A DNA stretch of 64,000 nt, taken from the NCBI GenBank assembly GCA_026770025.1, contig JAMXDE010000053.1:248001-312000 (forward strand). The letters are read 5' to 3'. This DNA comes from Craspedostauros australis. Lineage: Eukaryota > Bacillariophyta > Bacillariophyceae > Mastogloiales > Achnanthaceae. Below the pieces are notes generated by a model, which worked only from the letters and a program-made list of their open reading frames with translations, searched no databases and was not told where the DNA came from. Shown here piece by piece: positions 1-64,000 of this stretch (position 1 is its first letter; each line of letters starts with the position of its first letter). The position numbers and the translations under genes were made by a program.

Positions 1-1545
1 TCGTTGCTTCCGACTGTGGTGGCAGCGAGAACTGCAACAGGCGGGGTGATGTTTTTGTGATCAACTGGCCCAGTTGGCACGTTTGGAAGGAGGAGAAGAG
101 GGGTGCTGGGCACGTCTGGCATGCGAGGAACGTTGGCGGTTGGTGTGGTGGTTGCTCCGCCAGAAGCGCGGTTGCTTGTGGAAACGTTGTTCGCCACTTT
201 GTCCGAGAAATTGCGGCGTCCGGAGCTGTTCACAAATGGGCGAGGAATGCTCTTGCGCCCGCTTCCTCTGCCAGCATGTGTGGAGCCTCCGCCACCCTCC
301 GTCTTCGTGGGTGGAGCTTCTCAGAAGAGCACAACAGTAGAGTAGAGTAGTGTAGTAGAGGAGTAGAGTGTAGTAGAATAGAATCGTTTTGTTAGTGTTA
401 CATGCACTCAACTTGACCACACACCATTGCTTCACTTGTATTCACTCACGTTTCACGTTGCCTGCGCCAAGATCGTCATCATCGTCGTCATCCTCAGCGG
501 TTCGCACAGCACTGGTGTCTGCAGTTGTATTGGCCACAGCCACATGCCAGAAGACCTTGATGAAGGAGTCTGTGGCTGCCCCTGGATTGGCGTCCTTGCT
601 TGACAGCTCAATACGTCGGCTGCAGCGCTTCAGGGAGTGGTTGGTGGGATCCTTCCGCACATTGTAGAACTCCTTGCAGAACTCCATCCCATCTGGGGGC
701 ACAAGAGTGGTCTCCATGAGCGGACGGGATCCTTCAGTCTTGTCCAACCGATTGGAGAGTTTGAAGTACTCCTCCTTGGCCTTGTCACAGAAGATGGCCT
801 GAGTTCTTGCGGTTGCAATGGCCGTCTTGTCCCGAACGTCAACGAGCGGAAACACTGGCTCAGTGATGATGATTGATTTGTTGTCATCGCCCAGGATGGC
901 GGAGTAATGGCTGATGTCGCGAGCGTCAGTGACAAGCTTCGAGATGACCACCTTGTCGACGACGAGATTACCGTCGGCCTTGGCAGATGCGACGTAGATG
1001 GCGATTCCGCCAGGGATCATTGTTGCGCCATCTCCATTGAGGGTGAAGCTGGTGCGGAAGGCGATGTTCTTGGACATGGTTGCTGGTGCTGGTGCTGGTG
1101 CTGGTGCTGAGGTGATGAGGCAGTCACTGGCTCGTGGGTGGGTGTTGGATTGTTGGTTGTGATGCTTTCGCTTTTTGTGTGGTGATTCGATGGCGTGATT
1201 CTGGAACATGGAGCACAACTCATCCATGTCATTGCCTTGTGCTGCACTCACGGTTTTCTCCAAGTAGTTCTTTCTATTGTACGCTCTCTTCCGCTCAGGC
1301 GACCGCGCCAGGCCAAAGAGGAAGACATTCTGATCACAAAATGTACTGAATTTGCCGTGCTTGGATGGGTTTTGAATGAAGCTCAGAATTTGCGTGTCGG
1401 TGGCGCTGGTTGGGGCCTTCGTACCTTTTCGCTTGCGCGCTTGTTTCTCCTGAGAGTCCTCCATGGTTGGTTGGTTTTGAACTAGTATATGATGATGCTG
1501 ATCAGCATTTATTGTGGATACAGTTGAGCCTAGATTCTGATTCAT
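1..1545 (-). CDS. Lineage-specific protein, two exons, 3' end off the window
   Basis: Function unknown. Exon 1 is 1545-450, the intron is 449-320 (GTGAGT donor, CTGAG acceptor) and exon 2 runs from 319 off the left edge. Without the splice the frame stops at once; with it, a coherent Gly/Ser/Thr/Pro-rich frame continues to the edge, which supports the intron. The first ATG is at 1545; a second at 1464, with a good context, is an alternative start. Residues about 50-100 hold a basic, possibly nucleic-acid-binding stretch (FIQNP, SPERKRAYNRK). After an (AP)n linker comes a predicted alpha/beta domain of about 200 residues, then a run of eight Asp. By eye the order resembles the gene at 46744-48858 (FISNP motif, basic stretch, central domain with AK-x-YF). 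It is divergent from the gene at 1883. The family relation is inference. Confidence 0.6.
336..376. repeat. Pentanucleotide array (AGTAG/GTAGA)n
   Basis: Imperfect AGTAG-type 5-mer repeats inside the intron of the first gene. One of several unrelated pentamer arrays in the window. Confidence 0.7.
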
Positions 1546-1882
1546 TGCGTGTTGGGTATACTTGTGTTGTCGTCGCAAGGAGCACTATGTGGGAGACTGA
1601 GCTCGTTGGCACGATTGTCATGGCCCTGTTTTGGTGGGAAGATCAAGCAGTCTTGTGTGCATCGCCGTTTGGACAGATTACAAACAAGCAACGGATTATT
1701 GCTGGCGGGGCTACCGAACTCGTTGTAGTTGCTCATGTTGTTCTCTTCGTATCGATTGTTGGGTGTTATCTCGCAGATATGAGTGGTAGAGTCCGCTTGG
1801 TCTCACTGCGACTCTTGCCCAACGTCACAACAGGTCTCACACACAAACTACAACAGAACAACATCTCGACTACTTGTTAATC
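1546..1882. promoter_or_regulatory. Shared intergenic region of a divergent gene pair
   Basis: About 340 bases between the start codons of two genes transcribed away from each other, so it must hold both promoters or a shared one. No clear TATA box or repeat is visible. Confidence 0.4.
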
Positions 1883-2377
1883 ATGCCTCGCAGCAAGTTG
1901 TGGCCAGCGGTCAAGGAGACTCTTCGTGATGATCTTCTGCATGGGAGAATCACTGATGACATGAAACCTCGCGCCGTCTACGAACTGCGAGTCGAATACA
2001 AGCAAATCAACTACGTCAACTTCCGTACCAATCTTCGAACTCTTCGCAAGGCATGCAATGAACAGAAGCGACGAGCACAAGCTGATGCCCAGGCTTTCGA
2101 ACGATTCAAGGCCCTTCCACCAATTGTGCCCACTCGCCCTCGATGGAAAGGATCAAATGCAGAGGCACAGCTGGCAACTGATTTTGATAGTGGCCTGCAC
2201 CTTGCCAAGAAACCCAACGAGCTCTACGAGTCCAATGTTGTGTACCACCAGTTCATGCTGAAGCAACTTCGCGATCACATCCATCATCTCAAGCGAAGTA
2301 AGATGGCATCGACATACTGGTCGCAGCGTCGCAAAAATGAGGAGGAGAAAAAGAAGGCGATAGTTGAGATTCAATGA
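1883..2377 (+). CDS. Small protein with two copies of one helical module
   Basis: A 164-residue protein, single exon; the ATG at 1883 directly follows an upstream stop. Residues 5-57 (WPAVKETLRDDLL, VYELRVEYKQ, FRTNLRTLRK) and residues 90-146 (WKGSNAEAQLATD, LYESNVVYHQF, LRDHI) are two diverged copies of one module with pattern W-x(6-8)-L-x-D, Y-E-x(3)-x-Y, F-R-x-x-L/I. The C-terminus is basic and helical (QRRKNEEEKKK). I recall similar two-module proteins as an abundant family in diatom genomes, but their biochemical role is not known to me. The module looks all-helical and could bind nucleic acid or protein; that is inference. It is divergent from the gene at 1-1545. Confidence 0.65.
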   Translation: MPRSKLWPAVKETLRDDLLHGRITDDMKPRAVYELRVEYKQINYVNFRTNLRTLRKACNEQKRRAQADAQAFERFKALPPIVPTRPRWKGSNAEAQLATDFDSGLHLAKKPNELYESNVVYHQFMLKQLRDHIHHLKRSKMASTYWSQRRKNEEEKKKAIVEIQ

Positions 2378-3691
2378 GGGACAGACTATTACCGAATACG
2401 GTATCAACCAGATGGGAGAAATTCTTGTTTTGGCGCGAAATCTTCCGACTTGATCGACCACCAAACCTTTTTCTCCTCTTTTCTCTCCTCCATTCACGAA
2501 TCCATCATGACTCAAACATGACCGACCTGACTCACAATTCACCTTGGGAACTATATGCTCCTCAGATCCTTTTACTACAACACACCTCGATTCCCTCCAT
2601 GCTGATGACTACTGCACCACTGCCGTAGTCTTAACGCGTGTATCCAACTTGCTTCAACTCAAGCAATGGAATCCGAGAGCCAGCTCCAACCACAGCCACT
2701 GCTTCATGGTCGTCACTGTCATGAGCCATGATCTACACTGCAGTGTAACTACGTGTGTGGAGAGCAAGGCGCTGTAATGACTGTATACCCTGTAGCACTG
2801 AACCAAGTACATCAGTGCGGGGTCTCGCCAAGTTGTGTGACATCGTTTCTTCACCCTATTAACACCACAAGCTAACTCATAATAAACACAGACAAAGATT
2901 AGCTACAAAGCACTCATCTACTCATCGTTACAGTAACAACTCTTCAATCAGTACACCTCTCTTGAACTGCATCACACGGCTATCCCGAAGCTGGCAGATC
3001 CAAGAGACATCTTCCACCGATTCGCGCCGACTACGCCCGAATCGTAACTGCGATGCACGAACAACTCCTCAGCGCAGCACGCGCAGTCAACCAAGAACAG
3101 AATACTGAGTAGATTACCATACTAGTTGTCATTGTCATACTGCCTACAACATCTTTTCTGGCGCCAAGATGTTTCTACTTGTGGTCATGTTGTTGATGTC
3201 ACACCCAGTATTCTGGCTGTTACTGTCTCTTGTGTTTGTGTTTGTGTTTGTGTACAGTAGAGCATTCGTGTATCTGCATGGGTGAACAATGCGATTGGAC
3301 ATCATACGCCCGGACAAGCCAACAGACAGAAGGAAACTTGTGTGTGCCTGCGACGAAGCCCCCACAGGGATCACTCGGAGGGACACTCTCGATTCAGAAT
3401 CAGAATGGAAAAATTCTGAAGTTCTGAAGTTCTGACTCGATTCTGAATCCGTTCTGAAATTCTGAATCCGTTCTGAATCGGAGCCTGATTCTGAATCAAG
3501 CTGAAACACGCCAGCCGTGCTCTCTGACACGGAAACAGACTGACACGCGTAACGCTAATATAACGTCTACACAAATTCAAATTATTGCTTCAGCACGAAG
3601 TTTGGTTACGCGGGACTCGATTGGAAACGTCATTGGGTTCCATGGGCGGTCTGTCCGTCGTATTTATCCATGACTAATCCAAGTACCGGAC
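2378..3691. other. Intergenic region without a recognisable gene
   Basis: No convincing coding frame. It holds a short (TGTGTT)n array near 3231-3253 and the TTCTGAA cluster at 3391-3507. It ends where duplication A1 begins. Confidence 0.5.
3391..3507. repeat. Cluster of TTCTGAA heptamers
   Basis: Seven copies of TTCTGAA and one TTCAGAA within about 115 bases, several embedded in the interrupted palindrome GATTC-T-GAATC. Spacing is irregular (8-19 bases), so this is not a simple tandem array. Confidence 0.7.
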
Positions 3692-3789
3692 GGTCCTGTC
3701 GTCCCCGTCATCCTCACTCCAACGCAGAAGCGAAGCAGCAGCAGCAGCAGCAGGAGAAGAAGCAATGAGAGTGGGAACCACCAACCAAT

Positions 3790-4540
3790 ACGGAAGATTG
3801 CCGTGATCGGCGGTGGCAGCGCTGGTCTCTCCTGGCGCAGGCTTTCGAGAACAACAGCAATACCGACACCAACGACACCAACGACAATAGCGACAACAGC
3901 GACAACAACGTCGCTTGGAAGGCATCATCCAAGGCTGAGCGCATCCAGCAGCAGATGCGACAGTAGATCGATGATGCCAAGATCCCCAAGCACACCATCA
4001 GGCCCATCATCGATCGACTCATCGACAATGCCGATCGTTTCTTCGAGTTGGGGATCTACTTCCACAAGCCCTTTGCGTGATGGACCAAGGCGATGATGGC
4101 CACCCACGGCAACTTCAATGGAAGCACTTGCAAAGACGCAGATGTGGAGAAAGCCGCCATCCTGACTGTCTGTAGTGATGCGGCGCACGCTGTGCCTCTG
4201 TTCCTTGGACAGGGCGACAATCAGGCCATCCAAGACGCTAACTGTCTGGCCAACGCCATTCGGCAATACAATATGCAATACGACGAACAAGCCAATGGCG
4301 GGAACAGCCTCAAAGACATCCTGCAGATAGAATACATGGACAAGTGATGGTCCACCATCGGGACCATCACGTCCAGCATAGCCAACCCTGGTCTGATGGG
4401 ATACCTGAAGGCCTTGTGAGGACCGTTGGCCAAGTTCCGGGATGTGTGCTTCTTCATCATGGACAAGACGGGCGTTGCGAAGAAGATCTTTCTGGATGCC
4501 GCTGTTCTGAGGATATGAGAATGTGCGGAGCAGTGCGAAA
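3790..4540 (+). pseudogene. Decayed FAD-dependent monooxygenase
   Basis: In life this family hydroxylates aromatic or similar small substrates using FAD and NAD(P)H. Pieces in different frames recall its landmarks: an N-terminal Rossmann dinucleotide-binding motif KIAVIGGGSAGLS near 3795-3835, a middle piece with ERIQQQMRQ and IPKHTIRP, and the FAD-ribityl motif DAAHAVPLFLGQGDNQAIQD near 4174-4240, followed by a helical C-terminus with WSTIGTITSSIANP. In-frame stops occur near 3963, 4078, 4345, 4418 and 4516, there is a frameshift after the Rossmann motif, and most of the FAD domain between the motifs is missing. It is clearly dead and truncated. A2 retains only the 5' part. Confidence 0.8.
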
Positions 4541-4804
4541 TCGCGACGTGAAATCGCGGTGTGATGCAGATAGATTCTGTGGACGGCTTTCGCTTGTTGT
4601 TGACGGACCAGCCACACTTGTACGATCCAGACATTCCATACTTCTCACCAACCACACCACTCAATCATAATCATAATCACAAGTGAACATCTCCCAATCA
4701 ATCAATCAAGCAACCAACCAACCAACCATCTCCCTTTTCCATCTCACTCGTACAACAACACACTCACATGCACCAGAGTATCAATACTGTCTTCATGCGC
4801 TGTT

Positions 4805-6262
4805 CTAATTACTCGACGACAAGAATACTCCAAGGCCATCCAGGATCGCATCAATCATCGATGTACCTTTCTTTTCCACATGACAAGCAGAAGGATCATC
4901 AACTCGGACGAGCCGATCCTCTCTCTTGTCATCCCATGCCTGTTTCAACGTCTCACTGCCCTGCAGCAGAATGTTGAAAGTCTCGCTCGTGGGATCCATT
5001 GTACCCATGAGACCCTCTTCAAACATTGGACCACGACGTTTGCTTGTTCTCATCAGCATCTCTCCAAACAGGGCCAGTGGCCGCGACCATGTTGAAAGGG
5101 AACACAACACTGCTGTCACCTTGTTGCGATGATTTCGCCGCAAGTTTTGTTCAACAAGCGCATTGTACGAATGGACATGTTCGTCAGGCGAGTCTCGATA
5201 AATGTCGAGATGGGTGAGTTGGGTAGTCTGCTCCAAGGCTTGCTGAAGTGCTTTCATTTGTGCCGAGAAGATCTCGGGCGCAACCTCAAACATGCTGGGG
5301 ACATCAAAATGACGATATCTGAGAGATGACAAGCTCTTGTTTCCCAGGAGCGAGATCAAAGTGTCGAACCTTGTCACCCCCTCTTGTTGCGATGACATGT
5401 CCCAAGTACAGGAAACCTCGAGCTTGTTCAGGTGTGATGCATCTGAAAGGAGTTTGATGATCTGGTCGATTTCTTGTTGTGAGTGGATTTGTTGAGTGTC
5501 GGAGAGCCGAGACCAATTGATGTTGAGCTTGTTGATGCGCTTGTTTGACTGGAATAGCTTTGCCAAGCTATCGCAAGTGATACGGGTGTCCCAAAAGAAT
5601 ACTTCGGTGACACTGCAATTGTTTGGAGACAGCCATCTGCACAAATCAGCGCCCCCATTGGTGAGCTTGCAGAAACAAAACGAAACGTATTTGGAGTTTT
5701 GGGAGATGTTGAACATGAGCTTGTCACAATCAACAAGATCACATGAATCAAAATGCACACGATGTGTCACAAGAGGGATATCATGGAGCTGTTTTATCTT
5801 CACGAAGCATGGAGGCAAGCAGATGCCTTCGCCGAATATAGATTTGGCTGGGCGTTTGGCAGCCAATCGAAGTACAAAGCGAATGGCTTGCTTGTCTTCT
5901 TCTCCGAATTGGTCATTGCTGCCGAATTTCAGATACAGGGATCCAATACCCATCCATCCGCTTCTCTGAAAAAGCGATTTGCTCAGTAGAACACGAGATG
6001 ATAAAGCAACGTGCTTGTGCCACCACTGCATCGATTCCAAGTCAGCGACGGTGAATCCTGCTTCGATGGCCATGTCCCAGTATTCCATCCGCTTGGGTGT
6101 GACACTGTAGCAGTCGATCTGCTGTCTTGAATGACTCTGTATATTGAATGCAGTCTTCGGAACCCACAATTTTCGATGGAGTTGTTTCCAGAAAGTCTTG
6201 AAGTCTGGATCATGATCGCTGTTGGTATTGGTGTTGGCGACAGCATCCATGTTGTGGTTCAT
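4805..6262 (-). CDS. LRR-like protein, copy 1 (485 aa)
   Basis: A single-exon gene of 485 residues starting at the ATG at 6262. Residues about 190-385 show irregular leucine-rich spacing (LCRWLSPNNCSVTEVFFWDT, INKLNINWSRLSD, LNKLEVSCTWD, LSSLRYRHFD, LTHLDIY), like the ribonuclease-inhibitor type. The N-terminal 190 residues match nothing I recognise. No signal peptide or membrane segment is seen, so a cytosolic or nuclear protein-binding role is likely. It is nearly identical to the gene at 14747-16204 for about 345 codons, then clearly diverged in the C-terminal 140 codons. LRR assignment is by eye. Confidence 0.75.
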   Translation of the reverse strand: MNHNMDAVANTNTNSDHDPDFKTFWKQLHRKLWVPKTAFNIQSHSRQQIDCYSVTPKRMEYWDMAIEAGFTVADLESMQWWHKHVALSSRVLLSKSLFQRSGWMGIGSLYLKFGSNDQFGEEDKQAIRFVLRLAAKRPAKSIFGEGICLPPCFVKIKQLHDIPLVTHRVHFDSCDLVDCDKLMFNISQNSKYVSFCFCKLTNGGADLCRWLSPNNCSVTEVFFWDTRITCDSLAKLFQSNKRINKLNINWSRLSDTQQIHSQQEIDQIIKLLSDASHLNKLEVSCTWDMSSQQEGVTRFDTLISLLGNKSLSSLRYRHFDVPSMFEVAPEIFSAQMKALQQALEQTTQLTHLDIYRDSPDEHVHSYNALVEQNLRRNHRNKVTAVLCSLSTWSRPLALFGEMLMRTSKRRGPMFEEGLMGTMDPTSETFNILLQGSETLKQAWDDKREDRLVRVDDPSACHVEKKGTSMIDAILDGLGVFLSSSN

Positions 6263-6395
6263 CCTTTTCTTGTCGTTTCCGATTGTTGCTGATTGTTACT
6301 GATGATGATTGTTGCTGTTGTTGCTGATTGTTTCTGTTGGTGGTCGGTATAATCGTACGAGTGGAGCAGGTAGAGCTGATAGAGCAGGCAGAGTC

Positions 6396-6985
6396 TGTGG
6401 TCCCAAATCAGTTGCGCTTGGATGGCGATTGTGAGCTCATCTGCTCGAGCTTGATGTCCTCCATTTCATGATCCTGTGCATTGATCACGAAGCAACGTGT
6501 CGTCAGTCAACACGCCTGCATGGACTTGCGCAGTTCCACCACGGTGTATGGTGTGGTGTGGTGTGGTTCGGTATGGTATAGTATGGCATGGTACGACCGT
6601 GGACAGCCACATCATGATCCGAAGCTGGCTTGCTCGCTCGCTCGCACGATACAACCTTCGATGATGCCCAACTTGGCCACGCTGTGCAGTTGTGCCTCTT
6701 CATGTGACACCATTGATCGTGTAATACGAGTAGGCACATCCCTCTGTGATGGTCTTGGGGGGAGTCAACCACGATACTATTATTATACTCCGATCGATAC
6801 ACTTCTTCGGCCGTTGGATGTCATCGAACGACTCCGATGGGCAGATCCACGATGTGAAGAATCCACGATGACTTCTTCGGTGGAAATCAGAGGCGTTTCT
6901 CATGTTCTGTGGCGATGACGATGACGATGACAGCGATGATGAGCATGACACCACTCGTGTTTCAATCCACAACAAACGTATCCAA
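6396..6985. repeat. Repeat module R, copy R1
   Basis: About 600 bases shared with R2 (from 13261) and R3 (from 16320). Each starts TGTGGTCCCAAATCAG, contains a length-variable (GGTGT/GGTAT)n array, a GAT/GAC-rich acidic-codon stretch and the tail CACTCGTGTTTCAATCCAC. It lies in the 5' flank of the LRR-like genes, so it may include their promoters. Coding is uncertain: every copy has stops in all frames. Confidence 0.85.
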
Positions 6986-7001
6986 GACTCCTTCCTGCCA
7001 C

Positions 7002-7057
7002 CACGATGCGATCGGCACGATGCGATTGGCATGATGCGATTGGCACGATGCGATCGG
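7002..7057. repeat. 14-bp tandem repeat, four copies
   Basis: Four head-to-tail copies of CACGATGCGATCGG/CACGATGCGATTGG with one or two substitutions, placed directly after the end of module R1. Absent from R2 and R3. Confidence 0.85.
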
Positions 7058-8286
7058 CAAACAGCACAACAACACCACAAGAAGCAGACTTCGAGGCGCT
7101 CCTCGCTTTCGTTCTTGGCGCCTCACCATGTTAGCACTATGATCGTACCCATGCACGCACAGAACGCCTCATCGTCAGTCGCCACTCACATGGACAAAGG
7201 TCAAGACAAGGAGGTGATTGGAGCAGTGTGTACACCATCCCGCTGCCATCGCCGAGTTGATCATCATGATTGTAGTACGACCACCAAGCCACAACACCGC
7301 CATGTTCGTCATCACATCATGATCCATCCATGCAAATCATGAGGATTCTTTCCATCGCTCGCATCTGCGTGGCAGTTGTGATCCCCAGTTCTGTCTTTGT
7401 CGATTCTACTGTTCGTGCCGATGATGGTGCTGGTGATGTCAAGCAGCAGGATCGGGAACCGCAACTGAACATGATGCATCCACAACGTCTGCGGCTGCTC
7501 CAACTGCGTATCCCCCGCACATGCGGCAAGGCACGGCATGTGGCGCCAATCGCAACAGCAGCAACAAGAGCAACAGCAACAACCCTCTTCGACGATTCCA
7601 CATGGGTTCGACTGTGCAGAACACACCAGGGCACCATGTGACACGCCACCTCCTCATCTATCTCTATCCGAACAGGTACCTTATTCGTGAGTGGATCGGC
7701 GATCAGTCCCGTGTTCAACCAACCACCGACCCTCGGCGATAGATTGGTGACCATGACGATGATGGATTCATCATCGAACGCCCCCACTCTGCACCTTCGG
7801 GCACCGCATCTTTCCGTGCAGATCTGAGATCCCTCCCACTACCACTGCAACGCAGCGCAGCGCAACGCAATCCAAACAAAGACAGGAGATGAAGCTGCGC
7901 GAGCAATTCATCTCCAACAGCGCAGACACTCATCATCTCCAAGACAAGTGGTGATGCTTGATCCGCGAACAAGACATCGCGCGATGTCCGACCATTTCGC
8001 AGCCACAACAATTGGCTTTGGCAAGTTCTTGTTCTGATCTTTGATTTGGCGATATCTGTTTTGTGGCATCTCATGAAGCAACATTCCGCAGCAAGCAGAC
8101 GAAGACTTGCCTCCTGGATCGTGGTGTGACGACGCAGGTGATGAGAAGCACAGACTGGACCAGGCAATCTCAAGGAGGCGAAGGCAACTTTGTTCAACAC
8201 AAATCATGGACATCCGGACTCCAGTGCAATCGATGCAGCATTGGCCGTTCTTCTCTTCCCTCAATCACAACGCTGGCTTGTTGATC
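7058..8286. other. Degenerate intergenic region
   Basis: There is no intact gene. A short frame at 7339 begins with a signal-peptide-like stretch (MRILSIARICVAVVI) but loses frame repeatedly, so it may be a relic of a secreted protein. Confidence 0.4.
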
Positions 8287-10074
8287 ATGAAGGCACTGTG
8301 GCCATTCGACGCTGCTATGCTATTTGCGGCGATGATCGCTGCGAGTGCAGCCCCAACAGCAAGCGCCATTGAGAATACAACGGTGAGTCACCCGGATCAT
8401 CGCACTCATTGCCCTCTGGTGGCCTTCACTGACGTCTTCCATGTTGGGTTCTTCGCCCGCTGAATCCGTACAATACGTCCATTCGTTCGTATACATGCAT
8501 GTATGTATGCATGTGTGTAGAATGTATGTATGCTCGCACTCACCTCGGACTCTTCCGTCAAATCCTCTCTCTCTCTCTCTCGCTGTGTTCACGCTGCCTG
8601 TACTTGCGATCATCACAACAAATCGGACGGAACGAATTCGCTCAATCAACTCGAACTGGAACGACTGTACCCCTCACAACAACTATGACATCACGCTGCA
8701 GCATCCCACACCGGCACCGCTTTGCGATGAATGGAGATTCGCAGCCACTGACGGAGATCTCTTGAATCAAACCTCTCAATCTCTCAGATTCGATGTATTC
8801 ATTGTTGAAGACGTTCAAATTAACTCCATCAAAGTGTTTCTGGCTCCTGGCTGTTCCAACATATCACACAAGATCTTCTTCCATCCCGGCATCTGGCAGG
8901 TGGACAGCGGGAATTGGACTCAGATCGCCTCTGGCAACAACGGAGAAGTCGACTCTGATGGTTTCACGGCCTCTCTTCCATTTGATTCGCCTCTGTCCTT
9001 TTCAGTGGATACTGGCCTGATTTCCTTTCGCATCGACATGGCAAACCGGCTGAGGAACTTCCGCGCGGACTTCCCCACCTTGCCTCGATCCACCCTTTGA
9101 AGGCTGCCCGAATTGCCCGTTCGGCGTATCTGTGGGACTTGCCAGCGTGGAAGTTGATGGCAATCCATCCAGCATCGTTCCAGATGTTGTATTCGCTTTT
9201 CCGGGAGTGTTCGAATTCTGTCGTGGCCTTGCCACTACAACGCCAACCGAATCACTCTCCCCTCCATCACAGCATCGCCGACAGCCTTGACATCTGTCGC
9301 TCCGACCCTGGCGCCGACAGCTACTTGTCGAAGCGTGGAAGCAGTGGGCCTTCCTCGGCTGCTCTTTTATCGACCAAGTGGAATCGCAGCGATTCGATAT
9401 TGAGGTGGTGGACACCGTCGATGTCACTGGCATGAGACCTGCTCTATCCACCGTGGGTAATCAACCATATTCCATCTTCTACCATCCCAGCTCATGGGAT
9501 GCGCCTGGTGCCTGGAGAGATTGCATCCGGAACCATCGAGGCGAGAGGCATCGACGAGTTCACCGATGTGATCTCGTTCAATCCACCGCTTTCTTTTTCA
9601 GCGAGCGATGGCATGGTCGCCATCCGCGTGGATACGCAGACAGAATCATTGAATGATGCCGCGGGGGACTTCGGGCCTACAACACCAGACTGGTTCGAAT
9701 GTGAGGGATGGCCGTTCATCATGTTCCCAGGGTTGTCAAGCGAAGAGGTTGAAGAGTATCCTGATGCCCCTTACGAAGGTTTCTGCAACTTCTTCATGGG
9801 ATCGTTGGAGTTCTGCAACAACGACTCTCTGACAGTGTTGGCTGCGGGCGCGCCATCGGACATGACATCTGCTTCACCATCGCTTCTGCCATCACCCGCA
9901 CCGTCGCCGTCGCCGTCGCCTTCGCCGTCATCCAGACCATCGTTCATGCCCTCGCCCACACCATTCTCCGCATCATCTTCTCAACCAACCCTGGCCTGGA
10001 GCACAAAGGGAGCGAAGGGATCAAAACCATCGAAAGAAAGCAAAACGAGCAAGTCCGCCAAATCATCCAAGTGA
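8287..10074 (+). pseudogene. Secreted two-module protein with KxxK tail, frameshifted
   Basis: The ATG at 8287 opens a signal peptide (MKALWPFDAAMLFAAMIAAS) in a 96-base exon. A GTGAGT donor at 8383 and an AG at 8701 join it in frame to 8702. Two similar modules follow. Module 1 (8702-9240) has RFDVFIVEDV, HKIFFHPGIW, WTQIASG, SLPFDSPLSF and FEFCRGL; module 2 (9327-9830) has RFDIEVVDTV, YSIFYHPSSW, IASG, FNPPLSF and LEFCNND. Pro/Thr/Ser-rich linkers separate them. The C-terminus is a KxxK ladder of eight lysines. Frame changes are needed near 9085, 9265, 9330 and 9500, so this is a recent pseudogene or an error-rich stretch. The modules match no family I can name. A link with silica targeting is inference. 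Confidence 0.7.
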
Positions 10075-10687
10075 TCAAGGAGCACCAATGTAGTGATGAT
10101 GGAGAGGCGATGATGGGAGAGAGTGGGAAGGGAGAAGATCGCTTGTGCCTGGTCATCGTTGGGCTGTGCGTCGGTGAAGCGGTGCACGACACTCGACGTG
10201 ACACTTGTCCCACGACGGAACTGTTCGCAACCACTTTCCGCGAAAGATCCCTCCGAGTGAAGTGGGTCACGAAATACGAGTCACGGAAAGCGTGATGAAA
10301 TGCTGCACTTGGCTTCAGTAGATGGTGAGATGACTCAGTCGAACACATCCATCTGTTGTCACGATGACGTCAAGTTGCCTTTTCCATCTGCTCCAAGTTG
10401 TCATACAACAATTTGAATTCTGAATGTCGCATACGACAACAAAACGTCACAACGACCACGCCGTCCAGCATCTCGATCGCCACAAACCGCACCGCACATG
10501 ACCCTGTTGTTTTTTTTTCTCACAAACCGCACCGCCCATGACCGTTTTTTTCACAAACCGCAACAAGGCATCAACACGGTGGTCAACATGCCCATGAACA
10601 ACAGATCAATGATTTCAAAAGACAACGCTGTACAACGCGGCAAGTGCAAGTTCTTTCGTTGTTCTCCTCGTCCTCCATTTGCCTCTT

Positions 10688-10695
10688 CATAAAAG
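10688..10695 (+). promoter_or_regulatory. TATA-like box
   Basis: CATAAAAG, 115 bases before the ATG at 10810. The same element with one extra A stands at the same place in B2. Confidence 0.4.
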
Positions 10696-10809
10696 GAGCA
10701 ACTTCGCAACACAAATTTTCGACACACACCCCTTCCACATCAACCGACGATTGATCTGAAGGAGCACTCCCCATCAGCACACGCACACATCCGAACGACA
10801 ACATCAACC

Positions 10810-11451
10810 ATGGCGAGTTCCGCAGACGACGACGAGAAAAAAGCGATTCGGGCACTTGTCCTCGCCTTGCGAACACTCGAACCCCACGAAGCGACACTCA
10901 CTCGCACTGACCTTCAGACCTTCGCTACATTCTCAAGAGATGCACTCCCCATGATCCCATTCTTCGAGGGGCGGCTGCCAATCTTGGGTATATTGGGCGC
11001 CTTGAGCGACGCGCTCAAGCATCAAGACGCGACACCGCAAGAGCATTTCGAGACGCTGCTTGACTGCATCAATCGGCTCCCGGCGCTGGATGGAAATACT
11101 CCAACGCGTCCTTGGACTGACTCTGGTGCCAGAGCCCTTCATGCGGCGGCCGTGGAAGCCATCTACGCCATGGTGTCCCACTGGCGGAAAGAAGGGAAAC
11201 AAAACAATCGTGGGCAAGCTGAGCAAATGCTCGTCATAGTAACGAGTCGCACCCCCAAGAAGTACGATGCGAATTGGTTGGCCAACACCATTGCAAGACG
11301 TGCCCGTAGAGCGGCGAACCAAGTTGCCACAGGTGTGAAGTCTGTCGGAGACGCAATTGCTGACAGTACTGGCATGCTAAATTGTTTCATGCCCAGCATT
11401 GCTAGCAATGCCAACAACGGCAACACCAACAGCGACGACAGCGGCAACTGA
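10810..11451 (+). CDS. Cassette protein B1 (213 aa), unknown function
   Basis: Single exon with a start context ACCATGG. It is mainly amphipathic helical: an acidic N-terminus (DDDEKKAIRALVLALRTL), a helical core (LPILGILGALSDALK, HAAAVEAIYAMVSHW), a basic segment (ARRARRAANQVATGVKSV) and an Asn/Ser-rich tail. No signal peptide or known catalytic motif. The promoter, leader and 3' region match those of the gene at 40320-41147, but the proteins align only as similar helix order (an acidic DE(D/E) start, LxxL, then a Thr/Pro turn near residue 100). A +1 frame overlapping the 3' end (from 11399) stays open as Ala/Thr-rich sequence to 11662. It is convergent with the P-loop ATPase pseudogene. Confidence 0.65.
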   Translation: MASSADDDEKKAIRALVLALRTLEPHEATLTRTDLQTFATFSRDALPMIPFFEGRLPILGILGALSDALKHQDATPQEHFETLLDCINRLPALDGNTPTRPWTDSGARALHAAAVEAIYAMVSHWRKEGKQNNRGQAEQMLVIVTSRTPKKYDANWLANTIARRARRAANQVATGVKSVGDAIADSTGMLNCFMPSIASNANNGNTNSDDSGN

Positions 11452-11754
11452 TACTGCTGTCCCTGAAGCGACAGCAGTCGCCGCTCTGCCACCTAGTGCA
11501 GATCAGGAAGCAGCGCCAACAACGGCAGCAGCGCCAACAACGGCAGCAGCGCCAACGACGACGACGACGACAACGACATCTACTGCTGGCCCACAAGCAG
11601 CAGCCGCCCCCTCCCGCCCCCTCCAACTAGTGCAGATCAGGACACAAACAGCACAGCCATGAGGGCAACGGAAAACGTAGTAAATAGTAATATAGTGCAA
11701 TGATTGAATAAATACTGACTTCTTACTTTAGTATCTGCTACAACTGTTCTACCA
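11452..11754. other. Ala/Thr/Pro-coding low-complexity tail and 3' region
   Basis: GCC/ACA/ACG-rich sequence with two copies of CTAGTGCAGATCAGGA (near 11493 and 11629). B2 has the motif once. The second copy marks where B1/B2 homology resumes. Confidence 0.6.
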
Positions 11755-12783
11755 TCACTTCGATGGTATTGTGTCCATGAAGATGAAGCGACGCGTTGGT
11801 GCAAGAATGATGCTGAGAACCTCAGCAGCCTGCAACAAATGCTGTTGGATCCAGGATGCATTCCGTTGCGTGACCTGACGCAGGATGGAGGCGAAGGCAG
11901 TCCAGATGGGTTCATATGGATGAATGTCTGATGTCGTCCCGATCGGCGGTTCGAACTTGGCGTATCCCAGGATCAGCACGACGTCGTGCCGTTGTTGAAG
12001 AAGTGTTGGCAGATGGCAGTCTTGCCGACGCCTGCAAAACCATCGACGATGACAATCTCGCAGCGGTTCTTGGATCACAGGTAGGCCTGCTTCAGTCTGC
12101 AGAGCTCATTGACCCGCCCATGAAACTGGATCGGCGGGGCGCGTGTGGGAAGTTATGCGTCGGCTCTTTCGACGGCATCTACTCCTCGTCCTCACAATCG
12201 ATCGACGGTCTGTCGTCAATGCGCATCGGGTGTGGTGACTTCGATCACCGTTTGCTCGGTGATGTAAGAGAATGGATCGGTCTGCTGACGGTCGACGCAT
12301 GTATCGATGCAGGATGATGGCTGGACTGCTCATCTGTGAGGTTGGTAAGGGTCGTCTGCAATGTTGCGACGGTGGCATCATCGATGAGAGATGAGTTGCG
12401 CATGGATCTGTTCGTCTGCTCTTCTTGTCTTGCGCGTAGGAATCGAAGCTGTGTGTGCGCGAGTATTGGAATGTGTACACTTCATTGTTGTCATTCGCCA
12501 TGTGGCAACCATCGTTGTTGTTGTTGCCATCATCGCTGGCAAAGTGTATCTTCCTGCCTGGGCCGTACCAACTCTCCAAGTATCGCATGCGTTCTTTGGC
12601 TGCTGCCAGTCTGTCTGCAATGCGGCCGTCTTCTTGGGATCGATGGGCGGTTGCTGTGTGGTTGGAAGTTGATGGTCGTGGCGGAGGTTGATGACTCCTG
12701 CAGTTGTTCTTGTCGTAGCCGCTGGTGTGGATGCTTGCGTGGTTGGCAGCTGGAGGTGTTACCAACGAGCCTGCATCCTCCAT
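11755..12783 (-). pseudogene. P-loop (AAA_16/STAND-like) ATPase remnant, B1
   Basis: Read on the minus strand, it begins MEDAGSLVTPP at 12783 with a disordered His/Asn/Arg-rich region, then PPIQFHGRVNEL followed by CEIVIVDGFAGVGKTAICQ, a textbook Walker A (GFAGVGKT), and after a frameshift GYAKFEPPIG and HPYEPIWTAFASIL. The order GR-x-x-EL, Walker A, GK(F/Y), PY-x-x-I-x-x-AF fits the AAA_16 ATPase module found in diatom kinases and STAND proteins. Stops and frameshifts (for example TGA just before SKNRCEIV) and loss of everything downstream make it non-functional. Compared with B2 it keeps the P-loop but lacks about 600 bases of linker. Confidence 0.75.
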
Positions 12784-13260
12784 CGAAGCCGTAGGCGGAG
12801 TCCGCAGGTGAAGCCTTTCCCAGAGTGGACGTTGGGTGTCATGTGTGGCGATCCATGATAGCTTCGGCTGCTGCTGCTGCTGCTGCTGCTGCTGATCGTC
12901 GTGGAGGTGTCGTCGCCCTTGTTGGTTGGATGGGCCATGGCGGTGTGAGCATAGTGCAATGGGCGCGAGACGAAGTGTTTGATGGAGGAGGTGCCTTCAT
13001 GGAGATCGACCATGGCCTCATCATCGGGTGCATCGATGTTCACGATGCTACTCGCATGCCGCTCGCATGCCGCTCGCACGTTGGTTGTGTTGGATGTGCA
13101 AGGAAATGGTTTTCTCGCTCGTGGTAATTTGTGGTTGTTGGTCGGCATCCGCCAAATTCCAACCAAGTTGCCAGCTCAACAAGATCCACAACAGAACAAA
13201 CCACTGAATTTTGGTGGGCCTCGCCTTTGAACGAATCAATCGCCAAAGAAATCACCTTTT

Positions 13261-14010
13261 CTGTGGTCCCAAATCAGTTGCGCTTGGATGGCGATTGTGA
13301 GCTCATCTGCTCAAGTTTGCTGTCCTCCATTCCATGATCCTGTGCATTGATCACGAAGCAACGTGTCGTCAGTCAACACGCCTGCATGGACTTGCGCGGT
13401 TCCACCACGGTGTATGGTGGTTCGGTGTGGTATGGTGTGGTATGGTATGGTACGACCGTGGACAGCCACATCCACGATCCGAAGCTGCCTAGCTCGCTCA
13501 CACGATACGACCTTCGATGATGCCCAACTTTGCCACGCTGTACAGTTTCGCCTCTTCATGTGATACCATAGGTCGTGTTATCTGAGTAGGCACATCCCTC
13601 TGTAATGGTCTTGGGGGAGTCAATCACGATACTATTATTATGCTCCGATCGATACGCTTCTTCGAGAGTTGGATGTTATCGAACGACTCCGATGGGCTGA
13701 TCCACGATGTGAAGAATCCACCACGATGACTTCTTCAGTGGAAATCAGAGGCGTTTCTCATGTTCTGTGGCGATGACGATGACGACGATGACAGCGATGA
13801 CAGCGATGACAGCGATGACAGCGATGATGAGCATGACACCACTCGTGTTTCAATCCACAACAAACGTATCCAGGACTCATCTCGCCTCACCCAATCGTCG
13901 CGAACGACAAATAGCAAGCCATTCGTTGTTTGGCGGTGGCGGCGACGATGACGACAGTGATGGTGGTGGCGCAACAGAAATCGCCGCTGCGAATACTGAT
14001 GCAGATCGCC
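13261..14010. repeat. Repeat module R, copy R2
   Basis: Third copy of R, without the LRR-like gene. It carries four units of the 9-mer GACAGCGAT near 13790-13830, where R1 has one. Similarity to R3 extends past the common tail to about 14000 (GAAATCGCC block). The next roughly 220 bases to A2 show nothing recognisable. Confidence 0.8.
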
Positions 14011-14329
14011 ACAACCACAACCACAACGCTCAACGATGATCTAGCGAGAGACTTCGAACAATGCCGGCTGGTTGACTTGGTTCCTCACTCATTGATCGCC
14101 CAACCACAGAGACAGCCGCAACCAGAAGAATCACAGCAATGGCACCAATGGCACCAATGGCATCGTCGATGCATCAAAAGAGGACGATTGATGCCATCAA
14201 CATTGCGTGCATGGCGGTGGCAACGAACTCACGGTCATCCCCGTCGTCCCCGTCATCCTCACTCCAACGCAGAAGCGAATCAGCAGGAGAAGAAACAATG
14301 AGAGTGAGAGTGGGAACCACCAACCAATA

Positions 14330-14640
14330 CGGAAGATTGCCGTGATCGGCGGTGGCAGCGCTGGGCTCTCCTGGCGCAAGCTTTCGAGAACAACAGCAAT
14401 ACCAACACCAACGACACCAACGACAACAGCGACAACAGCGACAACAACGTCGCTTGGAAGGCATCATCCAAGGCTGAGCGCATCCAGCAGCAGATGCGAC
14501 AGTAGATCGATGATGACAAGATCCCCAAGCACACCATCAGGCCCATCATCGATCGACTCATCGACAATGCCAATCGTTTCTTCGAGTTGTGGATCTACTT
14601 CCACAATCCCTTTGTGTGACAGACCAAGGCGATGATCAAT
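14330..14640 (+). pseudogene. FAD monooxygenase pseudogene, truncated copy
   Basis: It keeps the Rossmann motif KIAVIGGGSAGLS and the following frameshifted pieces (ERIQQQMRQ, IPKHTIRP) seen in A1 but ends at a (CAAT)n tract. The DAAHA-GQG part present in A1 is deleted. Confidence 0.75.
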
Positions 14641-14746
14641 CAATCAATCAATCAACCAACCAACCAACCACCTCCCTTTTCCATCTCACTCGTGCAACAA
14701 CACACTCACATTCACCAGAGTATCAATACTGTCTTCATGTGCTGTT

Positions 14747-16204
14747 CTAATTACTCGACGACCAGAGTACTTCAAGGCAATGCAGGATCGCATCAATCAT
14801 CGATGTGCCTTTCTTTTCCACACCGCAAGCAGAAGCATCATCAACTCGGACGAGCCGATCCTCTCTCTTGTCATCCCACGCCTGTTTCAACGTCTCACTC
14901 CCCTGCAGCAGAATGTTGAAAGTCGCGCTCGTAGGATCCATTGTACCCATTAGACCCTCTTCAAACATTGGACCACGACGTTTGCTTGTTCTCATCAGCA
15001 TCTCTCCAAACAGGGCCAGTGGCCGCGACCATGTCGGAAGGGAACACAGCACTGCTCTCACCTTGTTGCAATGATTTTGCCGCAAGTTGCATTCAACAAG
15101 CGCATTGTACGAATGGACATGTTCGCCAGGCGGACGTGGACAAATGTGGAGATGGGTGAGTTGGGGAGTCTGCTCCAAGGCTTGCTGAAGTGCTTTCATT
15201 TGTGCCGAGAAGATCTCGGGCGCAACCTCAAACATGCTGGGAACATCAAAATGACGATATCTGAGAGATGACAAGCTCTTGTTTCCCAGGAGCGAGATCA
15301 AAGTGTCGAACCTTGTCATCCCCTCTTGTTGCGATGACATGTCCCAAGTACAGGAAACCTCGAGCTTGTTCAGGTGTGATGCATCTGAAAGGAGTTTGAT
15401 GATCTGGTCGATTTCTTGTTGTGAGTGGATTTGTTGAGTGTCGGAGAGCCGAGACCAATTGATGTTGAGCTTGTTGATGCGCTTGTTTGACTGGAATAGC
15501 TTTGCCAAGCTATCGCAAGTGATACGGGTGTCCCAAAAGAATACTTCGGTGACACTGCAATTGTTTGGAGACAGCCATCTGCACAAATCAGCGCCCCCAT
15601 TGGTGAGCTTGCAGAAACAAAACGAAACGTATTTGGAGTTTTGGGAGATGTTGAACATGAGCTTGTCACAATCAACAAGATCACATGAATCAAAATGCAC
15701 ACGATGTGTCACAAGAGGGATATCATGGAGCTGTTTTATCTTCACGAAGCATGGAGGCAAGCAGATGCCTTCGCCGAATATAGATTTGGCTGGGCGTTTG
15801 GCAGCCAATCGAAGTACAAAGCGAATGGCTTGCTTGTCTTCTTCTCCGAATTGGTCATTGCTGCCGAATTTCAGATACAGGGATCCAATACCCATCCATC
15901 CGCTTCTCTGAAAAAGCGATTTGCTCAGTAGAACACGAGATGATAAAGCAACGTGCTTGTGCCACCACTGCATCGATTCCAAGTCAGCGACGGTGAATCC
16001 TGCTTCGATGGCCATGTCCCAGTATTCCATCCGCTTGGGTGTGACACTGTAGCAGTCGATCTGCTGTCTTGAATGACTCTGTATATTGAATGCAGTCTTC
16101 GGAACCCACAATTTTCGATGGAGTTGTTTCCAGAAAGTCTTGAAGTCTGGATCATGATCACTGTTGGTATTGGTGTTGGCGACAGCATGCATGTTGTGGT
16201 TCAT
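14747..16204 (-). CDS. LRR-like protein, copy 2 (485 aa)
   Basis: Same length and architecture as the gene at 4805-6262, with the ATG at 16204. In codons 1 to about 345 I count only two or three amino-acid differences (residue 6 Asp/His; a Val/Met near residue 295). In the last 140 codons there are about 20, including TPQLTHLHICPRPPGEHV in place of TTQLTHLDIYRDSPDEHV and changes in the last 15 residues. Both copies remain open, so both are probably expressed or only recently duplicated. Probably a cytosolic protein-interaction protein; the function is unknown. Confidence 0.75.
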   Translation of the reverse strand: MNHNMHAVANTNTNSDHDPDFKTFWKQLHRKLWVPKTAFNIQSHSRQQIDCYSVTPKRMEYWDMAIEAGFTVADLESMQWWHKHVALSSRVLLSKSLFQRSGWMGIGSLYLKFGSNDQFGEEDKQAIRFVLRLAAKRPAKSIFGEGICLPPCFVKIKQLHDIPLVTHRVHFDSCDLVDCDKLMFNISQNSKYVSFCFCKLTNGGADLCRWLSPNNCSVTEVFFWDTRITCDSLAKLFQSNKRINKLNINWSRLSDTQQIHSQQEIDQIIKLLSDASHLNKLEVSCTWDMSSQQEGMTRFDTLISLLGNKSLSSLRYRHFDVPSMFEVAPEIFSAQMKALQQALEQTPQLTHLHICPRPPGEHVHSYNALVECNLRQNHCNKVRAVLCSLPTWSRPLALFGEMLMRTSKRRGPMFEEGLMGTMDPTSATFNILLQGSETLKQAWDDKREDRLVRVDDASACGVEKKGTSMIDAILHCLEVLWSSSN

Positions 16205-16319
16205 CCTTTTCTTGTTGTCGCTGTCGTTTCCGATTGTTGCTGTTGTTGCTGATTGTTTCTGTTGGTGGTCGGTATAATCGTACGAGTGGAGCAGGTAGAG
16301 CTGATAGAGCAGGCAGAGT

Positions 16320-16930
16320 ATGTGGTCCCAAATCAGTTGCGCTTGGATGGCGATTGTGAGCTCATCTGCTCAAGTTTGATGTCCTCCATTTCATGATCCT
16401 GTGCATTGATCACGAAGCAACGTGTCGTCAGTGAACACGCCTGCATGGACTTGCGCAGTTCCACCACGGTGTATGGTGTGGTGTGGTGTGGTGTGGTTCG
16501 GTATGGTATAGTATGGCATGGTACGACCGTGGACAGGCACATCATGATCCGAAGTTGGCTTGCTCGCTCGCTCGCACGATACAACCTTCGATGATGCCCA
16601 ACTTGGCCACGCTGTGCAGTTGTGCCTCTTCATGTGATGCCATAGTACATCCGTCTGTGATGGTCTTGGGGGGAGTCAACCACGATACTATTATATTATA
16701 CTCCGATCGATACAGTTCTTCGGCCGTTGGATGTCATCAAACGAATGCAATGGGCGGATCCACGATGCGAGAAATCCACGATGCGAAGAATCCACCACGA
16801 TGGCTTCTTCGGTGGACATCAGAGGCGTTTCTTGAGTTTTGTCGTGAGGATGGTGGTGGCGATGACAGCGATGACGATGATGACACCACTCGTGTTTCAA
16901 TCCACAACAAACGTATCCAGGACTCATCTC
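16320..16930. repeat. Repeat module R, copy R3
   Basis: R module upstream of the A2 LRR-like gene. It has an extra GGTGT unit relative to R1 and a shorter region after CTCTTCATGTGATGCCATAG. Confidence 0.85.
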
Positions 16931-17920
16931 GCCTCATCCAATCGTCACGACCAACAAGCAGTCGTGAATGAAACAACTCTCAGTCCCGTGATGGACAGGG
17001 AACGATTGAGAAACAATTCATTTTGTGGCAGTGATGATGGTCGCGTTGGTGGCGCCAGAGAAATCGCCACAGAACACGGGTACAGATCCAAAGGCTGCTT
17101 GGAGAGAAGACGTCAGCATGAGCTTCTGCGCATAAATGTGGTGATCGATATCACCCAACACGTGTCACATTTGTGCCGAATCTGCTCATTCGTGATTGTT
17201 GCGTGAGGTTTGTCAAACAAGGAGCCATAATAGGTGTTCGTTTCTGCGTTGTCGGCTCCATGGTCGGCACAATTCCGCTCACAACAGACAAGCCCAGATA
17301 GGTTTAATTCCGTACTGGGACATCGCGCGCTCAGCGCACCCTGCGTATGCGCGTCCGGAGTATCAATAACGCACAAGCGTCACTTATGTGAGGTGCGACA
17401 GAATCACTTTTGGGAGCCAAGCAGTGCGCGATGAGGACTTGAACAGAGGAACGCCATACCATCGCGCAAACCACGGACTTCCGGAGCCAAACACAAACCA
17501 ATGCAATCTTGTGGAGGTGACGCCAACGAAAACGTCGACGAAACAGAAACCATCAGAGAGCGAAAGAAAACCGCATACAATTCCTCGGTTCACTCGCTCT
17601 GCCTCAGGTCCAACAAACACAACAAACGCGACATAGAGTACACTCGCTGAGAGAGAGAGAGAGAGAGAGAGACAATCGGCCTTGATCGCAGTTGCACTTC
17701 ACCAGAGAAGGATCGGTAGACCTGCGCAGCGCCCCACCGACTGATTCGTGGCCATTCTTCATGCATCATCGAACACGAACACGAGCAAAAGTACAACCAT
17801 CCATTTGAACACATCAATCGATCGCGGTCAACGAGAGACAGAGAAAGTGCGATCAAACCAGATACCAGAATCCACTGTGGAAATCCGAGGAGTGCTCACA
17901 GCCCTTCTTGCGCAATCACG
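16931..17920. other. Intergenic region with (GA)n tract
   Basis: No convincing gene. An R2-like block (GAAATCGCC) lies near 17060 and a (GA)12-type microsatellite at 17649-17672, about 250 bases before the next start codon. Confidence 0.5.
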
Positions 17921-19996
17921 ATGAGCATCCGCCATGGCAGAGCATCCAGCATGCGCATTCTAGGAACGGTGGATTCCCACAATTCGCATCTGTACTCTGA
18001 GGAATCGGACCATCCGCACCACTACGAGTACGATCACAGTCAGCAACAACGGCATCAGCATCAGCCGTCCGCGAGAATGCTCGAACGCCCAAGGTCCTTC
18101 CGCATCCCCAGTCGCCACAGCAGCTCGACCATGGGAGTTTCAACACTGTCTTCTAGCCACGGCGGATCATCGGACGGGCCATCTCTTGAGGAGAATGTTG
18201 AAGACGACCACAACATCGCACAGAATCAACATGACCAGCAGGTTGTCGTCGCCCGACAGCGATCCGGTTCCGAACCGCGAAGGGCACGCTCCCGCAGCCG
18301 TGGCCCGATGCCGCGGCGATATGAGAAAAAGCGCACCACCACGCAGCAAGCCATGCCGCAGCGCGTCAAGTCCGCCGCGCGCGGCAATCGGCCCACGCGC
18401 CATTCCTCCAACTTCGGAGGCAACAAGGACGGCAACGCCACGGTCTACGCATCGGCGGTGCCCATGCGCCCCGACCAATCCAATCGCAGCCTCGTGAATC
18501 CGCCCGGCGCCGTCATCGCAACGACCGCGGCAGAGCAGCGCATCTTCGAACTCGAGATGGAGCTGCAGAGGCAGGCCACCACAATCGAGTCGCTCTTTCA
18601 GGAGATGGCCGGCTACGACATCGAACGTCATCAATTTCAGAACCGCGACGTCCTCCTTCAGCAGCACGTGCAACGCCTCGAGGACGACAACCACTTTCTT
18701 CAGCACCAATACAATCAGCTCAAGCATTGGAGCTTGACGGTGCACCAAACCTTTCAGCTCGAGTCCTCCAAACTGCATGCACGCTATCAGCAGGAGATGC
18801 GCAAAGCGTTGGCGCGACAGCAGTTGGCGACGGATGCGCACAACCATGATTCGTTCCAAACGCGCAGAACGTTGCCTGCCGCCAATGTGATTCAAGACGA
18901 CGATCATTCCATCGAGCTGGCAGCAAACGACGGCAGCCAACAGCAGGACCTCATCCTCAGGTTGAAGGATTCCATGGACAACGTGTTGGATGATATCCTC
19001 CACAACGACGAGCAGATCGATTTGCTGAAGGAAAGTCACCATTCCGTGGCTGCCAGGTGCTGTCCAACGTGTGGGCAGCTGTGGTTGAATCGTGAGGTAG
19101 AAGAAGCAGAAGATGCTGAGAGCTTTGGTGAGGAAGAGCAGAGTGTTGCTGATGATGGCAGCGACAGTGACAGGAGCGACAGTGATACCGATAGCGACGG
19201 TAGCGATAGCAGTGATGACAGCGAAGAGGAGGAGGATGGAGAAGTGTTCGCAGATGGTCAGGATGCTGGCGAGGACGACAGCGAAGGAGAGGGCAGCAAT
19301 GACGGCAACGATTCCGTCCACAGAGATGAGGAAGATCATGCTGCCGCTGATCTTCATGCCAGTACCAATGTGCATAATGATGGCGACGGCGACGACATTT
19401 CTGCACCTGGCATCCTGCGCGTCAACTTCGCCGACGTTGACGATGTCATTCCCAACAAGCCGAAAAGCCCAGAACGTTGCAAACCGCCTCAGCGAAAATC
19501 TTCCACAATGGTGTCGCCTTTCCTACGTTCGCAGGACCGCCGGCGTCGGCGCTCCGTGCGCAACAAGTTGAAGGAACGGGCACAGTCCAAGCCATCCTCA
19601 GCGCATGGGCGCATGCCTGATTCAACTCTATTGTGTAACGACGATTCCGCGCACGAGAACAACGAAGAAGAAAAGAAGGCGGAAGAGGATTGCGCTGATA
19701 CCGGATCTTTCAAATTCGATCGAGTTGCGGTTCCGCCCATCATGATGGACGACGATGATAGCGAAGCGTCCTTCGATGATGCGGAAGGTATGCCGCAGGA
19801 AGTACAACTCAAGGGCGATGCCACCACGCTTCCAGAGCAGCCGTGGAGGTTTGACGAGGCTTCCAATCTATCCCGTGGCGAAGTTACCGACCGCGCCGCG
19901 TCATTCGTAGACAAGGATCCACAACAGTTGATTGCAGAAGCACGGCAATTTCATGCATGCACGGAGATTCTAGCCCATGACTTCCACGAGATCTAA
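17921..19996 (+). CDS. Acidic coiled-coil protein (691 aa), unknown function
   Basis: A single-exon gene. Residues 1-200 are disordered, rich in Ser, His, Gln and Arg (RRARSRSRGPMPRR). Residues about 205-300 form a coiled coil (EQRIFELEMELQRQATTIES, LQQHVQRLEDDNHFL). A CCPTCGQLW knuckle near residue 390 could be half a metal site. Residues 400-500 are an Asp/Ser/Glu-rich block of SD repeats; then basic (QDRRRRRSVRNK) and acidic stretches follow. There is no signal peptide or membrane segment. The mix of basic and acidic disordered regions around a coiled coil suggests a nuclear or cytoskeletal scaffold, which is inference only. Confidence 0.8.
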   Translation: MSIRHGRASSMRILGTVDSHNSHLYSEESDHPHHYEYDHSQQQRHQHQPSARMLERPRSFRIPSRHSSSTMGVSTLSSSHGGSSDGPSLEENVEDDHNIAQNQHDQQVVVARQRSGSEPRRARSRSRGPMPRRYEKKRTTTQQAMPQRVKSAARGNRPTRHSSNFGGNKDGNATVYASAVPMRPDQSNRSLVNPPGAVIATTAAEQRIFELEMELQRQATTIESLFQEMAGYDIERHQFQNRDVLLQQHVQRLEDDNHFLQHQYNQLKHWSLTVHQTFQLESSKLHARYQQEMRKALARQQLATDAHNHDSFQTRRTLPAANVIQDDDHSIELAANDGSQQQDLILRLKDSMDNVLDDILHNDEQIDLLKESHHSVAARCCPTCGQLWLNREVEEAEDAESFGEEEQSVADDGSDSDRSDSDTDSDGSDSSDDSEEEEDGEVFADGQDAGEDDSEGEGSNDGNDSVHRDEEDHAAADLHASTNVHNDGDGDDISAPGILRVNFADVDDVIPNKPKSPERCKPPQRKSSTMVSPFLRSQDRRRRRSVRNKLKERAQSKPSSAHGRMPDSTLLCNDDSAHENNEEEKKAEEDCADTGSFKFDRVAVPPIMMDDDDSEASFDDAEGMPQEVQLKGDATTLPEQPWRFDEASNLSRGEVTDRAASFVDKDPQQLIAEARQFHACTEILAHDFHEI

Positions 19997-20499
19997 CCAC
20001 TTACAAGTCTGGAACAAATCCTATTCTGTGGAGTAATGTACCAACAATGCTTTCATCTTTTCCTCGTACACAACAAACAGGTAGCTTGCATTTCTTGTGG
20101 TTTGCATTCCTTACATACATTCCCTTGCCGTGCCTTGGTCCCGAAAACGTGTGTACGACCGACGTTGTGATGACGGTTCTTCGTACTCGTAGATATATCA
20201 TCACGAAGCCATCGATGATCGGCTGAGATTCGCAGTGATGTGCGTCTCCATGCACCCATTGTGCCATGGCGGTCCATTATCGATTCCAATGAATATGCGG
20301 ATTGCCGTATCGTGTGGTTGAGCTTCGAGGTCGCCCTTGCGACCATGGGGTGCTGCGTGATTGAGGTGTACCCATGTGAGGCACGGTTGGTACTCAGATC
20401 CTCCTTTCACGAGACGTCAGGAGCGTCCCGTCATCTGTTCATACCTCTTTCATGCCCACTTCCATCGAGGGCATCTGTCTCCACAATGATTCGGCGGAT
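19997..20499. other. Intergenic region, no gene seen
   Basis: Short frames only, none with a recognisable motif or splice pattern. Confidence 0.5.
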
Positions 20500-20990
20500 T
20501 GCTCAAGCTCACGTAACTGCCACCGCCCAGTGGCGCATGCCTGATGCAATGGAGTGAGGCCACTTCTGTTTGGGATGTTGACAGCAACGTTGCAGGATTC
20601 CACAAGAAGCTTCGCAACCTCCAGATTTCCTCGACGGCATGTAAGGAAATGAAGTGCGGTTCCGCCAGTCCTTGGCGTTGACATCAGGATTGCATGAGTC
20701 CACCAAGTACAATGCTTCATAACCTCCAGTGGGCCGCCTCCGTATCACACTTTGTACAATGGCGTCCATCCATACCTATCCCGGATGTCGGCCTCAGAGT
20801 GACATGGCTCGACCAAGTACTTCACCACATCCAAAGAGTCGCTTCGGCATGCGTAATGAAACAGCATGTCGCCTGAGCTATCCAGGATAGTGACATCGAC
20901 GTTGAGCGATTGCACCGGATAGGTCGTACTTCACGCAGTCCAGACGGCCTCCCAAGCATGCCCATTGGAGTGGAGTGGTGGTTGTTGTTG
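20500..20990 (-). pseudogene. Ankyrin-repeat pseudogene
   Basis: Read on the minus strand, pieces of at least five ankyrin repeats appear in changing frames: TPLQWACLGGRLDCVKY, VQSLNVDVTILDSSG, FHYACRSDSLDVVKYLVE, LVDSCNPDVNAKD, TALHFLTCRRGNLEVAKLLVE and SGLTPLHQACATG. The order and wording match repeats 5-9 of the intact gene at 50733-52382 (VQSLNVDVTIVDSAG, GGDPLEVVKYLVDSCNADVN). Frameshifts and a stop (YKV-stop) disable it. It is a dispersed, decayed paralogue, not a processed fragment of a conserved gene. Confidence 0.85.
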
Positions 20991-21218
20991 CTGGTGATGT
21001 GATGTGATCTTTTGCGGATCTTTCTCATGTTTCTCCGACAAATCCTTGAAATGACAGACCTCGTGATTCCTCAACACGGACCTCGTAAACGTATCTTTCT
21101 CATCCACGAAAAACGTGGACGACACAGCTCACGCAACACATCTCGATCTGTCGCAACACATCCCACACCACAACTCTCTTTTCGCCATCCTCTCTCTCCA
21201 CCATCCACAATCTGAACG

Positions 21219-22217
21219 ATGGCATTGCATGCTGCAAGCCCCTGCCGCAGTTCGATCCATGGAGCCATCTCTGCCAGAATTGCGACCGTGACATTCACTA
21301 CTCTTGTCATTCCCTTCTTGTTCACTTCCTTCATCGGCGTTCGATCCTTCAGAGCAACAGCATTCCCGTTGTGCGATCGGCATCGGAAGCATCTCGCGTC
21401 CACCCAAAGACAGCACCGCATAACACCAGAATCATCCACGATAACGCGAAACGCCATGTCCAGCGACGATGCCAACAACGATGACAACCATGCCAATGCC
21501 AATGAACTCATCACCATGATCGGCTTTGGATCCTTGCTGTCCGAACGTTCTTCGCGGCTCACGTTCCCCAACCTCATCAATTTTCGATTGGGCAGGGTGC
21601 CTTCCAACTACCGCCGCGTCTTCGGCCATCCTGCTTCCATCTTCTTCCAACGCAACATCGCAAATCAGGAAACGTTGGAAATGTCGTCCCTTTCCATCGA
21701 ACCTTGTGATGATGGCGACGGTGGATTCATCTGCTCCATCTTCGAGGTCCCCAACTCCAATCAGGAATTCACCACCGCCAACGGCGTGCCCAGCCAGGCC
21801 TTCTTGGAACGCGAGGAGGAATTCCACATCATCCAAATGCCGTATTCGCAAAACTTGAATAGCAACGATGAAACTAAAACGAAGGCGCTGAATTCCATCG
21901 GGCTGGCGTGCACGTCGTCCACCGACGCGGCCTACATTGCGCAATGGGGACAGCAACGATTTGACGATCACTACAGCAAGTACGGCATTACCACCATCTG
22001 GGGATGGCGGCGCGATTCCGGGCTGCGTCCGTGCGCCGTGTATCTACGACATTGCTACTTGGCCGCCAAATCGATGGGAGATGTGTGTTTCAACTCCTTC
22101 CTCGATGATACGTACTTGGTCGATCGCAAGACGACCGTGCGGGAATACGTGCAGCGGTATCCGAACGTCCTGGAGACGGAGCCGCCGGATTCTTTGCGAG
22201 ACCGGTATTCAGGATGA
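21219..22217 (+). CDS. GGCT-like (gamma-glutamylcyclotransferase fold) protein, membrane-directed N-terminus
   Basis: A 332-residue, single-exon protein. Residues 1-45 carry a hydrophobic segment (VTFTTLVIPFLFTSFIGVRS), possibly a signal peptide or a bipartite organelle leader, though no ASAF motif is seen. The core starts at MIGFGSLLSERSSRLTFPNL, resembling the FGYGSL loop of gamma-glutamylcyclotransferase-like proteins, followed by LGRVPSNYRRVFGH and an acidic residue in FLEREEEFHIIQ where these enzymes have their glutamate. The C-terminus contains YLRHCYLAAKSMGD and TYLVDRKTTVREYV. Enzymes of this fold release 5-oxoproline from gamma-glutamyl compounds. The assignment rests on fold-level motifs only. 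Confidence 0.6.
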   Translation: MALHAASPCRSSIHGAISARIATVTFTTLVIPFLFTSFIGVRSFRATAFPLCDRHRKHLASTQRQHRITPESSTITRNAMSSDDANNDDNHANANELITMIGFGSLLSERSSRLTFPNLINFRLGRVPSNYRRVFGHPASIFFQRNIANQETLEMSSLSIEPCDDGDGGFICSIFEVPNSNQEFTTANGVPSQAFLEREEEFHIIQMPYSQNLNSNDETKTKALNSIGLACTSSTDAAYIAQWGQQRFDDHYSKYGITTIWGWRRDSGLRPCAVYLRHCYLAAKSMGDVCFNSFLDDTYLVDRKTTVREYVQRYPNVLETEPPDSLRDRYSG

Positions 22218-23430
22218 GGCGATGGCGACGTGATGGTGGCAACGGCAGTTCCTGATATCTGCCTGCGCTGAGAGAGGCACGGCAATTGTTTAGATTCTCG
22301 TCTGTAACGAGTTCAAGTTATAGTTGGTCGTGTGTGTCCTCGCACCATCACTATTTTCTAGCCATCCATCCATCCATGCATCCACCTACTTCTTGTTTTG
22401 CGCTGTACAGGTTTGTGTTTGATTTGTTTTCACAAGTTTGTGGCGACGTTCCTTCCCAGTGTCGCCATTATCGCCTCAACTTCCAAACTCTGCAAGTGAA
22501 ACAGACAGACAATCGACTCGACAAACATGTGGCAAGAAACTAGACAAACAGTCAAAATAGACAGACATGCACTTACACAGACGCCCATGACTTTGGCCAA
22601 GTTCACCGGCTTGTAACATCGTGACATTTTCAATACCGTCCGTGATCCTTTAGAGCTCAGCTTGGAGCTTTGTTAAATGACTGACCGGTATCCGGCCGAG
22701 ACACAGATGCTTCGCAATCGACATGTACTATACTCCGTCTGCAACTTCTTTATTTGCATGTGTACCGTGACCGCAATGACTGACAGGTGAGCAAGTACTC
22801 GGTGTCACAGATTCCACGAGACAGAAAAAACAACTTGTTTCTTCCGTTGTGTTGGTCTTTGTCTATGTTTGGGTCTATGTCTCCATCGCTCTCGATGCTG
22901 TTGTTGTCGGCACAAGCACAAGAATGGATCATAGTGGGATGGAGTAGAGCACGACCTATAGTAGAGTGGCGTGGGAGGCTTGTGCTTGGTAAGAACAGGA
23001 AATAATCTGATTGTACGAAATGTCTTGGCTTCACTACCAACCGATCCCCATTTCGCAGATTCGCCAGCGTTGTGCGTGAGCCAGTGAGGAACGCCAATAA
23101 ACGCAAACCAACAAAACTGCGTTGGGCGTCTCTCGAATCCCATTTCGCCGAAATGTGTCTCGTTCCACCCACGATCACTTCACGTGAACCAAAATCATTC
23201 CTCTCTTGAGTCACCCACGTTGATTCACAGTCAATCTTCCGCCCCACGATCAAACGGTTGCAACAACGACATACAATACTCGTTCACACACAAACGCTCT
23301 ACTCGGTGTTATTGCAAAAGCGATTGCGATCGCATCAGCGCATCTCTTCTTCTGCGAGGGAAATCAAGATCAAGACCCTCTCAGCTCATCCTCATCCTCT
23401 CATACAATCTCAATCCAAACAATAGGATCG

Positions 23431-23470
<40 letters not shown>

Positions 23471-23513
23471 ACAACAACAACAACAACAACAACAACGAAC
23501 TATCAACACCAGT
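22218..23513. other. Intergenic region with the 5' leader of the secreted-protein gene
   Basis: No gene is recognised between 22218 and about 23180. The last part is leader or promoter and holds an ATC/AAC microsatellite. Confidence 0.5.
23429..23497. repeat. Compound microsatellite (ATC)n(AAC)n
   Basis: About 13 ATC units run directly into about 9 AAC units, ending 17 bases before the start codon at 23514, so it lies in the 5' untranslated leader. Confidence 0.9.
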
Positions 23514-24461
23514 ATGAAGTTCTCCTTCTTCGCATCCGCCACCATCTTTGCCGCGGCATTCCTACCAGCTGCACTTGCCAACAAAGATGTAGCACACATC
23601 AACCTCGACGAGCGCGAGCTCGATGCCGATGCCGACATCATGGCTGCCATCGAAAACATGGTGGATATCCCCGTCGTCGAGCCTAGCATTCCGATCACAG
23701 CCTCGACCTCGGACAATGAGGACAAAGATGACGAGCACCGCCAACGTGAGCTCCTCAGAAGCCATCATGGACATGTGGATGCCAACCACGATGAGCGTCT
23801 GCTCGTCGAAGGCAACCACGGGAATTGCGATGCTGAGACAGAGAGCAACCTCCGAGTGTCAATCTCAACAGACTCCAAGGGTCACGAGTTCGGTTGGATG
23901 ATGCAAGAAAGAACCGACAACGGCGTTGGCGACCTCATCTTTTCGCAGATGGGCTATCCGTCCAAGTTCACCTTCAATTACAAAGGATGCTTCGATGCTG
24001 ACAAATGCTACAAGCTCACGTTCGTCGATACCGGCGAGGACGGATTCCAATCCAACGCCTATGGAATCGACGTCGTGAACAATGGATTCACCATGATGAG
24101 CGTGCGTGGCAACACGCCCCAGTTCCGTGGCGGAACCATCGTCTACGTGGGCAAGTGCGAAACGCTGACCTTCAACGTGGTCGGCGGCAAGAAGGCGAAG
24201 AAGCGCAAGCTCAGGGCCTTCTTTGCGGAGCTGGAACCGAAGGCTATCGTTGTGCTCGATCGCAAGATCAACAACAAAGAGAACTTTTCCCAGGACTTTG
24301 TGGTCGACGTCAGCCGTTGCTACCATGCCGTCGTGACGCACAATGGAGGAAACAAAGGTTTCGTCAGCGGGTCCATCAGACATGGCAACTCCGTTTCGAA
24401 TTTCAGTACCAACCGGAACCACGAGAGTCAGCTGATCATGGCGGGATACTGTTCCGAGTAG
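23514..24461 (+). CDS. Secreted protein with diatom-type Cys-containing domain (315 aa)
   Basis: The ATG at 23514 opens a clear signal peptide (MKFSFFASATIFAAAFLPAA, then LANKD). I choose it over the longer upstream frame because the preceding codons translate the microsatellite. Residues 25-100 are acidic and disordered with two RELL/ERLL spots that could be processing sites. From about residue 105 a domain has the pattern NLRVSISTDSKGHEFGWMM, ..Y.SKFTFNYKGCF, CYKLTFVDTGEDGF, as in extracellular diatom proteins with TD-x-x-G-x-E-x-x-W and CY-x-(F/L)-x-x-x-D-x-x-x-DG. A second half repeats the theme more weakly (VVLDRKI, RCYHAVVTHNGGNKGF). Probably secreted or cell-wall associated; the ligand is unknown. 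Confidence 0.8.
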   Translation: MKFSFFASATIFAAAFLPAALANKDVAHINLDERELDADADIMAAIENMVDIPVVEPSIPITASTSDNEDKDDEHRQRELLRSHHGHVDANHDERLLVEGNHGNCDAETESNLRVSISTDSKGHEFGWMMQERTDNGVGDLIFSQMGYPSKFTFNYKGCFDADKCYKLTFVDTGEDGFQSNAYGIDVVNNGFTMMSVRGNTPQFRGGTIVYVGKCETLTFNVVGGKKAKKRKLRAFFAELEPKAIVVLDRKINNKENFSQDFVVDVSRCYHAVVTHNGGNKGFVSGSIRHGNSVSNFSTNRNHESQLIMAGYCSE

Positions 24462-25227
24462 GCCCCATCTATTGACTGCGCGGCAGGCTTCTCTGGATGG
24501 ACTCGCTAGAAGCATCCCCAAGCCAAAAGAGAGGCAACAGCACTCACAATTAGACTAGTAGTTTACAACATCAACTTAGCATCCAACTTTGAACGAAATG
24601 AGTACGAGCTAAGTAACTGGTCTTCGTCATGATCGCACTGGAAGTAGAGTACGATACATGGGCGTTGAATCCATGAGGACGCAGCTCTGCAGAGACTACC
24701 AGCACGATGCGCTGGTTGCTCTCTAGCTTCCATTTTGCGACTTCCTGAGAAAGCGAAAATTAAAACACTATTTCAGTACGATAGCATACGTCACGCAACC
24801 AACTCCGCTTCTTCACGCACTCACTCATTCGTTCTGTGTTCGTGTTTGTTCGCAACACAACAACGAAACGAGTCAGAAAGAGCGACAACCATGATGACGA
24901 TGTGGCAACGTCGTGTGCCGTCTTTTTGCTTTCCCAGTTGAAGCAGAGGATTGATCGAGGTTGTGCTTGGTGGCATTTCATCAGTGCTGCCACAACAACA
25001 GAGCTGTGGGCAATTGATCCTTCTGAATTCAATCAAGCAGAGTACTGATAGGGAAGCCGAGAAACAGCCACACTGTCTGTTCCATCATTGATTGCTCCAC
25101 AAGATCATCACATTCAACTTGTTGCCACGAGAACGAGAACGAGAACGAGGACGAATATCACCTACTCAGCAGTGCAGTGCAATAGACAGAGACAGAGACG
25201 CAGTGACTGACTTCTGAGGAATCCATC
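24462..25227. other. Intergenic region, no gene seen
   Basis: Contains the promoter and leader of the ABC1 kinase gene and a short (GAGAAC)n stretch near 25130. Confidence 0.5.
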
Positions 25228-28049
25228 ATGAGTCCTTCTGCAACCTCAAGCAACGGCAGCATGAGTCCCCGACGATGGACTCTGTGTCTTTCCATGGCAC
25301 TGTCGATGACCCTGTGGATGGCGGCATCCATGCCATCCGCATCAGCGTTCGTCGCTCCTTCCCAGAGGCTTGCTGTTGGCACAAGAAGCTTCACCAGCAG
25401 CCTCCAAAGCAGCACGATCTCGGAAACCAGCGCCGCCATGAAAGACATGCGCGACCGCATGGAGGAGGACGAGGACACGAAGCTGCTGATGCAGGCATTG
25501 CGCGGACAGAACATGAATGACGATGATGCTGCGATGGAAGGCATGCAGATGCGATTGGTCGATATCGACAACGATGCCACCGACAGCAACGGCCTGCCAT
25601 TGTACTACGACCCCATCGCGCTGCAATCCTTCTTCTCGCGGCGCCCCTTGGCCGTCGCGACGCGCGTCCTGCAGATCGCTTCGGTCGGCGGCGGCTTCTT
25701 TGCCAACGCCGCGATCGACGCCATCCTGCGCCGCAACACGCCCGAACGCGAGGTCCAACGTGCCGCGCAGCTGCGCGATACCATCACCAGCTTGGGTCCC
25801 TTCTTCATCAAGATCGGACAGGCCCTGTCGATCCGCCCCGACGTCTTGTCGCCGCGATCCATGGTCGAGCTGCAGAAGCTGTGCGACAAGGTGCCGTCGT
25901 TCGACACCAAGATCGCCTTCGCCACGATCGAGCGCGAGCTGGGCAAGACCGTTGATGAGCTCTTTTCCGAGATCACGCCGGAACCCGTCGCGGCCGCCAG
26001 TTTGGGCCAGGTCTACCGCGCCACGCTGCGTGCGACGGGTGAGACGGTCGCCGTCAAGGTGCAGCGTCCCGCCGTGCTCGAGACCGTCTCGTTGGATCTC
26101 TACTTGGCGCGCGAGTTGGGATTGTTGGCGCGCAAATTCCCGGCCCTCGTCAAGCGGTTGGATGCCGTCGATCTGCTAGACGAATTCGCGTATCGGTTTT
26201 ATCAGGAGTTGGATTACAATTTGGAGTGCGAGAACGGCATCCGCATCAAGAAGGATATGGCCGTGTTGCCGATGGTCGTGATTCCGGGCAACTTTCCGGA
26301 TTACACCTCCAGGCGTGTGCATGTGGCGGAGTGGATTGACGGCGAGAAGCTCAGTCAGAGCACGGCCGATGATGTCGGAGCGCTTGTCAATTTGGGAGTC
26401 ATCACCTATCTCACGCAGCTCTTGGATAAGGGATTCTTTCATGCTGGTGAGTGTGTGCGGCTTTGCATCGAATATCATGCTGTTCATTGCCTGTTCATTG
26501 CCTGTTCATTGCTTTGTTCATTGCTCTTCCTTTTTTGCTCACTCGATTATCTTTCATCAACATCGTCTTCCATCCATCCACACAACGAACCCAACTCAAA
26601 CCAACCCAACAAATCACAGATCCCCACCCCGGCAACATGATGCGCACGACCGACGGCAAGCTCGCAATCCTCGATTTCGGTCTCATGACGGACATCACAG
26701 ACGATCAGAAGTACGGCATGGTCGAAGCCATCGCGCATCTCATCAATCGTGATTATACACAGATCGGCCAGGATTTCATCAATCTTGATTTCATTCCCAA
26801 GAACACCGACACGGAGCCCATCGTGCCTGCGTTGAAGAAGGTGTTTGATGTGGCCCTTGCAGGAGGCGGTGCCAAGTCCATCAACTTCCAGGAGCTCGCG
26901 GCGGATTTGGCTGAAATTACCTTCGAGTATCCGTTCCGTATTCCGCCGGTACGTGTTGTGTATTGTATACTGTGTTGTGTATTGTGCGCATGAACAGCGA
27001 TGGTCACATTTACGCACGTTTACACTTCTTGATGGCACTCCACTCATTCAAAACTGTGCCTCTCACTTTCATTCATTCCAACTTCTCCATCTTTCCAAAC
27101 AAACCAACTAACAAACGACCCCCCCCCCCCCCCCCCCCCCCCGCCGCAGTACTTTGCACTCATCATCCGAGCCATCTCAGTGCTCGAGGGCATCGCCTTG
27201 GTTGGCAACCCTAACTTTGCCATCATCGACGAGGCCTATCCCTACATCGCACGTCGTCTCATGACGGACGACTCCCCCCGCCTACGCGCAGCCCTGCGCT
27301 ACATGGTGTACGGCAAGGAAGGTGAGTTCTCGGCCGAAAAGGTGATTGACCTCTTGGAGGCCTTGGAAAAGTTCAAGGCGATACGCGATCAGGGTGACGG
27401 CAGCGCCTTCAAGGTGGATGGCGTGCGCGGTTCCAAGACTGTTGGCGGTGCCGGCGACTTCGTGGGCAGCCAGCAGGTCGACACGTCGGAACGCGACACC
27501 GATATCGATGGCGGACGATTCCGCGTCTCATCGACTCCCCTGAGAACCACGACCATCTCGGATCAGAGCGATCTGGACAACGAAACCGCGCGCGAAGCCT
27601 TGCGCTTCTTCTTCAGCCCCGAAGGCCAATCCTTCCGCGAGTTCATGCTGGAGGAGATTGTGACGGTGGTCGACGCCTCGAGCCGCGAGGCCACACAGGA
27701 GCTGGCACGCCGACTGGGATTGGGCGTGACCTTCCCCGTTCCCAACTTTGTGCGCGCCTTGAGCCCCGAACTGAGCCAGCAGGACAGACGCATGGTGCAG
27801 CAGATCGGAACGCTCGTGCAGTTCCTGTCAGGCGACATCGAAGGTGCCATGCCGCAACCCGCCACGACGACGGGCGGGCGGCTGTTGAATTCACCCAGCG
27901 CGACGCGGTTGCGCGGGTTGATTCCGGTGTTCCGCGAGTACACGCCGCAGTTGCGGGAGTTCGGAACGTTGCTGGTGGCGCGGTTGACGGAGAAGACGAT
28001 CGCACGCGGGTTGAATTATGTGTCGCAGCGGTTGGCGCCGTCCAGGTAA
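25228..28049 (+). CDS. Plastid-targeted ABC1/UbiB-type atypical kinase
   Basis: ABC1 kinases support prenylquinone metabolism and redox homeostasis, usually at plastoglobules in plastids. Exons are 25228-26446, 26620-26948 and 27150-28049, giving 815 codons with phase 1 and phase 0 introns (GTGAGT/CACAG; GTACGT/CGCAG). The N-terminus has a hydrophobic signal (LCLSMALSMTLWMAASM) and the motif ASA-FVAP, where diatom plastid proteins are cleaved. Family motifs appear in order: KxGQ (FIKIGQALS), Ala-rich loop AAASLGQVY, lysine in VAVKVQRP, ELDYNLECEN, then in exon 2 DPHPGN and the metal-binding LDFGLMTD. Exon 3 is a helical C-terminal extension. All catalytic residues are present. The start at 25261 is an alternative. 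Confidence 0.96.
27119..27142. repeat. Poly-C tract of 24 next to a splice acceptor
   Basis: 24 consecutive C within intron 2 of the ABC1 kinase gene, seven bases before exon 3 (GCCGCAG follows), where the polypyrimidine tract belongs. Confidence 0.9.
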
Positions 28050-28295
28050 TTGGCATGCAATCAGATTACGGCAGGGTGGTGCGCGGATGGCACTCTGAAG
28101 CATCGAGGAAACTACTCTCTTCTAACGATTAAACAAACATGACAACGTCCATTGTATCGTTCGCCAGAACACCTGAGGAATGCTATGCTAGTATGATATT
28201 GTATGCGCATGCTCTATTGTGGTTGCATGGCTAATTAGCACGTGCGGTCACTCTCTCTGTCGCTGTCTGTAGAGAGAGACAGAGCAACTGCATGT

Positions 28296-29363
28296 TCATT
28301 CAACGTCACACCGAACATACTTGGACGAAAACAACCCCGACCGGAAATCCTCTAGCAGCTGCTTCTTTTCGTGCAGCAGATTGTTGTTCCGCCGCGCCTG
28401 CACGGCCGCTCGATCGCGCTGCTGCATATCCAAGGCATGTTGGATCCATTCGATGCCGCCGACCCCCCAAACCTCAATGGCATCGACGTCGAAATAGTAG
28501 AGCGAATCGTCGCGCATCGGCAAGAGATCGCCATCCCGAAACGTCCCGCAGAATGGCAAGGCCCGACAATCTTCCAGCGTCTCGGTGATATGAATGCGCG
28601 ATTGATTATGCATGCCGCCGATGCGGATGCCATCGTCGTGCGTGCATCGCACAAGTTCGTGGTCAAGATGGGTGGATGGGAATACTTGGAGGATGCCATC
28701 GCGGATGGTGAAGACGAAGCAGTCGTTGGTCTTCGCGCATTGCTTCGTGGATTGCCACGACGTTGCGAGGTAGAGGCCGATCGTAGTGGCAGCACCGGTG
28801 CTGAACATGGTGACGCTGGGACCATCGTAGCCGTCGATGCAATGGCGCAACCGCGCATAGGACAAGCCATCGCCTTGCTGCGACGAGTAGAGACATTGCC
28901 AAGCGGCCGACAGGATGCCGGGATCCTCGTGCACGAGCTGGTGCTGCAAGGCTGGCGTCGTGAGGAAGATCGACGACTTGCCCTGCAGATCGGGCAGCGC
29001 GGGAACGTGCTCCCACTCGTCGTCCGTTTGGCGATGCTGCTGCAACCTCGTGAGCTTCTTCTGCTGCTGCTTCTTGGCCTTGCCAGCGCTGAACTGCGCC
29101 TGCTGCCAGGCCCGCAGCTCCTCCGCAGATGGCTCCATCAACGAGCTCTCCTCGCTTTCCGCATCGTCATCTTTGCCATCGTTATTGCCATCATTGAGGA
29201 GGTTCGACAGATCCATGTCGCCGAACTGCGACGTGAGCCGCGACAGCAGCTCCTTTTCGTCTTCCACTGCGTTGCTTGTCATGTTGCCGTTGTTGTTGTT
29301 GTTGCTTTGCTTGTTGTCGTCCGAGCATAGGAGTATAGTTGCGGATACGACCGAAGTGTGCAT
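28296..29363 (-). CDS. TLDc-domain protein (OXR1/NCOA7-like)
   Basis: TLDc proteins are linked to protection from oxidative stress and to binding of the vacuolar ATPase. This one has up to 355 residues; the ATG at 29363 or the one at 29282 (MTSNAVEDE) could be the start. Residues 1-125 are acidic and Gln-rich. The TLDc domain covers about 150-320: WQCLYSSQQGDGLSYARL, PSVTMFSTG, CFVFTI, GIRIGGMHNQSRIHI, CRALPFCGTF and the closing IEVWGVGG typical of the fold. A helical tail follows. It converges on the ABC1 kinase gene with only about 250 bases between stops. No introns are seen. Confidence 0.9.
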   Translation of the reverse strand: MHTSVVSATILLCSDDNKQSNNNNNGNMTSNAVEDEKELLSRLTSQFGDMDLSNLLNDGNNDGKDDDAESEESSLMEPSAEELRAWQQAQFSAGKAKKQQQKKLTRLQQHRQTDDEWEHVPALPDLQGKSSIFLTTPALQHQLVHEDPGILSAAWQCLYSSQQGDGLSYARLRHCIDGYDGPSVTMFSTGAATTIGLYLATSWQSTKQCAKTNDCFVFTIRDGILQVFPSTHLDHELVRCTHDDGIRIGGMHNQSRIHITETLEDCRALPFCGTFRDGDLLPMRDDSLYYFDVDAIEVWGVGGIEWIQHALDMQQRDRAAVQARRNNNLLHEKKQLLEDFRSGLFSSKYVRCDVE

Positions 29364-30218
29364 GCGACGACCGCTCTATTCAAACTGTTGGTCGGACGCG
29401 CTTCATTGTTGTGTTCTTCTTGCTTGCCGCGTGGCGTGTTCTTCTTCGATTGTCGCACTTGGCATTGTGCCACGTCGGTATTGTTCGTGTTCGTGTTAAT
29501 TGATCTGTCCGAAAGGTCACGATCTCATTTTCCAGGATTGTGTCCGTTATTTCCTTTGTACGCAGAGTAGTCAATCGAATCAAACGGGTTCTCCCTTTTG
29601 TGCTGTGACAATTCTTTTGCGAATGACATGTGACACGTCAGCCCGATTGTACCCGTATGAATCTGTAGAATCTGCATCGAATCTGAGAAAATTAGAACAA
29701 TGGCGGGGCGTTTAGTACCATGCCACTTCGTGAAAGTTGTGAGGTTCGTTGCTCGTTGAATTGTGAGGTCTTGGTCTTTCGCCCTTGGGAAGCAAGGATG
29801 CGAGGTTGCGCGACGTGGTGAGTTGTGAGGTGAGCGGAGACGAGTAGATGCGTGGTTGCTTGTAGTCGTATGTGTGGTGACTTGTCAAGGTGGAAAGCAA
29901 ACGTCGACGCCATCGCTGTTTTCCAACGTGCTTTGAGTGCAAAGGTCGTGCCTGTTCGATGCTTGCTTGCTCGCTCTCTATCGTGATCACAAAAAGCAAA
30001 GCAGCGCAAAGCAACGCAACGCAAAGTAAAGTAAAGCAAAGCAGCTCATCCCATTTCACTTGACTTGACTTGACTCCATTACAACACAACACAACACAAC
30101 ACAACACAACACAACACAACACAACACAACACAACACAACACAACACAACACAACACAACACAACACAACACAACACAACACAACACAACGCATTCGCAT
30201 ACGAGCACTTTGCCCAAC
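29364..30218. other. Promoter region between divergent genes, with pentamer arrays
   Basis: Lies between the TLDc gene (leftward) and the phosphate transporter gene (rightward). No gene is seen; the right half is repeat. Confidence 0.5.
29996..30190. repeat. Three pentanucleotide arrays in series
   Basis: Degenerate (GCAAA)n at about 29996-30045, (TTGAC)n at 30058-30075 and a nearly perfect (ACAAC)22 at 30081-30190, ending 28 bases before the transporter ATG. All have a 5-base period. Confidence 0.92.
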
Positions 30219-32648
30219 ATGATCTTGGTGGACAACGGGAATCGGTCGTTGCCTTCGTCAAGACAAGAGGACTTTGTGACAGAGACAGCGAGAACTAACA
30301 CATTCTTTTCTACACTTGCGTCAACAGTCTTCGCGAACGGCGCAAAAACCAACAAAGAACTCTCACATCAACGACTCGGAGACCCAGCAGCGCGCGAGTA
30401 CGAGTGTTTGTACGGCAGCGACAAGCGCAACGAAACCCACAGTGCACAAACACGGGAATCTGCGCAGAGAGCATCATCGCATCTCGTTGCGTCAGAGAAC
30501 ACGCCTCTGTTGTTGTCCATCACAGGTCCAACCGCAAACAACAGCAATAGCAACAACAACAACAATCAGCAGAACATGAGCCTGAGGAGCATCTCCCACT
30601 TGGCCACAATTCGATGCAAGAACAGCCACAGCTTCAACTACGATCAAGCACCAACCGAAGATTCGGATGACGCAAAAGCCAATGGCAACGGCAACGCCAA
30701 CAAAGCCGTCAACTTTCGATTCCAGCACAGCCTCTTCCACGACAGCGTCAACGTCCAAAAGATGAGCACAACGCACAGCAACACCAACACTCACGACAAC
30801 AACAGCAACGTCCATTCGGAGATGCCTGCGGGAATCGGGAGGACCGCAAACACGAGTGGATTGAACGGTCACTCTGCACCATCCTTGAGCCGCTCCGATC
30901 CCTCACAATCTTCGCTGACGACCACAACCTTGGGCCTTGATGACCATGCGGACAGCGATCTCGGCGATCATGGCACGAGCAACCACAACAACAGCGACAA
31001 CAATGAGCGCGCGATTGCCAACATGAACAACACCAGCATCGACAGATGGTACAACAACCCGCACCAGATCATCGCCATGCTCTCCAACTTCTCCACCAGC
31101 TACAACGTCGTCAACATCTCCCTCGTCCTGCTCATCCTGGAGAACGTCATCCAATCCAGATACGGCCAGGAAACCTCGTCCGCAGACGCCGCCGCGTCGG
31201 CCAGCGCGTTGCTGGCGGGCATGATCTTCGGACAGATCGTGGGCGGCACGTTGGGCGACGTCATCGGACGACTGCAGGCCCTGCGCTGCGTCATGCTGCT
31301 GCAGATCCTCGCCAGCATCGCGTGCGCTTCTATTGCGTTGCCGCGGCACGACGCCACATTTCATCTCGACGATGCCACGAGTATCTCGCGGTCCGTCACA
31401 GAAGACGACGACGATCAAGCCATCCAAAGGTTTTATTGGACGCTGGCCATTTGGAGGTTCGTGTTGGGCGTCGGTGCGGGTGGCGTCTATCCGTTGGCGG
31501 CAGTTCTCAGTGCCGAACAAGGCAACCAATCGTCGTCCAGCTCCAGCATCGAACGCATCGTATTGACATTCAGCATGCAGGGCATCGGTTTCATCAGCGT
31601 GCCGTTGGTCACGACGGCGCTTCTCTACATCTTTCCGCACAACCAAAACTTGGTGTGGCGATTGGTGTTGGCGCTCGGTGCCGTCCCAGGGCTGCTGCTC
31701 ATGATCATCCAATTGCGATTGTATCGCAATGCGCACATGGAACCCATCGCACAAGACGACAATGACGACGACAATATGGAAGACGGCATCTTGCGAACAG
31801 ACGACGACGAAGCTCCATCGCGTGGATGGTGGAATTCCATCCGTCACGAACCACACCTCTTTCGCAAGTTCATTGGCACGGCCGGCACGTGGTTCTTGTT
31901 CGATGTCTTCTTCTACGGCAACGCGCTCTTTCAACCCGTCGTGGTGCAAGCAGCATTCGGCGGCTCGCACGAACATGGCACGACGCAAGATATTCGGCAG
32001 ACCGCCATCCAATCCCTGCTCTTGAACGGCATCGCGTTGCCTGGATACTTCGTGGCGAGCATGATGCTGGGATCATCCGACAATGCAACGACAAGATCAG
32101 GCCACGGCGACGACAGCATGGGGCCGTCGCTGTCATCCGATGGAATCATCGAGTCCACCCTATCCTTGCCTTCGTTGCAGCAGCAAGAATTGTCCGCCCC
32201 GACGCAACAATCGTCCAACAACAAATCCGGCAAATGGCTACCCGCGTGCTGCAAGATCACAACGCAAACGCCACGGTACGTCATGCTGCAAGGCTTCGCT
32301 TCTGTCGGCGTCCTCTACTTCTCTATCGGTTTCAACTGGAATTACTTGCGCCACACACCGGCGCTGCTTGTGATTCTGTACGGGCTGACGTTCTTCTTTG
32401 CCAATTACGGACCCAACACGACAACCTTCATCCTGCCGTCTCTCATGTACGGCCCGGAATGCCGCTCGACGTTGAACGGTCTCAGCGCAGCGGCCGGGAA
32501 GCTGGGTGCGCTGTGTGGTGCGACTCTGTTCGAACCGATCGCCGAAGAATGGGGCGACGATTCCGTCATGCTCATCTGTTCCACCCTGGCAGCCGTGGCG
32601 GTGGTCATCACCTACTTCACTGTGCCGGATCGGCATCTCAGCGCGTAG
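30219..32648 (+). CDS. PHT1-like phosphate:H+ symporter (MFS), long N-terminus
   Basis: Predicted plasma- or vacuole-membrane uptake of inorganic phosphate with protons. The ATG is at 30219, giving 809 residues in one exon. Residues 1-275 are a polar, Asn/Ser/Thr-rich extension with an acidic dileucine-like ENTPLLL near residue 95, a possible sorting signal. Twelve membrane segments follow: LLAGMIFGQIVGGTLGDVIG (TM2 with the G-x-x-x-D-x-x-GR loop), WRFVLGVGAGGVYPLAAV (TM4), and near the end NYGPNTTTFILPSLM with RSTLNGLSAAAGKLGALCG, the strongest PHT1/Pho84 signature. Two acidic loops are unusually long. TM1 (FSTSYNVVNISL) lacks the usual acidic residues of proton-coupled members, so transport mode is uncertain. 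Confidence 0.87.
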   Translation: MILVDNGNRSLPSSRQEDFVTETARTNTFFSTLASTVFANGAKTNKELSHQRLGDPAAREYECLYGSDKRNETHSAQTRESAQRASSHLVASENTPLLLSITGPTANNSNSNNNNNQQNMSLRSISHLATIRCKNSHSFNYDQAPTEDSDDAKANGNGNANKAVNFRFQHSLFHDSVNVQKMSTTHSNTNTHDNNSNVHSEMPAGIGRTANTSGLNGHSAPSLSRSDPSQSSLTTTTLGLDDHADSDLGDHGTSNHNNSDNNERAIANMNNTSIDRWYNNPHQIIAMLSNFSTSYNVVNISLVLLILENVIQSRYGQETSSADAAASASALLAGMIFGQIVGGTLGDVIGRLQALRCVMLLQILASIACASIALPRHDATFHLDDATSISRSVTEDDDDQAIQRFYWTLAIWRFVLGVGAGGVYPLAAVLSAEQGNQSSSSSSIERIVLTFSMQGIGFISVPLVTTALLYIFPHNQNLVWRLVLALGAVPGLLLMIIQLRLYRNAHMEPIAQDDNDDDNMEDGILRTDDDEAPSRGWWNSIRHEPHLFRKFIGTAGTWFLFDVFFYGNALFQPVVVQAAFGGSHEHGTTQDIRQTAIQSLLLNGIALPGYFVASMMLGSSDNATTRSGHGDDSMGPSLSSDGIIESTLSLPSLQQQELSAPTQQSSNNKSGKWLPACCKITTQTPRYVMLQGFASVGVLYFSIGFNWNYLRHTPALLVILYGLTFFFANYGPNTTTFILPSLMYGPECRSTLNGLSAAAGKLGALCGATLFEPIAEEWGDDSVMLICSTLAAVAVVITYFTVPDRHLSA

Positions 32649-33065
32649 ACGGAAGCCAGCAAGCAGGCAATGAAGAAAGAACACAGATGGATGGGCGTGT
32701 GCATGTGTGTGCAAATACTCCACTCTGTCGTCTAGTAGTAATTATGGCACGACTAGGAATCTACGAGTTAATGTAATGATAAAGTCTCTCGAAACATCCC
32801 ATACACACTCGTGATGCGCCAAGTGCACTTGAGAGTATGAAGTCCTGAGTGTGGTGGAAGTCAGGTGATAAGTTCTTTGGACTACGAATGGTGTGTGCTG
32901 TTTGTTTTAACAATGTTACTGTTGCTCCGCTGTCGCTTGACGACAGCCGATGGGTTGCCCTTCGCCACGGAGCGAAGACGCACTCTGAAGAATGTGCAGA
33001 GCAGGCAGAGTCCTCGCAGCCACACCAGGGTTGCGATTGAGGCATTGCTGTTGCTCTTCCGGGAC
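32649..33065. other. Short intergenic region between converging genes
   Basis: Three-prime regions of the transporter and SEC24 genes; nothing else seen. Confidence 0.5.
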
Positions 33066-36000
33066 TTAGCGGTACTGCGGCGGCGGAGGTGGCGGCATTC
33101 TGTTGTTGCATTCGAGTTGTGGCGAATCGAGTGAAAGAGAAAACAAGGGGGTTAGAACATCAAAATCCAGTCGAATCCAACATCACGGAGCGCGCCGCAT
33201 CACAACCATGCATTGCATCCAATCAGATACCATATTCTGGACGAATATGAACTCACCCTCGTGGTGGACCTGGTGGAGGAGGTCTGTGTCCGGCTGGCGG
33301 CGGAGGAGGCGGTGGTGGTCCACCGCCCATGGGAGGACCTGGAGGTGCCCTGTATTGCGGTGGAGGTGGCGGCGCCATCCTGCAAGAAGAAGAAGAAAGA
33401 ATGTTGTGAGATGTTTGATAGAAACAATGAATCCAATCGAACTGGCTGCTGCATAGACATGGTACTTACCCTCGTGGTGGACCTGGTGGCGGAGGTGCAG
33501 AGCGCGCCATCGGTGGCGGAGGTCCACCCATGGCAGGTGGAGGCCCTGCCAATCCTCGCGGTGGTCCTGGGGGTGGTGGTCCACCCATACCCATACCCAT
33601 CGCACCTGGCGGCGGCGGTGCGCCACGACCTGGCCCTCCGCGCATCATTGGCTGCGGTGGCATTGGAGCGGGCGGCGGTCCTCCGCCCATGGGTGGCCGT
33701 GGCGCAGGCGGCCCACCCATTCCCATCGGTTGCGGTGGCATCGGGCCGCGTGGTGCGCCACGACCTGGTCCTCCGCGCATCTGAGGCTGTCCTCGTGGCG
33801 CACCTGGTGGAGCCGCGCCTCCGTTGCCAGAACTCTGCACGAACTGCATGAAATCGTCGTACGAGAAGGTGCCGCCCTGGAACGAAGCCGGATCCTCAAC
33901 GAAGAACCAGAAGAACCGACCCTCCATGTGGGCATCGCCTTCGCGCACGATCTGCACCTTGGCATTCACCGTGTACGGATCCGCGATGTCCTCTCGCAGC
34001 GCGTGCATGATGGCGCCAACGCGCGTGGCGAATTCATCGCCGTCTGTCTGGACGACGACCTGGTTCGTGTCGACACCTTCCAAGGAGTGAAGTCCGAAGA
34101 GTGCGCTGACCAAACCTGGATGAGCGGAACGGCCCACCCAGATGTACATGTCCACGCCGTTGTCGAGGAGGTAGATGCCGTCGCTGGACAGGTTGTTGAC
34201 AGTCAGCGGCACGACCTGCGGAAGGAGGATGTTGGCACGGCCGGCCACATCATCATCGTCGCGCACGTCCTCGATGGACGTGCCGGCACTCTGATCCATC
34301 GTGTGCAACGCAAACAGGCGTGGGTAGAGGAACTGCTTGGACTGGTCGACCCACATGGTGGTGATCTGATGGTGCGCCTGCACACGTTCATCGGGATGCA
34401 CGTCGGTACCACCGCGAAAACCGACGTTCTTCATCATGGCGAGCGTGTACAATGGCAGCAGCTCAAAGTTGGGCGGCAGCGTTCCATCATCCTCGGGCCC
34501 GTTCTGCGCTCCGGGAGCTTGCTGCGGGACGGTGTACCCCGACACGGTGCGTTTGTCGCCGCCCTTCGATGCGCGGATCATGTCAACACAGGCCTGCTGC
34601 ATGCGCATGCGGGCATTGTCCAGGCTGGTCTTGATGCCGACGTCCACGCCTTGCTTGGACAGGAGACTGCAGGTGGCCATCGGATCCATCCCAGCGACCG
34701 CCTCTGACGTCAACGACGTGACAGCCAACGCCTGCGTCATGACGCGGATGCGGCGCTGGCCGTTGCTGCTGGTGTACAGCAGGGCAGCCTGGACTGTGAC
34801 GTAGTTGGACGTGACGGTCTGCTCGTCGTGCACCAGGTCGAAGGCGAAGACGCTCTCCGTGTTGACGTTGGGGAGGGCCATGAGATCTGTTCCGCGGATG
34901 TTGAAGTTTCCGTAGAAGTTGGTGATGCGCATCCCCTTGGTGCAGCGGATACGCATAACGGCTTCGAATGCTGTGTGCTGCACCAACGTCTTGTTGAGCT
35001 GCTGCTCGAAGCGCTTGGCATCGCGCTGGGGAGTGTAGGAGACGTAGGAATGGAGGGAGCCGTCGGTGAGCTTGGGCAGCTCGCCCAGCGCCGCGAGGTC
35101 CATGTACTGGTACGGGAAGAGGAACATGTCGACGCTGATCTGCTGCCTGCTGAATTCGACGGCTGTGTCCTTGTACCACGTGTTTGCCGGTCTCAGGATC
35201 TTGACCTCGTTGGGTGTTCCCATGAGCCCCGGATTCTCACGCGGCTTGAGGGCACCGTCGCCAAGGTTCGGCATGATGGATTGGAAGACGCACATCTTGC
35301 CACCGACCTGCTTCATGACTGTGAAGGCTGCCTTGAGAGCCGGACCCAGGCAGCTTTGCGACACGACGGGTCTCTTGGCGAACATCTCCGGGAGCGCGTC
35401 GAGGAAGGATTCGACGACGGAGCGAGATTCCTTGAGGTTGACGAGGAGGTGGGTCGGGAGGGGAACGAAGAGCTCATTGAGGTCACTGACGACCATCATC
35501 TGCGGCTGGTTGAGATCGGGATCGAGGTTGTAGTAATGGACGGAGTTGTCGAACGTGATGAATCCGATCTTGGTGCGCCCGCCGCCCGGGAGGTTATCGA
35601 GAGACTGGCGGATGGCGTTGGCCGTGCTTGTGAGCATTCCGCTGCGCACAGCCGTGGCGCTGACGTCGATGACGAAGAAGTAGGACGGTTCCTGAGGTGG
35701 GCGCACCATGTACTCGGCTGGCGCGATGAACTCCACGGCACCCTGGCTCAGCTCCGGGCGTTCCAATCGGTCGCGGCGCAATCCCTTCTCGTCGAGATGG
35801 CAAAAGTAAGCGGCCGGCGTTTCGTTGTGCTGCCCGCAGATGTTGCATCGCCATCTGCGTCCCTGCTCCGTCCAGTGCACGAAGGCGTTGATGTAGGTGC
35901 GGCATCTCTTGCAGCGGATGATGCCCGCGCTGCCTGGCTGCACGATGGGGACGTCGTCATCCTCGTTGGCGCATGGTGCCAACGGTCGCAGGACACCACC

Positions 36001-37291
36001 GAGGGGCAGCTTGGTCGACGATGCCAGCCCCGCCGTCTGCGGGATCTTGGAGCAGCTGAAACGGCACAGACGATCCGGGATTTGGATGCTGAAGTCGATG
36101 TTCTCCTGGAATGGTGTGGGCGCACCCTGTCCGCCCGCTGCCGCGCCTGGTCCTGGCGGTGGAGCGGATCGGTTCATCTGTCCCTGGTTGGGCGCCTGCG
36201 GATAAAATTGACCACCTGGAGGTTGCGCTGGTGCGCCTGCTTGCATCGGTGGTCCCGGAGGAGGCGGTGCCGACATGGGTTGCTGGGGAGCGCCAGGGGG
36301 CGGTGGTTGAAACATGCCAGCACGCGGTGGCCCTGGTGGTGGCGGTGCTTGTCCTGGGCCCGCTCCTGGCCCTGGTGGCGGAGGCGGGTGGAAACTGAAG
36401 CATGTCGGATGGTCATTGCGACGAAGATGATGTTGGGCGTGCATCGGTCGTTTGTTCATTGGACAGAGAGGCGCAGGGAAGCAGAGAGTGCGAGTATGAT
36501 TGAGCGAGGAGGGCGTTTGATTTGGAGTAACCGTCGTCCACGTGCACATTGACGCATTCGGGGATCGTGGGATGGATTGATTGGGCCGATGGCATCCACC
36601 AGAGAGACGTCGACGTTGATGAATGAAGTGCGACGGTGTGGTTGCAACGGTGTGGTTGCAGGAGCGTTTGCAAGGGCGATTGCAGAGCGATCCGAGTGTG
36701 AGTTGATGGAGGAAGTTGGGCAAATAAAGATCATGGATTGTAATACATATATATGTCTTTGGGTGGACACGAAACATGCTTTGCAGATCAATCCAGACAT
36801 GTCCGTGCATGCCGGGATGTTGTGCCTGTCTTCATGTCCGTGCCACGTCTTGCATGAGTGCACAGCAAAGCCCTGTACACAGCACAATGAAGCATTACAT
36901 TCCATGATATTATAGAATACAATGCAACACCATGCAACGCAAAGCATGTCTGGTCGGCATTGCCAAATGCAACGCGGCATGACTCGAGAACACGAGTGAT
37001 CCAAGCAACGCGAGAAATGTTCGCGCGCCGACGCTGGACTTACCCCTGCGGTGGGCCAGGTGGTTTGGGTTGGAAGCCCATGTTGGCCATGCCCTGATTG
37101 AGCTGCTGCATGCCACCCGGCGGCGGTGGAGGAGGGGGAGCAAACCCTCCGGCCGCTGGAGGAGGAGGAGGAGCAAACCCCGCACCGGCTGCAGGCTGCG
37201 GCGGCACAAACCCTCCACCGGCTGCGCGTGGAGGTGGAGGACGGAATCCTCCGCCGCCTGGTGGCGGTGGGGGTGGTGGATTGAAGGACAT
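33066..37291 (-). CDS. SEC24: COPII coat protein SEC24
   Basis: SEC24 selects cargo for COPII vesicles leaving the endoplasmic reticulum, paired with SEC23. Exons on the minus strand are 37291-37044, 36394-33470, 33379-33257 and 33099-33066, giving 1109 residues. Splice sites are GTAAGT/TTCAG, GTAAGT/TGCAG and GTGAGT/AACAG, all phase 2. The N-terminus is Pro/Gly-rich. Then come a zinc finger (CKRCRTYINAFV ... CNICGQHN), the trunk starting YFFVIDVSATAVRSGML, beta-sandwich and helical domains, and a gelsolin-like fold ending FFWFFVEDPASF. The C-terminus returns to proline-rich blocks, each ending PPPGPPRG at an exon junction and finishing PPPPPPQYR. The large first intron (649 bases) is the least certain part. 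Confidence 0.95.
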
Positions 37292-39445
37292 TGTCTTGTT
37301 TTGGCTTGGGTCTGCCTTGGGTCTGCCTTGGGTCTGCCTTGGAACGCTGGAGTGTGGATGTGAATGTGAATGTGAATGTGGATGGGAGCGTGGGAGCGTG
37401 GGAGCGTCGGAGCGTTGTGCCAATGGATTCGACTGTCGACTTGGTTGGTTTTTGTCGGACGGCCAGAACGATGACCTTTTTGCCATGGTGGTGTGTGTGT
37501 CTCGCATTGTTGTTGGTGTTGGTTTGCGAGAAAGTGGACCCGTGTCTTCCTTGTCCGTTGGGTCGCGTGATGCGCCAAATAGTCGAACTAGTCAACTCGG
37601 CGAGAGTTTGTCCACGAGTTACTCATGTTTGGTTCAAGGAATGCAAAGTCCTCGAGTGGCGCAGAGTATCACGAGACAAGAGCCCATCCGCTATTGGCAA
37701 GCTCTCTCTATTCGACTAAATTCAACTCAACTCAACTGAACTCACACAGATCATACCCTACTGCACTGTCTTCTGCATCTTGTTTTGTTCCAATTCAGGC
37801 CTATCACGGCTGTAGCACACTCGCACTACATCCTATTATTCCTCTTGAGTCCAATTCAATCCATCATATCGTTGGTGATTGAGCATTGTTGTTGTATCGT
37901 GTGTACGTATGGAGTCTGGAATGGATGCGTATCCAAGCATTGCCTGTGGCGCTGGTGTCGATGCTGGCTTCTACTCTGCCACCCACGCATTCATGCATGC
38001 GTGCATGCCTCAGCTCGGCTTTGATTTCATTCATCGGCATTCCGAGATATTTCACCGATCGCGTTTCTTCTCTCAGTCGCATTCCTCCCACACTTCATTT
38101 CCTCCTCCGCCTTCGGATTCACGATGCACCCATCTCTACACATGGGATACAACATGATTGGTTGCCTGTGGTTTGCACATTCGAAATGGTGGCGGCATTG
38201 CCTTGATTGGGATATCATTGCTGCCATGGGTCTGATCGACATACCATACGTGCGACTGGGCGCACATCGTCTCTCCACTGGGAGACTGCGCAATTCTTAT
38301 TCTTCTTGTCCAGATTTCATTCTGCCAGCTCCACCGACTTCCCGCTTGCAACGCTCCACTAACGCGCAAGGCAGGATATACGCGCATTGACGACGCCAGG
38401 CAAGCGATGCTCCACCAAGATGGAATGAAACGTGAAACAAGTAGAGCAGAGTAGTGAGTGCGTCGCCATCCATGGTGGGCTGTTGCAATTCGCGCGCATC
38501 TATCAACTTGAGTCGATCACGTGCTCAGCTTTCACACGACGATCATTGGGAGACATCGTTCTGTTTCCGACTCGTCCGCCTCACCTTTTGCAGCTTCTTC
38601 AGCATCAATTCCTTCGGCGTCGTTGCCGATGCCTCCACCAGCACCGTCTTTGTCCTCCAATCCGTCGGGACGTCGCTGCCACCTGCAATAGTGCAGCGTT
38701 GTTTTTCTTGAGGGAGAAATGCCATTGGAGGGACTGTTCCGACACAAGCTTGAGGGATGCGACGCAACGTTGTGGCGTGGGGCAACCAATGCCAGTAATG
38801 TCCGCGTGGAGTGGGACAAGTCGTCACGGCATGGTGAATTGCGCTGTCCATCCATCCTCACCGCCAAGAGCACGTGGCATCCAATTGCAATTGTGCAGAG
38901 TCCGGCATACCGTACATCCTCGAAGAGACTCCAGCACTCCTTTGCTGTGTTCTCCTCTGTTCTGTTCTTCTCTGCTTACCTTCAACGTTGGATAGCACAG
39001 TCTTGACGGCTCTCTCGCATCCTTCGCTGCAATCTCAGCATGAAATACAGACGAGCAAACAAAGGGGAAGCAAGGTTGGGCATGCGAGAATCGTCAGGTG
39101 TGAAAAATACCATGCTCCATTGCAATACATCATCATCATCGCTAGCATCGTAGTCACCATCATCATCCATCCAACTTCGTCAACTGCCAAGCAGCGCAGT
39201 CCGTTCATCCATCGATCCCATCGACACACGCACCATGGCATGCCGACATTGAGCCTCGCTTGAACCATGAGGCTGTCTCGTTTGTCTCGTACAGATGCTC
39301 GATACGATGTCACCCGTCCACTGGCGGTTGTTGTCTTGTGCGTGGTGTGTGAGGTGCCGCGTCCTATGTGCTATGTTCTACGCCCTATGTCCCATTTGCC
39401 ATGTGCGATGTGCTTTGTGCTATGTGCCATGTGCTATGTCGTGTT
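37292..39445. other. Intergenic region, no clear gene
   Basis: Between SEC24 and duplication B2. On the minus strand near 38550-38700 a piece with plausible splice signals (TTGCAG/GTGGCAGCG ... AAAG/GTGAGG) encodes VPTDWRTKTVLVEASATTP, perhaps a gene relic, but no full gene can be built. The last 80 bases are a short-period array. Confidence 0.4.
39364..39445. repeat. Short-period array at the edge of B2
   Basis: Degenerate repeats of CTATGTGC/CCATGTGC over about 80 bases, ending exactly where B2 homology to B1 starts (GATGGAGAGGC). Confidence 0.75.
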
Positions 39446-40214
39446 GATGGAGAGGCAGTGATGGGAAAGAGCGGGAAGGGAGAAGATCGCTTGTGCCTGG
39501 TCATCGCTGGGCCAGGCGTGGGCGAAGCAGTGCACGACGCTCGACGTGACACTTGTCCCACGGCGGAACTGTTCGCGACCACTTTCCGCGAAAGATCCTC
39601 CAAGCGAAGTGGGTCACGAAGTCCGAGTCACGGAAAACGCAATGAAAAGCTGCGCTTGTGATCAGTAGATGGTGTCATGACTCAGTCGAACACATCTATG
39701 TGTGGTCAAAGTGATGTCAAGTTCCAATTTCCATCTGCTCCAAGTTGTCATACAACAATTTGAATTCTGAATGTCGCATACGACAACAAAACGTCACGAT
39801 GACCACACCGTCCAGCATCTCGGTCGCCACAAACCGCTTCGCACATGACCCTGTTGTTTTTTTTTCACACAACGCAACAAGGCATCAACGCGGTGGTCAA
39901 CATGCTCATGAACAACAGATCAATGATTTCAAAAGACAACGCGGTACAACGCGACAGATTTCGATCGTGGATACACGTTTCTGCGCGTTGCAAGTTAGCG
40001 AGCATCCTTTCAAAGGCAACGGTCATGGCTTTGCATGTACCAAATACCGTTAGAATGAGCATGCGGATTGCGGCGTCGAAGCACAGAGTGCACAACATGC
40101 GCACTCACGTCGAGCTCCTCTCCAACTTTGAGCCACAGACATCGCGGTACAACGCTGTACAACGCGGCAAGTCCAAGTTCTTTCGTTGTTCTCCTCGTCC
40201 TCCATTTGCCTCTT

Positions 40215-40223
40215 CATAAAAAG
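40215..40223 (+). promoter_or_regulatory. TATA-like box
   Basis: CATAAAAAG, about 105 bases before the ATG at 40320, at the position equivalent to the one in B1. Confidence 0.4.
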
Positions 40224-40319
40224 AGCAACGCACTCTTGACACACACACCCCTTCCAAATCAACCAACGATTGATTTGAAGGAGCACCACCCACAAGCACA
40301 GACACCCATACATCCAACC

Positions 40320-41147
40320 ATGGTGACTTTCACAGACGAAGACCGCGAGCTAGCGATGCACGCACTTCGCTCAGTCATTCTATTTGTCAAGTCCTTCAAG
40401 GAACTCAAGCCGGATTTGGTTCAAGCCGTCCGTGACTTTTTCGATTTGGTGAACAGAACATTCCAAAACAGCGAGACCAAGAAGGGCATGATGAAAGATA
40501 CGAAGGCGGTAAGACTGTTTCTGTCGCAAAAAACCTTGGATGCTTCGTACCAACTCGACAAGCTGATGACAATCCTTGACCGTCGCCTGGGGTGGGACAA
40601 CAATGACCAAACGTATCCGACGACACCCACCGTTTTGGCAGACATTTGTAAACGTGTACAGGACGACGTGCGGCGACTGGCTGAGACCATCCAACGCAAA
40701 ACAAGCAAGGCGGTTTCTGAAGCCTGTGGTATCCTCGAAATGGCAGCCAAAAACCGCGTGGACGAGTTGAATGAAGCGATACGTCGCACCAATCCAGACG
40801 ACGAGGAAATGGCCGAGGGTCTGGATGGAGTTGAGGACGAGTGGGGAGATATCGTCGCCGGCTGGACCCATGAAACTTTCGGCGACCTGGCCGACTTTCT
40901 GGCTACTTGGCTTTGCGGCCCTCCAGACAATGTCAAGCGCAAGAGCAAGCGCAAGAGCAAGGGCAAGCGCAACCATACCGGTAGCAATCGCACCCGCACC
41001 CGCACCCGCAACCGCACCCGCAACCGCAACCGCAACCATAGCAGCGGCGGCGCCATCGGCAGCAGCAGCAGCGACAGCCGCCACGGCAGCGGCAGCATCG
41101 GCACCGACGGCGCTATCGGCAGCAACAGCCGCCGCTCCGCCAACTAG
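40320..41147 (+). CDS. Cassette protein B2 (275 aa), unknown function
   Basis: Start ATG at 40320 in context ACCATGG, like its B1 counterpart. The protein is mostly helical: an acidic start (FTDEDRELAMHALRSV), long amphipathic helices (LVQAVRDFFDLVNRTF, LADICKRVQDDVRRLAETIQ, VSEACGILEMAAKNRVDELN), an acidic patch (NPDDEEMAEGLDGVEDEW) and a basic tail of KRKSKRKSKGKR and RTRTRTRNRTRNRNRN, which could be a nuclear or nucleic-acid-binding tail. There is no signal peptide. It occupies the same slot as the 213-aa B1 protein between conserved flanks. A +1 frame at the 3' end reads Ala-rich then PPTSADQ, as in B1. The helical arrangement suggests a rapidly evolving paralogue, but replacement by a foreign frame cannot be excluded. 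Confidence 0.68.
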   Translation: MVTFTDEDRELAMHALRSVILFVKSFKELKPDLVQAVRDFFDLVNRTFQNSETKKGMMKDTKAVRLFLSQKTLDASYQLDKLMTILDRRLGWDNNDQTYPTTPTVLADICKRVQDDVRRLAETIQRKTSKAVSEACGILEMAAKNRVDELNEAIRRTNPDDEEMAEGLDGVEDEWGDIVAGWTHETFGDLADFLATWLCGPPDNVKRKSKRKSKGKRNHTGSNRTRTRTRNRTRNRNRNHSSGGAIGSSSSDSRHGSGSIGTDGAIGSNSRRSAN

Positions 41148-41339
41148 TGCAGATCAGGACACGAGCAACAAAGCCCTGAAGGCAACAGAAAAACGATAGT
41201 AAATAGTAACATAGCACAATGATTGAATGACACTGACTTCTTACCTTAGTATCTGCTACAACTGTTCTACCATCATTTCGATGGTATTGTGTCCATGAAG
41301 ATGAAGCGACGCGTTTGTGCAAGAACGATGCCGAGAGCC

Positions 41340-42547
41340 TCAGCAGCCTGCAGAGCTCCTTGACCCGCCCATAAAACTGGATCGGCGGGCCACGTGGTCG
41401 AGGCTGCTGTCTTGCTGGCTCCTCCAATGGCGATGATAGAAAGGACCGCTCATCATCGGGCTCATTTGACTCAGGCTTGCGCTTGAGATGTCATTGGACT
41501 TCTCCAATAACGAGCTCGGATTGTGCGCCACCTGTTTCGCATATCGTTTGCAGTAGCTGCGTGCGACTGTTGTTGTGATCCAACTCACCATCAAAGTGCG
41601 ACGATGAGGCATCCGTGTAGTAGCTGCGAGACAAGGATGTGGGACTTCCTGATTCGTATGTAGAGAGCCTTGTTGCGCTGTGGACCGTGGATGCATCTGA
41701 TTCGAAATTCGTGGTGAAGGGCAACTTCCAGGCGTCGACGTTCGGCAGCAGGAAGGAAGGACATCGGGATCTGGCTGTTGTTGGGAGACAGTCTCTGCAA
41801 GTTTCGACGTGTTGTTGGCTGTTGCTGTTGCCATCAATTGCACTTGCTGGGCGAAGTTGGGCTGGGCAAGATCATTGGCATGATTTGCATCATGCTCAAT
41901 GATCGAAGCAGCAGCAGTAGTTGCATGAGTTGGATCCTCCTCCTCATCCTCCTCATCATGATCATCATCATTCGTGCTGCGAAGCCGACGGTTAGGCTTC
42001 TGAATAGCGGAGGTGGGCATGTGGGGGAGCTTATGCGTCGGTAATTTCGACAGCATTTGCTCCCAATCTTCACGAGTGATCGGCGGCCTGTCATCAATGC
42101 GCATGTGTGGCGATTCTGATCGCCGTTTGCTGGGCGATGTCAGAGAATCGATCGGTCTGCCGACGGTCGACGCATACATCGATGCAGGATAGCGACCGGA
42201 CTGCTCATCGGTGAGGGTAGTGCATGTCGTCTGCAACGTTGCGACGGTGGCATCATCGATGCGACATGGTGGCCATCCTTGTTGTTATTGTCAGCATTGC
42301 TGGCAAAGTGCAGCTTCCTGCCTGGGCCGTATCGATTCTCTAAGTATCGCATGCGCTCCTTGGCTGCTGCCAGTCTGTGCGCAATGCGGCCGTCTTCTTG
42401 GGATCGACGGGCGGTTCCTGTGTGGTTGGAAGTTGATGGTCGTGGCGGAGGTTGATGACTCCTGCAGTTGTTCTTGTCGGAGCTGCGGTTGTGGATGCTT
42501 GTGTGGTTGGCAGCTGGAGGTGTTACCAACGAGCCTGCATCCTCCAT
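41340..42547 (-). pseudogene. P-loop ATPase remnant, B2, Walker A deleted
   Basis: Starts MEDAGSLVTPP at 42547 like B1. Frames shift near 42270 (to IDDATVATLQTTCTTLTDEQ) and near 41740 (to FESDASTVHSATRLSTYESG), and a TGA lies between VIGEVQ and HLKRKPESNEPDDE. It ends with PPIQFYGRVKELCRL joined directly to LRLSASFLHKRV, so the whole Walker A segment seen in B1 (about 260 bases) is missing; the joint lies at CCTGCA, present at both B1 breakpoints. It keeps the long acidic, disordered linker (DDDHDEEDEEED) that B1 has lost. Confidence 0.75.
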
Positions 42548-43011
42548 CGAAGCCGTAGGCGGAGTCCGCAGGTGATGCCTTTCCCAGAGTGGACGTCAGG
42601 TGTGATGTGTGGCGATCCATGATAGCTTCGGCTGCTGCTGCTGCTGCTGATCGTCTTGGAGGTGTCGTCGCCCTTGTTGGTTGGATGGGCCATGGCGGTG
42701 TGAGCATAGTGCAATGGGCGCGAGACGAAGTGTTTGATCGAGGAGGTGCCTTCATGGAGATCTACCACGGCCTCATCACAGAGTGCATCGATGTTCATGA
42801 TGCTACTCGCATGCCGCTCGCACGTTGGTTGTGTTGGATGTGCAAGGAAATGGTTTTCTCGCTCGTGGTAATTTGTGGTTGTTGGTCGGCATCCGCCAAA
42901 TTCCAACCAAGTTGCCAACGCGACAAGATCCACAACCAGAACAAACCGCTGAATTTTGGTGGGGCTCGCCTTTGAACGAATCAATCGCCAAAGAAATCAC
43001 TTTTTCTGTGG

Positions 43012-44413
43012 TGCGGCGACACAGACACGTTCGTCAGAACAGTTGGTTTGTCGGACCGAACAAAAGCACAGTGGCACTTCGGAGGCACTTGCGAGAACGT
43101 TTGACACCAAGAAAGCATCATCGTTCCGGACGTGTCAGAGAGTTCTCCCAGGACTGACTTTTTGGAACTCCAAGACACAACAAGCGCATCAAACTCACGT
43201 TCTGGGAGTTGTCGGAAAAAGAGAAAATCGCGTTTTTTGTGTCGGAGTCTGTTCACAAATGACAAGAAACTGCCAGTTGCCAGTTCGCCACACGTGATGG
43301 AGCGCACTCGATTCGAGATGTTCGACTCATACGACTACTACAAGAATGCCGAGTTGGTTCACGAGAGCAAACGATCATTTCTGAGTCCCGCATTGTGGCG
43401 TGTGTGGAGATGGGATTTCCTCGCTGCGGCGGTGTTTTGGTGTTGCTCATTCTCGTCACACTTTGCTGCGGTGGTCCGGAAAGCGCACTGTCGTCTTGGT
43501 TGGCAGAACAAGTCCTTGTCTTCTGGTTTGTTGGCTTGTACTACTGTTATATTGAACTCATCAAAAGCCCACCAGGGACGATCGAGTATCGTTCCTGACC
43601 CCACGCCATTTACCTTCTTGACGATGTGATGCGTTTGATTCCCATCAGTGAGAGTTGCCTGTAGGGTAGAGTGCAAGGAATCCACCAGCAGTATCGCACG
43701 GCAAAAAATCACCACAATGCGAGGTGGCCTGATGACCAACCACCAATCGTCACTCTTCACATCGTTATGCACTGGGTGTCACTCTCATCCATCTTTGTGC
43801 AACATTGATAGCAGCAGACTCAAGGAGTAGCAGCCCAATCGATGTTGATAGAGTATGAAGCCTTGTCCCATGCAATGATGTCAGAGCTGATCACGCGCCA
43901 ACACGCTACATTTTGTTGCAACATGTGCAGACCGCGCACGCACACCGCAGCATACTCCCTCTGGAGAGAGAGAGAGAGAGAGAGATCGTACCTCCATGGT
44001 CGCGTTGTTGAGTCTCGTATCGTTGAATACGAAGCAATGTTGTACACACTCAAGCGAAAGGGGTTCCTCGATTGGGTCTCCTTCGCTGCGCTTTGTTCTC
44101 GAGTTGACTGTCTGAAGAGCGCACACAATTTGGCGCACACAGAGTAGTGCAGCGCTTTCTCATCGTGCTGCGCTTACGTGCTCGTTGACGTCCTACCCAT
44201 CCCAGAATTGCTGCATTGTCTCACAGTTTAGGACAAGGTGTGGTGTATCTGGTCAATAGAATAGTTGAGAATAGATCTAATGCAATTATAGTATATGAGT
44301 GGTGGTGCAGTGCTCTTCTATTTGCCGGATTCGACGCGATTCAATCTCCTGGTTGCTGTTGCAAGATGCGTTCCAGACCACGAATCCCTCAGTATTGTTG
44401 AAACTTGTATGAT
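43012..44413. other. Left part of the candidate Harbinger element, unassigned
   Basis: Includes the left inverted repeat (43204-43246), a (GA)n tract near 43967-43984 and several partly open frames (for example FEMFDSYDYYKNAELVHESK near 43315-43375) that match no family I recognise. Confidence 0.4.
43204..43246 (+). repeat. Left subterminal inverted repeat (43 bp)
   Basis: Begins GGGAGTTGTCGGAAAA and ends TGTCGGA. Pairs with 49205-49247 in inverse orientation. Confidence 0.7.
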
Positions 44414-45533
44414 CTAGTATTGTACTTGGAATAGAGAGTTGCCATGTTCGATTTGAAGCTGGGTTATAGTGACAATTGCTTTCATCACATGCTTGTGCAA
44501 CATCAGGTCATGGCGGAAACGATGCTCCAGGATCTTCCAATTCTTGAAGCGGCCATTCACAGTCTCATGGCGAGCACGAGCTTGGCTTTTGGCTTGCTTC
44601 TCCGCCTCTGTAACAAAATCATCGGATGTTCGGACAGCTTCGTCACCGCGGTATCCACGATCAGCCTCCACCATCTCACCATCATCCAAGTACTGTTTCA
44701 GCAAAGAGCGAAAGATCTTGAGGTCTGGGTGCCGCCCACAAGCAAACGGACCATTCATCCATACGATATCCCCCTTTTGGATCGACACAGCGATCTCATA
44801 TCTGATTCCAGCCGATCGGAACTTGTGCGAATACCACTTGCGGTCAAATGGGGTTGGCTCGTTGATCTTGAAATCAGTGCCATCAACAGTGACCAGGCAC
44901 GATCTGTTCAAATCGCCTGAGTATCGGTTCTCCCACAGGATCTTTTCATGGTGACGTCGAAGAGAGACAAGCAGTGCAAAAGATGTGAGCTTGTTTGTTG
45001 CTGAATCAATTGTGAGTGAAATGCATTCCCCTTGGACTTACCACATCATTTTTCAAATCCGCTACAGCCTTGATGGCTGACCAGATATGGAGCTTGAGAG
45101 TCTTATCTGTGGTCCGAAGGAAGACGCATGCCATGCGCACGGATGGGTAGTGCCGCATGTAGTAAAGGGCCCAAAGGAGATGCTTTGGCTTCAGGTCCCC
45201 ACGACGTGCTGCAAGTGCCCACAGCACAGAGCAGAGATGAGGCGAAATCCCAAATGCAACGGTAAAGTCCTCCCCGAATGCACCTGATCGGCATCGTAGA
45301 TTGGTGATGCACTGACCAGGGGTGAGAAGGATGTAGCGCGCAAGATCAAGAAAGTCTTGCACGCTGCCGATGGAGTATCGCTGATCGTAGGCGCCATTCA
45401 ACATTGGTTGGGTATTGGATCGAAGGAAGAAGTTGAAGCTGAAGTGATGGCTGTCCCTGCCTCTCCAAATCATGAAGGATCGGCCAACTGACTTGGGAGA
45501 ATCCGTGTCCAATGATGAAGTTGTTTGCTTCAT
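44414..45533 (-). CDS. PIF/Harbinger-like DDE transposase
   Basis: Cuts and pastes the element. Exons are 45533-45042 and 44989-44414 with a 52-base phase-0 intron (GTAAGT ... CAAG), giving 355 residues. The splice restores a frame LTSFALLVSLRRHHEKILWE between the exons. Exon 1 encodes the helical N-terminal part (FGISPHLCSVLWALAARRGD, LLWALYYMRHYPSV). Exon 2 carries the catalytic core: VDGTDFKI (first Asp), GPFACGRHPDLKIF, EADRGYRGD (second Asp) and ARARHETVNGRFKNW (catalytic Glu), matching the DDE_Tnp_4/Harbinger pattern. All three acidic residues are intact. The frame is open upstream of the ATG to about 45,640, so another exon may exist. Confidence 0.88.
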
Positions 45534-46743
45534 CTGTTCTCTTCTGTAAATGGTTGCTGGCTTGCACCAGTAGATGCAGCCACTGGCATGGAGCCATTCG
45601 CATCCCTCTACATTTGAATCGTTGGAAGCAGAGCATCACGTTGTGTTCGTAGCCTTTGGTTGATGTTGGCTGTGTGATGATGGCGATGCGAAAACCGAAG
45701 AGCATGGTTCTGCGTTGACCAGAACATCCCAGTAGATGATGTCCTCCACCAAGAGACCACCTCCGGAAGGGTTGGATGGTGTTCTCCCTTTGTCTGAACT
45801 CAACGCAGGAGAGAGGAGCAAGAGATGTTGGTGCTCAACTTGAATCGTTGTTGTGAAGCACCACCCCTGGTTCGTGTGTCTGCTTCCATTGCATGTGGCA
45901 ACGCAAATCGGAGAACAGGCCGATCGGCCAAAGCGCACCTCTGCGATGAGCTGTCGTGCGACAGGGTCAACATGCTGTTTGGTGGGACTGGCTTCGACAC
46001 AAGCCAATGACAAGTAGAGTCGAGTACTCCACTCCACACCATTTCAAAAAGGCGTCCGACAAGTACACAATCCGCATCCGACAAGTACACGATTTCCATC
46101 CGACAGATACTAAATAGGCAAGGAAAGTAACGTTTTTGTAACCGTCGGACTAGAACTTTTGACTCGTCGGACCAGAAATTGTGAACCACAAATTCTGTCT
46201 TTTGTTTTCTACGTGAGCTACTACTGACTGTTGCGTAGGAAAGCACACATGAGACTTGTCGGCGAAAACCAGGTACTTGTCCCCCCAAAAACGAATACCG
46301 TCGGTTCCTAAGAATTTCTTGTCGGAGGGTCAATATACAGATTTGAAGACATCATTCCAAGCGAGCCGTCCAAAGCACATGAAGCTGAGTATGCTCACCA
46401 AATCCAACTGAGCTCCCACAAAAAGCAAATTCGACCCACGAGGAAGTTGCATTCCAAACCAAACAGGATGATGGCACCTCATGCCCTCATGTACGCACCA
46501 CGATCCTCCTCATCTGTGCAATACTGCTGATTGAAACAGGCAATGACGGATGTGACAGCCTGGATGCTTGCCGTAGTCTGGCTGCGTTGCTCCTACCTGC
46601 GTGTTTGAATTGAATAGACAGCTGATTGATCGATCGATGATACCATCTCCCAGCATTGGTCAAGTTGTTTGCAGCGTTGCACTCGCAGTATCTGCTGTAA
46701 CAGGGGTGTCCATCACAAGCCCACAATTCAGCTTACCTCCAAG
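45534..46743. other. Shared 5' region of the two transposon genes
   Basis: Holds the TCCGAC array. On the minus strand 46330-46152 an open stretch (FLGTDGIRFWGDKYLVFADK) looks protein-like but ends at a TAG, so it may be an exon relic. Another GTCGGA lies at 46321. Confidence 0.5.
46055..46171. promoter_or_regulatory. TCCGAC array with 22-bp spacing, direct then inverted
   Basis: TCCGAC starts at 46055, 46077 and 46099 (exactly 22 bp apart; the first two units share TCCGACAAGTACAC). The inverted hexamer GTCGGA starts at 46144 and 46166, again 22 bp apart. The array lies in the head-to-head promoter between the transposase and its partner gene. 22 bp is about two helical turns, so all sites face the same side of DNA. 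Confidence 0.6.
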
Positions 46744-48858
46744 ATGGCACAAATCCAAGTTGCTCGAGCTCAAAGGTGGTCACCCGCAGGAGATCACGCT
46801 GCTTACATCATCAAAGGCTTCATCTCCAATCCTCCTCGCTTCCAACCAACCAAGGAAGGCTTCTCGAACTTCTGGGAGTCGCACGTCGAGTGGCACAGTC
46901 TCTACAGCCAAAAGAACACGAAGAAGAATTTTCTCAATTGTTGGGCCCGTCTGCTGAAGTTCCTCGAGAGTGGAAAAGGTGCGTCCGTTTTGTGATGTTC
47001 TCTGTTGTGACTATTATTGTGATCGCCGACTGTCCTGACATGCTCGTGAACCAAATCTCTTCTCACACAGCTCTGATTTGCTTCGCTGTGCACAGGATTT
47101 GGATCTGATTTTCGCAAGAGGTGCGGTCTGGATTCCACAGAACGCCTCGCAGAGTTGCGTCAAGAACGCGGGATCAACCTCAACTACCGACCAGCACAAG
47201 GCGCTGTCAACAACACCAATGCCAATCACCCTCCTGCTGCTGATCTTGCTCGCGGTTCTTCTTCGGACGACGACGAAAGTTACCTTCCTTCTGTTCATTC
47301 TGATCGTCTCGGTTCTGCTGTATCTTCAGACAGCTTGGAGCTCGACCCAGGATTCGTTGACGACGATCTCTCTCAAGCTACCCCACCATTCATTATGCCT
47401 CGTCGTGGAGTTCAAGGCCCTCGTGGACCCCCTGTCCGAGACGTGAACAAACCAACACCTCCTCCTGCCCCCAAGCGCGACGCCACACCCAACGACAAGA
47501 CCATCGTGGATGCCATGGGCAAGATGGGAATCCGTAGTGCAGATCGCGCCATGAGCCCTGCACTGGACATGGTCAAGCTCGGATCATTCACTGAACGTGC
47601 TTTTGATCCATTGACAGCTGCAAATGGAACAGGGCGCTACCGGGAGGGGATTCACATGTTTGTGGTCCTGGACGCAAAGGTGGATCCAGATTCTGTGGCA
47701 CTGTCTACAGAGGATGAAGGATGGACACTGAAGCTGACCTACAAAGTGCCAAAGATGTACTTCACAGCAGAGTGCATCTACGGAGTCTATGGTTATGATA
47801 AGGATTTTTCTACAAGCCTTGCGGCAGCTAAGAATTATTTCCAGGACCTCGCTCGAAAGGTCACCGATGATGCAGGCGAGCTCGTCGTCAGCTGCCAGTT
47901 CAGCCTCCCAAGGAAGATCGACAGTCTCTTCCGCAATGTCAAGACCAAGGACCTCGAGGAGCCCAACTTTGAGATAGTTGAGAACTATCTCGGCACCACC
48001 ACACTGGTGACATTCTGCTTTTTTCAAGAGAGCTTCAATCAGCAGCAGTTTGGGACGGCTGGTCGTCGTGGCGTCCGAGGCTTGGATGGGATGGTGTACT
48101 CCTTCAATCCCACCATGCCTTTGCCTGCAGCCCCAACCGCACAAGGATTCGGATCCCACCCCTTTGGCCATCCTGCTCCAACCCAACCAGGCGGCGCCAG
48201 CGGCAACCATCATCCTGCTCCGTTTGGATCTCCGATTCCCAATTCTGGTGGCGGGTTTGCCAGCCCTGCAGCAACCACCCAGAATGCTGCCCAGACTGCT
48301 GCGATTCGCCAGCAGATGGAGCGCGAGGCCGCGGCCCAAGTTGCTCGAGCGCAAGAGCTAGCTCGCAAGGAACGGGCCGAATGCGAGGCTCTCTTGCGTG
48401 CGGCAAAAGAGCGCTCCCAGCTTGATGCCCAGGCCAAGGCCCGAATTGAGCATGAAGCTCGAACCCAGTTCGAGGCCATGCGCAACGAAGCTCTTGCTCG
48501 TGAGCAGCATGCGCAGGCCCGGCTGGCTGAGCTTGAGGCGCAGCTCCTTCAAGCTCACACCAACGCATCCCTGGCTGCCCACAGCTCCAGCGGGTTGCCT
48601 GGTGGTGGCGTTCCCGACCCAGTCTGGAGCTCTTCTCAATCCAGCAGTGCTGGGAGCTCCATCCCCACTGTCGAGATGGAGATGACACCTCTGACGGGTT
48701 CTGTGCGCCCCCGCAATGGTGAGGACGCCCCGCGTCGTGATGATGTGCTCCGCCTGAAAGTGGATGAGGTATCAGGCGGGGCTGCAGCAGGAATGCCTGA
48801 TGGAGTGAATGGCAGTGTTGTGTCTGCCGATGCAACAGGGCACACTGTGAACGCCTAA
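46744..48858 (+). CDS. Partner protein of the Harbinger-like element (665 aa)
   Basis: Exons are 46744-46978 and 47096-48858; the intron is 117 bases (GTGCGT ... TGCACAG), phase 1. Residues 1-80 form an aromatic, basic helical domain (WSPAGDHAAYIIKGFISNP, FSNFWESHVEWHSLYSQ, NTKKNFLNCWARLLKF), a plausible DNA-binding module in place of the Myb/SANT-like partner of PIF/Harbinger elements. A Ser/Asp-rich linker, a Pro/Arg patch and a central domain (about 190-330: MFVVLDAKVDPDSVALSTED, AAKNYFQDLARKVTDDAGEL, FRNVKTKDLEEPNFEIVENY) follow, then a long Ala/Glu/Arg coiled coil (about 410-500). The central domain resembles the gene at 1-1545. The partner role is inferred from position. Confidence 0.7.
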
Positions 48859-49204
48859 GTGCAGCGCAACGCAGCACACCGCATCAGCCTGGATGCGTCA
48901 ACAACAACAACAACAAAATCACCGCATCAGCGTGAATGCGTCAACACCAGAAACATCACACGAGAAGCAGCAAAGCACACAGAAATCACAGACAGAGAGC
49001 ACTACTCCCCAGAGTAGATCACACAGAATAACGACAACAGTACGAACAAAACCAAAACAAACACCAAAAAACAACGAAAACAACAGAAACAGAAACACAA
49101 AGGAGAGAACTAACTAAGTACTCAATAGTAGTAGGAACAAACAAAGTACCATGATGGGTGCAAACCACATATTTATGTCTAATCAAGTACTTAGTCTTGC
49201 CAAT

Positions 49205-49247
49205 TCCGACATAAAAAGTAAGCTTTTCTCCTTTTCCGACAACTCCC
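49205..49247 (-). repeat. Right subterminal inverted repeat (43 bp)
   Basis: Complement begins GGGAGTTGTCGGAAAA, identical to the left copy for the first 16 bases, and ends TGTCGGA. Confidence 0.7.
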
Positions 49248-49784
49248 TGAAATGGCGAACCTTCAGATTTATTGAACTCGGCTTCATCGACCAAGATGTG
49301 ATTCACCCTTGTGCAGAGCAATGGAATCACTCGACAACACAACGACATGTCACTATTATCATGATGATGGGCTGATGCAAGTCGTGTGTAATGGAGGAGG
49401 AAGATACAAGCCAAAAGGCACCTCGCACTGGCCGAAGGCAATGGCCAAGAGTATGTTCCCACCAGACATGAGCGATACAGAGTATCATTGAAACAGAACA
49501 CGACCGCTCTTCCACGCTCTCTCTCGATCTTCGGTCTTTTCTACGACCACACGAACAAGAACGACGAACATGATAGCAGTCGTCGTAACAGCAGCAGCAG
49601 CAGCAGTAGCAGTCTCAATACTGAAGGCATGGACCAAGACGACAGCCAGATGTTCCCTGTGGTGGACTAGTCATGCTTCTCTCACTCCTTCTCGACGGTT
49701 CTGTGCAAGCGACTGCACCAGGTGTCAGACCAGAAGCAGCAGAACTGGAAGCACGCCAGCTGCTAGTGCCTCAAAGAGCCAGCC

Positions 49785-49815
49785 GTAGCCAAACAATTTG
49801 GCGATGTTTGGCTAC
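49785..49815. other. Perfect 11-bp stem hairpin
   Basis: GTAGCCAAACA, a 9-base loop, TGTTTGGCTAC. A near-palindrome GTAGAATGTAGTACATTTTCTAC follows 25 bases later. Confidence 0.75.
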
Positions 49816-50120
49816 AATTCGATCACAATAACCACCCTGTAGAATGTAGTACATTTTCTACGTAAGTCCCGAACAAAAACAGGCCAACAACAGCATCAAC
49901 CGTAGTCAAACTCTCCGGACTTAGCTCATGTGCGTGTTACTGTACTCATCTTTCCATGTAGCATCATATGGCGTTGATATATACAGTCCTAAAGTTTGGT
50001 GGCTGTTGCTGTCTTGCTCGGTGAGCACTGATGTGATCCGTCAAGCACCCCCATCATTCACGGACGTTTTTGGCTTCTGGTTGGCATGTTTTCTTGGTCT
50101 GAACCATCGCTGACGTCACG

Positions 50121-50525
50121 ATGACGCAGGCGTTGGGACCAGAATTCTCCAAACTTGTCAACGAAATTGGGGATCCGAGTGGTCAACTATCGTTCCGACC
50201 TCCATGGGAGCACTCAACGCAAGCATGCCACCATACCATCGCACTCAAACACAATATAGACCATATGGTTGTGACCGTCTCGGAGAGAGGATTGCCGGTC
50301 GTCTACCAAGAGGGCAGCAGTCATGGAGACTTGGTCCATGATGCAGGGATTGGGTTCGCCGCAGCAGACAATGGGCTGTTGACGATGATCGATGTCGTGG
50401 CACGAGATTTGGGAACGTACGCGCGTGCCATTGATGTCCCATCTATTGAGGCTGTGTCCAAGACGTATCTGGCGTTGATGCGGTGGCGATTCCACATGAA
50501 GGGTTGGTGTTTTAAGTCGCAATAG
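50121..50525 (+). CDS. Hypothetical protein (134 aa) or C-terminal fragment
   Basis: Open from the ATG at 50121. The second half has a natural-looking composition (VVTVSERGLPVVYQEGSSHG, AAADNGLLTMIDVVARDLG, SIEAVSKTYLALMRWRF), suggesting a real globular protein or the last exon of a longer gene. No motif, signal or membrane segment is recognised. It is convergent with the ankyrin gene, about 200 bases away. Confidence 0.4.
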   Translation: MTQALGPEFSKLVNEIGDPSGQLSFRPPWEHSTQACHHTIALKHNIDHMVVTVSERGLPVVYQEGSSHGDLVHDAGIGFAAADNGLLTMIDVVARDLGTYARAIDVPSIEAVSKTYLALMRWRFHMKGWCFKSQ

Positions 50526-50732
50526 TTCTATTGGCCAGCTGGATTGGTTGGTTGGTCGGTTGGCTAATTGATTGATCGATCGGAAACTGGCACTTGACCG
50601 TACCGTCAGTTGATGGCCATGAAGACATCTCTATGGCATTGTACATACATTAAAACTGTGAAACACAGAGTACTCGTGGTGCTTTTGATTGGTAGTAGGT
50701 ATATTCATCATCAATGAGTCTATGTTATGCAC

Positions 50733-52382
50733 CTACACCCCATGCTCCTGCTGCCAAGTCGAAAGGAAATCAGCGATCTCATTGTGACCAAGATCTGCAG
50801 CAAGACGAGCAGGTGTGCAATTGTGGCATAGCGCATTGATGTCAGCATTGTCGAACTCGACCAGATACTTGACAACATTCAAGTGACCACTGGCACATGA
50901 AATATGAAGTGGGGTGATGCCGCTGATGTTGTGTGGGTTGACATTGACGTTGGAAGAGTCCAGAAGATACTTCACAACATTCAAGTGACCGCTGACACAT
51001 GCAGCAAAAAGTGAGGTGACACCTTCATTGTCTTGTGCGTTGACATCAGCGTTGGAAGATTCCAGAAGATACTTCACAACATTCAATTGACCGCTGGCAC
51101 ACGCAGCAAAAAGTGAGGTGACACCTTCATTGTCTTGTGCGTTGACATCAGCGTTGGAAGATTCCAGAAGATACTTCACAACATTCAATTGACCGCTGGC
51201 ACATGCAAAATGAAGTGGGGTGAAGCCGTTACTGGCTTGGATGTTGACCTCAATATTGCCCAATTCCACCAAGCATTTCACAACTTCCAAATGGCCGCAC
51301 AAGCATGCCCCATGTAATGGAGTGAGGCCTTGGTGGATTTGTGTATTGGCATCAGCGTTGGAAGATTCCAACAAATATTTGACAACGTTCGAATGGCCAC
51401 AGGCGCAGGCAATAAAAAGCGGAGTGGCACCACGAGCATCTTGGACGTTGACATCAGCATTGCATGAGTCCACCAAGTACTTCACAACCTCCAAAGGGTC
51501 ACCTCCAGAGCACTCAACATTCAATGAAGCGCATTGATTCCACCTCTGAAGATTGACAGTGGGACATAACTCGACCAGGCGCTTCATTGCATCCGAAGCA
51601 CCACGTCGGCATGCATAATGCAGCAGCGTGCAGCCAGCACTATCCACGATAGTCACATCGACGTTGAGCGATTGCACCAGATACTTCATGCAGTCCAGAT
51701 GACCTCGCGAGCATGCCCATTGAAGTGGAGTGAGGCCGCGAGTGTCCCGAACATCAATGTCTGCATCACATGAGTCCACGAGATACTTCGCGCAATCCAA
51801 ATGACCTTGATGGAAAGTGCACTGGAATGCAGTTGCACCACGGAAACCAGGGATGGATATGTCAGCGTTGCATGCTTCCACCAGGTACTTCGCACAATCC
51901 AGGTGACCATTCCAGCATGCTGACACAAGCGGGGTGCTCCCATTGTTGGCTTGGATGTTGATATAGGTCGAGCTTGATTTCACCAGATACTTCACACAAG
52001 CCAAGTGGCCTTTGCTGCATGCTCGATGCAGGAGAGTCTTGCCATCGTCATCCTTGATGCTACCGTGATCGTCTCTTGGGTTGTTGTTCTTCCACTCCTT
52101 CAACATTGTCAGATTCCCGTTTGTGGCAGCGCGAAGGAGTTTGTCTTTCGTGATGTTGGACATGTCGGCGTCATGATTGTTGGCTGTGACGTGTGGTGTG
52201 TTGGTATTGTGTGAGTGGTGTCCGAAAGCTGAAGCAATCCGCGACAGTACATTGCGGATGCATGAAGAATAGAAGCACATCGTGTGGACGTGACGAGATG
52301 ATGTGAGTTGTTGCGGATGTGATATGAGAGGAATGGAGTATGTATGCGATAGAAGTTTGATTTGCGCAGAGGATTCATTCAT
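50733..52382 (-). CDS. Ankyrin-repeat protein (549 aa)
   Basis: A protein-protein interaction scaffold; the partner is unknown. Single exon with the ATG at 52382. After about 85 unstructured residues come about 13-14 ankyrin repeats, almost all 33-34 residues, with the consensus G-x-TPL-x-x-AC-x-x-GHL-x-x-VKYL-V/L-E/D-S-x-N-A-D-V-N. Repeats 10 and 11 (both FAAC/FACASGQLNVVKYLLES) are nearly identical even in DNA, so the array is still expanding. Repeat 7 is odd (NQCASLNVECSGGDPLEVV). No membrane segment or other domain is present. A decayed relative lies at 20500-20990. Confidence 0.95.
   Translation of the reverse strand: MNESSAQIKLLSHTYSIPLISHPQQLTSSRHVHTMCFYSSCIRNVLSRIASAFGHHSHNTNTPHVTANNHDADMSNITKDKLLRAATNGNLTMLKEWKNNNPRDDHGSIKDDDGKTLLHRACSKGHLACVKYLVKSSSTYINIQANNGSTPLVSACWNGHLDCAKYLVEACNADISIPGFRGATAFQCTFHQGHLDCAKYLVDSCDADIDVRDTRGLTPLQWACSRGHLDCMKYLVQSLNVDVTIVDSAGCTLLHYACRRGASDAMKRLVELCPTVNLQRWNQCASLNVECSGGDPLEVVKYLVDSCNADVNVQDARGATPLFIACACGHSNVVKYLLESSNADANTQIHQGLTPLHGACLCGHLEVVKCLVELGNIEVNIQASNGFTPLHFACASGQLNVVKYLLESSNADVNAQDNEGVTSLFAACASGQLNVVKYLLESSNADVNAQDNEGVTSLFAACVSGHLNVVKYLLDSSNVNVNPHNISGITPLHISCASGHLNVVKYLVEFDNADINALCHNCTPARLAADLGHNEIADFLSTWQQEHGV
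50990..51195. repeat. 102-bp tandem repeats within the ankyrin gene
   Basis: Two consecutive, nearly identical 102-base units (34 codons each) containing GCGTTGACATCAGCGTTGGA; a third, more diverged unit adjoins. Confidence 0.9.
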
Positions 52383-52487
52383 TTTATGAACACAGCTTCG
52401 AAGAGATGGTTGGATGGAGCTGCCAGAATACGCCTTTCCCTCATGATCTCATGTTCCGTCTCATCATGTATCGTGTTGTCCTACCCT

Positions 52488-52560
52488 GTTTCGTTTCGTT
52501 TCGTTTTCGTCGTGTTCTGCCGTGTTTCGTCTCGTCTCGTCACATCTCGCCTCGCCTCAC
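52488..52560. repeat. Pentanucleotide array (TTTCG)n/(TCTCG)n
   Basis: Two related 5-mers in series upstream of the ankyrin gene. Confidence 0.8.
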
Positions 52561-53568
52561 CTTGCAATGAAGATGAGCGGAGTTGTGCTATGATGCTTTG
52601 CGCTGTTTCGTTTTTTGCAGCTCGTTGGCCTTGGTTTGGTAGTGGCAGCATCGGTAGTGTGGCACAGCGTGGGTTGTTGTCAATGTCCACGATGCTCGTA
52701 CATCACATGACAGGTGCCGACTGGCCTTTTCACGATCGATGGTTCTCAAGGTGAGTCTCCACGTACTGGCTGTTGAGCTCGTGACACCAACATCGTGTCG
52801 TCCACGATCATTCATTGACGAGGAGAACGATGATGTCGATAGCATTGCTGGTGATGACACTGGCGACGACGATACTCCATCCATCGTTGCTCGAAGCACA
52901 TGGAGTGTGCACTCGCGGAGTACTTCCGGTCGGATTGTCATGTTGTGGAGCAACTCACACGATCATACGATCATACGATCATACCATACTTTACTTGTAG
53001 TCGTAGCGTAACACAACGACGGCGTGTGCATTTCGTGGACGGGTCGTGTTCCATCAACACACCCACATGTTTCTCACACGTTTCCCATTGTGGAAGGTTG
53101 ACACTTTTGGTTTTGCGTTTGTTCGCAGAATTTCGTCAGAATGACATCTTGGAACGACTCAACCCTGCTGAGCACTCAGGACTCGAATATGGACAGACTT
53201 GCATTCAAGACTAGAGAGATACTCTCTATCAGCTTTTCAGTCATCCGCCATTGGCAGTAATCGGCGACAGCAGGAGTGTGAGCATAGCCAGTACACGCTG
53301 AAACTTACGAGTTCCACGTACCACACCATTCAAAGCTACTCGCAACACGAGGAGAATGCAACAAATGAAGTAGGCTGAGGTCTACCAGTGCGAGTATGTG
53401 TGGTACATACGGTAGGCACACGACTCTTCACATTATCGCCCGAAAATGTGTATCTTGGTTGGCAGGCAGTGGAGGTCAGGGAATGTAGTGTGATATAATA
53501 GATTCGACAGGTTGCATGAGAAATGCAGATGGAGAAGCAAACCCTTTACTCGAAGAGAGTACTCTGGA

Positions 53569-53620
53569 ATAGAGTAGAGTAGAGGAGATCAGAGTAGAGT
53601 AGAGTAGAGTAGAGTAGTGT
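53569..53620. repeat. Pentanucleotide array (AGAGT)n
   Basis: About eight AGAGT-type units with one short interruption. Confidence 0.85.
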
Positions 53621-54022
53621 GGGTACTCTACTTCATTTCCCTGAAAGTTGGGCCGCCCGATGACCAAAGCACTTGGACTGGATCGACGATCAACCTACTT
53701 CCGCTCTATTGAGAGAGGTGGTCGACTGGAGTAGACTACCCGCAGCGTACTAGCTGCAGAGAATGTAAAATGGGGTCACGATAGCACTAGTTGTAGAGTT
53801 TTGGCCCCTTGTTGCCACTGGTTTGCTTGCTTTTGGGAGAAACGGCGATTGCATATTTAGAGCTATTTCGTGTTTACTCTCGCTGATCCGTCTTCTACGT
53901 CACAGGGAACGGATTCCACGTCATGCAACACGAGTCACAACAGAGGAAGAGACATCGTGCTACTCTTCCTCCACAAGACAACGTGATGACTGTGCGAAGC
54001 AACGAGCACACACGATGCTACA

Positions 54023-57000
54023 GTGTCATCTTTGCCATCGCAGCAGCAGCAGCAGCAGCGCAAGCAAGGGGCCAAACTGGGCCTTGTGTCCGCGACGTTG
54101 GGAATTGTAGGGACGATGTTTGGAAGAAAGGCTGCCGGCAATGATGTACCCAAGTCAGAGAAGGGTGGGGAAACTACGGACGCTCAACCGAACACCACCC
54201 CCACTGTGCTCAAAGCAGCAACGTCAACCACAACCTCCGTCGACCAACGCAATGCCACGACGGCAGGCAGCGGAGCCACTTCAGTCAAGTCCACACCCTC
54301 CACTCAACACGGCACAGCCAACGCATGCTCGGTGGCGTCGAGTTCCATCCGAGTCGAAGAAAACCAAGCCCGAAGCAACCCTGCCATTGTGGCACAGTCC
54401 TGGGAAGAGGCGGAAGGTTTGGTATCTGTCATCCCTGCACCTACTTTGGTCAGAAAGATGCGTGGTAAGCAGGCGGTGGCGGCCTTCGGTGCAATTGCTG
54501 CCTCTCAGTCGATGCCGACGTTCTACAACAATTCGCTTGGCAAGGAATCACCATCCAGGATTGGATAAAGCAAGAATACGAGCGTCGGAACCGAAAAGAG
54601 CACCATCTCAAGCATTCACAGCAATCATGATGGTCAGACCACATCCATGGACGTCACAGATCGCGTCTCCAACCAGCAACGCGACAACAGCATGATGCAG
54701 GTCCGAATCGCGTCGCCAACAGCCTCTGCAACAGGCATCGAGCTTCTAGCGGGAGCATACGTTGCAAACCGTGTGCTTGCTCCAAACCACCTGCAATCGG
54801 CGCAAACAACACGTTCCGCATCCTTGTCTTCTGGGTCCGAGGCCGACCAGCAGTCGAACGACCAACAGCAGGCCGAGAACTTGGCACGAAATGCCGAACC
54901 CCCAGCTGTGACCATGACGCAAGCTACCGACAGCGGAGAACAGATCGACAACATCGAAGTGCGGGCCGTTTCGGTCATAGATGAAGGATCGCAAAAGTCA
55001 GTCCGCTTCAACAAATCAGACTCGTCCAGCACGCAACAATTCCACGAACACTACCGATCAAGCGTGATGACAGGAGCCAGCTCGTCACACAGGCCTACAT
55101 GGTGCAACGACACGCTGTCAAGCGGGTCGGTATACTACGACGATTCGACGTACTCGAACGGAGAGTCACGCTCCAACCGTTCCAATGCCAGCACCAGCGA
55201 CGGTAACTTCATTTCTGGGGCCGTGGTTGGAGCAGCCGCAATTGGCGCTGCAGCGGCCGTGGCAGCTGCAGCTGCATCATCTTCCAACACACGAGACAGA
55301 TCATCATCCGTCGGTGGAACAGCAACAGAAACAACGCAGAATGCCGGTGGCAGCAAGCAGTTGCGTCCGTTGGCAGAGAGCAGCGCAAGCGGAACATCCA
55401 GCCTGGCATCCAGCGATGTCTACACGAATCGTTCCGAAGGTGTCAAGAATGGCGAGGTCCGTGCCGTTGACCTCTCTTCTTCGACATCATCTGACTACGA
55501 GGCGAAGATTGCAGCAATGATTCGCTCGCAGATGCAGAGAGAAGGCATCGAACCTCTCGCAGAGACCAGCAGGCCTCCTCCGGCTCCTCTCGAAGACATC
55601 ATCAACCTTGCTGCGGTCAAACTGGCTGCTGGTAGTTCATACGAAACCAGCAACAAGGACGAATCTGCCAGCAAGGACGCGTGTCAACCGGGATCTGAAA
55701 AGCAAGACCTGATCGCCGGTGCAGCCAACCCAGTGATAGTCGGCCACCTCGTGGAAACTGTACGTTCATCCGATGGCATCCCAGTCGTCCGGGGCATGGA
55801 CGTTCTCATGCCTGCGCGAGGAATGAACGGCGGTCAATCCACAGTCTCCAAATTCACCGTGTCCGAAAATGAACGGTCAGTGAGATCTGGTGCAGCTTCC
55901 ACCAGGAAGTTGTCTTCCAGCTCTGCGGAGAACGAACGCCCTTCGTCGTTCAATGAGTCCGTCTTGAACAGCCAGTTGGACTCTGACTCGGAAAAGGTTG
56001 GGGCGCTGGTCGCGCACGAAGACCAATCGAGCCAACCCACAATGCAGAGCGATCGCGGCTTCGGGAAAGATGACAGTAGCAACAAGGATGACGAAGCCAA
56101 CGCATTGAAAACCACCGCAGCTGTTGGCGTGGCTGCAGCAGTCATTACGGCGGCATCTGTGGCAGCTGCAGCTGCAGCCAAACCCACGACCACAGCCACA
56201 GCCAAACCCAACGTCACAGCTGATGGCAGCCCTGCAGTCAGCGTGGCGACGAGCGCAAGCGCCAAATCGAACCCTGTCGATGGTAGCTGCACCGACAACG
56301 CGTCTGCCGTCTCAACAAACAATGGTAGCGACGCCGTTCAAGATGCATCGGCAAGTGTTTCGACTGGTCACATCGAGCGTAACTCATCCCACAAGTCGGT
56401 CAGCACAGAGAAGTCGTCATCGGACGATGTCACCAAGAACGCCCGGACTGGAGTAGCCACAGGTGCAGCAGTTGTCCTTGGGGTTGGCGCAGCGACCATG
56501 ACCAAGTCTTTGATGAATGCAGAAAAGGATTGCGACAATGCTGATGTTGGTGGTGCTCTGGCTGAACATGACCCAATGGATGTCACCGACCACGGAAGCC
56601 ATGGTGGTGCGTCACCTGAGAATTATTCCATCGAGCAACAACCCCCAGCAGAGAGCGCCTCCCGCTCGCGAAATGTGGAAGAGATCATAGTGCTCAACGA
56701 CGAAGATGACCACTGCTACGGTGACAACGAGGGCAAAGATGATCACCAGCAGAATCTACCATCGCAGAGTCATCCCGATGGTGTTATCGTTATCAGCGAC
56801 TCCATGGAGGAGAAGCATTCGTACGAGGATCCATGTGGAGACGACACCCTTCCATCACGCGATTCGGCACAGAGCACTGGCACCGACAAGTCCACCAGCA
56901 ACCCAGCTAGTGCAGCAATAGTCATCAACCTCGTGAACTACGACAGCACGAGCTTCGAGGTGTACGATGGTGAGAGCGGCGATGTCATTGTGTGCCACGA

Positions 57001-57634
57001 GATGGATCCCTATGAAGTCGTGGGCAACCCGGCCCAATCCGCGACGGCCACAGCCACAAACTCACAGGCAAAACAAGGCGCAGTGGTGTCTGAGGAGAGC
57101 AAAGGTCAGCAGAAGGGCATCACCTCATCACAGCTGTTGGCCCCGGCTGTTGCATCGTTGGCCACCATTGGGGTTCTCAGCACCATGGGACGCGCAAGAG
57201 ACAACGTGCAAACGAAAGAAGCCGACGCCAGTACGAAGAAGTCTGCACAAACAACCATAATTTCGGAGACATAATCTGCATCTGCATCTGCGGTGCCCAC
57301 TCCACAAGAAGAGATCAGCGCAAGGACGCGATCATCTTCAGCACAAGATGATCCCAGTCAGGTAATGGGGTCTTCGTCAACACGCGATGGCAGCGAAGAG
57401 ATGGACCCTTCTGCAGCGAAGGAGCAAAGCATCCAATCAACACGAACAGGACAGGAGGCCAAGCGGAACGAATGCGGGCATGACGGCAAGGAGGACGCGA
57501 CAATCAACGAAGAGGCGTCCAATGGCGACGCACCCAGAAGAGAGGAAGTCCAATCTGCTCCATCTAGCAAGCCCGAAGCAGTACATGGCGTAGTGGACTG
57601 TGCTCTTCGTGTACAAGTACGTAACATATTATAG
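54023..57634 (+). pseudogene. Long Ser/Ala-rich protein frame with two in-frame TAA codons
   Basis: One reading frame runs about 1,200 codons, broken only by TAA at 54566-54568 and TAA at 57272-57274; composition is unchanged across both. The first in-frame ATG is 54116, and the frame is open without ATG from 53987, so an upstream exon is possible. The longest uninterrupted part, 54647-57274, has 875 codons. The protein alternates polar Ser/Asp/Gln-rich linkers with at least six 15-20-residue Ala/Gly/Val segments (GAVVGAAAIGAAAAVAAAAA, TAAVGVAAAVITAASVAAAA, TGAAVVLGVGAATM, LLAPAVASLATIGVL) that resemble glycine-zipper or membrane-inserting helices. No known family. It may be a young pseudogene, a readthrough gene, or contain unrecognised introns; a GTAAGC donor at 54465 did not pair in frame with any AG I tested. 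Confidence 0.6.
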
Positions 57635-58324
57635 GAGCTGCACTAGCACATCACAACATAGCATAGTATAGCATACAAGCATTGTATGGTGTGTATTTGT
57701 TGCGCTCTGCTCTATTCTACTCTGCTCCACCAATACATGACAATCGTGCTAGTGCGGTGCCGTCGGCAGGGCACGAGCAGAGATGAATGATCATAGGATG
57801 CATCGTTGATGCTCCAGTGACGAGTACAGACGCGTGGACCTGACGGCAGCAAAGATCGCGAGGGTTGCACATGTGTGATGAAAAGGAAGTGGAGTACTGG
57901 CATGGTACGGTGTGGTACAGACGTACGAGTGTGGTACCAACAAAGAGGAGCCTTTGCCATTCGATTGGTTTGCGCAACACACACCGATTGTGCTGGTGCT
58001 CCAGTCGACGCAGTTGAGGCCTTGGAGCGTTTTGTGTGTGTGGTTCGGCTGGAATTTTTCCGACCAGAGCGGCACGACACAACGCGATGGCTCCACGACG
58101 CACACCATTCACGACACAAAAATAACGGTCTGCGTCACAAAATCACATCACTCATCACAAAACACAAAACACAAAACACAGAACACAAAACACAAAACAC
58201 AAAAACAACTCAAACACAACACATCACATCACAATCCTCCATGCCATCAAGCAGACGATGCGCACACCACCATTCGAACCACAGGTGTACCTCCAACATA
58301 TAGTTCTACTACTACGATTTGCAG
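57635..58324. other. Intergenic region with 7-mer array
   Basis: No gene seen. (ACACAAA)n at about 58157-58206. Confidence 0.5.
58157..58206. repeat. 7-bp tandem array (ACACAAA)n
   Basis: About seven units with one substitution, about 120 bases beyond the stop of the transposase gene. Confidence 0.85.
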
Positions 58325-60871
58325 TTACATCTCTGCTGTGTTGGTATCCTCCTCTGCTTTGCTGTGATGCTCGGTCTTGCCAACGAACATGGCCACTTCG
58401 AATGTGTTCATGGTTGGTGCTGCCTCGGTCTTGCTGTTGTTGTTGTGAGGCTCACTGATCTCGGCTTTGCTCTTGCTGGACGTCTTCTTCTTGCCTTTCT
58501 TCTGTTGCTCAGCCTCCTCATTGGCTCTGGTGGTCGTGACGATTTGCTTCTCCAGCAACGGAATGAGGCTGCTGGTTGTTCGCAGGTTCGTTTTCAGGCA
58601 TTGCAGACCACTGACAGCCATCACTTTGAGCGAATCATCGTACATACCTTTGATGTCGGGCTTGGCGTATTTGAAGCCAGCTGGTTTGCCTTTCTTGCCT
58701 GTTGCAGTTGGTTTCTTGGAAGCATTGTTGGTTGCCTCATCCTCCTCCTCCTCCAACGTGAAGTCCGTGTGAGACACAGTCACACCGATCTCATTGCCGT
58801 CCTCGTCAGTTTCGGTGAACGTTTGCTTCCGCACGTTCATGCTCAGTCCCTTGCGCTCCGTCACAAACTCGTCACCTCCTTTCGCAGCACAAATTGCGTA
58901 GGCGATCTGATGGTGGCGAACATACGCGCGAGCGACCTTGTCCAGCCCAAATTGCTCCCAACAGGTTTTGCAAGCACCCCACAACGCATCAGTGGTGAAC
59001 ATGCGACTCCCGTGGTGCTTACCTTGACGTGCTGACACGTGTTTCGACATCGCTGGGAATATCGTATCGTCTTTCACGTTCGTGATGGGAGAATTCGATG
59101 GTTGAAATCGGAGGTGCCACCCGCGACTGTCGAACTCTTCGTTGATGAACCGGAGCAGTTCCGTGTCTCTGTGTGGCCCTGCGCCATCCATCTGGTACCG
59201 AATCACCACGTTCTTTCCCGTTTCGGCCTTGATTTTGCTGGCAAGCGAATCCAGTGCTGGGAGTTCTTTTTCGCGGAAGAATTTCTTGAGGCTGTACTTC
59301 GGCTTGGGCTTAACACGATGACCATCTGTTTCCTTGCTGCCCGTGATCTCCAGTGGTTGGAAGTACAGTTCACCCTTCTTGCGAGAGATTTTGTTGGGAT
59401 CAGGAAGGTGCTTGTACTTGGTTGGCGAGACCCAAGTTCGCTTGTACGTATTCTTCTGCGCTCGAGCCATGCGCCCAACACGTTCAAAGCTGACCCGATA
59501 CGCCTTTCCTCCTTGCCCAAAGCAGTTGTCTGTTGGAGCGAACGCTGTTGATGCAATCGCCATGGTCTTTTCAATGTGGCACTTGTGGTGCACAGGATGC
59601 TTCACAGGCTTAACCCCCATTTGGGGCACATGTTTGAGATTCTTCCGAGCGACAATAGAGTAGAACCACTTCTCATCCATGTGGACAACAACAACTTGTG
59701 TATTCTCGAACTGCTCAGCTGCTTCCCAGAACACACAGAAGTCCTTGGCCCAGATGTCGCGCTTTGCCTTCGTGTCGCCCTTGATCTTGGGGAGTATTGT
59801 TGTAGAACGGTATTCGCTGCCCTCCAATCCCATCACGTATGTTCGGATGGTGTCTTTGCAGACGCATTGGACATTGCCGTTTCCTGCTAGTTCGCGTGCA
59901 ACATCGTCCCACGAGATTGCACCATTGCATTGTCGCAACACATCCTGGAGCTCAACTTGCAGGAAGGGACCACGCTCCAACCACGAATCAGACAGGGATT
60001 TTGCGGATGCCAGCTCTTCAGGCGAAGCATGGTCAAAGGCATCAGAGATGTCATCAGTTGTCAACCGTTGTCTTGGATGTTTAAGCCGCATTTGCTTTGC
60101 GAAGATGGCACGCGGCGTGAAGTATTGCTTTTGCTTCTTGGGGCAGGTGAAAATGGTGTTGCCCGCGTCGCTGCGCTTCTTCCGTTCCAGGTTGTTCTGT
60201 TGGAATTTCTTGATGTTGCGATCGACAGTGCTAGTGCCAATATCCCATGCGTGGGCGATCAATTTCATGTTGGCTGGGATCCCACCCAAATTGAAATAGA
60301 GAACGATGTAGTTTTGGTTGTCTTGCTTATCAAGTTGTTTCTTTCTATTGGTGGGCTTAGTGTTGCTATGCCCTCCATCCTTTCGCAACCATCCTTTTGT
60401 TTTCGCGCCTTTCTTCATCTGCTTCGTGAGCTGGGCGATGGCTGCTGTCCTGTGCTCTCGTGCCAGCTCGAGAAAAGCAGCGATGTTGGCTTCTTGCGGT
60501 TCCGTGGTAGTTGGGGATGGTGTGGGGGGCTTAGCCTTGTTGTTGACACGCGCAGCAGCGACAGAGTGATGCTGGGGAGAAAGGAGGGAAGGCTGAGCAA
60601 GGCCACCAGCAGCGCGAGTCCGTGCGAAGGTAGCGAGGCTGTGTGGTGCGCACAGATCCTCACGAACGATGTACATGTGCCCTCTGGACATCACTGGGGT
60701 CACCATGACCATCTCCACCTCTCCTGGTGCAAGAGGCCCATCACGTTTGACGGTAGCGCCCTCAACAGTCAGCTTCATCAGCGACTGGACATGGCACACA
60801 CCGAGGTCATGAACCCTGCCACGTGAGTCCGTGTGGGATGACACCTTCACACAGTCACCAGCGAGCATCAT
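58325..60871 (-). CDS. Tc1/mariner-type transposase with long extensions (848 aa)
   Basis: Single exon, first ATG at 60871, stop TAA at 58325. Residues 1-130 (MMLAGDCVKVSSHTDSRG, VMSRGHMYIVREDLCAPH) are not part of a usual mariner transposase. A basic linker follows, then a helix-turn-helix (NLGGIPANMKLIAHAWDIG, STVDRNIKKFQ). The catalytic core has VVVHMDEKWFYS (first Asp), IRYQMDGAGPHRD (second Asp) and QPSNSPITNVKDD (third acidic position; the consensus Asp after NSP is Ile-Thr here but a later DD is present). The C-terminal 200 residues are a Lys/Glu-rich tail. It is twice the length of animal mariners. The complete frame suggests recent activity. I found no convincing terminal inverted repeats. 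Confidence 0.88.
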   Translation of the reverse strand: MMLAGDCVKVSSHTDSRGRVHDLGVCHVQSLMKLTVEGATVKRDGPLAPGEVEMVMVTPVMSRGHMYIVREDLCAPHSLATFARTRAAGGLAQPSLLSPQHHSVAAARVNNKAKPPTPSPTTTEPQEANIAAFLELAREHRTAAIAQLTKQMKKGAKTKGWLRKDGGHSNTKPTNRKKQLDKQDNQNYIVLYFNLGGIPANMKLIAHAWDIGTSTVDRNIKKFQQNNLERKKRSDAGNTIFTCPKKQKQYFTPRAIFAKQMRLKHPRQRLTTDDISDAFDHASPEELASAKSLSDSWLERGPFLQVELQDVLRQCNGAISWDDVARELAGNGNVQCVCKDTIRTYVMGLEGSEYRSTTILPKIKGDTKAKRDIWAKDFCVFWEAAEQFENTQVVVVHMDEKWFYSIVARKNLKHVPQMGVKPVKHPVHHKCHIEKTMAIASTAFAPTDNCFGQGGKAYRVSFERVGRMARAQKNTYKRTWVSPTKYKHLPDPNKISRKKGELYFQPLEITGSKETDGHRVKPKPKYSLKKFFREKELPALDSLASKIKAETGKNVVIRYQMDGAGPHRDTELLRFINEEFDSRGWHLRFQPSNSPITNVKDDTIFPAMSKHVSARQGKHHGSRMFTTDALWGACKTCWEQFGLDKVARAYVRHHQIAYAICAAKGGDEFVTERKGLSMNVRKQTFTETDEDGNEIGVTVSHTDFTLEEEEDEATNNASKKPTATGKKGKPAGFKYAKPDIKGMYDDSLKVMAVSGLQCLKTNLRTTSSLIPLLEKQIVTTTRANEEAEQQKKGKKKTSSKSKAEISEPHNNNSKTEAAPTMNTFEVAMFVGKTEHHSKAEEDTNTAEM

Positions 60872-61138
60872 GCTTGCAAGGTGAAGAGTACAGTGGTTGC
60901 AGGATGATACAACTATGTCCAATGTGGGTGAAGGTTGATAGAACTGTGTTATTGTGTGTGCTTGTTTGAAGTGATGGTTTACAAAGTTAAGTTTGTTGAG
61001 ATTATGAGCTAATCAATAAGAGCTCATCATCTTCCTGTTTTCTACTTCTTGGCTCCACTAATGGTGCTATTCACCATTGTCCATCGTGTTGTAACCATGC
61101 CAAACTGCTGGTTACTCCTGCTAATTAGTGTATCTGCG

Positions 61139-61168
61139 TCCAAACATGTGCTATGACACATGTTTGGA
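61139..61168. other. Perfect 12-bp stem hairpin
   Basis: TCCAAACATGTG, loop CTATGA, CACATGTTTGGA. A second small inverted repeat TGATCC-TCTT-GGATCA lies about 20 bases downstream. Confidence 0.85.
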
Positions 61169-63257
61169 GGTCTAATAGAGTCTCTTTGATCCTCTTGGAT
61201 CATCTTCCTAATTTTGTCTTGGGTCTGAAACCCGCATCACATTTTCCGAATTCTATCGAGTAGTTTTCTTGGATCTTTCGAATCGAAGTGTGACTGACAC
61301 AAAGGACTCAAAACTCGAACAACGATTGGATTGATTCAGCACACATGGTCTAACAACAAGGGAACTCATGGTGAATACTAGCTGTGTGCCAATAGAGGTT
61401 GCAAGCTGATTGTACAAGATTGGCTGGTCATGACGCACACCAGGCACACAAGGAGAACAACACAGCACAGCATGGCTCAGCACAGCACGGCGCAGCGCAC
61501 CACAGAACGGCATGGACAACACAGGAGGATGGTCACAAGGTGCCTTGTACCATCCACTCTTTCCTTTGTGGGAAGGTCACAGTCATTCTACATTCTGTGC
61601 AAGCTATGACTACAAGCAGCAGAGAAACAGGAGGAACTCGTTTGACATGCGCTGTCTTTTCTGTGTTCACTTTGTGAGGAGGATTTTGTGCCTCCGCTTT
61701 GTCGTTGTGGAATGGAGGCGCAATTCGGGACTCGAAAAGTGTTCTCATTGGTTGGCACATTCGGCAGAATTGTGGTTAATCTCCATGGCCCCCAACAGCA
61801 AAAACTGTTTGAGAACACCAAACACAACACAACAACACGACAATGGAGAATCACAACAAAACTCCTCAAGCGCCGTCGAACGGCATCATCGTCACTGCCA
61901 CAACCAGCGGTCCAGTGCAAGATCCGAGCGCATAGGCGGAACCGCCATGTAAAGCTTAGTAGATGAGCGAGAGGGGGTTGCCGGAGTGGTTGATTTGGGG
62001 CCGTCGCAGGCCCACGCGCAGACGATACGATTCGGAGGAACATCAGCTCGTTGGATATGGTCTCTGCCTGGAATGCACAGGCCATTCCAACGACCATGGA
62101 TGGGCAAGACGTATCCAAGAGGATACGATGAAGATGCACACGAAGTTTGAGGGTCGGGGGTGGCCTGGAAGGTGCCCTCCGCAAGAAACAAGTGGAGGGC
62201 AAGAGTTTTTTGGTGGGTGGCGGCGGACACATCACGTGACTTGGGTGGTGATGGGCGCCATTGACAAGTCACCCAGATCGCCAAGCCACCCATCGCAGAT
62301 GGGTTCAGAATCAAATCAGAAACAAGGATATGGAGGAGATTCCGAGTAGGATTGTCTGGAAGAGGCTGCAGCCTGGGATGGACACAAAATGGTGTTTTTG
62401 GGGTGTCGCAAAAACTCCATGTTGGCGTCAGCACATGGAGATGTAACTTTGGAGGTATGAACGCCCCAACCATTTTGAACACATCAGTGTGTCGCCAGAG
62501 AACGTGGGAACGCATGAGGGGCATGTGAAGAAGCTGCAAGGGTCCTATCGACGAGATACGGATCCAAATCCAAACGGCATGCGCGTCGGAATCGAGTGTT
62601 CGAAATTTCTGCTTTTCAGTGCAGGGACAGTTTGGAGTGTGAAATGCACATTGGACTCGGAGCGCTTCATGGGGTGGATAGATGGGGAGTATCCGGAGCC
62701 ATTGTGGTGCGCAGATTGTGAAAATGCCAGGGATGATAATGATGATCATGGGTGGTGAAGGTAGGGCAGCATGGTGCCATCGAGAATTTTTCGCACCCAC
62801 CACCTGACAGACAGCAAGCCAAAACGACATTAAAAATAAAGTTCATACAAATTTAACTTCGATATTCAGAATCACTGATAGCCAAGCGTTCGAATGCACT
62901 GTCTAGTTTTAATTTTAAATGGTGTGGTGTTGAGATATAGCATCATAAGCAGTTGTTTGGATGGTTTTGGGTGTGCTCTATTTTAGTCTACTTTATCACG
63001 ACTCATCACGAGTAAAACTCCACAACTAGTGCTATCGCGACCCATTTTACATTCTCTGCAGGTCGTATGATACTCTTGGTCGACTGAAGTACTCTGCGAC
63101 GACTCTTGTCTGTTTTGGGCCGCAGTTGTCCTGTTTGGACACCACATCCCCAAGGCATCATTGATTGATAGGCAGACAGATACAAACATCCGAACAACAA
63201 CATGCACAAAGGTACAAACAGACAGACACACAACAGACAGTCACGTACTTTATGTCC

Positions 63258-63305
63258 AAAGCATCCCATCACCCTCTCCCAAAAGCATCCCATCACCCTC
63301 TCCCA
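63258..63305. repeat. 24-bp perfect tandem duplication
   Basis: Two exact copies of a 24-base unit starting AAAGCATCCCATCACC. Confidence 0.9.
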
Positions 63306-63833
63306 AAGCAACCGCAGAGTCGGTACTCATGCACTGCTACTCTCCAGAGTATTATTGTACGACCTACTGCACGTAAGTACATTCTTCCATGGAGTGCACG
63401 GATACCAACACAAGTCTTCGAGAACCCTGGTCGCAAAGGTCTCCCCTTCGAACTTTCGCCCATTCTATTTCTGTTCATGTTCCATCTTCCGCGTATGCGC
63501 ACAAGACTTCGATGCGGTGAGATGAGCTAGAGATGGCTTTCAGCACAACTTCTGATACCGTGAGGACCCCCTGTTCACTCAGAGATCACCCTCCGGCGCA
63601 CAGCTACATGCACGAAGATCACGATCGCTAGTGGGAGCACACGTCGTGGCCATGGGAATGGTGCGGCAGACCATTGCGTGGATTGGAGGGATAATACACA
63701 GAAAGGTTGAACGTTTCGAGGATTATTTGAAGATGGTCACACCAAACTGCTCCTTGATTCTTGCATCCATGCATATTGTAATGCAAGTATTCATACATTC
63801 ATTCATTTCGTTCCATTCTACCTATTTCCACAA

Positions 63834-64000
63834 TTAGAATTGTAGCTTCACGATACCGCGTAGCAGCTTCTTTACAGTTGTCGTGAGTCGAGCCTTGTTG
63901 AAGACGTCTCCCGACTGTCGCAGGACTTCTGCCGTCATCGGATAAGGATGGATGACGGCGGATAGCGCGGTGATGCTAGTGCCAGATTGAATGGCCAGCG
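63834..64000 (-). CDS. C-terminus of a pyridine-nucleotide disulfide oxidoreductase
   Basis: Only the last 55 codons are in the window; the gene continues past the right edge. The stop is TAA at 63834-63836. The frame reads LAIQSGTSITALSAVIHPYP, MTAEVLRQSGDVFNKARLT and KKLLRGIVKLQF. The pattern IHPYP-x-x-AE-(V/A)-x-R-x-x-G-x-x-(Y/F)NK-x-(R/K)LT is the end of the dimerisation domain of the mercuric-reductase/dihydrolipoamide-dehydrogenase superfamily, FAD-dependent enzymes that reduce disulfides or metals with NAD(P)H. The exact member cannot be told because the redox Cys pair lies outside. Confidence 0.85.
   Translation of the reverse strand, partial: LAIQSGTSITALSAVIHPYPMTAEVLRQSGDVFNKARLTTTVKKLLRGIVKLQF

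Follow-up and report, generated by a model that had tools for sequence, protein, structure and literature searches.

A dispersed family of fast-changing ORFs between gene-converted flanks in a photosynthetic eukaryote, probably engaged in an intracellular conflict

In venom genes, e.g., those of snake phospholipase A2, the untranslated regions are conserved and the evolution of the coding sequence is accelerated (dN/dS >1); the proteins are secreted and disulfide-rich. RXLR effectors are secreted by a plant pathogen, and the poison and antidote proteins of the wtf genes are membrane-spanning. To our knowledge, few such conflict genes have been described in alga-like eukaryotes. The available part of PMC3820680 describes the RXLR effectors of Phytophthora as an expanded, recently duplicated and rapidly evolving family. 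According to the available parts of two reports (PMC6526906, PMC13160552), the wtf meiotic drivers of Schizosaccharomyces pombe are multicopy and dispersed, include many pseudogenes and very diverged syntenic genes, and are pervasively subject to nonallelic gene conversion, which extends to the promoters. The portion available of the former paper (PMC6526906) describes the wtf genes as multi-exon, with antidote and poison each having a presumed promoter of its own, and does not contain the phrase "positive selection". No description of a family like the one reported here was found among the listed hits from the diatom literature, which was searched without a species name, so that prior publication is possible.

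The DNA analyzed here (the window) is a stretch of 64,000 nucleotides containing two loci, B1 and B2, whose features are listed in Table 1. The original prediction held that the two loci have the same flanks around different ORFs, offered as options that the ORFs evolve extremely fast or that they are swapped between fixed flanks, and proposed a genome-wide alignment of the flanks, a profile-profile comparison of the ORFs and dN/dS estimates. BLAST of the window against itself bore out the shared flanks. On the 5' side, B1 and B2 matched at 10088-10525/39436-39872 (89%), 10545-10639/39859-39953 (95%) and 10622-10781/40149-40300 (87.5%), and on the 3' side at 11614-11834/41129-41352 (89%), 12132-12393/42008-42268 (80%) and 12509-13267/42273-43012 (92%); there was no match from 10781/40300 until 11614/41129, i.e., across the ORFs. 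The predicted alignment of the 5' flanks up to the ATG held in blocks of 87-95% identity, but B1 is without the 192-bp segment found in B2. Forced global alignment of the two ORF bodies (+20 to +450) gave 42.7% identity, which falls at the level of a shuffled control (B1 vs shuffled 226k, another locus of the family; 30 draws, mean 42.0%, maximum 46.9%), so the ORF bodies are without DNA similarity, as had been claimed; the claim does not extend to the first ~15 codons, in which traces of one common start are kept in all ORF types. The ORFs of type I (B1 and its relative, see below) start with MASS- and those of the other types with MVTFTD-.

Table 1. Positions of features at the B1 and B2 loci in the window.
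Feature	Position	Strand	Remark
Upstream ORF, 191 aa	9499..10074	+	duplicated along with the unit; served as control
B1 promoter and leader	10408..10809	+	near-identical tract common to C51:226k (4 mismatches in 402 bp)
Putative TATA-like CATAAAA	10688..10694	+	inside conserved leader; aligned across loci
B1 variable ORF, 213 codons	10810..11451	+	
B1 codons 1-150	10810..11259	+	location of the replacement excess
B1 3' flank	11614..11834	+	common to B2 and other loci
Decayed convergent AAA_16-like gene	11758..12105	-	frames; Pfam match only for the C35:513k copy
B1 downstream duplicated block	12132..13267	.	common to B2
B2 5' flank block	39436..39953	+	window self-BLAST
192-bp segment	39957..40148	+	gap between matches; carried by B2, 318k and 215k but not by B1 and 226k
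B2 leader	40149..40319	+	
B2 variable ORF, 275 codons	40320..41147	+	identical copy at C51:318k
B2 3' flank	41129..41352	+	window self-BLAST
B2 downstream duplicated block	42008..43012	.	window self-BLAST

The genome searched (74.8 Mb in 90 contigs, eukaryotic) contains 61 matches to the light-harvesting family, so the organism is a photosynthetic eukaryote. The proposed genome-wide alignment of the flanks located the leader at 12 places; the 3' flank turned up at 13, and C51:104k has two further fragments. Three of the 13 places were dropped from the count as contig-end duplicates, probably the same DNA assembled twice: C74:135k vs C4:3365k (0 mismatches and 8 gaps over 7 kb), C13:1858k vs C35:647k (9 mismatches and 48 gaps over 6.1 kb), and C74:147k, which is cut by the contig end, vs C4:3351k (10 mismatches and 56 gaps over 4 kb). 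The family is not confined to the two loci initially recognized, so the refuting case named with the prediction, that just these two exist, does not apply: 10 distinct loci share promoter, leader and 3' flank, on contigs C51 (215k, 226k, 258k or B1, 287k or B2, and 318k), C4 (3351k and 3365k) and C35 (513k, 552k, and 647k), and when the genome was searched at the protein level, with B1, B2, 226k, and one C4 protein as queries, no member came up outside the known places (these counts are lower bounds). The ORF is intact in 6 of the 10 loci and carries stops relative to its relatives in the other 4; with duplicates and broken copies among the 10 distinct loci, the family displays turnover. A mobile element that carries a rapidly changing gene as passenger would account for the dispersal of copies over three contigs (overlaps aside) and for the common B2 position at which the B2 matches from B1, 215k, 226k, and C4 start, but the right ends of the matches vary among copies and upstream genes were copied too, and we regard such an element as highly improbable.

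Between like flanks, the ten loci carry five ORF types. Type I comprises B1 and its one alignable relative, 215k (52% over 213 residues, with one in-frame TAG at codon 151 of 215k), type II the identical ORFs of B2 and 318k, type III the ORF of 226k (31% to B2 over 190 codons), type IV those of C4:3351k and 3365k, and type V the three C35 copies (513k, 552k, and 647k), of which 513k and 552k are at 45-48% to type IV and all three have stops against it. In an identity matrix of 11 sequences (the ten loci and C13; 55 pairs), the leaders were 79-100% and the tails 84-100% identical. ORF bodies of different types reached 37-48% identity, about the shuffled level, save for 226k/B2 and 226k/318k (61%) and IV/V (67-70%); within types the values ranged from 68% (B1/215k) to 100%. 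The profile-profile comparison united the types in part: II/III were linked with IV/V at the start region (24 columns, E 5e-6), but type I was linked neither to II/III nor to IV/V.

The flanks are mosaics that result from gene conversion between loci, promoter included. Over the 402 bases that precede the ATG, B1 and 226k mismatch at 4 positions, compared with 52 in the 695 bases farther upstream (p = 3e-7); both are without the 192 bp, and their similarity is then lost inside the ORF, where their types differ. The 215k locus has the ORF type of B1, yet it has kept the 192 bp. Of the sites in the 3' flank that distinguish B1 from 3365k, the first 10 carry the B1 base in 226k; of the 11 that follow, 10 carry the 3365k base, and farther on 226k again agrees with B1, at 32 of 35 sites (p <= 5e-5 by permutation). 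B2 and 318k show 0 mismatches from -100 to about +2870 and one from -200 to -101, and 55 of 60 mismatches fall at -1000 to -501. In AU topology tests of flank vs ORF, a common tree was not rejected (p = 0.44 for the leader and 0.08 for the ORF), so it is the tract and the indel, not the trees, that support the change of partner between ORF and flank. As gene conversion, the swapping of ORFs between fixed flanks is supported by the 402-bp tract and the 192-bp indel (B1/226k vs 215k). In a stronger form, ORFs would be exchanged whole from diverged donors between fixed flanks, with little selection on the ORFs themselves; such cassette replacement agrees with the tract that B1 and 226k share up to the ATG of different ORF types and with a block of differing codons with sharp borders in 552k. 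That block, however, occurs only once when up to 3 mismatches over 27 bases are allowed, four protein searches of the genome detected no donor beyond the known loci, and the ORFs of B1 and 215k are alignable end to end with conserved third codon positions and a dN/dS of 6.2 (see below). We consider wholesale replacement decidedly unlikely.

The variable ORFs are under diversifying selection, for which the codon evidence is overwhelming only in B1/215k and which three other pairs support. Between B1 and 215k, 153 of 591 bases differ in the ORF (codons 1-197), and the flanks have 104 differences over about 4.6 kb, with mostly 0-3% in the downstream and leader bins and 5-11% in 8 of the 16 upstream bins. 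Counting gave 143 nonsynonymous vs 13 synonymous differences (dN 0.371, dS 0.094, dN/dS about 3.9), and maximum likelihood, with a model that leaves out multi-base mutations, gave a dN/dS of 6.2 (p = 1.2e-9); the predicted option of extremely fast ORF evolution is supported by both estimates. Multi-base changes are named as a source of false selection signals in the available part of PMC6332903. Codons with a single difference, however, were 54 nonsynonymous vs 5 synonymous (p = 0.003), so multi-base changes alone do not produce the B1/215k signal. In a six-frame test, frame 0, the sole stop-free frame of B1, had the highest ratio (3.98, p = 7.5e-8); one reverse frame, in which B1 has 4 stops, also exceeded 1 (2.35). 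A model-free count over codons 1-150 found 56, 58, and 26 differences per 150 at positions 1, 2, and 3 (p = 5e-6), the third positions being the conserved ones, and in codons 152-199, beyond the 215k stop, 5, 4, and 3 per 48, or 8%, as if neutral. The dS of the ORF (0.07-0.09), that of the upstream ORF (0.09-0.11), and the stretch beyond the 215k stop agree on a neutral B1/215k divergence of about 7-11%. If the copies were neutral relics, i.e., old duplicates with decaying ORFs between constrained or converted flanks, decay would bring dN/dS close to 1 and spread the changes evenly among the codon positions; codons 1-150 show neither, and even change appears only beyond the 215k stop.

In the proposed dN/dS comparison, the ratio exceeded 1 at p < 0.05 in 4 of 6 variable-ORF pairs including B1/215k (3 of the 5 further pairs) and 3 of 3 controls were not above 1 (likelihood, 0.64-0.99). 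The likelihood ratios of 226k/B2 (2.06, p = 0.002) and 3365k/513k (1.91, p = 0.03) depend on alignments whose identity is 31 and 48%, respectively; third positions are only mildly conserved in both pairs, with 98, 76, and 71 differences per 190 and 39, 52, and 33 per 140 at positions 1, 2, and 3. The 3351k and 3365k ORFs differ by 9 nonsynonymous and 0 synonymous changes (p = 0.01 by likelihood, 0.11 by simple binomial), 7 of the 9 within codons 43-66 and three being E to K. The pairs B2/318k and 3365k/C74 are identical and hence uninformative on selection, and a ratio for the B1/226k ORFs was set aside for unreliable alignment (dN 1.04, dS 0.99). Among the controls, the upstream ORF gave 0.81 by likelihood and 0.56 by counting for B1/215k and 0.64 by likelihood for B1/226k, and a duplicated 485-residue ORF gave 0.99 by likelihood; counting over 15 pairs of the upstream ORF gave 0.29-0.92. 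The likelihood ratios of 552k/647k (1.90, p = 0.26) and 513k/647k (0.39, p = 0.16) were not significant, which together with the stops in 4 of 10 copies would suit neutral relics; given the B1/215k codons, we consider this very unlikely for the family.

The intact loci are predicted to encode a small protein with a low-complexity tail, and the family proteins have 1-5 cysteines each. A hydropathy scan of nine proteins found no strongly hydrophobic 19-residue stretch (highest value 1.31) and no feature of a signal peptide or membrane anchor; since a hydrophobic segment is absent, the products may be soluble and intracellular. A structure model of B2, built with nine family rows, has seven helices, but with a mean pLDDT of 47.8 and 0 residues at >=70 it is too weak to warrant a fold search. 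On these predictions, the products look soluble and helical. Replacements between B1 and 215k alter charge in 47 of 99 cases vs 34% expected (p = 0.003), and strongly hydrophobic residues were changed in 23 of 57 vs 76 of 143 for the others, a modest contrast; with the weak B2 model in mind, the changes would fit a helical core beneath a variable surface. Pfam searches gave nothing above cut-off for six family proteins and no match for the upstream ORF. PDB sequence searches found no relative of P0007 and P0001 and one weak M protein row only for P0003 (E 0.55), and three family proteins had no relative among the IMG/VR viral contigs. A likeness of the N-terminus MVTFTDEEK..ALW to beta-type globins was dropped after the PDB search with P0007 came back empty at E up to 10. 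The neighboring gene lies downstream in convergent orientation, is decayed, and was duplicated with the unit. Its assignment as an AAA_16 relic stands for the C35:513k copy (PF13191, 34.7 bits vs a cut-off of 32.6) but not for the piece beside B1, which has no Pfam match, and nothing was found that ties the neighbor to the function of the ORF.

We concluded that the loci probably form a dispersed intracellular conflict (arms-race) family with fast-changing ORFs and promoters homogenized by conversion. The proteins would be the variable party to an intracellular conflict, with a virus, mobile element, or selfish gene on the other side, and selection would repeatedly favor changes on the surface of the helical domain. 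Promoter conversion may hold every variant under the same control; ORF divergence would halt conversion at the ATG, the residual ORF homology presumably being too small to erase the variants. Candidates for the opponent are viruses and mobile elements; alternatively, the conflict may be that of a wtf-like killer system. As a special case of this explanation, a wtf-like poison-antidote family, in which variants must differ to escape old antidotes, would match the multiple copies, the broken copies, and the promoter-including conversion reported for wtf (PMC6526906, available part), but the genes here are single ORFs without membrane segments and no such system was described among the listed hits from the diatom literature, and we hold this case to be improbable. 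A broader and rather speculative proposal, unlikely in our judgment, is a new class of selfish or defense genes in photosynthetic algae, with promoters spread and kept uniform by conversion, ORFs that rewrite their surface until sisters look unrelated, and self/non-self specificity (toxin/antidote or host/virus) from an N-terminal helical domain.

For the intracellular conflict family as such, recurrent selection for change is strongly indicated by a dN/dS near 6 over the whole gene, together with conserved third positions and a neutral level on which three parts of the B1/215k pair agree, and this signal points toward a conflict within an alga-like eukaryote. Sharing one promoter type, the ten loci lend themselves to a search for the opponent that selects them. 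Promoter conversion that ends at the ATG might be a general way to maintain variable gene families, which is directly testable.

Unlike the wtf genes, the B1/B2 family consists of single ORFs without membrane segments (highest 19-residue hydropathy 1.31). Unlike venom proteins, its products carry just 1-5 cysteines and lack a signal-like N-terminus, and unlike RXLR effectors, they are without a signal-like segment and are encoded in a genome with 61 light-harvesting matches. Like the RXLR effectors, the family is expanded, recently duplicated, and rapidly evolving; like venom genes, it has flanks more alike than the coding sequence and a dN/dS above 1; and like the wtf genes, it is multicopy and dispersed, with broken copies and nonallelic conversion that includes the promoters.

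B1, a variable-ORF locus of the window, is bracketed by two copies of a 485-residue ORF (94% DNA identity), which served as one of the controls for the variable ORFs. The pairwise dN/dS (nonsynonymous/synonymous rate ratio) between the copies was 0.99, and a Pfam search gave no match to this ORF. Its reading frame is open, yet it changes as if neutral.

A second copy of B2, the other variable-ORF locus, lies on contig C51 (C51:318k) at a distance of 30 kb from B2. Compared with window 38400-43204 and numbered from the ATG, this copy is free of mismatches between -100 and about +2870, and 55 of the 60 mismatches to B2 fall at -1000 to -501. In the family locus C35:552k, ORF codons 7-22 form a sharply bounded block of differing codons with identical stretches on both sides; no second copy of the block was found in the genome at ≤3 mismatches over 27 bases. 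Contig ends or overlaps coincide with family loci at C4/C74 and C35/C13, so these repeats are probably what interrupted the assembly.

Self-comparison showed that the repeats of the ankyrin-repeat protein are similar in DNA as well (window 50863-51495), and that window 58150-58234 is related to the 10-base tandem array. Judged by eye, the 400-residue ORF beside family locus C51:226k looks like a candidate Harbinger-type DDE transposase.

Features in the window and beside C51:226k (L060, the stretch containing that locus)
Feature	Location	Strand	Basis or context
485-residue ORF, copy 1	window 4805-6262	-	self-comparison of window
485-residue ORF, copy 2	window 14747-16204	-	self-comparison of window
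TLDc-domain protein (PF07534)	window 28299-29363	-	Pfam
Perfect tandem array, 10-base unit	window 30081-30190		self-comparison
Ankyrin-repeat protein	window 50736-52382	-	self-comparison and Pfam
400-residue ORF	L060:5895-7097		adjoins C51:226k
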